Below, piece by piece: positions 1 through 64,000 of a DNA stretch of 64,000 nt. The stretch covers positions 186,001 to 250,000 of the forward strand of contig NW_025939693.1 of assembly GCF_000764305.2 (NCBI RefSeq), written 5' to 3'. The DNA comes from Hyalella azteca. Its lineage: Eukaryota > Arthropoda > Malacostraca > Amphipoda > Hyalellidae. Within the stretch, counting starts at the first letter, position 1. Each line of letters opens with the position of its first letter. The position numbers and the translations under genes were made by a program. Below the pieces are notes generated by a model. The model was given only the letters and a program-made list of their open reading frames with translations. It was not told the DNA's origin and ran no database searches.

Positions 1-1589
1 ACATACAAAAGAGTTCCACATTAACGAATTTTCTAGTAAATTTCGCGTGAATCATTGCACGTTGATCATTAGAAAGACTCTACGATCTTTTATTCATTGG
101 ATTGACCTCAAAACCTACAGCATTTCGAGAAGGATGTGTGTATGAAAAGAAAAGCTGCGTGTTTGACCTCACTTTGGAGATACTAGCTGTTTGTTCGGTG
201 GTAGAGCTGACTTTTCTAGGACTAATTGATAAAAGAGGGACGTCGCATGAAACTAAAGTTGAATTATTATTTTTCTTTGTCCGATGATCATGATTCAAGG
301 TTGATTGGCATGACTAAATAATACGTTGGCTATTTAACTCGTAACGAGAGTTACGAGCCATTCTCTTTTTGAAAGAGAATAGCTGTCATTGACAAGTTCA
401 ACAATTAATAAGCAAACTGTTTCACACAAGCAAAAAGTTTTTCTGTTGAAGCTTTGACTACTGTGTGCAAGATTTAGTGAATGATATTCAAGAGAAAAAG
501 CTCACTATAGCTAGTCAACATATTTTACGGTGTGGGCATTATTTTTATTAAATTTATCCTGCATTATAATGCATCACACATCAGCATGTATCATGAGAGA
601 AATTCTGCAGATTTCACAAATTTCAAAAATCAATATAAAGTGAAATTATGGAATGAATTCAGATACCTGGAGTCTTGTTAAATGGAATGCAATTTGATGC
701 CAGAGCCTCCTTGCCCTGATGCCAGAGTCTCTGTGTCGTGATGCCTCAGTCTCCATATGTATCAAACGCTACAGTCCTGTAATAAGCATTCCCATCTCCC
801 ATGGCACTTACGACCAATTACATCCAAGAAACATTTGACATAGCGCATTTAATAATCATCATTCTAATTTCGAGTCAGAGCTAGAATATTTTCCGTGCTG
901 CTAACCTCCTGCCTATATATACATGTTTGTGGTACACATCACCGCATCAATTAAATTTCGCCTTCTTGAACACGGATGCGGAAATTTTACGCCTGGACTG
1001 TCTAATAAGGAAGATGATCTTCTGTTTGTTGATCATATGATATTCACGTCAGGTTGATGCTGCATTACTGCTATACCCTCGAGGGATTTTCGGGGTAAGG
1101 GCTTTTGCTAACTGGTGAGTGCGTGCAAGCTTACCTGTATAATTGCGCTTTTGCAATGCGCAAGCTCATTGAATTCTTCTGACCAATTTGTGTAAAATGT
1201 TTCCACTGCTACAACACAACATAATATTATTATTTGCTCGCAATACTCGATTTTTGTCTAAAAATCATTGTGCTCTACAACACATTTGTTCTGCGGTGCA
1301 GAGGGTATATGCAATGCAAAATTTTGGAATTTATTGAGAACTCATGAAATTTTTTATCTAAAGATGTTACTTATGGTACATCTTTGAATCGATTACCTCG
1401 TCGGAACTAGATCTGCAGTGGAGAGTAGAAATGCGTAACTTCGTTTAATACAGGCTTAACATGAAAAAAATAAAATACATACATTCTAGAGAAGTTGAAC
1501 AATTAAAAATTAACTAAGAGACGCGAATGTTCCATGTAAGGCCAACTCCTTTTAAGAGATTTCTGAAATTGTTTTTCGCTCATGTATAG
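1..1589. other. AT-rich stretch without recognisable gene
   Basis: No exon, RNA gene or transposon end could be supported. The only structure seen is a short imperfect triplication around 690-755, where the phrase TGATGCC followed by an AGTCTC-like tail recurs about every 24 bp. Confidence 0.5.
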
Positions 1590-2690
1590 GAGGTAGACAA
1601 AATAAGGGAAACACCAGAGAAATACACATAATGTATTTTAGTATGGTGTAGGTTCACCTTTTGCGGCAATTTCAGCCTCAATTCTCCGAGTTATTGATTC
1701 ATACAAATTGACAATTTTTTCCAAATGAATTTCAACACATTTTCTAGTTAAACCTCCCTCCAGCTCTTTTAAGGACGATGGAGGCGGAAATCGACTTCTG
1801 ACTTGCGTCTCTTAAATCGACCATAAATGCTCGATAATATTCAGAACTGCTTATTGTGGTGGCCAAATGAGGTGCTCTACGTCATAAAAATGTTCTTCGT
1901 GCCTTTTTTTAACAATTCCAGCTGCATGGATCGGGGCATTTTCATCTTGAAAGATGGTGTTCCTCTAGGGAAACAGTGCTTGAACCATTGGATGAACTTA
2001 CCCTCCAAAATTCCTAAATTGTCACAGCTATTAATTCTTCCACGAAGAAAAATTATTAGTCATCCGGATTTCTATGAATTTTCACCCCCCCCCCCTGATC
2101 ATCACAGATCCCACGCAATAATTTACAGTTGGGAGGAGGCACTCTCCAAACGGAAACTCGGCCAGATATTGGAAATAAGGTAAACGATGACTCGTCAGAG
2201 AAAATCACAACTTTACACAGCTCGAGGGACCAATTATGGAGGTTTTATAGCGCTCTAAACGCTTTGAAGCATTTGTATTTGAGACAAGAGGTTTTCCAAT
2301 GGCAGCTCCTCCATATAGAACCCAGATCTGTGCAGCTCTCGGCGGACAGTCTTCATGGAAACGGGGCTCTGTAGGTGTCCATTGAGGTATGCAGTAATTT
2401 CAACAGCCGTGGTCTTTCGATTGTCCCTCGCAATTCGATTTAAGTACCGACGGTCTCTCTCTGACAACTTCGAATTTCGGGTCAGACCAGTGCTTTTCCG
2501 AGGACGTTTTTCCATCTCTTTTAAAAGCAAACATTACTTTTGAGACAGTACCTCTAGAAACGTAAAGCATTAGGGAAGTTTCTGTCACACTAACACCTGC
2601 CATACGGGCACCAATAGTTTGGCATCTTTGAAATTCAGAGAGGTTTGCCTTTTATAGGTTACAGATATAGACACAAAATGTAAAAAAATG
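1590..2690 (-). mobile_element. Decayed Tc1/mariner-type transposon (transposase remnants)
   Basis: Read on the minus strand, this block is a broken Tc1-like transposase. The N-terminal part (about 2600-2250) has helix-turn-helix-like text including VSRGTVSKVM and, in a shifted frame, KLSERDRRYLNRIARDN. The C-terminal part (about 1945-1650) reads ENAPIHAAGIVKKRHEE, then LNIIEHLWS, which corresponds to the family's DNAPxH and NPIExLW catalytic-core signatures. It ends close to RRIEAEIAAKGEPTPY, a typical Tc1-like C-terminus. Frames change several times and a stop follows the LW motif, so it cannot encode an active enzyme. Terminal inverted repeats were not clearly found: GGTAGACAAAATAAGGG near 1596 is a candidate left end and the right end is uncertain. 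It is an old, inactive copy. Confidence 0.75.
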
Positions 2691-2784
2691 GTGAAAGGAT
2701 AGAATATCCATAAACAGCAAAAAATTAGACATAAAAATCACGTTTTCATTGTTTATAACATGCTTAATTATAACATCGAAATCT

Positions 2785-3545
2785 TTGTAAGTGTTGCATT
2801 TGTGTTGAAGTGTTGCATAGAGTTGAAGTGTTGCATAGTGTTGAAGTGCTGCATCAGTGTTGAAGTGCTGCATGGTGTTGAAGTGTTGCATCAGTGTTGA
2901 AGTGCTGCATGGTGTTGAAGTATTGCATAGTGTTGAAGTGCTGCATCAGTGTTAAAGTGCTGCATGGTGTTGAAGCGTTGCATAGTGTTGAAGTGTTGCA
3001 TAGTGTTGAAGTGCTGCTTAGTGTTGAAGTGCTGCATAGTGTTGAAGTGTTGCATAGTGTTGAAGTGTTGCATAGTGTTGAAGTGCTGCATAGTGTTGAA
3101 GTGCTGCATAGTGTTGAAGTGTTGCATAGTGTTGAAGTGCTGCTTAGTGTTGAAGTGCTGCATAGTGTTGAAGTGTTGCATAGTGTTGAAGTGCTGCATA
3201 GTGTTGAAGTGCTGCATAGTGTTGAAGTGCTGCATAGTGTTGAAGTGCTGCATAGTGTTAAAGTGCTGCATGGTGTTGAAGTGTTGCATAGTGTTGAAGT
3301 GCTGCATAGTGTTGTTGAAGTGTTGCATAGTGTTGAAGTGCTGCATAGTGTTGAAGTGCTGCATAGTGTTGCAGTGCTGCTTAGTGTTGAAGTGCTGCAT
3401 AGAGTTGTTGAAGTGCTGCTTAGTGTTGAAGTGCTGCATAGTGTTGTTGAAGTGCTGCTTAGTGTTGAAGTGCTGCATAGTGTTGTTGAAGTGTTGAAGT
3501 GTTGCATAGTGTTGAAGTGCTGCATAGTGTTGAAGTGTTGCATTG
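2785..3545. repeat. 18-bp minisatellite, about 40 copies
   Basis: The unit TGTTGAAGTGCTGCATAG (with T/C and A/G/T variants) is repeated head to tail for about 750 bp. Some junctions carry a TGT insertion that gives TGTTGTTGAAG. Because the unit is 18 bp (a multiple of three) and lacks stops in several frames, long open frames exist on both strands (for example MQHFNT repeated on the minus strand). These are composition artefacts, not genes. Confidence 0.95.
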
Positions 3546-3554
3546 CGTTATAAA

Positions 3555-3668
3555 TGATTGGGCAGCTGACCTTCGGCCGTAACCAGTATGCTGACCGGAG
3601 CTTCTGCGGCCTCTGGCTTGTCTAGCCGAGCCAGGGCCATCCGAACCTTTGGTCCAGTCCGGCTAAGA
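3555..3668 (-). other. GC-rich island, possible terminal exon
   Basis: This segment is far more GC-rich than its surroundings. On the minus strand, after a possible acceptor CTTAG near 3665, it reads RTGPKVRMALARLDKPEA and continues through VSILVTAEGQLPNHL to a TAA at about 3553. No family is recognised and no partner exon was found. It could be a terminal exon or part of an unknown transposon. It directly abuts the 18-bp minisatellite. Confidence 0.25.
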
Positions 3669-6375
3669 ATTAATGGGTAGAATATTGTCATTTAATTAAC
3701 ATTCGATAAGATGCGAATAAGCTTGGGAGACAATCCTTGTTTCTTCAAGGCATTGCTATTTGAATCTAAATTCGGCAAATGATTCCAGTTCGTAAAATAC
3801 AATGATTAAAGAATAACCTTGAAAATATTTCACATATAAGTTGGAATATGCATTCAAAATACCACTAAATAATTTATTTTTCACTTTCATTTTGAATGTT
3901 CATATTTTTCTAGTATGTATCATTGAAACGTATAACTTGAAATTTTTAAATAATAGCATTATCTGCAACGGTATAAGAGCCAACTTCATGTAATTTAAAC
4001 AAATCGGATTTCAAGTGTTTGCTCAAGTCGCGGTTAAACCTTAACCTTTCAAGGTGCCCTTAGTAAGAGTTCACAACACTTTCCAACGCACACTTATTTT
4101 TGGTCTCGCCTCAAGCACGAAATTGGGAAACTCCCTCGATCACGCTCAGCCGGTTATGATTTTCGCTGAACTGCGAGAAAGCTCGTATTTCTCACCTGGA
4201 TATGGCTCGGAAATGCCGCCTACAAATCAAACCATGCTCCATGTTATGTCACAAAAACTTTTGGTTAATTTTTAGATGCATAATTTTGAATTCAGGGTTA
4301 GAAATTCCTTAGGAAGCGTCAATACCAAATCTGCCGACACCACGGCGACGTCACTGTGAGATCTGTCCAAGGAGATCCGGATCTGGCAGGGCTTCGCGGA
4401 CATCAGGAATTTCCTGTGAACTTTTGAGAGTGAGAAGTTTGTGAGGAAGTGTGGAATGAGGAGGAGAGGGAAAGACGGGGGAAAAAGGTGAAAAGGGATA
4501 TAATAAAGGAGGGTGAGAGAATTTGAAGGTTGAGATGGAAGAAGGATGAAATTCTCCGGAAGTTTTCATACGGCAGTATATGAGAGATGGCGAGAGATAG
4601 AATAAATACTAAGGTTTAGGGACAGAGAAGTGTGTGCAAAATGCACGAAATATCGCTACTGTATTGTCTCTACAGTAAATATCGAAATAGCAGCCCGGAT
4701 TAAAGTGGGATAGCTCAAAACGAGCAGGCAGATTCGGTTCAAAAGTTGGTAACCACTTTGTCTACAAGTGAGTTTGAACATTTTTTTACGCTTGCAAAAA
4801 CTGAACATGAAGATAGAAAAAGAAACTTTAGTCTTGATATAAAATAGTTGTTTTCAAAGAACGCGGCACGCTGACAATTATTTCTTTCTTTACGATTTTC
4901 ATACGTAAAATTTTGCGTAACATGACGTTCTGCAGATTTGTTAATGCATCGCTCCTTAAATTCTATGTATATATGCCAATTACCTGCACTTGCTCCGCAT
5001 TTTATTAAGACGATTTGCATGCCCGTTCACTCAGTTTTTGAGCTGCATGCTGCTGAACTGCGCGTACAGAAGTTGGTAACCTTGGCAGAGCTGCATTTTA
5101 GGAAGGCTGTTTAATCCTTCAGTGCCGTTGTGTTGATGTGTGAAATACTACAGGATTTGCCATCCTCACAAGTAAGTCCTTGACCACGAGCGTAGGCGGT
5201 AGCTGGGAGCTTAACTTGCGTCTCGCGTGCTGGCGTCAAAATTGTTGGGTCGAACTCCCCTACTTTTTTTGTCTTTTTCGGAAGTTTTTTTGGCTGATAC
5301 TAAATTATAAGCTATGGTGCTGTACGAGCGTTGATGCATATGGGCAAAAAACAGAAAGGCAATTGGCACCTTATGCGTTTGATTGTTTATTTGTAAAAAA
5401 AAATACAGCCGTGTCATGAAGCGTCTCCCATATGATATGCTTTTTTTCGGCAAATAAATTAAAAAAATATATAAATCCACCGCCATTTGTTATAAGTTAT
5501 GGATGCACGAAAATTTTTTACTTAAATTTAAAAATATATAATGGCAATCTGCATAAGGATTATTGCTTTATCTGCGAATTTTAATCGTATTTCATAAAAA
5601 ATATATATAGGCTCATCCTAGACGGTTTTAATCGAACTCAGAATCTCACCCAACAAGTTTCTGGTCACGCAATGTACCTAATACACAAGATTATTATATT
5701 AACAATGATTGCATACATTTTCTGCTGACGATGTCGAGGTCGCGGATAAGTAATGCTCGGTGATTTTTTTTCACGGCGCTATGACAAACATAGGATGTGA
5801 TTGTTGTGTCAGGTATGACGAGCATATCGTGCAATGCAAGTACGACGCAAAGACTTATGATTTTCAGTAAAAATCTCCTGGAAAATTACAAGCGAACGCC
5901 ATATCCGGTGTAAATATTTTTATTCAACAGCCAATAGCTGAAAACGGTTATAATTTGCGCGAAGGAAGTTTTAATGTATTTAGAGAAATAATTTGTTAAT
6001 TGTCTTTTTAATTACTGGAATCATTTTGAAATTATGGATTATTAAAGAAATTATTGTAATATTTTCTGGAGGCCCGACTAGATAGAGCGGTCTACAAAGC
6101 GTAAATAAATTTTAATAAATTTGGATTAACTGCTGCACTAATATGCATCATTTAAAATATTAAAAATATACCTTCTCTTAGAAAATTTAATTCTACAGAA
6201 AATAATTAATGAGAGGATGCTATATTTTTTCGCATTCAGATTTCCTCCTATTATATATAGTAGATAATCCTTGCTTGCAATCCTAGTGAAGTTACATATT
6301 CGACTCCAAGATATATTCGGTGCAAGAATATTCAATTCTTAACAAAGATAGATTGCAAGCACAGAGATGCATCTA
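3669..6375. other. Intergenic, AT-rich, with a polypurine tract
   Basis: No gene recognised. From about 4425 to 4560 the plus strand is strongly purine-biased (runs of GAGGA, GGAAAGACGGGGGAAAAAGG). The remainder is unremarkable AT-rich sequence. Confidence 0.5.
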
Positions 6376-6394
6376 TGACAACAGTGATAAATCT

Positions 6395-6612
6395 GCAAGC
6401 ACTATGCTGCATCTGTAAGCACTATGCTGCATCTGTAAGCACAATGCTGCATCTGCAAGCACAACGCTGCATCTGTAAGCACAATGCTGCATCTTTAAGC
6501 ACAATGCTGCATCTGTAAGCACTATGCTGCAAAAGCACAATGCTGCATCTGTAAGCACAATGCTGCATCTGCAAGCACAATGCTGCATCTGTAAGCACTA
6601 TGCTGCATCTGT
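6395..6612. repeat. 20-bp minisatellite, about 11 copies
   Basis: The unit AGCACAATGCTGCATCTGTA repeats every 20 bp, alternating between AGCACAATGC and AGCACTATGC and between CTGTA and CTGCA. One unit near 6530 is shortened (GCTGCAAAAGCAC). Open frames across it follow from the repeat and are not coding. Confidence 0.95.
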
Positions 6613-9600
6613 TCGTGCCGTTACAAGCAAATTAATTATGGGCGCGCAAAACATCCTACAAGTTTTTCTCATCCTTCTTAAAAGTGTCCTAACAATGACT
6701 ATTTGGTAATAATAACATATCAGCCATCAACACCACAAGTTCCTTACGTAAACAAACAAAAAATAGCTATTATATTGCGTGACATGCAAGCTTGCTACTT
6801 CCTCATAAAAAAACATGGCTCGTTGTATCGTCTTCATTATCCACACACACAGCTTACTGCGGCGGACGGCGATGTCAGTATACCGCTTTAGTCTATAGTT
6901 GAGTGGTGGATAGCGCTAAAAAGGAGGTGAGCAAGCAGTCACTCGCGACCAAACAATCGAAGTTCAATTATTGACATTACCAACAGGCCTTAAATGATTT
7001 TTCGTTACATGGCGTACCGAATTTTGCAGCTAATTGGTTTCATTACAATAATAGTAAATTATTATCATATCTATTTACAAAGATGAATACAGTTTTGTTC
7101 GTTATTAACTTAAAAAAGGTATCGTGATTGTATATCTCATAATTACCTATTTTTTCACCATATTCAATGATGACTTGTGAGATGAGGGATCCTTTAATCC
7201 CCATGCTTGATCCAGAACTACTGACTAAACATATTGACACGATCGTATTTAAGTGTCAGCTCCCAGGCGTTCGTGTTGTAACGAAACAATAATTTACAGA
7301 TTTAAGGCGGAAATTTTTGCTGCCTAAGTTCTATCAAAGAACTCAGGCATGCACCATTCAAGGCAATGTCAACTTGGCTTGCGCAATTTAAAATTCATTG
7401 CTTGCGCGTCGAGTCAAGATTCCAATCGCATTGAATTTCATCAAAGGACTTGTATCATCTCCATTGACTATTCATGGCAAATCTTCAATCGCGAGTAAAA
7501 CTTCGTTAATTTAAACTTCTTTAATGTAGATACACTAAAAAAATAGTTGCGGTTCTATGTAACATGGTGGCAATTTTTTAATATATCATTTTATATGCAC
7601 AATGAATATAAATTAATTCACATTTAATCGCTTTAAACTTCATTTTCCGGGCTACATGCAGTGCTTATACCATCTGGCATCTGAAGTTGAATCCACGTTG
7701 CAATTAAGCGTTCAAACGTTGAATTTACACCGATTAAGCATTTAAACGTTGAATTTACATCCATCAAACGTCATTTCAACTTATAATGTTATTTGTAAAG
7801 TGGGATTGAGTGTTTATTTGGACCTACCGCGTCTTTATACTATCCTGTGACTGTGGTGTGGTAAGATGGGCCTTCCCGCGTGCCATCTCGACGTGACCAA
7901 ATCCCGGGAGTTTTATATTCCAGAGATCACCACACTTCAGAGATCCAGTTATACTTCCGGGAGAGGAAAATTCCCTAGAAATATTCTCTAGAAAATTCCC
8001 AAGACATATATGTGCCCAATCATGGCCGACATAACATTCCACAAGTCATGAATATTTGTCCCATATGCTTAGTTTATTAATGAAGTTAATTTAGACAATT
8101 TCCTTGCCTTGAATTTTTAGCGTAAAAAATACAGAAATGAAAATGTTACGAAAAAACTTGCCTCGGCATGTCGGAAAATACTAGAATGTGCGTAAAAGAA
8201 TTTTAACGTAAACTGCCACGGATATAGAACTAATAAAGTATAGCTAAACAAAGTTGATTGACAAAATATTATTGGTTGAGCATAGGAGAATCTTGCAATA
8301 ATTAGTCATCGTTGACTACAAGATTATTTTCTCATGAGATTGATTGCATCTGAATTTATTTAAATTTAGAAGCTTAAAAACTTCTTAATCTTCACATACG
8401 ATGTTACAACAAATGTATTTTAATGTATGAGATAATTATCACATTGAATTTACTGAAGAAATATAACAAAACGTCACACTCAACAAATCTTTTCAGTGTA
8501 TTTAACACGTTCAAAGTTATAATGCTTGGTGACCACTAACGTGAAGAGTTCATCTGATACGCCATGCCTAAGAATGTCTCCCACGCATCGCTGTCGCACC
8601 GCGCTATAAATGAACGCAATAAAGATTTCCCCACCGCACTACCGGATTCATGAATAACGAATACTAGACACATTAAACTGGATTTAAAAAAATCTTTCTG
8701 AATATACCATTTAATAGTTATTAAATAAATTTGTGCTTACCATTCTAGACTGAAATAGTGTAAGTAAAATTGAAAGCGATTCACGCTTTGTTTTCAAACT
8801 GTACACACTTATCATGCGTGTCATAATGAGGAACAAAATAACCAAATTGTACATGTCGGGCGAGATTTTTGTGCGATTGATTTATGGAGCCAGCAGGCTT
8901 TAGACGTGTGGCAATTTTATACTTAATAAGTAATATTTAGATGAGTATTTAAATACCCATCTAGAGTAATATTTAGATGGGTATTTAAAATATTGATTAT
9001 ATTTACTTATGAATCAAGCGCAAATTTGAAAAAAAACTTTTAGATGCTCATAAAAAAAACATTACAATAATATTGTATTAAAAGAAATTCAATGCAATAA
9101 AAGACATTCAATTGTTCGTACTTAAGAGTATTTAAAGTCCCTCGATTCACCTTTGACTTTACCGAGACAGAGGCTGCATTAGCTACACGTATTGAAGAAA
9201 TGAATCTCCTGAATTCCTGTATTAGATTTTTCCAATAAATCGAACATTTTAATTCAAGCTTTATGGCGTAAAACATTTACACCGCTTAAAGTTGATTGCA
9301 TTCTCTTCTAGTTTCTGTTTTCTCAATATTGATGCTGAATATTTATGATATAATGAAGGTAAAATTAAGATGTTAATACAAGTTACGTTGAAAGTGTATA
9401 ATCAACTGGATCGAAGTAATCAAAGAATCACTGTTCCATTAGATCAAATTGAGACGGTGTCTAGACTTGCTTTTAATAAAATATTTAACTCACTTCTGTA
9501 GTTAAGTATAGGGGATGCGTAAAGTTTGTTTATGACGTTATTCACGCAGGCTAGTTACATCGTGCGCACCAGTACAGAGGTCAAGACAAGAGGCAGGTAA

Positions 9601-11745
9601 AGCGTCCTGGCAACGGGACGATAATTAAACACCGTACATCACTGAACTCGGCAGCGATGCTCACCCTTAAGACGCTTCTCTTGCGAGTACGAAACTTGCA
9701 GGCGCTGAGAATATCTTTAAGATCTTAAGGTTATTACGAGCGGCATGCTCAACCCAAAGACGAGATTTTTGATGAACGAGTTTCTATCTTAGCAGTGCAT
9801 TGATTATCTTTATTTTCAAATTATTACGAATCTTCACAATCTAGCAGGGGCACATGCAGTTGAATGAAATCCAGAAACAGATACGCGATTTTGTTTGTTT
9901 GGCAATTCACTCTCACAAGTTCGTCATCGTATCAATTCGATCGAGGTTTTGGTACCAGGGAGAATTAATCGCATAATTATGTCCCTGGACCATTAACCCG
10001 GATATTTTATACCGTTATTACTAATAGCGAGCTATGATTAATCAGTTTCAGGGGCAATTACAGAACACGTTTAAGTCATAGGAAGGTAGAATTTCCGTTG
10101 TTGAAGATTCCTTTAGAGTGATGAGCAAGAAATAGTTTCAGAAGCAAGGCCATAAGCGGCAAAACAAGTTAATGAGTATAATTAAGTCACGTTGACTGCA
10201 AAAATTTAAATTTATCCTCTCACATCATGCCTGGGTTTTCCACGTCTTTGTAGCCGCTCCATACATAATGATTTAATTGATATGCAACTGGCAATGTTAC
10301 CGTAGAATTTATGGACCTAAAAATACCGAATATAATTTTGGAGGTCATTTGATATCGAGTGTAAACAATTAGCGATTATCGATTAAAATGCTTGTTTGGT
10401 CATTCCGAGGAGATTCAGTGATAAACATTTCATGGAATGTAGTAATTTGATCCTACATGAATCATCAAAATCGCGTGGCGTCGATTCTAACGAATTTTTA
10501 TGTTGGATTACTTCCCACTGAGCAGTGCATGTGTCTGATTTATGAGATATTTCAGTGATTATCTTGGTAGTACGCAGCATTAGGAGACGGAGCCGTCCCT
10601 CGGTCAGGTTTACAGACAAAAAATTTCTATCATGAATCTTCTTAGTTATTTTTTTATATTATATAAATTATTGTGCAGATTATCATATTTTACTCGGAGG
10701 AATCCTGCCAGAAAATTCTTATTTTAATATTATTATGCTGATCATCACGCAATAACGGAGAAAACCTTGGCTAAAATAAGACTTTCGTGAGTCACCGTAA
10801 GTTGATTTTTTCTCTCTATCATTGCGATTAATAAAAAAATATCACCGTAAGAAATAAAATCCAGTAAATGTACTCTCCTTGAAATGGCTGTGTCTCATGG
10901 AGGCCAAACATCTTTTTTTGTAAAAATCAAGCATACAAACCCGTGTTTGCCGATGAGATTTAAATTTCATTAGGAAGCGCGTCTTGCTTCGCTCGCGAAA
11001 GAAACTCGTCTTTGCATTGCAACGTCGAGGCTGCGCACGAGAATTAGTTATCATTGAGCGAGCTTAAAGCACGTGATGGAAAGGACAATACTGATGACTT
11101 CCTGTGTGTCATGAGACATCCTGATCGTGAGTCAGCAACTTTCTGGTCATGGCAGGAGCGCTTTCTGTCGTAGCATATCCTCATCCGCAGAGAAGAGGTC
11201 GCGGGCGTAAAAAATCTGCCTCATAACTCTGTTTGGCTTCAGAACCTGATTGAGTAACATAAGTTGAAACAATTTTTGTCCAACGTATCTTGAACTAGAA
11301 TTTTATATTCTTGTCGTTAATCTTAGATTTTAGTTATTGGCTAGTCAAATTATTTAAGAGTTAATTTTGGTATTAGCTATACAGAGTCACTCAACCTATT
11401 TTTATTTGTTAAAGTTGAGTTCTTCACTCTCTGCCTCAGTGCATTAGTGAGTCTTTTTGTCCAATAATATAATAGGCGAACATTTTTTCATTCGATTTTT
11501 CGGAAAGGCGGGACAATTTTTATTATTAGTCATTTGAATAACTGTTCTAATTGTGGTGTTATTGTTTAAAAAATGAGTGAGAAAATACGAAAGAGTCTTC
11601 CTTTTTATTTCTTACCTCGCTAATTTACCAGTACATAAATAAAAAATGTCACTTTCCAAGCTAAAAAAACTTGCTTTGCAATCAAAATTTCGGTTTTTAG
11701 TTCGAAGAAAATTACCATGATAGTTCATCTCTATCGAGTAACACC
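6613..11745. other. Intergenic, no recognisable gene
   Basis: Five kilobases of AT-rich sequence without a supportable exon. One near-perfect palindrome (TAGATG-x-GTATTTAAATAC-x-CATCTA) lies at about 8937-8962, beside a second copy of the half-site. Nothing else was found. Confidence 0.5.
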
Positions 11746-11754
11746 GGTCAAAGA

Positions 11755-11826
11755 TATAAATAGTTAACGCAAGTTACTCTTATTTGAGGTTATCCCAATT
11801 GGTAAAACTGAAGATGTCTCGTAAGT
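11755..11826 (+). promoter_or_regulatory. Candidate TATA box and first exon with splice donor
   Basis: TATAAATAG at 11755-11763 is followed about 50 bp downstream by an ATG (11814) and, seven bases later, by a consensus donor GTAAGT (11821-11826). This layout, a TATA box with a first exon coding only two or three residues, is common in arthropod cuticle and secreted-protein genes. Joining to the exon at 14098 through its AG at 14095-14096 gives an immediate stop (M-S-R-stop). So this is either a non-coding leader for that gene or the start of another small gene. Confidence 0.4.
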
Positions 11827-11879
11827 ACCAAAGATAGAATAGGAACGACATGCAGTTATGCGCGCATGCAGCAGACTCA

Positions 11880-12075
11880 CCAACGCTAGTCTACACGCAG
11901 GCAGAGGCTACCCGCCTGCAACGGGTCCAGGTAAGGCGACCTCGCCTGGGCAGGCCTGGGGATAAAACCCGCGCAGCGTGTCAAGCCTCGTTACTGCTCC
12001 AGCGACTGCCGCGGCGCCTGCAACGCTCGATAGGTGGGTGTCCCATCCTACACAGGTGCTTCTTCGCTGATAGTT
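11880..12075 (+). other. GC-rich island, possible small exon(s)
   Basis: A GC-rich block sits just downstream of the candidate first exon. An acceptor ending CGCAG at 11900 would join ATG-TCT-C in frame to give MSRRGYPPATGPG, with a GTAAGG donor at 11932. An alternative acceptor GGGCAG near 11951 would give a short Cys-containing tail reading RYCSSDCRGACNAR before a TAG. Neither can be extended to a confident gene model. The open frames on both strands partly reflect low stop density in GC-rich DNA. Confidence 0.2.
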
Positions 12076-12089
12076 GTTTGTAGAACACG

Positions 12090-14090
12090 TCAGGGAAATA
12101 TTTTCGGCCACACGGCACTTTTTGCAAGAGTTTCTTGTTATGATAATAATTTGTATTGTGGATTGTGTTGTGAAGTAATTTAATTGTGTCTTAAATCTAT
12201 AATCAAAGTATAAGCTAAATGATGTGTATGAAAATACTTTTCTTCGCATTCATGATTTTCTTGATCACCCTTTCATGATCATGAGAGAGTCTCTTCTAAG
12301 ACAAGTTAGCATATTCGGAGAAGTATCTTGAAATATTCAATATTCGATATCGAAATGCCCCAAAAAATCTGCATGTTACTTTCGGACATTTGAATGACAT
12401 AAAAATGAAGTTTAATACCAAATGGATACCATTTGATGAAATCTACCTGAATAGATTTAACACTGGTTCTAAAACTTGGAATAAGGCACTAAGCATAATT
12501 TCAAGACATAAACTAGATTATTTGTATGGAAATGCTTTTTTTTGCAAAAATGAACGTAATTTCATGATTATTTTAAACATGATTTTTTTCCCAATATGGT
12601 AAACTGCATCGCAAGAGTTGACTAGTTGCGAATAATTGCCTTTTTAATTTAATACTTTACAAAATTGCCAACACAGTGGGCATCAGTGCATACTCAACTT
12701 GTTTCTGTTAATTTACACCATAATTTTTAGGCGAATTCATAAGTTGTACACAATGGAACAGATGTAGATGGTTATTTTTTGAACAGTTAATTTATTCCTG
12801 TAAATATTACCACAAAAATGATTGGCGTCACAAAACATTCGTAGAAATAAAATTGTGAAGCATTCGCTTTCTGTTTGATACAGAAAATGAGCGTCAGGAT
12901 CACCAAAATCATGAAAGCTGCTTAAAACTTATTACGCATTTCTCGACAAGTGATCATATCTACTACTGTAAAACTAAACGGAAAATTCAATATTAAATAG
13001 TGAAAAACTAGGGTCAATTGATTAGTTATCAAATTATTTTATTGGGGGATTTTTCTGTGCAATTGGTCCCATACGTCGTAACCCAGTAACTTGGGGTTGT
13101 ATATTTCTGGTAAAGTTATATTTTCTAATACTCTAGAATCACGTGTTTTTGCTGTTATGTTCAAGACGGTTTCCATTTTCATTAGAAAGAGAATCAAGTG
13201 CGCCGTCCCATCCTACATTTAAACATGAAAACTCTTCTGAAGAGAATTTATTGTCCAAAAAATTTTGGCTATAAAGTACTTGTCGTGAGCCTGGGTATAT
13301 TACAGTCACCTAATCCAACCCGAAATAGATTGAAGGATTGAATAGACAATTATAATAGAATAGACAATCACCTACGTCGATCTGAAATAGATTTGGGCAA
13401 TTATTTTAGATCTATCGCTTCCGTTGTTGCTGACGGAATAAGCCTCTTGAGGCACTCTTCATGACATTTTAAACCTGCCAGCGACAACTCAAACAACTGT
13501 GACTAAGCAAATTAGATTACTTCCGTTGGGTGGGACTTTGGGTGGGACTTTGTTAAAATAGCGATGCCCCTTTCCGACCCAATTTGGCCTGGCGTATCAG
13601 AGCTACTTTTTTTATTTAGCTAATCGGACAAATGATTTATTCATTTTTTCTGATAGTTACGGTCAATTTCGCAAACTGACGAGCTTCAGGAATGAATTAA
13701 GAGCTCTAAGTACTAATGAACCCTCCCCCCGGGTGCTTTCACAAACAGAAAAGGAAACTAAGTCCACAAACTTTAAATTTACAATTTTTACTAGATAAAC
13801 CGGTGGCAAAATTGTTTGATTAATTTTTAATGTGAAGGTTTCTAAACATTTGACACCATATACAATTCGGAAGTATCATTAAAAATTGAATATTATAATT
13901 CTGTATAACATATAATATAGCATATAATAATGTTACTATTCGCCAGGGTCGCAGCTAACGATATGAAAAATTCTCTCGCGTAATAGCTAGGGAGTTATTG
14001 AAACAGTAGAAATTTTGCTGCTTCCGTTTTAGGTTTCCGCAATACCACATAGTTTATAGAATGCATAAGATTTCAATGATATTCTCTCCA
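12090..14090. other. Intergenic or possible intron, nothing recognised
   Basis: AT-rich sequence without a supportable exon or repeat. It would be an intron if the leader at 11.8 kb belongs to the gene at 14.1 kb. Confidence 0.4.
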
Positions 14091-14097
14091 CTGCAGG

Positions 14098-15216
14098 ATG
14101 ACATCTTCCAAGTCAATTGAATCGACAGCCGCTGTGCTGCTCGTACTCTTCGCTATCGGACAGGCAGCCAAGCTCGATAACCTCTCTGCGCAACAAACAG
14201 ATAACCGCCAGAGGTTCGCAGGCGCAGCCAATTTACTGGGTTCATACCTGCCTCCCGTGCCAGAACCCTGCAAAGATGTTACTTCCACTATCACGCTACC
14301 TGCCTCAACCGTCACTCGCACGGAGTACCAGAGTGGACCAGGAGTTGAGCGAACCGTTACGATTCCAGGCGAAGTGATCACCCAAGTGTCCACTGAGTAC
14401 GTGCCTGGTCAAGATGTCTACGTGACAAAGACTGAATACAGTACCGTTGAGATTCCTGGACTTGCTCAAACTATCGTGAGCACTCGGCTTTCAACGGTCT
14501 TAGACTACAAAACTACGACTCAAGTCCAATACTCGACTGTCGTGTCTACCATCTTGAGCACCCAGATTAGTTCAGTAGTTGTGCCGACCACAATTGTTAA
14601 CACCAGAACAACGACGGTCACTAGTCAGATCGTCAATACACAAACCATTACTCAAACTCAAACTAGAACACAAACGCAAACTCAAACTTTGCCCGCCCGC
14701 ACTGAATATATAACTACTACCAGAACCAGTACCCTACCAGCTCGTACCAGCACTGTCGTGTCCACACGAGTATCCACCGTGGTAGATTACTCAACCATTT
14801 TTAATACCGAATATCTGACGAATACCATAACTCAAACCCAGGTCTCTACTATCCGTTCTACAGTCTTATCTACGCAAGTTGTCCCCACAACTATCTACGA
14901 CGTCGAAACCACCACTCAATATTCTACCAAGACGAATGTCATAACTTCAACTGTTAGAGTGCCTGGAGAGCCTGTCATCAGAACTGTCACTGCTTCCGCA
15001 CCACCTATTGCACCACCTGTGACATCCTACGTTACCGATTACGTAACAGAACCTGTAATTCAAGTATCCACCATCTTTAGCACTCGTGTGGTCACCACGA
15101 CCGTGGGAGGAGGCCGTCCTGGTGTAGTAAGCACTGTAACAGAAACGCAGCCTTGTGCGCAGATTACCAAGCCTGGGTACAACTATGATGCTCCCTCCGT
15201 TGCTTTCAATTTCTAG
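14098..15216 (+). CDS. Secreted Thr/Val/Ser-rich repetitive protein, 372 aa
   Basis: This is a single long exon directly after a pyrimidine-rich CTGCAG acceptor-like site. The ATG chosen is the first base triplet of the open stretch. The first 23-25 residues form a signal peptide (hydrophobic AAVLLVLFAIGQA, cut near QAAKL). From about residue 60 the protein consists of loosely repeated blocks of Thr, Ser, Val and Tyr, such as YSTVVSTILSTQ, STVVDYSTIFNTEY and TQTQTRTQTQTQT, with very few Lys and only a few Cys (PC near residue 60 and QPC near the end). Many Thr/Ser could carry O-glycans. The style resembles arthropod cuticular, peritrophic or mucin-like extracellular proteins, but no defined domain such as a chitin-binding domain is visible. 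An AATAAA at 15334-15339 is a likely poly(A) signal. An upstream non-coding exon is possible. The family is not recognised. Confidence 0.75.
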   Translation: MTSSKSIESTAAVLLVLFAIGQAAKLDNLSAQQTDNRQRFAGAANLLGSYLPPVPEPCKDVTSTITLPASTVTRTEYQSGPGVERTVTIPGEVITQVSTEYVPGQDVYVTKTEYSTVEIPGLAQTIVSTRLSTVLDYKTTTQVQYSTVVSTILSTQISSVVVPTTIVNTRTTTVTSQIVNTQTITQTQTRTQTQTQTLPARTEYITTTRTSTLPARTSTVVSTRVSTVVDYSTIFNTEYLTNTITQTQVSTIRSTVLSTQVVPTTIYDVETTTQYSTKTNVITSTVRVPGEPVIRTVTASAPPIAPPVTSYVTDYVTEPVIQVSTIFSTRVVTTTVGGGRPGVVSTVTETQPCAQITKPGYNYDAPSVAFNF

Positions 15217-15333
15217 AGAAAATGATGGTCCGGCGTGCTAATTTAAATCTTGAAGAGACAGACCTTGGAATACTCTCACATTCTTGAAGAAATTGGTTTA
15301 ATATGAAGACAGAATACATAGTAGAAATTTAGC

Positions 15334-15339
15334 AATAAA
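15334..15339 (+). terminator. Poly(A) signal AATAAA
   Basis: A canonical AATAAA lies 118 bp after the stop codon of the Thr/Val/Ser-rich gene. Confidence 0.6.
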
Positions 15340-15949
15340 AGTAATATCCTCTTTCTGTATATAACACACACATGTATTTATTGATCATCTTAATTCACAA
15401 TGATGATTCACACACATATTCGTAATTCATTTAAACTCCAAATTCACCAATGTTTGAAGACAATGCCCCAACTTTTCAAGGTTCCGATGATTAAATTTCA
15501 TTAGAATAATTTCTTGATTTGTGTTACAGTCTGGTTACAATCTGTAATGATAAATAGCTATGATTTTCAAGAGTGCTGAAACGAGTTAATTAACAAAATG
15601 AAGCGTATGATTGTGAGCCGTCTTGAATTATTTTCCTTGCTTAATCTTGCAGTAATTTGCCAATGATCGAATTGAAACAAAAGAAATTTTCTCACATTAA
15701 CTTAGGTTACTGAAGCACGAAGCATTCAGAATTATGGCCGAAATCGAAAGTCATTACCCGTGCATTGAAACTGAAGAAAAACTCTTACATAGAGAGAAGA
15801 ATGAAGAAATTATGCACGAGAAATGTATTCAACTAACAACTATTAAAAATTTCGAAATTGATACATTGGGATATTGAGTGAAACTTAGTAGCATGTTTCA
15901 TATAAAAAGAGAACACGAGAAGAATACTCATGAGCTTTTAATAGCATAT

Positions 15950-16125
15950 TCATGAGCCTTTTTAGCGCATTTTCTCATTTATGGGAAAAATGCACTATTG
16001 TGCTCGCCATGTCCGTCTGTCTGTCTGTCCGTCCGTCTGTCCGTCCGTCCGTGACCTCAAGTTTTCGTCGACGAGAAAATGCGCTCTCTGTCACTCACTG
16101 CAGTGAGTACTGAGTTATATTTTTA
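15950..16125. repeat. Dispersed repeat with GTCCGTCTGTC tract (copy 1)
   Basis: The block runs from an AGCGCATTTTCTCATTTATG-like start, through a GTCCGTCTGTC microsatellite, to TTTTCGTCGACGAGAAAATG and the 16-bp perfect palindrome ACTCACTGCAGTGAGT (16093-16108). The same order of blocks recurs at 63170-63310. A non-autonomous transposon or satellite-like unit is likely. No coding capacity was seen. Confidence 0.8.
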
Positions 16126-16810
16126 ATAGAATATTCATGAGCTTTATAATAGTTAGGAATAAATATGCTGATTTTACACAATCAGCATATATACTCACTT
16201 GGCAGCGTTGCCATCATGATGAGGCTCCCGCTGTGGCGATACCCTCGCACTCTCTCAGCGAGGTCGCGGCTTCTGCAAGCGAGAAAAAAAGCTTCCGCTA
16301 TACAGTGTGTACGCTTCAAAAACGTGTATTGTTGTCATGAAAATAAAAGGAAAAGTTTTTGTTGTGATTGTTTGGAGGGCAGAGCTTTAGTTAATGATGA
16401 TGGTGTTGCGGTGGTGACGCAACCAAGGCCATAGAAGATAGCATACGAGAGGTTAAGAAACAGTTTGCATGATACAACTTTTTCCATGACGGCTACCTCC
16501 ATATTTTGTACTGTTTTATCAGTTACATTTGTTCTTGGCTTGAAAAAGCAGTGCAAAGTTTATTTATTCATTTTAGCGTTTGAAAATAATTTTATCTAAT
16601 ATTGCAATCTTTAAAAGAATTTGCAAAGTTCATGTTCTAAGAACCTCTGAAAAATTAAAATGCCGAATGTTTTTATTTCATCACTTTAAATTCTGACAAA
16701 TTCACAGAAAGTGAATGATGAAAGTATGCTGTGTTATAATAAAATAATGTGAAGAGAATGAATAATTTTTCAGGGATCTCATTATTTTGTCATTAAAAAT
16801 TCCATTGGAT
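16126..16810. other. Intergenic, no recognisable gene
   Basis: No supportable exon. Short open frames on both strands here have no recognisable protein character. Confidence 0.4.
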
Positions 16811-16857
16811 AAAGTTCAGAGTACCAAGATTGAAGCAGAGACGTGCGGGTCACGGAT
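16811..16857 (+). repeat. Fragment of a tRNA-derived SINE
   Basis: TAAAGTTCAGAGTACCAAGA and the following bases through GTGCGGGT match the interior of the SINE at 36958-37160. The A-box end is missing and the B-box is interrupted (GGGTCACGG). It is a truncated copy, and it shows that host-type repeat DNA lies only about 300 bp upstream of the ciliate-code frame. Confidence 0.7.
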
Positions 16858-17158
16858 ACCGTCATTGTAGAGGTATCTATGATTCCTGATTTTTCTACAA
16901 ATATCTTGTTCTCAAAAATATATAAGATTTTTTACGATTTTTTAACTTTAATTCCTTTCACTAACATATATTTAATTCACAACAAAGTAAAAACTCACTC
17001 GAAATTTCTTTCTGCGTTTCTTGGCACTGGTATCAACGTTACGTAAACATAATTTGCTTAGGGCAGCGGAATTAGCGAAAAATCGACGTGGAGCCAGCGA
17101 CATGCCTAATCCCTGCACTGAGTCAACCATTAAATTGCATTGAGGACCAATTTCAAGG

Positions 17159-18448
17159 ATGTCAAGTACGGAGTAAGCGCGGGAACGAAAAGCTGAATGT
17201 ATAAAAGCTTAACCCGTGCAGAATATTATGAGTCTTGTAGATGCCATCAAAGATAAAACTAATTTCATCGAAACGTAACAGAAGCGTGCGGAGAAATTTG
17301 AACGGCAAATGAAGAGTCTAGAGAAGAAAGTTTAGAGTTTGCTGTCTGATAATAGATCAATGAACATGACCATTCACAACTCAAGAAAAAATGGCTACAT
17401 GAGCATAGGGGAACTCAGGAGCGAACTTCAGAAAAGAAGAAACACCGAAAAAGAGCTCGAATAAGCCCTTGGCGATCAGTTGATGAGATTGGAAAAGACG
17501 AATGCTCGATTGTGCGCTCTAAAAGAAACGTGTAAAGACAAAGCAAAGAAACTCGCGAAACTTTAAGCTCTTACAGCGCAGAAGCAAGAAGATATCTGCA
17601 GAATGGATGAACAGGAGGCAAAAGAAAAGTAAAATCTGCAAAATCTCTTACGACATCGAGATATGCTGGCACGGCACGGGGAATAATCTCCAGAAAGAGA
17701 TTGTAACGAAAATCAAAAGATGGCCAAATTTCCCCAGAATCAGAGTAATAACTCACAGGTTTAGAAACTTGTATCAGATCCAGAAACAGGAGAAAATCAA
17801 ATTAATTAAGAGCATGCAGTGAGTGAGACATCAGGATCAAATTCATCGTCCTCAAACCCTACAGGAGTTACTGCTAACAATATTGCATAGATTCAAGAAG
17901 AAAACGAGCTTACAGAAAGTTTAAGCCTAGGATACCACAGCTTAGCTAGCTTCGATGTGACTTTGTAAGATCATGACGGTACATCCACCATGAACTTGAA
18001 CCTTGAAGAAAACGAATAAACGGGAAAAATGCATTCGGCCGAGCACGAATTTCGTCGATCAAGTCACGAATATCAAGATGGCTGTAAACGAGTAGACTCG
18101 GCTGAAGAAAATTAAATCTCACCAGCGAGTGTCAAAAGGTTGGGATTTGCAAGCCTTGAACGCGACAAGAAGTCAGTGGATGAATAACTTGGTCAAGCAA
18201 ACCTGAATTCCAAGTGTGCAAGAAGCAGTATCGAAAATACGGTGATCGCAAGTAAGAATTACGATCTAAAAAGAAAAGAGAGCCAAAGTGGCTATAAATT
18301 TAGAGACAAAACTAATGTTAAAGGAGAGCACGTGAAAAAAGTACAGTAATACGGATGTGAGATCAAAGAAAAAGTCGATGCTCTGAACTTTCTTCTTAAT
18401 CAGATGGACGAGTAGGTGGATTACAGTGCTTCCATAGAAAAATATTGA
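17159..18448 (+). CDS. 429-codon frame open only with TAA/TAG as sense (ciliate-type code)
   Basis: Reading from ATG 17159 in one uninterrupted frame gives 429 codons ending at TGA 18446-18448. The frame contains 17 in-frame TAA or TAG codons and not one TGA. Their first bases are 17174, 17210, 17276, 17333, 17462, 17564, 17630, 17684, 17762, 17807, 17888, 17966, 18017, 18113, 18185, 18347 and 18413 (13 TAA, 4 TAG). No frameshift was needed. With TAR read as Gln the product is hydrophilic and rich in Lys, Glu and Gln, with a coiled-coil first half (segments around KRAEKF, EKKVQSLL, EKELEQALGD, AKKLAKLQALTAQ), a Ser/Asn-rich middle and a second basic region. It contains no Trp. About 20 ordinary CAA/CAG codons also occur. 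This is what a ciliate nuclear gene (UAR=Gln, or Glu in peritrichs) looks like. Origin by transfer, by assembly of DNA from an epibiont, or by unusual host pseudogene decay cannot be separated here. No family recognised. Confidence 0.6.
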
Positions 18449-19473
18449 CACTTTCAATGAATAGCTTTCGTTCTCTTCGCGAAGAGGAGTGAGAATTTCT
18501 TCCTGAATTTCTGAAGATGTGAAATGAACGAATGTCATACCAAACTTTATTTTCTTAATTGCTGCAAACTAAGCACATCAGTGAACTTATTTTTATAAGA
18601 TTAAATGTAGAAAATTATCTTCAGACTATATATTTGTGTAGTGCCGGTATAACATTTGAATTTGTTTTTAATCATGTTAAAGTGGTAGGAAAAGTATTAG
18701 CACGTGTGGCTAACTCTGCACAGATTTTATACTTTTTATTATGGTCATAATAAACCTTAATTCTATAAAAGTCGCAATTAGCCTTTCCTTTGCGATAGAA
18801 AAAATAAATATCAGGCAAAAATTTCACGAGTCTCAATCTTGAGACACTCAATAAACAGAGACACACTCATAATATGCCTAAATATTATTTTAATGGAAAA
18901 TATGTTATGGAAGCTAAGACATTTCCTACAGATAATGTTGAAAGAAAGGAATAAGTTTACGGAAAGTTGATTTCTATTTCATAACGATTTTTTAACGCTG
19001 TGCATTCTTTTTCAATACGTCTTGATGCGATAAGATAAGAGCAATCTTATCCTTTACCAAGGCGGCGCGTCACACTAACGCTAACGTTGTGTTCACCACA
19101 AGTTGTGGTGTGTTGTTCTGTGCGGTCAGTAATTTTTTAGCTCTGCTGGTAAAAAATTGCGTTTCTTATGCCTGTAAATAATAAGTGACAAAAATTGCTC
19201 TGAAGTCATTCTGTACCAAACATTTACTGAAACTAAATATCTCGAATGGCTAAGTAAACCTGGAAAGAAGCTCAAAGCTGGAGCTTAAATGAGTCCTAAA
19301 GTGTCTCATTGGTATGAGTTCCTAGTATAAAATTCAAACTCTTGTCATTCATTAGTTTTAATAAATTTTTTTAATACAAATAAAATTTTTTTTTAATTTT
19401 TCCTTCAATTGTTTTAAATTAAATTCTCAACTTCATCGAGGCAGATTTGAGTTCTAGCCAACGAGTGCACTTC
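18449..19473. other. Intergenic between the ciliate-code frame and the thyroglobulin-domain gene
   Basis: No exon found. It contains two small perfect palindromes: CTCTTCGCGAAGAG near 18475 and CACCACAA-G-TTGTGGTG at 19094-19110, the latter near the probable promoter side of the next gene. The function of both is unknown. Confidence 0.4.
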
Positions 19474-22400
19474 ATGTTGATTACGATGAAGAGAACACGA
19501 TGGTGTGGCTGGCGGCTCTCATTCACCGCGTTTGTGGTGGTGAACTTTTTGCCAGGAGGATATAGCGATTCTGACCCCATCGAGAACTGCAAGCCCAAGG
19601 GCGGCGAGACGATCCTGTGCAACGACAGGACAGAGATATGTCGCAAATTAAACCTAGCAGTGGTTAGTTAAATTGTTTTTCATTGGTCATTTCCATTACT
19701 GATTTTGAAGTACAGAGCAAAACTAAAGGAAGTTTCACCACTGGTTTACGTAGTTTCTAAAACATAAATGAAAATTTACCTCAAAACGCGAGAATTTATC
19801 TGATCCATGGTCTATAGTAGGAGGAAAGAAAAGAATATTTTTTCATTGGAATGAGTCCAAGATAAATTATGTATTCCGCAGATCTATGACGTGGAAAACT
19901 ATTGCAGCAAGGGTGAAGTTCCTTACTTCAATCCTGCCTTCATCTGCAACTGTGACGTCATTTGCGTCGGAGCGCTCGGTGAGTCATAATTACGTATAAC
20001 TTGAGTTTAAATTGAACACTTATGAACGTAAAGTGTGCAAGCATAGATTGTCTATTCAAAAAAGAAGAAGCAAACTTAGACGAATTTTTTACACGATAAT
20101 ACTTAATACGTATGATTTTTAGCGGTTTTTACAATTACTAGAATTTCGTGCTGGAGTGCCATTTTTTTCTGCAGAGGAAGGTGCGGAGTGCAGCATGAAC
20201 TTCGCTAACGACTACCCAAAAGATCTGTGCGGGAACGGCCTCGACTGTATATCCAACGGCAGAACGTATACATGCCAGAGAAGTAAGAGAGAAATGAGAA
20301 AAGGTTTGTTCATAAAACTAAGTTTCTGAGAAGAGAAATAATGGTAAATCTGGTAAAAATGAACTTTGCAAAGATAAAAAATTTAGTAAAGAAGATGTTA
20401 TGCATATTTTGCGAAATCTGTCGCAAAATGCTGGTGATAAATAAACACAATATACTTTAGAAAAATCCCATTACTTTCAAAATTGTTAAAATTATTGAAG
20501 TCGCATATTCATTATAGACGTAGTTATCTGCCAAATTTAATTTTCGCCTACTACTGTAATAGTCTAAAATCTAAATAGTTAGGAATCTATTATAACTACC
20601 AAATTTAGCATGTAAATAGAAGCAATGACCGGGAACGTATATCACATTACAAAATGTTATTTGGCCCTTGATGAAATGTCATCGTGTTTATGGTGGCGAA
20701 CTTTTTGCTTGAAGTATATGGCGATTCCGACCTCATCGAGAACTGCAAGTCATTGCATCTTAGACCAGTGAGTGTAATTACACGATGAATGAATGAATCT
20801 CTTCCGTAGACCACATGAAGCCATGCGTCAATAGGACCATCGCGTACGAGAACGCGGCGGCAGACGGGATGCTCAGCCCAGGTCTCCTCCTCCCCGCCTG
20901 TAGCGATATCGGGAAATATGGGCCAGTGCAGTGTTCTACATCTTCTACGTGAGCAGTAACTGTACCACAAGATTTATCGAAAATTTATAACCAATTACCG
21001 ATTAATTAAACTTGTAGACAAATATGATATCTAATATGAGGAACATACGTCAGCGTGGCAAGCTATGAGGCCTTTTTCATGTATGTCATAACTCATAAGC
21101 CTAATTTATTTCAAATATATTACAATTATCTATCATTATTGCGTTTATGCTAACATGCACAGGTCACTCGCGTCTTATGCGTCTTCAACAGAAGTAGTCG
21201 AAAATTAACGAGCGGAAATAGGGAAATTATAAATATCTTGGCGAGTATTAATTGGCGTAGATCTATTTCAAATCAGTGTTATTATTACTGCATTTAATTA
21301 ATATACTGCATATTATTTTGCACTTTCATTCGGAATTGATTAAATTTTGATAAATAAAGTTTGTGATCTAACGTGACACATAATTAATTTATCTTACTGT
21401 ATACGGTATTTGCTAGAATGAGTCAACAAGGTATCGACGTTTTTTATAAGTTCTGTTATTCGATATCTACTCATCGTTTTGCCTGGTCTGTTATGTTCCG
21501 ACGTGTGACTGACGGAAGCATCTTCTAAAATATCAAATATTTGTGATGCTCACAATCTAAAAAGCGATATCCTTTCATTAGGTAGCGGACATTCGAAGAA
21601 ACGAGAAGGAATTTGTGTGAGGATTGCAGACATAATAATTGGATTCAATAAATGATTGTAAAAATTTGTGCAGATGTTACTGCACTGATACTGATGGCAA
21701 CAGGCTCTTTGGAGAGGCCGCGTACACTGAGAAGGATGCCATGGACTGTCGTGAGTATATAAATTTCAATTACTATAAGATAGCAGAATAAGCTTATTTA
21801 AACACGAGTGGTTAATGACCAGAGAAATCATTGATTTAAATTTTCAGGATCGAACAATATTCTTCAGTGGACGTTGGTTGATAAAAATTCAGGTTCATGG
21901 AAGTAATTTAATTTATTAACGACGTTTCGAATGTGACATCATTCATTTTCAAGTTATAGGAAGCATTGAATGTTCAATGCTTCCTATAACTTGAAAATGA
22001 ATGATGTCACATTCGAAACGTCGTTAATAAATTAAATTACTTCCATGAACCTGAATTTTTATCAACCAACGTCCACTGAAGAATATTGTTCGATCCTGAA
22101 AATTTAAATCAATGATTTCTCTGGTCATTAACCACTCGTGTTTAAATTTTCAATTGTTGGATTAACATCATGATATCATAAACAAATAATGACGTCAGTT
22201 GTTCAGTTATGGAAGGTACCTTGAAATCGGTCTGCTTAACGTTTCTACGAATGTTGGCTGGTTACTGCGAAATTATAAGTGGTCTCGGTTTTTTGACGAG
22301 TTGTTGTTAAAATTTGAAAATACTTTAATATGATATACTTTTAATCGCCAAATTTCCATTGAGAAACGGCGCAGACTTATACAAGGCCGACAGTGATTAT

Positions 22401-25400
22401 GAGTGATACCACATACTGCAAAATATGTGACCAGGTGACGTACATAGTTTCTAAACCTGATTATATAAGTACACATTGCGGCAGAATTCTCGACTGTGAT
22501 TGGAAGGTTTAGCTTGACGAGTCGTCGATGATTGGCTGACGGAGCTAAAAACTCGAAAATATTTTTGAAAGTATGGCTCTAGAAAGACATTGTCCCCAGT
22601 CATGCAACTACTATAAAACACTTTGACGTGAAGGAAATTCTGGAAATGTAGTATTTTTTCAAACTTTTTTTTCTGCCTATTTGCAGAATATTCTTGACTT
22701 CAAGTACAGCTTCATGCAAGTGGTGTAATTTTAAAGTTAACAAGGCTTGCTAGCAGGTAGTATGAATTGTTCAACCGAGGTAGCAATACTATCTTGAACA
22801 TAATGGGTTACACAATGTCTGTTGGGAACGGAGTATAAAAATATTTTTTTATTATGTTAGAGATAGAACTTTTACGCGTCTGCCATTTTTGTCTGACAAA
22901 ACGGCCTAAAACAAACCGAAGCGCATTTTCACAAGCCGTTTTTGTAAAATGCCGTCAAAAGTGTTCGGAGTTTTCTAAATTCATTTTAATTGAAAAGTTT
23001 TGTAAATAGATATTGTATGAACATTTCATGCACGGATCCATGCAAAAATACTTATTGTATGTTGGTGCTAATTGCAGAATGTTCGTTGCACTGGCAAAGG
23101 AACGACAAGCTCGGATTGACGGAAGGAATGCGGTGCTTAAGTAACGGCAATTTGGATTCCCTGCAGTGCAACGAGGATTTCTGCTTCTGCTACAATTCAA
23201 CTAAGAAAGCCATCGATCAGGGCCCTTATCATCCTACTATGATGAAGCTCCTCGACTGCTGTGAGTCACTCATGCAAGCTATTGCGGTTTTCTAGGAATT
23301 CACCAGTTTTTTTAGCGTTTTCTGAAATTTATTATTGAAAAATGACGGTTCATGCTCTTAAATTATGAAACCTACGTTACATAAAAACGAAGTTAAAACG
23401 ATCAAGCCACCTATAGATAAACATAAGCATCTGATAATATTTACCTTGCTAGTTCACAAAGCCTTTTAAAAAATAAAAGAACATGGGCAGTAATTTTCGG
23501 GGATGTATTGTAATGGTCTCCCACTCAATGAAGCCTCACTGGCAAGCTGCACAGTCATGCAACCAGCATTTCATGTGCCTAAAATACATTTGTATGAATT
23601 TTGTTGGTTTTTCATAGATATGTAAATCTCACATGATGCAGTCATACTTTTTACCAGCATCGAAACTCGCATTTTTACGCATAATTTTTTTGCAAAACGT
23701 TTATAGCCAAGGGCAGCGTCACCAGACGGCATTACGAGATTTTTTGTTAGGAATGCGCCAAAATATCATACGTGATTGCGCTTACCTCCTGATCTATTTC
23801 AGGAAAAAGGTAATTATAATTTGTTGATAAAATACTAAGAAATACGAACCGGCCTAAACGGCATGCGCATTTTACGTGAACATGTTATAGTCCTTAAAAT
23901 TCTGAAATCTTACCTATATTATGTTGAGTATGTGTGGACTTCTGTTTTGCCTTTTGGCAAGCTCAGACAACGAGTCCTATCACTCACCCAACTACACCAA
24001 CCCCTGCACCGTGGCCGAGCAGCTTTACTTGCAACAAAACCCGGAGGATGCAGACTCCATCGCCATAGGCAGTAAGTTTTAGCGTGAAATTATACTAAAA
24101 AACACACAAATCTTATTACAAAGTGACTTTAGCAGAGAGTAAAGAAATACATAAATCTTATTCCAAATTGGTAGGCTACGACCGTTTTTCAACATTTTTC
24201 GTTTACGTAGCGACCACAGTTTCAATAACTTCATTTCCTTTTTTTTTCACTCTACTCGAATTTTCACCTCATTTTGAGTTAAATAGGAAGAATTTCCCTA
24301 TTGCTTGTAAAAGATATGGTTATCTAATAGATTTGTAATTAGACATTCTTCGGTAAGGTTTTCATTGTATTGTATATTTAAGATTTTAATGAACATTCAG
24401 CAGTAACCCGTGAGTGAAAATATTTCAGGATGTTCCTGTATGAATCCATATAATATTGACCGCAGCGAAAAACTGGAAACGAAACGAAGTCGATGGAAAG
24501 AAGGGACCGTATAAACAATTAATATAACTAGATAATGCGTCATTCTTTTATTTCTTTTTTTTTTTTTATTTCATTTGTCACATAATCTAAAGCCACTTCT
24601 AGGCTCAGTCATTGTTTCCAAAATAATCTCAGCAATAATAAATAATTCTGCGGCTCATGTACACCAAACAGGAAATAAAAAAAACATTGATTTTTGTTGT
24701 TCGCAGTCAGTCTGAAACCGAACTGTTCCCTTGATGGTTTCTTCGCTGCGATTCAGAGCCACGAAGAAAATGACTTCATCTGCGCTGACTCGAATGGAAA
24801 ACAAATAGAAAATTTCCAGTTTTCAGTTGCGGAAAAACCAAAAATGACCTGCAGTGAGTACTAAAGCGCCGAAATAAAAACGATGAGAATATTAAAATGC
24901 TAAGTGAAAAGGCTCTATGCAAATAAAAGTTATGTACTTCTTTTTTAACAACGTGGGAAAGTAAAATAAATTATGTACGAGGAACTAGGTAAAAATATAA
25001 TGCAAGTCGAAATATTGCGCAAACTGTCCAATAGAAAGGATAAAAAAATCCTGAAAAAGACGTTATCGCCCAATTATTTCAGACAAAAGTAAACCATCTT
25101 ACGAATTGATTATTCATTCAAATTGACTTTTCAAATAATTATACAGTGCAGCTAGGAGGTGACATGAAACGTTCTGCTATCCGAACATTGATTAGAGATA
25201 TTATTACTACATGGATATGCCCAACAGACTAAGTAATACAGAGTATTACCACAAGGTAACCACATTACCATGTTACTATGCCCAACAGACTGCGCCAGAC
25301 GCAGACACGTGATGCGCCAGGCTGGACTTGACGCCTTCCTACCCGAGTGTTGCCCCAACGGCAACTTCAAGTCCAGACAGACGCGCGGGCTTTACTCCTT

Positions 25401-25485
25401 CTGTGTAGACGGCAACGGTGACCAGGTCGGAGAGGCCAAATACGCCACTGAAGACATTGACTGTGGGGGAGATTGTGTGGAATAA
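19474..25485 (+). CDS. Secreted protein with thyroglobulin type-1 domains (thyropin-like), 413 aa
   Basis: Nine exons join in phase with GT-AG introns: 19474-19662, 19882-19978, 20175-20282, 20810-20948, 21674-21750, 23078-23260, 23967-24071, 24707-24853 and 25289-25485. ATG 19474 (or the in-frame ATG five codons on) precedes a signal peptide with SFTAFVVVNFLPGG. Residues 40-130 are Cys-rich and recall an IGFBP/WAP-like head (LCGNGLDC). Residues 134-205 form a classic thyroglobulin type-1 domain: PAC, GKYGPVQC, YCYCTDTDGNRLFGE, MDC. Residues 205-265 hold a divergent copy (LDSLQC, CFCYN), about 300-349 a third, incomplete copy (FICADSNGK), and 349-408 a clear fourth (ECCPNGNFKSRQ, FCVDGNGDQVGE). 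Such domains in animals bind or inhibit papain-like proteases, and secreted arthropod members include thyropins and venom-type homologues. Inhibitory activity is inferred only. Confidence 0.85.
20675..20751 (+). pseudogene. Decayed copy of exon 1 of the thyroglobulin-domain gene inside its intron 3
   Basis: TGGTGGCGAACTTTTTGC, then TATGGCGATTCCGACCTC and ATCGAGAACTGCAAG reproduce exon 1 (19535-19600 region) with scattered substitutions. The copy has no ATG in register and breaks off after GCAAGTC. It is a ghost exon, not a functional part of the gene. Confidence 0.75.
21796..22147. repeat. Near-perfect 352-bp palindrome with 175-bp arms
   Basis: The left arm 21796-21970 is the exact reverse complement of 21973-22147, with only TG between them (centre 21971-21972). 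No mismatch was found on reading both arms. It lies in intron 5 of the thyroglobulin-domain gene. The arms show no transposase coding and no clear terminal motif. Confidence 0.9.
22487..22600 (+). repeat. Dispersed repeat (copy A), TTTAGCTTGA family
   Basis: CTCGACTGTGATTGGAAGG, TTTAGCTTGACGAGTCG, ATTGGCTGACGGAG and ATGGCTCTAGA appear in the same order at 36819-36920 (and in part at 37235-37310). It is an interspersed non-coding repeat in intron 5 of the thyroglobulin-domain gene. Confidence 0.75.
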
Positions 25486-26981
25486 CTCCGTACAACCACA
25501 ATTTTTATTCAACAGCTGTAATGAACAATTATTTTATCAGCCAGTAAAGATTCAGACGTTTTAACTTTAATTGCTAAACTGACTGCTGAAGTGCAACCCA
25601 AATTGGCGACCAACGCTGAACTCAAACTCACTTTTGCAATTTTTGAGAAATGAGCGAAATTCATTGGAAGCAGCGGCATTGGCGACTCCTGTTAAATCAT
25701 TGATTTGAAATGAGAGTTATATTCAATTTCAAGTTTCCAGTAAATTATCAGTAAATCGTATTACTATTTCAATCAATTATTGGATCAAATCATTATTGTT
25801 TCACTTCTCCACACATTAATACTATCTGTCGGTGGAGTTTTAAACTAAAAGATTTCGTAAAATAAATTATCGATACAACTTAGCGGTTGCCTAAGTTCAT
25901 ATGTCACGTCAGTTTAATTCTTCAAGTCAGATTCTTTAATCGTTTTAATTATGGGATTTTACTGCCAGAAATAATTAATTATCATTATGAAAAAAGCGTC
26001 GTACCGATAAATAAATTTATTGAGCCGTAAATATCACATTCTTGTGAACCTCGCTTTAAACATTGAATTACAACGGCCATGTGATAGACCTCGAGTGCGC
26101 ACTGTTCATATCGGTATCTATAATAAAATAATATTCGTTTGCGGATTACGTTTTAACGACAACGCTCCCAAAGAGGCCAATGTCTCCGATGTTACTAATC
26201 TACAATGAATTTCTTTTGTATTTTCAATGTATAAAAAAAATATATTTAAACATTTTTTCTGATTTATAAAAAATGTTTTTTTTTCCAAAATTATTTATTC
26301 TGTCAATTGATTCATGCATTGTCTCCGACTTCACGCGAGAGTGCAAAATTTCATGTCGATTGGACAGGTAGAAGTGTGTTAAAGTGTTAAATATCGATTA
26401 TAAGATTTGTAGCAGACGCACAATAAGTGAAGTTAAAGGGAAGTGTTGTAATTAACTATTTTCAGTAGTTTATTTATTAATAGTTAATACGATGTATGAT
26501 TCATTCCATGCAATTATTTCAAGGCAGTACCGCATAATGCACAACAATGTTTATTCTTAATAAAAGCTTTTTATTTTCATTTGGATATGTGTAAATGTAA
26601 GCACTATTTTAAGTTCTAACGGAAATAAAAATAAAATGTGGAGGTGTAAATTATTTCACATCTTGATACCTGAATAAATGATATGGATATTCCATAACAT
26701 TAAAAATAAAAATATTGCTTCTAATTTCGAGCCTCTATTTACAAAAAGACTAGATTTTAAGGCTAATCACTAAAGATATTATAATCAGAAAAATTTATGC
26801 ACAGTTAATACATTACAAAGTGAATACCGATAAAAGCTCAAATCAAGAATACATACTACAAAATCAATATGATTATCAGACGAGTTAATAAATGGGCACT
26901 CTAGGGAATAATGATTTACTGATTCCCATTCCAATGTTAGTCCAGAAAGCCCTTGGATTTGAGAAATTGCGTTTAAATTTT
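25486..26981. other. Convergent intergenic region
   Basis: AT-rich spacer between the 3' ends of the plus-strand thyroglobulin-domain gene and the minus-strand Ly6-like gene. AATAAA-like signals occur (for example near 25860), but none is decisive. No exon or transposon was recognised. Confidence 0.45.
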
Positions 26982-29056
26982 TTAGCCGCGGGTTCCGATC
27001 AATGTCCACAGTCCAGTGAGTAGGATCAAACTCGCTGAAAATTTCTGCTGTGATCCTGCATTACAGAAATTTTTCGAACAGTAATAATCAACATAACCCA
27101 ATTGACGTCGCTCTCGGTGAAATTTCTTGTGGTCATAAGCAAACGCGCCTCGCTCTTCCTTATCGGGACGATCTTGAGCCAATTTTTCCACGCCATTTAT
27201 ATCATCATCGATGGTCATTACCATCGAGGTTTCGTCATGAGCTTGGGCTTCCCTTGCGACGATGAACGCCCGGTCCTCGGTAGCGTTGAGAGCCTCGTTG
27301 GCAGATCGCTTCGTGGCTCTTGAGGCGCTGCGAGAACCCTGGAACCGCTCTACGAACTGCATGCCGTCTGGGGAGCAATGAGATGCAGATGAGGCGATAC
27401 AGAAAGTTTAGGGCTGAAAATTCGGTCAATCGAGCCATCAGTTGCTTGAGTTTGACACGTTTTACTTAATTTGTTTCGACAAAAAAAATATAATTGAAGC
27501 ATTATTGTTATAATAGATTGGGGAATGTAGTAAGTGTCCTTTTATGATGCATCATAGTAGTTTGAGACCATAACTCGATGTGATCTGTTATAAGTTTCTC
27601 AGTCTTACCGCAAGTAAGACTGAAAAATAAATGAAATCTCAGACGCTCGTGTGCACACGTTCTTTAAATTTGGTAGGTAATTAATTATAGATACGACGTG
27701 TTAGTAAATCACGGTGAAGGTGGAAATTTGAAAACAGATCGTCTTTAAAATTGATTTTTCGCGTTAAACTATCCAAATTTCTGAGGAGAGGAATTGGTCG
27801 TGAAAACATAACTAAATTAGTGCAAGCAGAAAATAATATACATTTTTTGAATTGCGAATTGTTTGAAGACATCGAATTCATTATTAATGGAAGAAATTGG
27901 GCCTTATTATTTGCACAATTTTATATTCGAAATAATTTCACAAATAGCGAAAATCATCCATCAAAATATTTTGTCGGTGTAGTTTCTTTAAATCGGCAAA
28001 TGGTCATTCAAAAAAGACTTTCATCCTTTCCTGCACCTAATCGAACGGACAAGCTCTGAATTTCAAATAAGTGTGAGATTTCAAATTCAAAGTTGTCTTT
28101 CAATCGAACAATACTTATATATAAAAATTTCAACTCACTGCTATAAATCACTCTTTTAATGCAAGAATTTCCAACGTCTTTGATGGTTTCTACTTTGCTC
28201 TTCTTAAAGTTTGCGTCGGTGCAGTATGGGTTGTTGTAGGTTCCTTCTGGTTGTTGAGCGTTGTATCCCGAGCAGAGGTAGCATTTCAATGACAAACCTA
28301 ATGTGTGGAAAAATACTTTTTAAAATTAACATTATACAAGGTTAATTATTAATGCATAACGATTCAAGTTGACGATGGACGGAGACATTGATCAAAATGC
28401 ACGGAAATCGTGTAAATAAGTCAACACCTGAGCTGTTTTAATGTTGACCGCAAACCATGCAACATAAAATTTATTTTTACAATTTACATTTCAAAAAATA
28501 TTTAACAACTGATCGCACAGTGGATTGACGCGCGTTAAGGCTGGAGTCCCTGTAACTGATATTGACGATTATTAAATATAGCTTTCCAGGTCTTCATTAA
28601 TTTTATTTTCCGTTTGACAGGTTATGAGTGTACTACAGTCTGGAAGACACGAGCGTTAGAGAGTAAATTAATACCTACTATATAAGTATAAAAATACCTC
28701 ATTTAAACAACAGGTATTGACGTGTACTAGTCAGGTAAGTTACCTTAGCACCGTAATATCATTTACAGTGTCAACTATCCTATACGATATATAAGGGAAT
28801 GCTGACAATCATCGAATTTGACTCGATTTATCATCATTTGTCAAAGATAATATTATGATCTATTCGAAGAAATTCTCAGCTGTTGCTATACCGTTTAGAT
28901 GGTTGTTCTTAAATAAATTTTGTACTTAAGTGAAAAATTCACAAAATGTCTTAGAAACGCCTTAAATGTTAGAAGTCTTTTACGTTATTGCATGAACTCA
29001 CCAGGTGTCGAAAAAGAAACGAAGATGATCAGTGCGAGTAATTTGCAAGGACTCAT
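26982..29056 (-). CDS. Ly6/uPAR-domain GPI-anchored protein (quiver/sleepless-like), 199 aa
   Basis: Three exons join in frame on the minus strand: 29056-29002, 28297-28139 and 27367-26982. Exon 1 encodes a signal peptide (MSPCKLLALIIFVSFSTP) and stops at a GTGAGT donor. Exon 2 opens the three-finger domain with SLKCYLCSGYN (CxxC), NPYC and NSCIKR. Exon 3 closes it with DYYCSKNFCN, the family's C-x(n)-C-N signature, then a short polar spacer and a hydrophobic tail (SASLILLTGLWTLI), as expected for GPI attachment. This matches arthropod Ly6 proteins of the quiver/sleepless type, which act at the cell surface as modulators of channels or junctions. The odd feature is about 75 charged residues inserted between the fourth Cys and the closing CN motif, rich in Arg, Glu and Asp (TIDDDINGVEK, RPDKEERG). 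The specific target is unknown. Confidence 0.8.
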
Positions 29057-30494
29057 GGCTAAACTTTTCCCTTCTGGATCAGATACCGTTAGAGAGAATT
29101 CAACGTTCGGCGTGAAAAAATATAGAAAACAAATTTTTTTTTTTTAATTGCACAACGTACTTTGACTTCAGTTATGAAATTTTATGAAAGAAATGGGTAC
29201 GTATTTCCAGTTGGCGGTGTAAAACAACCCTGTGTATTTTTACGAACAAAATGCAGATTATCAGACCGAAGAAACTTCTCGCGTACGTGTCTGAAGATCG
29301 TCTGCCCCCAACACAGAACGAGTAACGATATTTGAACGGCAAACATTGCGCAACACACGGCTTATTATTCGTCACCAAAGGTGCCGGTGCTTCACGAAAG
29401 TATATTATGAGATAAATTCGGGAAAGCCGATTTTTGGTACGAACAATGACAAATTCTTTCATAAATTCATAAATTCTATCAAAGAAGATATATGGATGTG
29501 AATCTATTCCCGCATAAGAACTTAAAATATCTTCAATATCTCGTGCGTGCTTTCAGGAGCGCAATGATCAGTGAAGCTCTAGATCCTAATCAAATTTTTA
29601 CCAATTTGTTGTGGTAAAAAGCAAAATTGAAAAATCGAAGTGAGTTATCTGATTACGCAGGACATCGGATTGCTAAGAGAAGGCTGAATAACAGCAGATA
29701 CGTTCAATTAAATTATATCGATGGCTGCAATATTCATTCTCACATCTAATTATCAATCCTAACAAATCTATTAAGACAAGTCGATCAAGTCGCATCCATC
29801 TGACATTACGCTAGGTTGATATGCATCTTGGTTCGTCACCCAAGTAACGTAGAGTCTCACGTGCGTATAGTTCAATTAGCTCTTCAAAGCAGCCGCGTTT
29901 ATCATGACACCGGAAGAGACTTTGCGGAGTTAGCGGCTCCTATTGATCCAAGATCAAACTCCTTTGCCGACCACTCCAGTTTTGTTCTAGTTTTAAAGCC
30001 GAGATAAGTTTGTGGACTGAATATAATGGCCTTGTCAATCATTTCAAATACAAAGATAGCATTAAGGACAAAGCACCGATGTTCGAATTGAACCATCTTA
30101 AAATATTAGGCTTACACGAGTGATTTTCAGCATTGCCCCGATTCAATTCTAGTACGTAGACCATTTGGAATTTTCCACAGACAAAATGACCTAAAAGCCT
30201 TCAATCAACTTCAAATGTTCACCTTGATGTAGCTTCGTACAAACAAATCAAATCATTTGCTCACCGTTTAGATAATTAGACCCAAATGCTCATAATATTT
30301 TATTAAATACAAAACGCATTAACTTTTCAAATAGTTATGTACAAGTTTTAAAATATTCGCTTCATCTACCTATGGAGCGCAAAATAATTCAGTTCTTTCT
30401 TGTTGTTCATGCAGATGGCCGCCATTGCTTGCATGACCTGAAGGAGGGGTGCGCCGTTTTTTTTCAAATAACTCTTTCAGAATTGTGGTGCGTG
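29057..30494. other. Intergenic, nothing recognised
   Basis: Spacer between the Ly6-like gene's first exon and the 3' end of the next minus-strand gene. It should hold the Ly6 promoter. No convincing TATA box or exon was seen. Confidence 0.4.
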
Positions 30495-33400
30495 TCAAGC
30501 CATGAGCACAATGATGGCAATGATCGAGGCTATTACTATTACAGTTCCAAGAACGATCATCGCTATCGCCCCCATCTTCATTTGCTGGAGTTTCTTGCTC
30601 TGCTCTTCAGCGGCGTCTTCACTGATGGCCAGAACCTGATGGCGGTTTGGTCGGACCGCTGACGCGTGGAAAACTGGAGTGACCCGTTCTGTGATGGAAA
30701 CTAATGTCTACAACTCGTTAAGAATGTATTCAGAAGACTGGATTGCGGCTAATTATCAAAATGTATGTGCCTGAAGGAGGAAATTTGAAGAACGTTTCAT
30801 TTAAAAGAATGTCAAGCTCATAACGAATGGACACGACCGGCATCGAAGGTTTTTCTTCCAAATATTCAACAAGAAATACTAAGTTCTGGATAGAAATAAT
30901 TAAGAATGAAATGCTTTTACGAACACCAAGTTTATTCTTGCTGAAAGGAAAATTCCTCTAAAGAAATATTATACCCTGGCATGGAGACCCGACGACGCTT
31001 GAAGGCCGCCGTGGTGGAGTGATCCACAACGAATTTTTTTTTCTGAAAGTGTAATAATCATATTTAATAAAGTCAGTAATGAAAGCATAAACCAGAATGT
31101 GTCACGTCGTTGTGCTTAATTTATTCTAAGCATCAATGAGCTGGAAATTACCCTTTCTTTTGATCCATTGTTTCAGGAGACTCAGCACCGTTGGTAGCTC
31201 CAGAATCGCTGGAGCTTTCGCTGACGCTCGTTTTTTTCAGCAAGTTATCTTTGAGGACCGGCGTCAAGACGGGGGACTGGGTGTTGACTCCTGCGTCCGT
31301 ATACGACGCCGCGTTCGAGAAGTTGCCCAAAGTGCTGCAAGGCTCGATGCTGCGGTTGGGAGTGAAGGCTGACTTCACCTTGAAGCTGAAATTTAGAATT
31401 TTAAACTGTCCTTGGGAGTTCTACATTGAAATTAAACTACTTTAATTCGTGGGATTGAGCAAGGTAAAATTAACGAAATTTTAACAATTCACGCCATGCG
31501 AAAGCGTTGTGACCAAGACTGGGAGTAAATATTTGTACTATAACAATATTTGTCATAGATTTCACCGTTGACGCTTCTAAAGAACGAGTAAACCTATAAT
31601 TTTTTTTACTATACCAAATAGAAAACTTGCCTTTCGGCCGACAGCGGTGCACCAGGGGAATTTTTTCCTGCAAAAATTGAATCAAGTGAAATAAAATTCT
31701 AAATGCCCGGTGAAAGTTAATATATCAGCCTTGAACATCATTAATGGGTGCATTGGTTACACATTTGATCAATTGTGTCCACAATGAGACGATAGAAGAC
31801 AGACAGGGCTCACCGTAATTGCTAGTCCCTCTCACCTGTTTCACTTGAAGCAGATAAGTTCGTTTGGTTGAGTTTCTGGAAGAAGAAACCAATTTTGGTG
31901 CACGTGAAATAAAAATTCCATCTTGCTTTCAAAATTGAGTATACCTTTTAGATAACAATGATCTTATTCGCTACTTTCGGCCCGGAAGTAAGCGTGGTTT
32001 TCATTTTCTGCACTTTCATAGAAAACCAGCGATTCGTCAATTATTTACGTGGATAGAGATAGAGTATGAAACAATGGTAATTTCGGACATGGAAGTGGAG
32101 CCTAAAAATTAGGCTACTTACCGAAATCTCAATTGCTCCAAAATCGACTGAACCCCAACTGCCGGAAAAAAAAAAGAGTCCAGTTATTGTTTGCTTGACT
32201 GTTCCTTAGCATAACATATTCGGCGCGCGTAACCGTCTATCTGGGAGAGACTGTATTTCTGCAACATTAATTCGTCATACACGCCTCACGTGTGGGCATG
32301 TACATTTTCATTCCACTAATGACATACAAAACACGTAAATGCATGACGTGAAATGGCTCATTCAATTTCTTACGGCAAGTGTTTATTACCCTACTAGCTA
32401 TTTTGCTATCCCTTCTCAAGCACGTAATTATTGTAGTCTTGTGCATCTTTTTAGCTTTGGTTCGTTTCATGCGTTCACATTAAAAATGTGCACTTTATCA
32501 AATCTCTGGTGTCTTTAACAAACTCGAATACGATATTCACCGTTGGTAAGCGAACTTCTAACAGCTTTACACAATCTGGTTTCAAAACGTCACTGTTACG
32601 TTCAGAGGCAAGCTTCGTCGACAAAAGCACTTTTACCTTACGTAGGAAGGGTCGGTCTTTTTGGCTTGGTCAGCTTGGCGAGCTACTAGCGCTGTGTCGG
32701 GGATTGGTGTGATTAGGCCGTTCTTCTGCATAAACTGCTGTACAACCTGCCCCGGATATGCAAGATCTCGGGTCATAAAGCATTTAATTAAGGTGTAAAT
32801 ATTGAACGGGTGTCAACCGACTTCTCATTTATCAATATTCAACTTTTTCAAATAGTTAGAGGCAACAAAAATATCCAATTCGGTATGCAATCAAATCAAA
32901 TTCGTATCCCTGGTTATCCTAATACACGTACTATTCTAAGGTAGCACAAGTCTCACCTGAGAGTACCGTCTGCTGTTGCTAGCAGTAACTGAATTAAAGC
33001 TAGGACGCAGCGAAAGTCCATTTGCACCGCACACCGACTCTTTCTTGATTCTCTCTGCCTCTTCTTGTTCATCGAAGTACGACGGCAGCGTACCCTGAAT
33101 TAGAGAAAACTTTTCAAACATTCGAAAATGGGAGATTGTTGAACTCAATTTATACGAACAATTGAATTCAAAGTCGAGTAGTTTTAGAGTGCCGTTTTCA
33201 TTGTCAGAATGCCTTTCGTGGAATGAAGCTGAATTTCTCAATTCTGCGATTGACCACATGTGAATTTATTCATTATTCGCGTTAAGACACTTTATCTTTG
33301 TATCATTTCTTCCACAAATTCCTGTCCTTAATTTGATGGCTATATCAGACACTTAATTCGAATAAAAATTGTGAAAAATTGGACAGTTCAAGCCATCATT

Positions 33401-34425
33401 TTGAGCCATTTGGCTGTGATCATTCTATTTCTGTCGCAAAGGAATAGTTTGTCATAGAGGTGCATATTAGTTGTGTCGTATTCGTTCTTAACGAGTGGTT
33501 GGTGACCTGTAGTCTATACAATAGAGACTGATCGAGAAGTGCCTAGTTTACGGACCGGTGGAAAATTCGAAAACTAATTACGATCTCAGAAAGTACGAAA
33601 GTCTTCAATCAATGAACATTGGTGTGCCAAGTTTTCACGTATCATAGTTCGTAATAAAAAATATATGCACTTCCACTGTGCGTCACTCACAAGTAAATAG
33701 CAGGATAATTGTGAGAAATGCAGGAAGTTTACATTTACGAGTGGAGTTTGAGCAAACCCAATTAGTGAAGGAACCGCAGAGGAACCAGCTTATGACATGG
33801 CCAAGGTCTCTTGGCTGGTAACCTGAGACAAAATATTCTAATTTCCCACAACTACTTACCTTCCACTCTTCGTGAGAAAGACTGCAATTTGACTCTGTTC
33901 TCTCAGAATCTTCCCGCTTCAACTTTAAGAAATATTCTGACGGAGACCCGTTGCACAACACGTCAGACACTGCGGGGCTTTGACCAAGCGTATCCCTGGA
34001 GTGCGACTGCCATGAAGATAAGGTCGACGGCGTCAGTTTCGTATTATGAGGAGTGCCTCTGCCTCCGACACTTCGAAGACATTTTCCATTCGTCGAGTCG
34101 TTATTACCAGGGTTTGGAGTGTGTACTGATTGAGCCGAGTGGTTCAATTCGGGTAAAAAAGTTACCATCGATGATTTCGGGAAAGTTACGTTTTTCGGTT
34201 TGCCTGAAACTGTGGCAGCTTGACTCTTTTGGTTGGTTCCTACTGGCGACTGTATCCTGCGAAAATTTAAAAATGATCGAGACCAATGAAATAAAAATAT
34301 TAAAACTCAATACAATAAATAAAATTGTAATAGTTTGCTACATTTTATCAGAATTTCAGAGCACAATGTGATGTTCAGTTGACTTACGAAGTCTGAAGTA
34401 GCTCAATTGAAGGTGCACGGATCAT
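30495..34425 (-). CDS. Unrecognised protein with C-terminal membrane anchor, 430 aa
   Basis: Ten coding exons join in consistent phase on the minus strand: 34425-34388, 34256-33860, 33094-32957, 32746-32637, 32158-32122, 31875-31836, 31667-31631, 31385-31152, 31042-30975 and 30688-30495. The chosen start reads MIRAPSIELLQT across the first junction. The body is hydrophilic, Ser/Asn/Pro-rich and probably disordered, with a short acidic helix (SYFDEQEEAERIKKE) near residue 150 and QQFMQKNGLITPIPD near 195. The last exon has a polar helix (EDAAEEQSKKLQQMKM) followed by about 25 hydrophobic residues ending at the stop codon (MAIIVLGT-like, rich in Ile and Val). This is the topology of a tail-anchored protein with a cytosolic N-terminal part. 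Exons 1, 5, 6 and 7 are only 37-40 bases. The intron after exon 7 starts with GC. Exon 9 begins with nine A and is needed to keep the frame. No family recognised. Confidence 0.65.
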
Positions 34426-34441
34426 ATCGATCCCGCATCAT
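34403..34441 (-). promoter_or_regulatory. Overlapping upstream ORF at the start of the tail-anchored gene
   Basis: An ATG-ATG pair at 34441 opens a 12-codon frame (MMRDRYDPCTFN) that ends at TGA 34403 and overlaps the proposed main ATG at 34425 in another frame. If both lie in the mature mRNA, it would reduce initiation at the main ATG. A CTTTTCAG acceptor-like site near 34464 suggests a further upstream leader exon. Confidence 0.4.
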
Positions 34442-36198
34442 GAGAAACTGTGCCTAATTCAAAAGTTCAGCTGAAAAGAAAATTAAATTTGGAACGTTTT
34501 GTCTCTTTAGTTTCCATTAACTATCAGGCGTAACCAATTCCTTCAAAGGATACATAAGAAATTCCATATGGTCAGGGGGGAATGCATTAACCGCATTATA
34601 ACTTTAGGAACATAATCAAAAAATACTTTTCTGTCGATGAGGATAGACCACCGGATCACCAAATAATCTATTATGTACGAAATGTTTAAACCCGCTCTTG
34701 AAGGTTTCGTAGGAGGAACTAATATTTGCGCAAGGAATGGCACCCCGATTATGTCAACGAGTGAATAAATATTTTGCCTTTAGACCTACGTTCTCTCAAA
34801 TTAGAGTCGACTAACGCACCATGCAATACACGGCCATCAAGCTTGTAGCTTAAAACCGGGGTTTAAAAAAGTCATCATGGACGAGACGACACGGAGGAAC
34901 CGCTAGAGTGAAAGGAGTTTAGAACTGCATGCAGCTTGTCGAAGTCCTCGACATCGGTCACTCATGACTCCGCGTTTCAAAAGGCAATGACACACGCGTT
35001 TTACCAATGTCAGATTTCAATGTCATCAAAAGTTCACTTAATGGGCAGCTTGTTTACGATCATTGATTAAATAAGTTCATTCATCTAATAAGCTAGCTTC
35101 AGAAACTAGTTCTTCTCGATACGAAATGCATGGGGCGAAAGCTCAAGTTTTTAATGCATATAAGTTCCACATTCTTCACATTAATCTCCTCAGGTATTTC
35201 CCAGGACAGAGGCAAGTGTTGAATGACGTCAGTTTCGCGTCGATCTTTTTCTTAAATGCATCGTGAAGAAATGGTATTTTCATGCCACCAAATTCCACTG
35301 GAATTATATTCAAATTTTCCTTTTCTGACATTTTAGTTGGTAATGTCGCATTTTTTCTCTGGAAGCAGTATTAGTTTTAGCGAGTAAATAATTATAGCGA
35401 TTACATTTGTTAAAATGATTAATTACGTCGATTTATTAAATTTTTGTTGTACTAATAACGCATCAATGAGCACGCATTAAATCCTTTAATAGACATAATA
35501 TGATAACATACGGTCAAGAACCTCAAAATAAAGGGATTTCTATTAAAGATTACCATTAGGGTGTCTGATGAAATTGCTTGGAATTTCCGATCGTGCGGCA
35601 AAGGATGTAGTTAGTTTTGGCTAAGGCACTGTTCGTTCATGGTGTCGCTTTGCCAGGCGATACGAAAGTTGTGTTGAACTTTGCAAGGAATGAAATGAAT
35701 ACTCGAGACCAAATGAATTTTTAATAAAGCTATGAAACTATCTTTAAGCACATCAATTTAAATATTTCCTGAATTTTACATAATATAAAACACTAAATTA
35801 GCGCCTAACTTACGAAACTACTAACAACACCTATAGGCTAAGGGCACCCTAATTTCCATCTTAAAAGTAGTAGGAAAACCTATTAACTTCTACACGAAGC
35901 CCCACAATTTAGGTGGCATAAAGTCGTCTAATGTACATAAATAAAAACAATTGCCTCCCATTTCGTTTCGCAGACAGCTGGTACTTATCGCTCTGATCGA
36001 GATTCGGCGCCGTATGCAGACAACTTGGAGGTCAGATGAGAATTTGAGTGCTACAATATTCATGTTCGTTAATTTTCCTATTGATAGACATCTTATAAAG
36101 CTATGTTTATTTTCCAGGCGTCGATCGAGGGCCGGTGACCATCATCGTGTTTCTACTTGCGTCCTGCCCCCGAATAGTTGCCAGGCTGCGCGCCGCCC
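34442..36198. other. Intergenic between tail-anchored gene and tetraspanin
   Basis: No exon or mobile element recognised. It should contain the upstream leader and promoter of the tail-anchored gene and the 3' UTR of the tetraspanin. Confidence 0.4.
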
Positions 36199-39100
36199 TC
36201 AGATAGGCATAGCGTCAGTACACTTGACGCACAGACACGTCGAGGTCAGCAGCGCGAACTGCCATACAAAAAAGGGTGTATAATATGGATGCATGGATCG
36301 AAACTATTAGCAGTTTAAAATTTTCAGATTTCAATATTTAAGCACATACATATTCGTAATATAATGATAAACAGCGAGAAATAGATTCAAGTTTACCAAT
36401 AGGCGTTCTCTGTCTCCAGAAACTTCCATTTCAATAAAAAAGTCCGAGCCAAAATTTTGCTGAGAGCCTCAGTTTCTATCTTAATCTTTGTCGAAATGCA
36501 GAGCGCAAAAGGTTTAAAACAATTAATAAATAAAGTTTGTCCTCTTCAGCTCATATTATAGTAGTCGCCAAACTGATCGCCTGGCTGATATTGTTTCAAG
36601 GCTCCCCATATTTAATGTGTCCCACGCAGCAGAACCACTGATTATTAAATGAAAAAAAGACTGACATTTTAACTTCTGTTGTGATCTCATATTAAAGTTG
36701 TAATTAAACTACTGATTCTTAAGTTATTGCGAATAATTTCCTGAGAATATTAGTTCTGTAGTGACCTCAGGTCAGGAGCCGTACTTTCAAATCTTGCCTG
36801 TAAGTACACGTAACGGCCGATTACTCGTCTGTGATTGTAGGTTTAGCTTGAAAAGTCGGCAGTAATTGGCTGACTTAGTTACGAACTTATACCTATTTTC
36901 GATATTGCGGCTCTACAGGTGCGCCCAAGTGTGCTCGCTTGATTACATTTATCTAGGCAGGGTGGCCTAGTGGTTAAAGTTCAGAGTACCAAGATTGGAG
37001 CAGAGAGGTGCGGGTTCGATTCCAGCTCTGTGCGCCAGTTTCTGGTCAGAATCGGCGAGGAGGCCGGGCGGTTTAGCACAGCAGAATTTGAATCAGTGAG
37101 TTGTGAGTTCGAGACCGCAACAAGCTCTGAATGTTCTGCGATGTTAAGAATCGGCGACAGGCCTACGGCCTACTAAACGCTGAAACCGCTATTATCTGTC
37201 GAAGTATAAGTAGGGACCAATGTTGAGTCTTTGATTGATTGGCTTAGCTTGAAAAGTCGATAATTATAGGATGACTAAGTTATAAAATTGCTACTATTTC
37301 CGCTAGTACTGCATTAGGACTGTAAACTCTGGTGGTGTGGTGCAGTGCAACTAGGAAAAGTGCTGAAAGAGCAAAAGTGGCCAGACAGAGGAAGGAGAAA
37401 TGGAAAAGACTCTAAACTCTCACCACCAACACCCCGAAAAAGATGGAGAAGTGTATCGTGGCTACCGCCTTGTCAGCGACGTCTGCCAGGAGCTTCTCAT
37501 AGCAGCCTGTGATATAGAGATCGTTTGTGTTCTTAGATGTGCACGTTGTTCCTGTGAACTCCCTGCAGCATCCTGCTGGGCGTTTGCCCTGTAATAGTGA
37601 CACGCGTTATACCAGCTATAAGATTGAATTAAGGCAAAAATGTAAAGTAAAAAAGAGTTAAATGAAATAAATGTTTTTTTCGTTCGGAAATAACAAACAA
37701 AATATATTTGAATAAGTATGAACGGAATTATAAGGCGATAAAATTAACTTTTTTTTCCAGAGCAAAATAGATATAGCAATATAATAAACGCTTATACTAC
37801 TGGAACTCCCATAGTCTGAGAAATCAAAGAATGGATTCAACATTGACCTCATGATTAAACACTTGAGATCAAAGCGAATTTTTATTTTCTAAAATTAATA
37901 TATATAAATTGGAAGTTCTATGTAATGTTGCCGCGATTGCTGAGATAAATACTCCACGAGATGAAAATCTTTCAAGGACATTTTGAGGCGAATCAAAATA
38001 ATGAAATAAATAAATAATTACCTTCCTAATCTCTTGAAAATATTAACAACAGAAGTTTTCACGAAACAAATTTAAGCTTCTAGGTTCTCAAGAATAACTT
38101 GGAAGTTAAGATTAACATTGATAATCCATTAATTTCGAATTTTTTCTAAGGCGAAAAGTATAATTCGAGATCTGAACTGATTTATCTCCTCTAGTACTAC
38201 CTAACAACTGTCTCATTTTTCGATAACTTATGCATTGTTCCCTTTACCTAGCACCCAACAATTATTCCCAAACTCTCACCTAACCATTGTTTCATTTCGA
38301 TAAAATTTAACCATTGTATCAGATCCCTAGTACCTAACCAATAGTAACCATTGTTTCATTTTTTATGACTTGACTATTGCATCCTTTTCCTAGCCCTTCA
38401 CGATTGTCTCTTTCACGAAGCACTCAACCATCGTCTCTTTCTCTAGCGCCCAACCGTTATCTCCTCTTATTACACTCAACCATTGACTCTTTCTCTATCA
38501 CCCAACTATTCTCATCTTCTCTAGCACCCAACCATTCTCTTTCTCAAGCACCCAATCTTTGTCTTTTTCTCGAACACCCAACCATTGTCTTGTCTCTTTC
38601 TGAAGCATACAATTATTGTCACCTTTTCTAGCACTCAATCATTGTCACCTTCCCTAGCACCCAATCATTGCTCTTTCTCGAGCACCCCATCATTGTCTCC
38701 TGCTTGCCAGAAGATATTGTATCCTCTCCCTATCTCATACCTTTGAGCAGAAATGCAAGACTTATCCATTGTCTCATTTTTCTAAAACTTTACCATTGCC
38801 TTAGAGACAAACATCACACTTACGTCTGGGTAGTCGTAGCAGTTCATAGATCCACAACACTGGTTCTGGGGACGCATCATTTTCATTAAAACTCGTTATG
38901 CACGCATCAAACATTTCGAAGCTTAAATAAAATTATATTAGCAATATGAAGAGTTCATGTATGATATCTTAAATCTCTAATTATCTCACATATATAAGCA
39001 TATAGGAATAATGTTCAAATACGAAGTCGTCGTTCAACCGTCACCGTCCGTACACTTACATTTTTGTAGATTATATCGACTTGGTTTTCGAATTCCCCGG

Positions 39101-40987
39101 GGCTGTCGAGATTGTAGTTTTGAACATCATTGTCCATTTTGACCTTGATGTCGTCGGCGTATTTCTCGTTGTTGATGTTGGCGGCGCCCATGCCAGCGAA
39201 CACCAGCGTGATGCCCACCAGGGCCAGGCCGAGCACGAAGTACTGCGAAACACTTTGGTTATATAATTACAACTCACTTACAATTTTGATTTAGATATAC
39301 ATACCACGTTAAATTTAAATTCATTTGTTTGCCGCACCAAGAGCAAACACCATGGCAATCGCCAGCAAAATATCCTCATGTACTTTTCGATTTGCTCTAA
39401 GTAATTTGCTCTGTTCAAGTAATTTGAACTCGTGCTTATTTAGCTACTTGAATGTTGAAAATGCTATAAAACTGACAATATTTGTTAAAATTCGGGTTCA
39501 AACAAAGTAGCTTTTTGTCCTGGTAACAAAGCCAGAGATACTAGACATATTGTAAAGGAAGAGCTTGTTGCCGCAACAGCAAGACCTAAAGACTACTCAC
39601 AGTGTAGAAGAAGAACTTGTTGCCGCAGCAGCAAGCACTAATTGGAAACTCACAGTGTAGAGGAAGAGCCTGTTGCCGCAGCAGCAAGCACTAAAGGATA
39701 CTCACAGTGTAGAGGAACAGCTTGTTGCCGCAGCATCAAGCACTAAAGGATACTCACAGTGTAGAGGAACAGCTTGTTGCCGCAGCAGCAAGCACTAAAG
39801 GATACTCACAGTGTAGAGGAACAGCTTGTTGCCGCAGCAGCAAGCACTAAAGGATACTCACAGTGTAGAGGAACAGCTTGTTGCCGCAGCATCAAGCACT
39901 AAAGGATACTCACAGTGTAGAGGAACAGCTTGTTGCCGCAGCAGCAAGCACTAAAGGATACTCACAGTGTAGAGGAACAGCTTGTTGCCGCAGCAGCAAG
40001 CACTAATTGGAAACTCACAGTGTAGAGGAAGAGCTTGTTGCCGCAGCAGCAAGCACTAAAGACTACTCACAGTGTAGAGGAAGAGCTTGTTGCCGCAACA
40101 GCAAGAGACGACCACCCCAAGGGCGCTCAAACAAATGATGAAGGTGGAGGCGGACTGCAGGCCAATGAGGACGTCCAGAGGTTCTTGTGGGATGTCGTGG
40201 CCGTAGCCGTTCAGTGTGGTCTGAATGACGGACGCCAGAGTCAGCACAATCACCCCAGCAATCTATAGAAAATAGGTGAAGTTTCATGAAAATTTATCAT
40301 GTGATCAGTATAATACGCGTGGGCGTTGGTGTTTATTATCTTGTTTGTAATTTAAAATGAAAATAGACATAAACTAGTGCAACTATGAAGCCTGCTCGCC
40401 TCACTCACGAGAAGCGGACTCATTAAGCTACATTCAATTTCATATTAAGTTCTCGACTCAAGCATATTTTCATCAACGTCTTAGAAAAGTCACCCACACG
40501 ATTTACAAAAGATATTAAAAAATTTTAGCCATGTCTTACACAACACACAACAAAATCTTGCATTCTATGATGCCCCGAACAACTGCATGCAAGGCGAATA
40601 TGAAGCACCACGTCTTCGTTCATAGTGTATAAGCAATCTCAACTGAGATTATTAAATAGAAGCAGCTCATTTCCGTGCATGTTTGATTGTATCAATACAA
40701 ATTTTATGAAATGAATAAAGTTTTCAGAAAGATGAACAAATCTCGATGTAATAGTATATCTATTATTAATTACTTCTTAGATCGAACATCTAACTTAATT
40801 GCTAACACGATAATTGCTTATTTCTGAAATTATCTGAAGAAAAATGTTACTAATTACAATAATATTTAGATAAACCTAATTTTTAACGATAACTATTAAA
40901 CCAACATAATTGTGCGCCACTCACCGCCACCAAGATGTTGAAGGCAACCAAGAACGTCTTGGTAATCATGCCCGTGATGCAACCCAT
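36199..40987 (-). CDS. Tetraspanin, 234 aa, complete
   Basis: Six exons, all joining in phase 0 on the minus strand: 40987-40925, 40262-40071, 39242-39060, 38865-38824, 37588-37424 and 36258-36199. The N-terminus MGCITGMITKTFLVAFNILV has the family's MGC (acylated Cys) and FN motif. TM1 continues into exon 2. TM2 (IGLQSASTFIICLSALGVVV) ends in CCCG, and TM3 is in exon 3. The large extracellular loop holds the hallmark CCG (NQCCGSMNCYDYPD, about residues 149-151), then PAGCC (164-168) and the GC of ITGCYEKL. TM4 spans the exon 5/6 junction, and the short tail ends CVKCTDAMPI. Length and Cys pattern are normal for the family. Tetraspanins organise membrane microdomains with integrins and other partners. 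The subfamily is not assigned. The introns carry a SINE, a CT-rich minisatellite and an array derived from exon 2. Confidence 0.92.
36819..36925 (+). repeat. Dispersed repeat (copy B), TTTAGCTTGA family
   Basis: CTCGTCTGTGATTGTAGG, TTTAGCTTGAAAAGTCGG, ATTGGCTGACTTAG and TGCGGCTCTACA follow the same order as copy A at 22487-22600. A third, partial copy (GGCTTAGCTTGAAAAGTCG) is at 37235-37310. The two copies here flank the SINE, inside intron 5 of the tetraspanin. Confidence 0.75.
36958..37160 (+). mobile_element. tRNA-derived SINE, apparently dimeric
   Basis: Perfect RNA polymerase III boxes are present: A-box TGGCCTAGTGG at 36963-36973 and B-box GGTTCGATTCC at 37013-37023. A second, weaker pair follows: TAGCACAGCAG at 37074-37084 and AGTTCGAGACC at 37106-37116. 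The A-B spacing and absence of a foldable acceptor stem argue against a functional tRNA gene. It is inserted in intron 5 of the tetraspanin, on the strand opposite to the gene. A truncated relative lies at 16811-16857. Confidence 0.75.
38195..38790. repeat. Degenerate CT-rich minisatellite
   Basis: An irregular tandem repeat of the phrase CTAGCACCCAACCATTGTCT followed by CTTTCT-type spacers, with units of roughly 30-45 bp. It lies in intron 4 of the tetraspanin. Open frames through it are composition effects. Confidence 0.8.
39556..40070 (-). repeat. 52-bp tandem array derived from the exon 2 / intron 2 boundary of the tetraspanin
   Basis: Each unit contains, on the minus strand, the last about 37 bases of exon 2 (coding CCCGNKLFLYT), the donor GTGAGT and a few bases of intron ending in TTTAG. 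Exon-donor junctions occur at 39601, 39654, 39706, 39758, 39810, 39862, 39914, 39966, 40019 and the real one at 40071, with a partial copy at 39556. The unit is 52-53 bp, and copies differ by a few substitutions (CAGCAGC/CAACAGC, AACAGC/AAGAGC). Confidence 0.92.
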
Positions 40988-42600
40988 CTTTATTTTAAAC
41001 GCACTAGACCAATATAAAAATCTTAGAACAGGTCCGGCATTAATTTCTAGTTCGGGGACATAAATACTGATTATTAATAAGAAGTATCGAAAACGGCAAG
41101 TCATTGTTCGCCGAAGTAAACATTGCTCGTTACAGGGCAATGATGTTATCCGGCAAAAAGGGACTAATAAAAGTCCAAAAATTGTTAGTGAGTATTATTA
41201 AAGCCCTAAATCATTCACCTACTTTTATTGGTAATTGATGTACATATTCTCATAAAATATCGGTGTACATCATGAAGCCTAATCTAGAGTTGTACTTTTC
41301 AGTAAACGGTCTAATTCCGAATGGGACAGCAGCGTATTTGGCCGCCATTTTAGTGTTGTAAAAAGGTTTGTCGGAACTATATTAGCTCACGTGTCTGGCA
41401 AGGGAAATGGACGTGGTCTTACTGGGAACTAAATTGCTGAAGTAGCGACCCAATAATTTCATATCATATCACTCCTTTTAAAATGTTCTATCGTCAAGCT
41501 TATGAATAATTGTTAGTTAGTTTAATGTTTTTGGCTACTTAGTTAACAAAGCAGCTGGATAATGCAGATTGTTTACACTATTATTCAACCAAAAGAATAA
41601 TTTATCACTTGAATTTTCTCTATAACAAAGTTAATTTTGTTATAAACACTGTCCTATGAACCTAAGAGAACTCTACTGAGTTGCCATTCTGGAATCACAG
41701 TCATCACACACATTCACAGGAATCACAAAGTGGATGCCGAGATGGTAACGCATCAAACAATTTACAATTAATACTGATAATCACTTATGGAAAGTGATAA
41801 ATTGAATTAATTTGATTACTTTCAAAATTTACAGTACTTCTTATAACTATGCAGGAAAATGGGCTGAACACTCGATGAAATTAGATTGATAGCCGGAACT
41901 TCCACTATATCAATGACATGATCGTTTTCTCAAACTCTATGAGTTAGAACAGATTTCATTCCACTCCTGCTGTGTGATGATATTCTTGATTGGGAATGAT
42001 CTTTTAACGTATCTAATTTTTCGGAGGTACAACAAGAAGTCTTTCTCGTAGAGAAAGAGTACGTCTACTGCTGAGTTCCAACGGTTCCAACATCCACTTC
42101 GGTACGATAAGATTATCATGACAGTTAAGATCAATGATTAGTGGGAGACGAGGATGAAAAATCTTACATTAAAAATACAAACTAAGACAATCTAGAGAAC
42201 AAACAACGCATTAACTTAAAATGACGAAGTTTTGAATTGATTTGCTTATTTTTTACATGACGAGACAAATAAACAGTATTTGTTTCGTGATTCTCGAAAC
42301 AAAGGATGAAAATGTTAATTTCGGATTTTCGTAGCTACGACCCAACGCCACACAATGTTCCAAGTAAAACTTGCTTAATGATGCATTTTCCCATAGAATT
42401 ATCGTTCCGTACCCTTTTATAAGCATGCAGTAAGGTGCTAGTTGAAATGCTTTTGATGACGGAAATTTTTTTGACTAAAAGCTTTTCTAACTGCAGCAAA
42501 TAAAAATATTTGAAAATATTTCAAGTAATTTCAATGTTTAATAGGACAGGCTAAAGATAATTCGTGTGGTATATTACTGAGTCCTGAACATACTGGTCCA
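40988..42600. other. Upstream region of the tetraspanin, nothing recognised
   Basis: AT-rich sequence, probably containing the tetraspanin promoter. No exon, repeat or RNA gene could be supported. Confidence 0.4.
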
Positions 42601-42619
42601 GGGTCTTGCATACCATGTT

Positions 42620-43660
42620 GCAAACAGTCGGAAATTTATCTAACAACATATTAGAATAGAATAAAATAGAAGTGTCGGCACTGAAGAAATAGGCCCATGG
42701 CCAGTTGCCGATTCTTGTACTTTTCGTAACTTGATTCCACAAGGGATCCGGCCTTTTGAACCCGATCTTTCAATAACTGACGAATTAATTGAGATAGCTG
42801 CTGGGCTTATTGCCTGGTCCGTAATTTGCTAGGCATTTCAAGACTGAACATATGCTCCTGCATAGCTTCGTCTAGTCTGTTCTTGAAGGCATTCAAACGC
42901 GGAGTGTCAACGATGCTTTCAGGGAGGCTGTTCCACATGTCGGTGAATCGAAGCGAGAAATAAATGATGTCGCATGGATGTGTTACAGCGCAGTTTTTTC
43001 AGTTTAAAGCCGTGGCCCCTGGTGTTCGTTCTTGTTTCAAATTCCAGTAATCCTTCTGGAACCTCGTATAAACCGTGTGTATACTTGTTTACTTCAATGA
43101 GATCACCACGCAGACGTCGATAACGGAGGCATGGAAGCTTCATAATTTTTAATCTTTCTTCATAAGGCTTGCCTTTTTATCCCGGAATTATTCTTGTTGC
43201 ACGTCTTTGAACACTCTCGACTAAATTTTTGTCCTTTTCTAGTTTTTGTGACCACACTGCGTTTCCAAATACAAGGTTCGGACGCACGACAGCGACAAAC
43301 AACAGCTTCATCGCACCTGCATCTATGTATTCATAAGAGCGTCTGATCTGTCCAAGTCGTTGATTGGCTTTATTAACTTGAGCTTCAACATGCTTAGAAA
43401 ATTTCAACTCATTGTCGAAATTAACTCCTAGATCTCTTTTCATTGTCGACTTCGCCATCATCACTGTCGTTGCAACTATGTCTTTTCATCCCGTAACCTT
43501 GCTGTTCATTATTCTTGCCAAGGTGAACTTTACATTTGTTAGCATTAAAACGCAGCTGCCACTTATCAGCCCAGTCAACCAAACTGTCAAGATCACCTTT
43601 CAACTGTACTTTTTGCGACGTATTCCTCACTGTACTATAGACTTCCCGGAAGTTTCAGTG
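42620..43660 (-). mobile_element. CR1-type LINE fragment (reverse transcriptase C-terminal part)
   Basis: On the minus strand the end of a non-LTR reverse transcriptase can be read through one frameshift: DLDSLVDWADKWQLRFNANK, then DLGVNFDNELKFSKHV, VNKANQRLGQIRRSYEYID, VVRPNLVFGNAVWS and VQRRATRIIPG, followed by the thumb-like ERLKIMKLPCLRYRRLRGDL and VNKYTHGL. These are the conserved palm-thumb signatures of CR1/L2-related LINEs. Downstream on the same strand the sequence ends near an ATTCTATTCTA tract, resembling a CR1-type 3' tail. The catalytic YADD region is missing (5' truncated) and the frame is broken, so the copy is dead. It lies upstream of the tetraspanin. Confidence 0.85.
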
Positions 43661-44627
43661 CCGTTTTTCTGGGAGTTAAACATGATTTAAAATATTCAGT
43701 TTCTTAGAACGATAAGAACCATAGTTCTAATGTTTTAGAACTATAATAACAAATCAAGTTTTAATCTATATTAGTTCATTTTTTTAATCCGGGTCCGCAT
43801 AACCGGTGAGGGGAGTCAGGGGACTTGTGCTCAGGTCCGCTGTGAAAGTGGCGGTCAGTAGCAAGACGGTTTATGTAGGAGCTGCGGTCGACGACGGTCG
43901 TTAAGTGACTCTGCGAGAACAAAGGAAAGGCAACTGACTTACTCTTCTCCACTGCAAAATTGTAATTATTTCTCAGCATTATTTATACTTATAAATACTA
44001 TTATTATTATTTTTCGTAATCCGTTGAAGGGCGGTTGCCCCGTGTCACGGTGTCAGCCTTGCAGGGCTGCCTGAGCTGGACAGTGGACACGATGGGCAAA
44101 AACAAACGGAGAAAACAAAGTGGAGCTTCAAGTCATTCAGACTCAGATGGAAACACTTGCTCCAGCCATGAAAACTCGTTACTCTCCTCTTTCGATCCCA
44201 ATGCAATTCCATCTCTTTCGCGACCACCTCCCTTAGCCATAGGCTTAAATCAGAACTCAGCACTTCAATGTAACCTGGATCTGCCTTCCCACACTAGCCA
44301 TGGTGTGGTTGGTGCCCAGCCAATTTGTGTCTTCATTAAATGTTCTTCCCATGATGCCCAACATTACAACTAATTCTGGTATTCACAAGAATCACAACTT
44401 TGAGGGATTCTTAAGCTCTATCCCCCTTGATGATGTTTCCGACTCTGACACTGTAATTACAGCAGGACAAAGGAACCATGTAGAAAACCTGATGAGTCAG
44501 CAAAGCTGTGTCATTTTGATTGAGCCAGTTTCACTCCTGGATGATGGAGACTGTCAATCCACACCTGGTCAAGTTGATTTAAGTAGGTTCCTCTCTAATG
44601 ACCTTGCTCTCAGCAAGGCACTGGCCA

Positions 44628-44806
44628 CATAGTGGCAAACCAGAGCTTTTTAGAATCGGTTCATTTTAGTTTCCTCATTTACTCGAGATTTAAACCAATT
44701 TCTTAAGTACGATAATGCTGGTATCCAGGATACTTTACTGGTCTACTTGTAGGACTCAAAATGAACTTGAGGGAGAGTCTAAAAAACTCTCTGCTTTGCC
44801 ACTATG
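44628..44806. mobile_element. 179-bp hAT-type MITE inserted in the LINE gag
   Basis: The 18-bp terminal inverted repeats CATAGTGGCAAACCAGAG and CTCTGCTTTGCCACTATG differ at one position. The insertion is flanked by an exact 8-bp target duplication ACTGGCCA (44620-44627 and 44807-44814). The uninterrupted site is seen in LINE copy 3 (near 49586). The 8-bp duplication is diagnostic of the hAT superfamily. There is no coding capacity. Confidence 0.93.
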
Positions 44807-45344
44807 ACTGGCCACTTCTGCTTTTGGAAAAGTTGGCATCTCTAGCATGTCAAAAAATATTGCCCATAATTTACTGGTTCTAAATATGAAAACATCACAA
44901 GGAGTCTCGCATCTGCTGGAGGTGGAGAAGCTGGGAATGTGGAAAATTAAATGCAGACTTCCTGCTAGTCAAACTACAACAGCAGGAGTTATTGGCCCAT
45001 TTGGCAGTGAAGTGTCCAATGAAGAACTCACTGAAGCTCTGACCTCTGCAGGACACCTGGGCGTTACTGCAGAGAGAATCTTGAAGGGAAAAGACCTTGT
45101 CAAGTTGTCAGGACCTCAATGTTCAAAGTAGTCTTCCCCTGTACTGGCCTGTAGTGCCCTGCCTTCACATGTGACCATTGGTTACCAGCGTTTCCAGGTT
45201 AACATATTTGTAGACAAACCCTGGCAGTGTTTCAGATGTCAGCGCTTTGGACACAGTGCTCTAACCTGCAAGAGTCAACCCCGCTGTGTTGTGTGTGGTG
45301 GGAGTCATGGTGTGAAAATGTGTACTCATACAGGCACCCCAAAG

Positions 45345-45646
45345 CATAGTGACAAACCAGAGATTTTTTAGAATCGGTTCATTTTTAATTTCCTCATTTA
45401 CTCGAGATTTAAACCAATTTCTTATGCAAGATAATACTGGTATCCATGCATGGTGCCAATCCATAGGTTATTCAAAAGAACCTGTTCTTATGTCATTTTG
45501 AACCGATCAACACTTCTTTATGGACCGATCGTAAAACACACCTTCACCGGCAAAAGCTTTCACACTTCTGAAGAAGGTGAGCTGACAGCTACACTCGCCG
45601 TGGGGTGTGGGTGGACCTAATTTGAATTTGAATGCATGCAGCGATT
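45345..45646. mobile_element. Second, longer relative of the hAT-type MITE, right end missing
   Basis: It starts CATAGTGACAAACCAGAG and follows the 179-bp MITE for about 100 bp (GAATCGGTTCATTTTTAATT, CTCGAGATTTAAACCAATTT), then diverges. It interrupts gag after ACCCCAAAG, where copy 2 continues TGCTGTAATTG. No right inverted repeat is seen before the N at 45647. Confidence 0.7.
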
Positions 45647-46454
45647 NAACTTGTCGTATTCTGCACAAGCTCAAAAAGCTAAACGTTCTGTCAGCACTCA
45701 AACTACTGAACCTGTTCAGCAATCTCTTGAAGCTAAAATCTCTCTCACCCAACTGATTGACCTTTTATCACGCGTTCTGTCACTATGCAATAACACAGAT
45801 TCCCTTGCCACAAAAGGAACCATTACCAAAATAGCTGCTGAAACTTTCAAACTCAATCCATCAGCCGAGTTACAGGATACTAGTGCTTTTTGCTCAGTGC
45901 TGCCAGAAACATCAAATCCCCAGAACACTGAAGCTCAGGCTGTAAGGCCCAGTGATGATCCTGCACCTATGCTCTCCCTGGAGGCAGCAATGGATGACTC
46001 AGATGTATTTGTTGAGGATGGGCAGATTACTCCCTCACCAATCCTAGGTGGAGCTATCTCCAAGACAAAAAAAAACTTATTCTCTTTGCCCTTCACCAGT
46101 AATAGGGGGCAAGCCACAACCTAAGATAATGGGTAAACAACAGAGGACTTTCTCAAAGCTGCAGTTACCTCACTTGAGCATAGTCCAAGAAAATGTCAGT
46201 AGACAGACAGCTGAAAGTACTGCAATGGAACTGCCATAGTCTGTGTAATAAACTGAGTAACTTTAAACTGTATCTGTACACACACAAACCCCACATTGCC
46301 TGCTTATCTGAAACATGGCTATCAACTGGCTATGAGCCAAAATTTATTAATTATACTCCAATTTATAAACATAGCGGTGATGCACAAGTCGGGGGAGGCC
46401 TGGCTATTCTGGTGAGAAGTGATGTCTCTTTTTTAAATATACTGTCAACCGGGG

Positions 46455-46650
46455 CTACTCGGGACATTTGATCATTTTTTTGTCAATAACTGTTAATAAC
46501 TTCTTACAATGAAACATTTCATAAACAAATTTAGGCTTGTTTTATAGCTCTTTGCGAGGGCTATCAAATGGCATTGTCAGAAAAATTCCATATGCTATTC
46601 GTAAGGAGCCAGACGCTAAATAAAGATTGTCCGGAGTAGCCCCGTCGGTC
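46455..46650. mobile_element. Short foldback element ending copy 1
   Basis: GGGGCTACTCGGGACA (about 46452) and TGTCCGGAGTAGCCCC (about 46629) are inverted with one mismatch. A third copy of the motif, GGGCTACTCGGGACA, follows directly. It is a non-coding inverted-repeat element inserted in the LINE endonuclease. Confidence 0.65.
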
Positions 46651-46940
46651 GGGCTACTCGGGACAATGGGAATAAAACTTCATTTCAAAACATTTGAAGC
46701 ATGCAGAGCATACTCATCCATTACTAACAGTACTCTGAAGTCCTCCTCTTTCATTGTAGACTATGTAGAGGTAGAATAAATGACATTTTCTGTGATTTGT
46801 ACTTGTTTTTCCTTTATTGATATGATATTACCATAAACATTAATTACCATCAACTGGGGTGACTTCAGCCTTGTTTTTGATTCATGCTGGGGTTGTAAAC
46901 GCCGAGGTCATAAACGCCAGGGTTGTAAACCTGGTCATAN

Positions 46941-47630
46941 TCCACACCTGGTCAAGTTGATTTAAGTAGGTTCCTCTCTAATGACCTTGCTCTCAGCAAG
47001 GCACTGGCCACTTCTGCTTTTGGAAAAGTTGGCATCTCTAGCATGTCAAAAAATATTGCCCGTAATTTACTGGTTCTAAATATGAAAACATCACAAGGAG
47101 TCTTGCATCTGCTGGAGGTGGAGAAGCTGGGAATGTGGAAAATTAAATGCAGACTTCCTGCTAGTCAAACTACAACAGCAGGAGTTATTGGCCCATTTGG
47201 CAGTGAAGTGTCCAATGAAGAACTCACTGAAGCTCTGACCTCTGCAGGACACCTGGGTGTTACTGCAGAGAGAATCTTGAAGGGAAAAGACCTTGTCAGG
47301 ACCTCAATGTTCAAAGTAGTCTTCCCCTGTAGTGCCCTGCCTTCACATGTGACCATTGGTTACCAGTGTTTCCAGGTTAACATATTTGTAGACAAATCCT
47401 GGCAGTGTTTCAGATGTCAGTGCTTTGGAGTACACAGTGCTCTAACCTGCAAGAGTCAATCCCGCTGTGTTGTGTGTGGTGGGAGTCATGGTGTGAAAAT
47501 GTGTACTCATACAGGCACCCCAAAGTGCTGTAATTGTGGCGGAGCCCACACAGCAAACTATGACCGGTGTCCCAGCATGAAGCAAGCTAAAACCATAGAG
47601 AAAACCAGAACCATGCCTAACCCTTTACGC
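46941..47630 (+). mobile_element. I-clade LINE, copy 2 (gag fragment with three zinc knuckles)
   Basis: It begins immediately after a lone N at 46940, at the point CCACACCTGGTCAAGTTGAT of gag. The frame is open through the SKNIARNLLVLNMKTSQ block to three retroelement-type zinc knuckles: CFRCQCFGVHSALTC, CVVCGGSHGVKMC and CCNCGGAHTANYDRC. The first knuckle has one residue too many (V inserted by three bases, ACACAG to TACACAG context) compared with copy 1, which would disturb metal binding. Homology stops after KTIEKTRT, where unrelated repeat DNA begins. No endonuclease or reverse transcriptase is present. Confidence 0.85.
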
Positions 47631-48200
47631 CCTGGCGTGACGAATTCGTCACACAGAAAAAAACATTGGTTTTCCAACAATTTCACGTTTTCTGTCATTT
47701 TTTCAAAAAATTCACAAGAATGAAAAAAGTCTTACATTTATTTTTTACATATGTGTACCAAGTTTCAAAGTTATCTGTCGGTAAGTAACCGAAATAAAAT
47801 TTCCAATTTCCAATGGCAATGTCCAATTTCTTATGAAAATTCTATTTCGGTTAATTACTGACAGATAACTTTGAAACTTGGTACAAATATGTAAAAGATA
47901 AATCTAAGACTTTTTTGTTTGTGGGAATTTTTCCAAAAAAGTGAAAGAAAACGTGAAATTCTTAGAAAACTGACAAAAAGGGGGTACTGTAGAAATCTAT
48001 CACCTATGATTTTTGAGCTACAACATCGAGACGCATATCATTCGATGCGTAAGGACCATATCTATCGATTGGTCCTTGTTGTTTTTCAAAATTCTAATTT
48101 TTGTGGGTGGGGTGGGCATTTTTCAAAAAAATTGGTTTCTCCCCCCCTCCCTTTTGAATTTCCCCTCCCCTTTTTTCAAAATATTTTCAAAACTATAACG
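47631..48200. mobile_element. Inverted-repeat element inserted in LINE copy 2
   Basis: It starts at CCCTTTACGCCCTGGCGTGA, which contains the perfect palindrome GTGACGAATTCGTCAC (47637-47652). Inside, CCAAGTTTCAAAGTTATCTG (near 47757) recurs inverted as CAGATAACTTTGAAACTTGG (near 47864). A segment CGACGCATATCATTCGATGCG-like (near 48025) is related to sequence at 56640 and, inverted, at 56830. A piggyBac-like end (CCCTTT next to CTAA) is possible but unproven. Confidence 0.6.
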
Positions 48201-48204
48201 AAAA

Positions 48205-48512
48205 TGAAAAAAAGCTTCAGGCTGCGACTGGGACATGCTGGGGTGAAGGCCCACCTGGCCCGTTTCAACATGGCTAATTCTAGCATCTGCCCCGAGTGCA
48301 ACACAGAAGACACAATCAGACATTTCATCTTGAGCTGTGCACTTTACACTGACCAGAGGAGGGAGTTTCGCTCAAGTTTGGAAGCTTTATCACTACCTTG
48401 GACACTCATCTTGGCTCTTGGTGGGGGAGATATCCCACAACGACGAAGAACTGCTGTAATACGTCATCTTGGACAATACCTGCTGGAATGCAGCATGGTG
48501 AATACCCTTTGA
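48205..48512 (+). pseudogene. C-terminal zinc-finger end of a related I-clade LINE
   Basis: Translation gives RLRLGHAGVKAHLARFNM, then CPECNTEDTIRHFILSC and the tail RRRTAVIRHLGQYLLE. This is the post-RNase H Cys/His region of I-type LINE polyproteins. It corresponds to 50190-50475 of copy 3 but is clearly diverged (CPECNTED against CTCGSPE), so it derives from another element of the family. It is open to a stop at 48510 but lacks all catalytic parts. Confidence 0.75.
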
Positions 48513-48858
48513 ACACCCTTTGAAAATACTCAGTGCCTAATTCTCTTGTCTCTTCTACACAATAATCACCGGTTGGTGAGCAACAGAAACCCAAATTGAA
48601 AGTAAAGTGGCAAGATAATACAAGTTTTCAACAAAGAGTTGTGCTCAGGCTGGGAGGTGTGATATATTCATACCCGAAGTCTTAAAATCAATTATAAAAA
48701 AAAATATGAGTGTCTGATTGAGTGACCCGGGTTTGAGATGCTGACGGGATGAGTTTTGGATTCGATGGTGACAAGGACACTTTACAAAAGCGATCGTTTG
48801 AGTTTTGACTGGATGATGTGGCACGAAGAAAAGTAAAGTTATCAATGATTCCGGTTTT

Positions 48859-51665
48859 AGCTGCGGTCGACGACGGTCGTTAAGTGACTCTGCGAGAACA
48901 AAGGAAAGGCAACTGACTTACTCTTCTCCACTGCAAAATTGTAATTATTTCTCAGCATTATTTATACTTATAAATACTATTATTATTATTTTTCGTAATC
49001 CGTTGAAGGGCGGTTGCCCCGTGTCAGCCTTGCAGGGCTGCCTGAGCTGGACACGATGGGCAAAAACAAACTGAGGAAACAAAGTGGAGCTTCAAGTCAT
49101 TCAGACTCAGATGGAAGCACTTGCTCCAGCCATGAAAACTCGTTACTCTCCTCTTTCGATCCCAATGCAATTCCATCTCTTTCACAACCACCTCCCTTAG
49201 CCATAGGCTTAACTTGGAACTCAGCACTTCAATGTAACCTGGATCTGCCTTCCCACACTAGCCATGGCGTGGTTGGTGCCCAGCCAATTTGTGTCTCTTC
49301 ACCAAATGTTCTTCCCATGATGCCCAACATTACAACTAATTCTGGTATTCACAAGAATCACAACTTTGAGGGATTCTTAAGCTCTATCCCCCTTGATGAT
49401 GTTTCCGACTCTGACACTGTAATTACAGCAGGACAAAGGAACCATGTAGAAAACCTGATGATTCAGCAAAGCTGTGTCATTTTGATTGAGCCAGTTTCAC
49501 TCCTGGATGATGGAGACTGTCAATCCGCACCTGGTCAAGTTGATTTAAGTAGGTTCCTCTCTAATGACCTTGCTCTCAGCAAGGCACTGGCCACTTCTGC
49601 TTTTGGAAAAGTTGGCATCTCTAGCATGTCAAAAAATATTGCCCGTAATTTACTGGTTCTAAATATGAAAACATCACAAGGAGTCTCGCATCTGCTGGAG
49701 GTGGAGAAGCTGGGAATATTTGCAATACATGAGGCTCTTAACTGGTCACTAACAAATCTGTCTCCTGCTGAAAAACTTGTTATCTTTACTGACTCCCAAG
49801 CATCTATTTTGCTGATCAAAAATAGAAAACCAAATAGCTACTTGCATCTAGTTTTCAAAATTCAAACTTCAAACCATGTCGCTACTCTCCTCTCATGAAA
49901 TATTTCTACAGTACATCCCTGGGCACAAGGGCATTAGAGGCAATGAGGTGGCAGACCGGGCAGCAGCGGAAGCGCATTCCCTGCAGTACCGGACTATAAC
50001 TGCCATCTCAAAGGAGGAACTGGCAAGACAGTTGAATATTAAGATGATGTCAAAGTGGAACAGTTGCTGGCTGAACAATATTAGAAATTCAGGGAAGGGC
50101 CTCTTCATTAGCTTAATCAAAGGGGAAGTGGGTGATTGGCCATGGGCCCTCAACAAAAATCGTGCTGTGGAGACGGCCCTGGCCGGACTGCGCACTGGTC
50201 ACGCTGGAGTGAAAGCACACCTAGCTTGTTTCAACATGGTTGACAGCCCCTTATGTACCTGTGGGTCTCCAGAAACCATTCATCACCTGCTGCTGAGTTG
50301 TCCAATTCATGCCTCTGCCCGTACTAATCTTACCAATGCATTAACTGCACTTAATGTTCCAGTCAATTTAAGGAATCTGCTGGGAGGAGGTCCTTTTTCT
50401 GATGTCATCCAGGATGCAATTGTTAATGCAGTTGCCTCCTTTCTAACTTCAACTAATATGCTTCAGGTACTTTGATACAAAATTTGTTACTGGCATAGTC
50501 ATTAGGTACTCTAACCCTGAGTAGAATAAATTCACCTAACAATTGTGGGAACTAACAATCTAAATTTAAATTCCTTCCCACACTCAACTGAGTGCTTTGC
50601 TAATGGAAAGAACAGCACTCCATGCAGTTTTAATAGATTTAGGAATGACTAGTTTATGTAAGTAGGGACTGCCTTTTGTGAGGAGTGCTGTTCTTGCCCC
50701 ACTTACTAAGCCTTCCCTAGCCTCAGTCATAACCCCGCCCACAGGAGATTGTGTTTTGTTAAGTTGTTTTGCAATCAAAGTTAATCTTTCTTGATATGGC
50801 TGTTGAGCCAAGAGAAGCTCCAGGCTGCCCCCACCCAGGCTGGACCTTCAGCTAGCTTAAAGATCTCATGTGTGGCGCAAGTTAGGGCATGGTTGTGACA
50901 ACTAATACTGGTTTTGATCTTGAATTGTTAAAAAGAATACTTGCCTGATGATTGAATATAGTGGTAGCACCCAAATTTTTAACGTTTGGTGCTGAATTGC
51001 TTTATTTATTTATTTTTTCTTAGCTCATGTGTATATAGATATGCTCCACAGGTCTGCACTCTGCAGTGTTCCACGGCAGACCTGTGGAGTGCGATGCGTG
51101 CCACGTGTCTTATCCTCTTCAACGGGTTTGCCGTCCATGCTATGTTGTGTTATTGCATTTTATATTTTATGGTTCTGTTGTTATATAATTTTTTTTTAAA
51201 TTATATTTATATATTTTGTTCTTATTTCAAATTATTATCCTTTTTTTTTCTTTTCATTTATTTTATTTTTGTATATACCGTATATATATTTTCATTTATT
51301 TAATTTTTATTATTATTTTAATTTTATTTTTTTTTCATTAATTATTTTCCTTTTAATTTTCTTTGTTTTGTTATTTACTCCTAATATTTATTTCTTTCAT
51401 TGCTTCAATTTTAACGCTTATGTTTAATTTTTGCACAATTGTGTATTTTTTCTTATTATTATTGTTATTATTATTGTTATTATTATCATTATTATTATTA
51501 TTTGTTTTGATTTTTTTTTCCGTGTGTGTGTTCTCTCTTTGTTTCAGGTTTTCACTCTCAGAGCTGTTAAAACAGTTAGGTACCAATTAAACCTAGTTTA
51601 GGCAAGGGGCTATATGGACTAGTTTCCAGTGCTCCTATATGAATAAATAAGAAAGAAAGAAAGAA
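48859..51665 (+). mobile_element. I-clade LINE, copy 3: internal deletion joining gag to RNase H
   Basis: The left end is AGCTGCGGTCGACG as in copy 1. Gag begins MGKNKLRKQSG (49056) and stays open to LLEVEKLG, then jumps at about 49718 directly into RNase H (IFAIHEALNWSL), so the zinc knuckles, endonuclease and reverse transcriptase are deleted while the frame is kept. RNase H motifs HEALNW, IFTDSQASI and GNEVADRAAAE remain. A +1 frameshift near 49880 separates the last two. The C-terminal zinc finger CTCGSPETIHHLLLSC and the tail to a stop at 50475 follow. The 3' UTR contains a 14-bp hairpin (51044-51057 / 51076-51089), a T-rich and TTA-rich tract and a GAAAGAAAGAAAG tail that marks a plausible 3' end near 51665. 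Confidence 0.85.
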
Positions 51666-52835
51666 AAGCATTTCCCAATAGGTACCAGCATAATTTTCAT
51701 ACTTCACTCCGTGCGCAAGCATGCTGCAGAGCAAATTAGCCAACATGGTTACATGCTTAAAGCCACAGGGACCAAATCCCTTCATGGATGTAAACCAGCA
51801 AGCCAATGAGCTGCAAGCCGCCAAAACAATGGTCGTAACCCACACGCTAACACGCTAAACCCCAAAATATTTCTATTCCATGCAGCCTAGCCCCTTCCCC
51901 ACTTTTAATAAAGAACGCCCTGCGCCACAGTGCTATCAGTACACTGCTACTTCTCCAGCCTGTCCGTTCTTCTGGAGGCTAAACCTCCACGCTTACCCTC
52001 TGCTCCCCCTCCTTTCGGTACCAGCTTGCGGAAGAATTCTAACCTAACGTCCTAACCTAACCCTTTTGCGGAAAGGTGGAGAGAAGGGTGTAAGTGTGGA
52101 GGAAGAAGATGCTGGTGAGCGTCAGGGCTGGGCTTATGCCTGCAAAGTGGGTAAGGTGATGCGACAGTCTGGTGCGGGGCTGTTCCCATTTACTGCAGTC
52201 TGGTGCGGTCTGCGGACCCTGTGGCTTACAGCATTTGTAAGAAGTGATGGTATGGGCTTAAATCATTGGTGTAGGAGCTATTGGGCGTAATCTGTTTGGA
52301 GTATCAGCTTGTGGGCTGAGGCATTGCTTGTTTCAAGCTGGTGTGGTGAGATGAGGCAAGTAAGAACAGCTGCATAGGTGTTAGGCTGACTATTTCTATT
52401 GCATGTAGAGCCAGTAGAGGGTTGGCATTGGCTCTTGGGCTGATTTAAGAGTCAAATTTTTGGGCTACGGCAGCGCTCCCTCTAGGCCGTGGGTCAAACC
52501 AGCCCTCGGTCGAACGGCCACTTGTCGAAGAACGATAAATTTTGGAACAGAACTATGCTATCTGAAACCTAACCTCAGATGCGGTGAACGTAAAACGTAA
52601 TTTAACGATGCCTGGAAGTCATATTCGATCTGATCATCAGTGGCCTGGTGGTGCATGGCAAGTGGTGATCAAAGCCGGAAGAGGACAAAGCCCAGTGGTG
52701 CACTCACGGCTGATTGATGTAGGTCCGGAGAGATCAAAGGCATTCAATCCAGGGTTTATTGGTGCACAAAATTGGTGGTGCACAGCTGCGCTTCCATTTA
52801 AGTAAATATTTTTTACAAACAGTTTACTTGGCGCT
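51666..52835. other. Spacer with short telomere-like tract, no gene
   Basis: No recognisable exon. At 52039-52063 there is an imperfect run of the CCTAA unit (TCTAACCTAACGTCCTAACC), which resembles arthropod TTAGG telomere repeats in reverse orientation. A single AACCTAACCT recurs near 52566. Confidence 0.45.
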
Positions 52836-52842
52836 AACTCTG

Positions 52843-54505
52843 AGGCTGCGCCGCTACGGCCAGACTAAGAGCATTTGCACCAACGCAGACCAATGCTTTC
52901 AAGCAGAGCGGCATCGAGCGACGAGCAGCACGTATAGTGGGCCTTACTGGCCACACAAGATGCTGGACTGTGAGGAGTGCAGATGAGTCAGTCAGTCAGT
53001 CTTGTGTGAAATGGTAGCAAGTGAGGAGCTTTTCTTGCTTGAGTGCTCATATAGTCATATGCTAATGCATTAGAGGTACAGTACATAATACTTGCTTCTA
53101 GAAAGAGATAAAATTGGCATTCATGCTATTAACAGTGCCAGTTCAGAGTATGGAGAATAAAATCATCTGTTCTCTGATCTGCGCAATAGCCCAGAAAGAT
53201 TCAAAGAATACACAAGAATGAATGTGGCTATATTCAACGAGCTCCTTAGCTTGGTGATGGAGGAGGTATTCAAACAAAGCACTAATTTAAGATTTTCAGG
53301 CCCTTGATCTCCCCAGAAGAAAGGCTTGTTGTGACAAACATTGCCAACATTTTACACAATTCAATCATTTCCAATCATTTTGTTTCTTTTTCTTCAGGCA
53401 ATAAGTTATACACCATTTCTTGAACTTTAATTTTGAATAGACACTGTTTTTTTCTTTGTCATGCTGTGCATAGAGGGTATAAAGCTCTGTAAAAAGAGAG
53501 TAGTCACCTGTTGCAGTTTTCCTATGAGGTATTCAAATTTTTATTTTTCTAATTGTAAGAAATTATCCATGCAAAGTCATTTCAAATTTTCCTTTTTTTC
53601 TTCAGAGCCTCCTTTGAGAGCTCATAAACACTGTTTGCAATTCCAGAATGCGCCTTTGAAATAATGACTCCGAAATTCAGGATTTTAACAAAATCCATCA
53701 AGACCAGCAGGGGATAATGCTGTAGAAAAAAAAAACTAAAGTACTTACAGCTTTTTTGGATGACCTCTTTTCTCTATAGTCCATAACATGATTCTTGTTA
53801 GGGAGAAATCAATATAGACATAAGACATGGCATTTACATGATGTAAATGCCATAATTACATCAATGGAATTGAACATATTGAATGATCAACATGAAACTA
53901 TAATTGCTTCTGTTCATAGAAACAGCTCTAGAATTTTAACATATGTTAAAAAAATTAAAAAGTTATTGCATATCAGTTGCAGGAAAAGTTGCTTGGCAGT
54001 ATCATATGCTCTAAATAAACAATAAGAATATCCTAGTACTTAGGGTGCTAAGTTCATTCACTTCTATTTCTTTATTCAATAAAAGAAGTCAAAATGAATG
54101 TATTTTTACTGTTCTTCACAGTTCTTGCCTGAAATATTTAGTGCATCACCTATCATAGACTACTGGTTCCTGATGTATGTTCTATCACTGTGCTGTGGGT
54201 GATAGGCATCCCAGATTGTGGGTCAATTGGGAAGAGGTGCCTCAATTGGGAAGGGCTATGATTTTACATCTATCACTCATGGCTGCTTGAGGGACACAGT
54301 ACGCACCAAGCAGCATCAAAATATATGTCTGGAGTAATATTATTTTTCCACCGCACAGCGTCTGTCTGCTTGATGCAGCTTTGGCCTGTACGCGTTTAGT
54401 GTGGCCACTCTGGTAGAAATACATATATATAATATTGAAGTTTAAGCAAGCATCAGCCTGCGTCAGTGCAAATGCTTTTAGTCTGGCCGTAGCCTAAGCC
54501 TTCAA
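52843..54505 (+). mobile_element. Degenerate PIF/Harbinger transposon
   Basis: The inverted ends match: CTACGGCCAGACTAAGAGCA with TTTGCACCAACGCAG at 52853-52890, and its inverted partner CTGCGTCAGTGCAAA with TGCTTTTAGTCTGGCCGTAG at 54459-54492. Inside, 53161-53345 encodes the N-terminal part of a Harbinger transposase (LRNSPERFKEYTRMNV, AIFNELLSLVMEE, then after a frame change PLISPEERLVVT). The DDE core is not readable, so the element is dead. A small perfect palindrome TGGCATTTACAT-G-ATGTAAATGCCA lies near 53827. It sits just upstream of the first visible SLC3 exon. Confidence 0.82.
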
Positions 54506-54871
54506 CTAAGAATTTGGGATTTTCATTACAGTTGATAAGTAGTGGAATAATAGAAGCTTAAGCTAAATAGCAAAGAATTTCTCCTGCAGAGTGAAATGTG
54601 AATGGCTTAAGTGTTAACTAGTTGAAAAGTCAGAAAAATTCAAAATTATCATTTCTACGGTATTTGGAAACTTGAATTTGTATAGCAATAAAAATTTATT
54701 TATGAATTCATGAAATCCTATGAATTCTACAAATTAAATATATTTTAGAGGTTGAATTTATTATTATAAGGCTTGGTGCACTCTAGAATGAACTATTAAA
54801 TATGGTACCTACCTAATTTATTTGAGTTTTTTTCTTACCAAATTGCAGAAATTTTTATATCAATTCTTTAG

Positions 54872-57800
54872 GTAATAGGAATCATAGAGAAAATTGTGAT
54901 AGATATGGATGTGGGGGGCATCAGCCTGCCCAGTATAATTTATACTGCAGTAGACTTGGGTGAAGGAGAGCAACTGCAGTCAGATGACTCTGCTGATGTG
55001 GTACAGTCAGATGACTCGGCTGATGTTGTACAGTCAGATGACTCGGCTGATGCGGCACAGTCAGATGACTCTGTTGAGGCTGCACAGTCAGATAACTCTG
55101 CTGACCTTGCCCAGTCTGACACAACCTTCATGGATGCAGAGGATTTGTCTTACGCAGCGCCTGCAAGCTTGTGCCAGTAAGTTTTTCCCTTTAACATTTA
55201 TCAGTATTTCAATTTTTTATGATTACTTTGATGAGTGAGCTATATATATATATACAGTTAAAAACTGCACAAAGAACTCAAGGCAATATTGGGTATAACA
55301 AAAATCCACAAATTAATAATTTATATATATATAATACCAGTACTTGGCTTCCTAACTTGTTCTGTAGTCATTCCAGACTTATTGTAATGCAATGAAATAG
55401 AAAAAAAATGACTACAGATATTCCTTTCATATCAGAGTATACATTTTGCATTTTTTCACTTTTTTTTATAAATTCTTGGACACTTTTTTGGTCATTTTTT
55501 TCACATCACTGCTAGAGAACCAAAATTTACTGAGGATTTTTCTAAATATTTTATGTTAGCCCAAGCTAAACTGTAACTTTATTATTAATTTCAAATTTGC
55601 TGTTAATTTAATTTGCATTCTGCATTCCCTCAAAGTGAAATATAAAAAGAACCCACATTAGTCATGGAAATTTGTTTTCTTGTCAAATTATATCTAGACA
55701 CTGTATGTTTTTTAAGACTATAACTTCATGTTTAATGTTAATTTTGGCATAAAACAACACAAAAGCCCATGGAACCATTTTAGAAATATTAGTCATTACT
55801 AAAAGCTTACACTGACGTGTGTGAAATGAGATAAGCCCAGTCTATAGACTTATGTCTGTTTTGTCATGTTTCCAGTTCATAATTTAGCAGTTTAGCTCAT
55901 TAAATAGACTCAACAAGAGAATCTTGACATACTCAACAAGAGAATGCTAGTTATGAAGATATAAGATCAAACTCTCAAGATTTATTTTACCTCTAAAGGC
56001 AAAATGCACTCAGAAAAATTTGTGGTATACCCTAAATGGTTCGGATTAGACTTTTTTGGTATTTAGTATCATCTTAAAGCTGACATTCTGCCCTATCCAA
56101 CGGTACAACTGCGATCTGTATGTGAATTTATACGTTTATGACGGCTCTTTAAAGGGAGGCGGGTGGGAGAGTTCTTTAAGTATTTAGATCGGAACTAATT
56201 AGCTGCTGAGATCTTTAAATATAGTGGCTACTTGTGTTGTGCTGCAGTTACGTGTTTAGTCTCGTCTTAAAGCTGACATTCTGAGCTATCCAACGGTACC
56301 AACGGTACATCAGCATTAACGTACACGACTGCTCTTTAAAGGGGGGTGGGGAGGGGGGAGGGGTTACTTCAGTAATTAGATAGGGCAAAAATAGCCGGCC
56401 AGCACTACATATATGGTGTTGTCTGGCACCAAACTTTAGTTACCCGCCTTGCTTTGTACAGAGAGGTGCACTGCAAGATGCTGCCACCATCCTTGAGTGG
56501 AATTAAGCTATAGAAGCCTGTAGTTTGGTATCCATGCTACATTGAGTGCCTATTGCGATGCGCGCGGGACTTTTTCATGCTCTCCTGAACATTCACACTT
56601 CTTGTCACGGAAAACCTATCTCCTCCTAGAGTTTTGAAGCTACAGCAATAAGACATATACCATTCGATTCGTAAAGACCATACCTATCGAGTAACGAAGC
56701 CCTTTTTTTAGATTTGTGCATAGTTTGGATTCAAAATGGGGGGAAATCTGAATAAAAAAAATGGAAAAATGTGTGTAAAAAAACTAAGGCAAAAATAAAA
56801 AATTGGGCTTTGTTACTCGATTGGTATGGTCTTTACGCATTGAATGATATGCGTCTCTATATTGTAGCTTGAAAACCATAGGAAGAGATCGATTTTTACA
56901 GTACAACCTTTTTTGTCTATTTTCTATGAATTTCATGTTTTCTATAAATTTTTCTGAAAAATCACATAAACAAAATGTGATTCTTTTGCGGTTTTACATA
57001 TATGTGTGAAGTTTCAGAAAGATCCGTCTGTGAACGAAAAAGTTTTTCCGGAGGGTATACCCCCCCTTAAACATAGGTTTTTTCTAACACAGGTTTTTTA
57101 AATGGCTTTCATTTCTTTTTTAATTTTGCATAATTTAGCTTCCTAACTGAAAAGTAATAGCATTGCAAGTCTGGCAATTTTTGATTACACACAATGGAAG
57201 TTCTTGTGAGGTTTGGTACCAATTTCACAGTGGTTAGTGTGGTCTTCACATGATATGAGCAAAAAACTGGAATTAGTCTGTGGCTATATATTTTCAGTAT
57301 TGACTGCAATAATATTATCAAAATTATTTTTTTATGTGTCATAAGAATTGTTATTTGAATTTTAATACTTAAAAATTATTGTCCTTGAGTTGCCTCTAAA
57401 TTAAAGTCAGTATTTGTAAAATCTGTTAAACATTTATCTTCCAGCTGTAAATTGGATCGGACTTTATGAAATGAATATGTTGCATGTTAATAATACTCAT
57501 GGAAATATTTATTAATAATTAATATTTATTATTTATTAATATTTAATAATATTTAATAATTTTATTAATATAAAATTATTAATTTATTGTATTATTACCT
57601 TCTCATTATTACTTGTCCCTTGATTGTATTATATACAGCGGTGCAGTAGACGATGAGTCCTGCCAGTTCCTGCTGGATGCCACCTCAGACAATGGTAGCT
57701 GCACTCCTTCACCTGCTGCTCCTGTCTATGGTCTCCTGCATCACCATCATCCACTAGCTTCCTTCAACCAACACTCTGCTGCTAATATTTCCCCTGGTAT

Positions 57801-60800
57801 TTATAATATACATCAACCTTCAAATTTTGTCTAGAAATATGGAAGATAAATTTTTTCATCAAGGCTTATATCAATCCCTCCATGTTCAGCTTATTATGTA
57901 ATATCTCTTCAAGCCATATTCAAGCTGGGTATATACGATTCCATGATTTGTGTGTTACACTCTGTGCAGAGTTTTCTACTATATTAAAAAATCATTACAA
58001 TGTTTACCTTGGTATTCATAATATAGTTTCTTAGTTTAGATGTCTGATTTTGTTGAACTCATTATATTAAAGTTTTATCTGCAATAATTTTGGCTTTGCT
58101 TAAACAAAGATCATCTTTACCTCTGGCTTGTTCTTGTTACAGTTGGAAACAAAGCTGTTATATCCTCTATTATTATTATTTACAGTTATAGAATGATATA
58201 TATCTATAGGTATATATTATATCTTATTATATAAGTCACTGCTTCAAACAGAATATGCACATATTTTCTGTCATTTTACTCACAGCTTTGAAGAAAGAGC
58301 ACATATATAGTTATTTACCTTTCTTGTTGTAATTCCCAGCTGGAAAAAGAGGGTTTTTATCTCCTCTTGGCAATTCCACAAGATTGCTGTTACTGTTTGT
58401 GAGAACCTATGAATGACTCTTGTGACCACTAACCTAGTAATACATCATGCACAGAGCTGTGCAGAATTGTGCACCACTAACCTAGTAATGCATTGTGTGC
58501 AGAGCTGTACAGAATTGTGCACCACTAACCTAGTACCTGTAATACATCATGCACAGAGCTGTGCAGAATTGTGCACCACTAACCTAGTAATGCACCGTGT
58601 GCAGAGCTGTGCGGAATTGTGCTCCACTAACCTAGTAATACATCATGCGCAGAGCTGTGCAGAAGTGCGCACCACTGACCTAGTAATGCACCGTGTGCAG
58701 AGCTGTGCAGAAGTGTGCACCACTAACCTAGTAATGCACTGTGTGCAGAGCTGTGCAGTAGTGTGGTTATGCTCACTGACAGAGCAGGACCTGTGACAGT
58801 TCTTAACTCTGAGCACCTGTTCCTGCCTCACCACCTGCCAGGTATTACGCTCTGCATGTATCATTCAGGCACAATATTGCATGCAAGACTAAGATTAAAC
58901 TCAGCTGCTATATGCTTGTCTTTTATTACTATTTTCTTATTCACTTTGAGTCATTATTTTCATGACTGATGTGCAGAATTTTCTTTTAAATCTAAACTAT
59001 GTAGAAAAATCTGTCTCAGAAATATCTGTCAACATGGCGATTACTATACTTACAGCCTTGCCACAATTAATAACTACATTTAAATTTTTCACTTTTTATA
59101 TATTTCTGAATTGTTGAGTGTTGTTTGTTCCTGAATTTTCCTTTGTTATTTGTTCCTTTAGCTTCTTTAGCATTATTTGAAGTTGGTGAGTCGTGATTAA
59201 CGTAGGATGTCAGCAGCATAAGATGCCAGCAGCGTAGGATGATTAATAAATTAAGGATTCCTGTGTGAGATTTGTTTGATGGTGCGCAGATGCAGGCACC
59301 CGCAGCCCCTCCCCCAGCGACTCGTCCTCACAGTCATCAGAGTCACAAGAAGGTCTAGGGCTGCTGTCTCTGCACCAATACCAGGCCTTGTGTGGCACCC
59401 CTCAGGACTCCCCACAACTCAACTACTCCACCCTGCCTCCTGACCACATCATTGCTGGCATGAAGGTATCTTTGTCTTGCTGCATTTATTGGGTGATATA
59501 TTTTCTGGAGTGGATAATGAAAGATCCAATCATTCATTGCTTCGTCTTTCAGTGTTTGCAGTATTTTGATGCATTGGGGAATCAGCTTTGTAAGAAATTA
59601 ATTGTTTGTTTTTGGTTTGAGTTAACTACTTTGTGTTTCAACTACTACTACTAACGTTTGTGGGCTTCTGACAGTGTGCTCCTCTAGACCCACTTAACGC
59701 AATGCTGGTGGCGGGTAAGGAGGATCTTGCCACCGCCCAAAACCTCAACAAAAAGGTGAGGTGCTGAGCCTTTGTACCAAAGCTCAACTTCATGCACTAA
59801 CTTTTTCCAATGCTGAACTTTTGTTAAAAGATCTTCCAAAATTTAAAACAATTTTATTCCCGATAATGCATTGACCAGTTCCATTTTAACACTTTTTTCT
59901 TATTCATCGATCAAAGTATTGAAATTTCCAGTTGCGTTGTTCTGCCTTACTTATGCATGGATTCATGCAATTTAATTTTATTGAGTCTTATCAAGTTATC
60001 ATTACAAGCAGAGTTTGTAATCTACTGTACAAGTATTTATTTAATTGTTATGTGCATTCATATCTATTTTTTTACTTTTTTTTCAAATTTGCCCTGCTTT
60101 TCCTGTATTGTAGCAACTTTCTATCTATTAAGTCTACGTTCAAATTGATTCCCTAACATTGCTGTAGCTTTCAGTGGTATGAGGACCTTTCTATCTCTCT
60201 ATCTTTTCCTGTATCTTCTTCCTTTTTTGTAAGCGAATTGTGATTTTCCATATTTTAGAACTATTTTTGATATTGTAACTAACATTGTTTTTCTGTGGCA
60301 GAGGTACGAGGGCCGCTGCCTTGTGGGCGACATCAATATCGACGCTCGCTACCGGGACGCCTTCTACGTTAAGTGGAACTGGACGAAGATACGCCAGACG
60401 TGCGCCCTCGCCTACCTCGCCCTCCTGCTCGCCCTCTTCGTCATGGGCATCGCCCTGCTAGTGCAGGTGCTGTGCCTTACACTACCGTTTGCCTCTTACT
60501 CCACCACCTTGTGGCCTCCCTGCTAGTGCTATTAACCCCCCCCCCCTTTCTTTTCCTGCTATTTACCCCTTTCTTCTTTTCCACAAGGGCAGAACTGCGA
60601 CCCAGTGCAGCAGTGGTGGCAAGGTGCCGAGGCGCCATCAGCTACCAATTTTCCCCAACATTAACCTCCATCCCTCCCTCCCCAGATGCCGCAGGGGCAT
60701 GACTGCGACCCGGTGCGGCAGTGGTGGCAGGGCGCCGTCAGCTACCAGGTGCTGGTGCCCTCCTTCAAGGACACTAACGACGACGGCGTCGGCGACCTCC

Positions 60801-63800
60801 AGGGCGTCGTGGCCAAGCTCGACTACATCGAGGTCACTGATGTCGAGAATTGATTTTTTTTAAATAATTTTTGTTTCGGAAGCTGTGTTTTTATATGTTT
60901 TTATTGAGCTGTCTCGAGTGTGCATTGGGAGGATCCTTTCTTGTAATTTAATGTGTTTTACGGAATATTATGATGATACTGAAATGATTAGCATATCTGT
61001 ATGGATTGATTGGATTATCTTAAGTGATTATGCCCGTAATTCTAAAATTGAGCTTTTAATTAAGAAATGAACTCATGTGTGTGTGTATATTTTGGCTTTA
61101 AACCGTAAGGTTGTTCCTCATTTATTATAATTTGGTGCTTTCTGCAGGACATTAAGATGATACTCAAATGATTAACTAGTTTCTCTCTTGCGGACTATTG
61201 ATCTTTTCTGAACTTCGGGGGCTTTTTTAAATTTCATCTATCTATCTGGAGCATTTTATTCTCAAAATTATTATGCACCAAATTTTGGAACTTGGATCAA
61301 ACCTGTCCCAAATTTGGTACACCTGAAAATATAAAAATTTTTATTTGTTTTGGTCAGAAGTGCAAAATTCATTGTGAAATAGAACCATTTTGGCTATATA
61401 TAATACACCCCCAGGGTCTGGGAGACGCCGTGGTTTGCCGAGTGTCTAACATTCACCTCCTCCCCCAGGGTCTGGGGGTCTCCATGGTGCGGCTGGTGCC
61501 GGTATTTGAGCGCGCTGAGGGCCACTACGAGCGGCTGTTGCTCCCTCAGGACCCTGAGCCTCAGCTTCCTCACCCAGCGCCTGGTCTCTCATATGTTTAC
61601 ACTTGTTCATTTCTCTTGTATTTGCTTTGTCTTGTGTCATTTCCCTTAATCACGAAGTAAACTTCTAAGGACGTGTACTCATTCATCGCTTTCTCTCAAA
61701 ATGTTGGTGGAATGTTTGTGCATACTCTTGTTATTTTCGTTTTCATCCTATAGTGTTAACCTATTTTGTTCTTTTCTGTATTTTTGTTGGATTGGATGAC
61801 AATCAAGGACATTGCATCAATGTTCTTGTTGTACCCATAGTAGTATTAAGTACTTCATAGTGTTTATTATGCTTGCTTCTTTTATACCATCAAATTTTAT
61901 CAAACTAGAAGCCCAGATCAAGCTTGAAAACGAACTTTGCGAAGCCTCACACGGCTTACAATTTCATCAATACAAGACAGGCCTTTTCTAACCGCATAAA
62001 GCATACCGTAAAATGGGGTTACTTTGACTCCCGGGGTAACTTTGACCACTTTTCGTTTTTTTAACAAAAACCCCCGAAACTCAAGAACTATTTGACATAG
62101 AAAAATTTTGTCAATGGCCAATAAAGGCCTAATAATGAGGCTACGTAACACAATAGAAAGATTTAAGAAGTTTGCATATCTAATAGGTTAAAAAATTGAA
62201 ATGTGACCCACGAAAATGAGCTATTATTTAAAGCCTGTCAGAGTACCCCCTCCAATTTTTTTATATTTTAGTAAAATAACTCCAGGTTTTGATGCATTGT
62301 AGTAGAACTCTTTTAGTTACATATGCAAATGACAAATTTTAGGAAAGTGTCATAGTTTGCAAATGGAGGGCGCCGCCCCCAATGGGGGAACTTTGACCAC
62401 CTAATGTAAGACATGACGGGGTAACATTGACCGGCTTGGAAATTTAGTTAAAATTACCATAGGTACCTACATAACATATTTTATGTTTGATACACCTATT
62501 AATGTTATTTCTTTATGTTTCAGACTCTACAGAGTCTTATATATGTTAATTTTAACTTAATTTCCAAGCCGGTCAATGTTACCCCGTCACAGCTGTCATT
62601 AGGTGGTCACATTTCCCTCATTATGGGGTGGTGCCCCCCATTTGCAAACTATGACACTTTCCTAAAATTTGTCATTTGCATATGTAACTAGAAGAGTTCT
62701 ACTACAATGCACCAAAACCTGGAGCTATTTGGAGTTATTTTACCAAAAAATATAATTGATTTTACCACCCAGTCAAAGAAACCCCAAGAGCTGGGGTAAC
62801 AAAGACCATCACTTTTTTTTAAATTACATCAAAACTATGAGAGGCAGGAGCCAGCAATTTATGGTGAGTGAAGCTAGAGTATAGACCTGTATTTTGCATG
62901 TTTCAATTTAAGTTTAACTTATCTAGTAAAAAAATGACATCATTTTGAAAAAAAGTGGTCAAAGTTACCCCATTTTACGGTACTACATGCTGCATTCGAC
63001 GTGCCCACAAACTCTGTTTCTATTGCATAATAATTTCAAATTAAATAATGTCAGCGTCTCTGAGCTTACCTGATCCTCAAAGTTCTCATAAATTAATATT
63101 CAATATCATAATAATATAAAGTCATTGTTGAATTGTCAACGCTGTATTCAGATAAGTGATGTCTCAGGACTTTTCAGCACATTTTCTCATTTATGAAAAA
63201 ATGCACTACTGTGCTCGCCATGTCCGTCTGTCTGTCCGTGACTTCACGTTTTCGTCGACGAGAAAATGCACTCCGTCACTCACTGCAGTGAGTACTGAGT
63301 TATATTTTATCTGCTGTGCAGAGGTGGTATGGAACCTGACGCGCGTGCACGGCGCCCTGGGCAGCAGCAGCGACGTGCAGCTGCTGGCGGCGCTGCTGCA
63401 CGTCAGGGGCATGAAGCTCCTGCTCGACCTGCCCCTCAGCCTCGGCCTCAACACGCAGCACCTCGTCGTCCCCGGTCAATACTGCATGGAGTTCTTCCTG
63501 GTGGAGACTAGCGTATTTCCAGGATTGCGGGGATTGAAACTAACATATTCTAAAGACTGGCGAAGTTATTAGTTGCCTTGCATCGTTGGCGTACACTGCA
63601 GCTTGATGAGCAATGATTGCGCTTTATTTAATTAAGGACAGCATCTCTGGCAATCAATTACTGTCTCAAAGACAATAGTGAAGCAGCATTTGCCAGATAA
63701 TATCTGCAATGTTAGATTTTTATTCATTTTCCTTTAGCCGAGGGCCTTAAATTCTGAACATTCTAGTTTATTGGCTCATTACTCATTAGTTTAGTAATTC

Positions 63801-64000
63801 CTAAAATGAAGATGATTGTTAACATTAACGGGAGTTGCTCTTCTTTCAGACATCTACTATGCACTACCATATCTGTACAACTTCTGTTACCATTTAACAA
63901 CTTCCCCTACCATATAGCAACTTACCTTACCCTTTCACAACTTCCCTTACCATTCAACAACTTCCCTTGCCATTCAACAACTTCCCTTACCATTCAACAA
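54872..64000 (+). CDS. SLC3-family amino-acid transporter heavy chain (rBAT/CD98hc-like), 5' part
   Basis: Eight exons join in frame: 54872-55176, 57639-57796, 59290-59465, 59675-59755, 60302-60466, 60686-60832, 61469-61583 and 63322-63474. The gene runs off the window. The first ATG in frame is 54905, and an upstream exon is possible. The long cytosolic N-terminus has acidic 9-residue repeats (QSDDSADVV) and Ser-rich stretches. RYRDAFYVKWNWTKIRQ precedes the single transmembrane helix (ALAYLALLLALFVMGIALLV, exon 5). Just outside, HDCDPVRQWWQGAVSYQV has the Cys that in this family bonds to an SLC7 light chain, and the WWQ start of the GH13-like domain. SFKDTNDDGVGDLQGV is the family's conserved region. 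Later, KLLLDLPLSLG replaces the catalytic-type D-x-x-x-N-H, so glycosidase activity is not expected. The role is a chaperone-like partner for amino-acid exchange at the plasma membrane. Confidence 0.85.
54975..55125 (+). repeat. 27-bp coding repeat in SLC3 exon 1
   Basis: The unit CAGTCAGATGACTCTGCTGA plus seven bases repeats about five to six times in frame, giving the acidic QSDDSADVV, QSDDSADAA, QSDDSVEAA, QSDNSADLA series in the cytosolic tail. Because it is a multiple of three, the opposite strand is open too, but that frame is not real. Confidence 0.85.
55970..57075. repeat. Complex repeat block in SLC3 intron 1
   Basis: A direct duplication (CTTAAAGCTGACATTCTG, CTATCCAACGGTAC, CTCTTTAAAGGG) occurs at about 56072-56155 and 56265-56340. 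An inverted pair occurs at about 56640-56700 (CATATACCATTCGATTCG, AAGACCATACCTATCGAG) and 56808-56865. The inverted part is related to the insertion at 47990-48110. Probably foldback or MITE-type DNA. Confidence 0.65.
57480..57605. repeat. ATTAAT-rich low-complexity tract
   Basis: Almost pure A/T sequence built from TTAATATTTATTATT and similar phrases, in SLC3 intron 1 just before exon 2. Confidence 0.85.
58413..58775. repeat. 48-bp minisatellite, about 7 copies, in SLC3 intron 2
   Basis: The unit contains CAGAGCTGTGCAGAATTGTG and CACCACTAACCTAGTAAT. One unit near 58533 carries a 6-bp insertion (ACCTGT). The open frame through it (SCAELCTTNLV repeats) comes from the 48-bp period and is not a gene. 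Confidence 0.9.
60581..60648 (+). pseudogene. Decayed partial duplicate of SLC3 exon 6 in intron 5
   Basis: AAGGGCAGAACTGCGACCC, CAGCAGTGGTGGCAAGG and CATCAGCTACCAA match exon 6 (60693-60753). The differences include CG to CA or TG changes, and an 8-bp insertion disrupts the frame. It lies about 100 bp upstream of the real exon. Confidence 0.85.
61406..61442 (+). pseudogene. Decayed duplicate of the acceptor and 5' end of SLC3 exon 7
   Basis: CCCCCAGGGTCTGGGAGACG is a near copy of the real acceptor and exon start CCCCCAGGGTCTGGGGGTCT at 61462, about 57 bp downstream. Similarity continues weakly (CCGTGGTTTGC against CCATGGTGCGG) and then fades. Confidence 0.65.
62006..62980. mobile_element. 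975-bp foldback transposon flanked by TA
   Basis: The ends CCGTAAAATGGGGTTACTTT and AAAGTTACCCCATTTTACGG are inverted, each bounded by TA. The arms continue through GGTAACATTGACCGGCTTGG / CCAAGCCGGTCAATGTTACC and GTTACATATGCAAATGACAA / TTGTCATTTGCATATGTAAC, so almost the whole element folds on itself around a loop near 62500. No transposase frame was seen. It lies in SLC3 intron 7. Confidence 0.88.
63165..63312. repeat. Dispersed repeat with GTCCGTCTGTC tract (copy 2)
   Basis: It has the same block order as 15950-16125: AGCACATTTTCTCATTTATG, GTGCTCGCCATGTCCGTCTG, TTTTCGTCGACGAGAAAATG and palindrome ACTCACTGCAGTGAGT (63278-63293). It ends about 10 bp before the polypyrimidine/acceptor of SLC3 exon 8. 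Confidence 0.85.
63866..64000. repeat. 20-bp minisatellite running off the window end
   Basis: The unit CAACTTCCCTTACCATTCAA is repeated about six or seven times, with the earlier units diverged (CTGTTACCATTTAA, CCCCTACCATATAG). It continues past 64000. Confidence 0.9.

What the first reader, a model, noticed from the sequence alone, without database searches (positions are those of the whole stretch)
17159..18448. Gene-length frame that is open only under a ciliate-type genetic code
Seen: 429 codons in one frame from ATG to a terminal TGA with 17 in-frame TAA/TAG and zero TGA, and no frameshift. Known: several ciliates read UAA/UAG as Gln (peritrichs as Glu) and keep UGA as stop, and ciliates are common epibionts of crustaceans. 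The stops sit where Gln or Glu would suit a coiled coil. Host-type repeat DNA (a SINE fragment at 16811) lies about 300 bp upstream and a normal-code animal gene begins about 1 kb downstream. Inference: horizontally acquired ciliate DNA, or a chimeric assembly with epibiont sequence. A host pseudogene with C-to-T decay is less likely, because six CGA codons survive and no TGA arose.
Basis: partly seen in the sequence, partly recalled or inferred. Interest (0 to 1): 0.88.

Follow-up and report, generated by a model that had tools for sequence, protein, structure and literature searches.

The report
Foreign-code gene inside animal contig
A stretch of an invertebrate animal's genome assembly looks like a complete, undecayed gene for a coiled-coil protein, but it reads as a protein only if two normal stop signals mean an amino acid, as in many ciliates; it is probably foreign DNA, and whether it is truly in the animal's chromosome or was put there by the assembler is open.

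Summary
In detail: 429 codons from ATG (17159) to TGA (18448), 17 in-frame TAA/TAG, no internal TGA. Length alone is near chance: 0.27 such frames expected per 64 kb; 19 TGA-only frames of at least 380 codons, this one included, lie in 234 kb of this contig. The coding evidence carries the case. Codon periodicity rises and falls with the frame; 1 of 1500 nulls reaches it, 0 of 1500 its first-position G excess. Heptad periodicity crosses the TAR codons (p about 0.002). A single-sequence fold gives 106 residues at pLDDT 90 or more, one control frame none. Unselected decay would need 0.31-0.40 substitutions per site, with about 4 TGA and several to many frameshifts, none seen; no host parent was found. 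A dispersed host repeat lies 308 bp upstream; the near right anchor is inferred. No homologue was found, and no TAR-rich tubulin or HSP70 among the matches scored, so donor and route are not shown. Best reading: an intact UAR-sense gene of ciliate type in an animal contig, recently integrated or chimeric.

The parts
17159..18448 (+). TGA-terminated frame of 429 codons with 17 in-frame TAA/TAG; coiled-coil protein if TAR is sense
   Evidence: codons; periodicity, extent; fold
17165..17392 (+). predicted long helix, residues 3-78 (first coiled-coil arm)
   Evidence: single-sequence AlphaFold2 with TAR read as Gln, ten-residue blocks pLDDT 61-93
17405..17680 (+). predicted long helix, residues 83-174 (second arm); one heptad register fits through TAR codons 102, 136 and 158
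   Evidence: pLDDT mostly above 90; heptad test, register
17681..18325 (+). mostly disordered linker; the strongest 150-codon first-position G signal of the frame overlaps it
   Evidence: pLDDT mostly under 50; G1 excess 0.187 in 17762-18211
18326..18442 (+). predicted C-terminal helix, residues 390-428, moderate confidence
   Evidence: ten-residue blocks pLDDT 44-83
18446..18448 (+). terminal TGA
18458..18460 (+). second in-frame TGA four codons downstream (tandem stop, weak evidence)
15955..16125 (+). dispersed host repeat of about 170 bp: left host anchor
   Evidence: 39 near full-length matches elsewhere in the genome at 94-99%; 40 of 1812 candidates scored
16802..16850 (+). 49-bp fragment of a dispersed host repeat: nearest left host anchor, 308 bp lie between it and the ATG
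   Evidence: 39 other places, 90-94% identity; 40 of 171 candidates scored
19523..19593 (+). exon-like stretch of the downstream normal-code gene, duplicated at 20679-20749: nearest right anchor, inferred to be host
   Evidence: 85% local duplicate; not searched in the genome
36971..37015 (+). another copy of the 49-bp host repeat: a right-hand host anchor that does not rest on inference
   Evidence: 93% to 16806-16850, repeat family

Best explanation
The frame is an intact, apparently intronless protein-coding sequence from an organism that reads UAA and UAG as an amino acid (most likely glutamine, possibly glutamate) and stops only at UGA: a ciliate or another UAR-sense protist, for instance an epibiont or parasite of the animal. 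It encodes a protein with two long coiled-coil arms, a disordered linker and a C-terminal helix, so most likely a structural or cytoskeleton-associated protein of the donor (inferred). In the animal it could yield only five residues before a stop, so it would do nothing there. It sits in a host contig either because a piece of 1.3 kb to probably under 2.7 kb was captured recently during DNA repair or because the assembler joined it in; I put these two about level. Shown: the frame, the coding signal, the lack of the marks of decay, host repeats on both sides. Inferred: donor, residue, right border, route.
For: Frame and codons. Periodicity chi-square 34.6, 1 of 1500 nulls; G1 excess 0 of 1500; heptad p 0.0015-0.002 at 84 and 56 residues. 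Signal and purine richness start and stop with the frame. Best locus of a 234-kb survey for TAR-interspersed coding signal at 250 codons; tied lowest 84-residue heptad p of 67 frames, where the tied and the third frame read as tandem repeats. Fold: mean pLDDT 60.6 and 106 residues at 90 or more, against 42.9 and 0 for one purine-rich TAR-open control. First base of YAR behaves like a silent site: T in 17 of 37, against 10 of 19 for leucine YTR codons, p 0.78 (counts, test). Decay disfavoured; no host parent among the 8 candidates of the first look; single copy by DNA. UAR=Gln is the commonest ciliate code and UAR=Glu occurs in peritrichs (PMC10553269, passages).
Against: No homologue. No TAR-rich tubulin or HSP70 in the same assembly: of 62 tubulin and 61 HSP70 matches listed none has more than 3 TAR (59 of 121 HSP70 candidates were scored). 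CpG and TpA ratios of the frame resemble the upstream flank (1.03 and 0.67 against 1.00 and 0.70). TGA-only frames of this length are common here. Total periodicity per codon (0.076) is lower than in two clear normal-code frames of the contig (0.24 and 0.27). Heptad p is only 0.05 at 28 residues, and TAR codon 40 falls on a core d position of the fitted register. Third base of TAR (13 A: 4 G) resembles GAR (33:13) more than CAR (9:11), p 0.09 against CAR, which would fit Glu rather than Gln. Neighbour charges do not decide.
Confidence: 0.62

Rival explanations
1. Decayed host pseudogene: an animal coiled-coil gene or its retrocopy whose Gln and other codons mutated to TAR.
For: Coiled-coil genes are rich in codons one step from TAR; host origin has the higher prior; base composition resembles the host. 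CAR-to-TAR 17 of 37 against CGA-to-TGA 0 of 6 is by itself not significant (p 0.066).
Against: 17 TAR need 0.31-0.40 substitutions per site, which predicts 3.6-4.8 TGA (0 seen) and 13-17 frameshifts at an assumed indel:substitution ratio of 0.05, 5-7 at 0.02 (0 seen). P(0 TGA of 17) is 0.0003-0.047 over 16 parameter sets. Stops in the listed host HSP70 matches: 3 TGA of 15. No C-to-T excess: C/(C+T) 0.449 in the frame, 0.342 and 0.309 in the flanks. No parent found. No poly(A) tail seen by eye downstream.
Confidence: 0.15
2. Chance: a purine-rich non-coding stretch that lacks TGA in one frame and only looks like a coiled coil.
For: Length is ordinary for this genome; K, E, R, N and S are what purine-rich DNA encodes; no homologue; the finding was picked by eye, probably from many.
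Against: Order-dependent tests (heptad p 0.0015-0.002; G1 excess 0 of 1500) and a signal that ends with the frame; fold confidence far above one purine-rich control.
Confidence: 0.14
3. Assembly chimera as the route (a sub-case of the best explanation): foreign reads from an epibiont were joined into the host contig.
For: Single Ns in the window (45647, 46940) suggest a short-read or merged assembly; a dispersed host repeat lies 308 bp upstream, where assemblers err. Genes of epibionts (bdelloid rotifers) are reported in gammarid transcriptomes (PMC10597677, listing and start of abstract only).
Against: Host DNA on both sides requires two wrong joins; no TAR-rich tubulin or HSP70 gene among the matches scored, although foreign contigs may have been filtered out.
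Confidence: 0.31
4. A working host gene read through by stop-codon suppression in the animal.
For: Only that the frame keeps the form of a gene.
Against: 17 suppressed stops in one mRNA has no precedent that I recall; most listed tubulin and HSP70 matches of this genome hold no stop.
Confidence: 0.02

Closest known systems
Ciliate genes in the UAR=Gln code (NCBI table 6; e.g. Tetrahymena, Paramecium, Oxytricha)
   Same: TAA and TAG in frame as sense, TGA the only stop, another in-frame TGA soon after the stop (weak)
   Different: No sequence homologue found; lies in an animal contig
Peritrich ciliate genes in the UAR=Glu code (NCBI table 30)
   Same: Same codon pattern; third-base usage of TAR resembles GAR
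   Different: Residue not determined; no homologue
Endosymbiont DNA in animal genomes (e.g. Wolbachia inserts; recalled, and PMC4046930 by listing and start of abstract)
   Same: Foreign coding DNA with host DNA on both sides
   Different: Such cases are recognised by homology to the donor (recalled); here only the code and the coding signal speak
Processed pseudogenes
   Same: Single exon with in-frame stops
   Different: No parent found, no poly(A) seen, no frameshift, no TGA

Membership tests
Gene in a UAR-sense, UGA-stop code | In-frame TAA/TAG spread through the frame, none TGA, terminal TGA | tested here: met
Gene in a UAR-sense, UGA-stop code | Coding signal continues through the TAR codons | tested here: met
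Gene in a UAR-sense, UGA-stop code | TAR aligns with one residue in homologues | tested here: inconclusive
   no homologue
Ciliate gene | Sequence homology to ciliate proteins | tested here: inconclusive
   no hit; collections thin in eukaryotes
Ciliate contamination of the assembly | Other TAR-rich marker genes in the assembly | tested here: not met
   62 tubulin matches (76 of 76 candidates scored) and 61 HSP70 matches (59 of 121 scored), none with more than 3 TAR; the 18S rRNA search did not complete
Horizontal transfer into the host | Junctions supported by reads or present in relatives | not testable with these tools
   no reads; no relatives of the host held
Processed pseudogene of a host gene | A parent gene in the genome | tested here: not met
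   8 candidates scored; next-best matches E 3.5 and 5.6; a parent missing from the assembly is not excluded
Processed pseudogene of a host gene | Stops and frameshifts as neutral decay gives them | tested here: not met

The most novel reading that the evidence does not exclude
A gene of a UAR-sense protist, probably a ciliate epibiont or parasite, was captured recently and whole into the germline chromosome of its animal host: a transfer betrayed by its genetic code rather than by homology.
Probability: 0.3. Interest if true: 0.75.

Novelty: new variant of a known kind. Interest (0 to 1): 0.45.

Why it matters
If integrated, it would be protist-to-animal nuclear DNA transfer recognisable without any homologue, and it would suggest a general screen: search animal genomes for frames with full coding signal that are open only when TAR is sense. 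If chimeric, it is a warning that foreign-code genes can slip past decontamination, because gene callers and protein searches that use the standard code do not see them.

Tried and rejected
Homology: Pfam (one family, DUF7310, E 0.33), solved structures (three matches: two entries of ribosomal protein S12 at E 0.036 and 0.045, dynactin subunit 1 at 0.099), 5.8 billion proteins (none at E 1 or better among 5468 and 67 candidates), viral contigs (5 pattern matches, none confirmed), GTDB genomes (15 pattern matches, none confirmed). The two contig scans back-translate Q as CAR only, as I understand the tool, so they would miss TAR-using relatives. Control: the neighbouring host gene found 3 relatives.

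CpA-to-TpA or C-to-T hypermutation (RIP- or APOBEC-like, recalled): rejected, TpA o/e is 0.67 and C/(C+T) is higher than in the flanks. Gln versus Glu by neighbour charge and heptad position: inconclusive. Ciliate telomere-like motifs (recalled) within 15-20.5 kb: only one CCCCAA at 15466. A small TAR-open, coil-like frame at 15617-15877: too short to judge, not pursued. 18S rRNA in the genome: not completed. Host species: not identified. Paper searches for ciliate sequence in crustacean assemblies or ciliate-to-arthropod transfer (listings and starts of abstracts only) gave nothing on ciliates in an arthropod genome; the nearest was epibiont rotifer genes in gammarid transcriptomes (PMC10597677). 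This is not proof that nothing is in print.

Full report
WHAT IS THERE. Window 17159-18448 (+) is an ATG-to-TGA frame of 429 codons with 13 TAA, 4 TAG and no internal TGA; CAA and CAG are also used, 9 and 11 times. The TAR codons are spread along the whole frame (codons 6 to 419). The window is C2586:186001-250000 of a 519-Mb, 4890-contig assembly, inside a 632-kb contig. An open frame about 0.38 Mb away on that contig carries seven CBM_14 peritrophin-A stretches, so the host is an invertebrate, probably an arthropod (inferred); 'crustacean' was not tested.

IS IT MORE THAN CHANCE. By length, no: 0.27 TGA-only frames of 434 codons or more are expected per 64 kb, and 19 of at least 380 codons, this one included, lie in 234 kb of this contig, one of them with 23 TAR and no coding signal. 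By coding character, yes. Base use by codon position departs from chance as in genes: chi-square 34.6, reached by 1 of 1500 phase-free simulations in which TGA was barred; G at position 1 exceeds all 1500. Hydrophobic residues follow the heptad of coiled coils (p 0.0015 for 84-residue and 0.002 for 56-residue windows against shuffles of residue order, but 0.05 for 28). The first-position G signal and the purine excess rise and fall with the frame. In the 234-kb survey it leads 143 overlapping windows of 250 codons that are TGA-free with interspersed TAR (0.152, next locus 0.084); at 150 and 200 codons only the tandem array near 3 kb exceeds it. Of 67 TAR-rich TGA-only frames two share the lowest heptad p at 84 residues, this one and one that reads as a tandem repeat; the third lowest also reads as one. 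Total periodicity per codon is nevertheless lower than in two clear normal-code frames (0.076 against 0.24 and 0.27). A fold from the single sequence, TAR read as Gln, gives helices 3-78 and 83-174 with 106 residues at pLDDT 90 or more; one purine-rich control frame with 21 TAR gives none. One control is few, and pLDDT of coiled coils from one sequence is only supportive.

WHY NOT A HOST PSEUDOGENE. At codon-count level, gaining 17 TAR by unselected mutation needs 0.31-0.40 substitutions per site; 3.6-4.8 TGA should come with it, and 13-17 frameshifts at an assumed 0.05 indels per substitution or 5-7 at 0.02; none is seen. The chance of 0 TGA among 17 is 0.0003-0.047 over 16 parameter sets. 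The listed HSP70 matches of the host carry 15 stops, 3 of them TGA. There is no C-to-T excess and no parent was found: besides itself the translated frame finds only E 3.5 and 5.6 among 8 candidates; a parent absent from the assembly is not excluded. CAR-to-TAR 17 of 37 against CGA-to-TGA 0 of 6 alone is not significant (p 0.066).

WHICH CODE. The first base of YAR is T in 17 of 37, like the leucine YTR codons (10 of 19; p 0.78), which fits TAR and CAR as synonyms, i.e. Gln. But third-base usage of TAR (13 A, 4 G) is closer to GAR (33:13) than to CAR (9:11), which would fit Glu, p 0.09 against CAR. Neighbour charges do not decide. In the fitted heptad register TAR codons 102, 136 and 158 take outer positions, codon 40 a core d position. 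UAR=Gln is the commonest ciliate code and UAR=Glu is that of peritrichs; UGA was found enriched in the first four codons downstream of genes in one ciliate species (PMC10553269, passages read). Here a second in-frame TGA lies four codons on; by chance this happens in roughly one gene in ten (my estimate), so it is weak.

WHERE HOST DNA BEGINS. Left: a 170-bp dispersed repeat at 15955-16125, with 39 near full-length matches elsewhere at 94-99%, and a 49-bp repeat fragment at 16802-16850 with 39 other places. Right: about 50 bp near 19351-19402 recur at two other places, 86-87%, AT-rich and weak; the normal-code gene whose exon-like stretch 19523-19593 is repeated at 20679 is taken as host by inference; the first right-hand anchor that rests on a genome-wide repeat is 36971-37015, a copy of the 49-bp family. 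A foreign piece would thus be 1.3 kb to probably under 2.7 kb. DNA search finds the frame once in the genome.

DONOR AND ROUTE. No relative was found, but the collections hardly cover such eukaryotes: the neighbouring host gene found 3 proteins. No match with more than 3 TAR was found among 62 tubulin and 61 HSP70 matches (59 of 121 HSP70 candidates scored), so I saw no sign of general ciliate contamination, though contaminants may have been filtered before release. Two wrong joins around a short insert are less simple than one capture, but transfer of protist DNA into an animal germline is, as far as I recall, rare; I hold the two routes level. In the animal the frame would stop after five residues, so no function there is expected.

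VERDICT. Observation confirmed; interpretation partly supported: a coding region in a UAR-sense code is the best reading (0.62), donor and route unproven.

Noticed in passing
15617-15877: A second short frame (86 codons) open only if TAA is sense, coil-like, about 1.3 kb upstream of the main frame; may be chance.
   Followed up: partly
15955-16125: High-copy dispersed repeat, 39 near full-length matches at 94-99% among 40 of 1812 candidates scored, so a young repeat family.
   Followed up: partly
16802-16850: A 49-bp stretch recurs alone at 39 or more places at 90-94%; the core of a short repeat or a fragment of a larger element.
   Followed up: no
44035-50475: Two related retroelement-like ORF series (MGKNK...SGASSHSDSDG start), an RNase H domain just over the Pfam cut-off in the second; the first series is split over several frames.
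   Followed up: partly
L047:6879-9578: Host open frame with seven peritrophin-A (CBM_14) stretches in a Gly/Ser-rich protein on the same contig.
   Followed up: yes
2789-3543: 18-bp tandem array (41.6 copies) open in several frames; scores as coding in periodicity tests and must be masked in such surveys.
   Followed up: partly
14098-15216: Thr/Val-rich repetitive host ORF in the normal code; 3 relatives at E 0.001 or better among 7995 candidates scored, no Pfam domain.
   Followed up: partly
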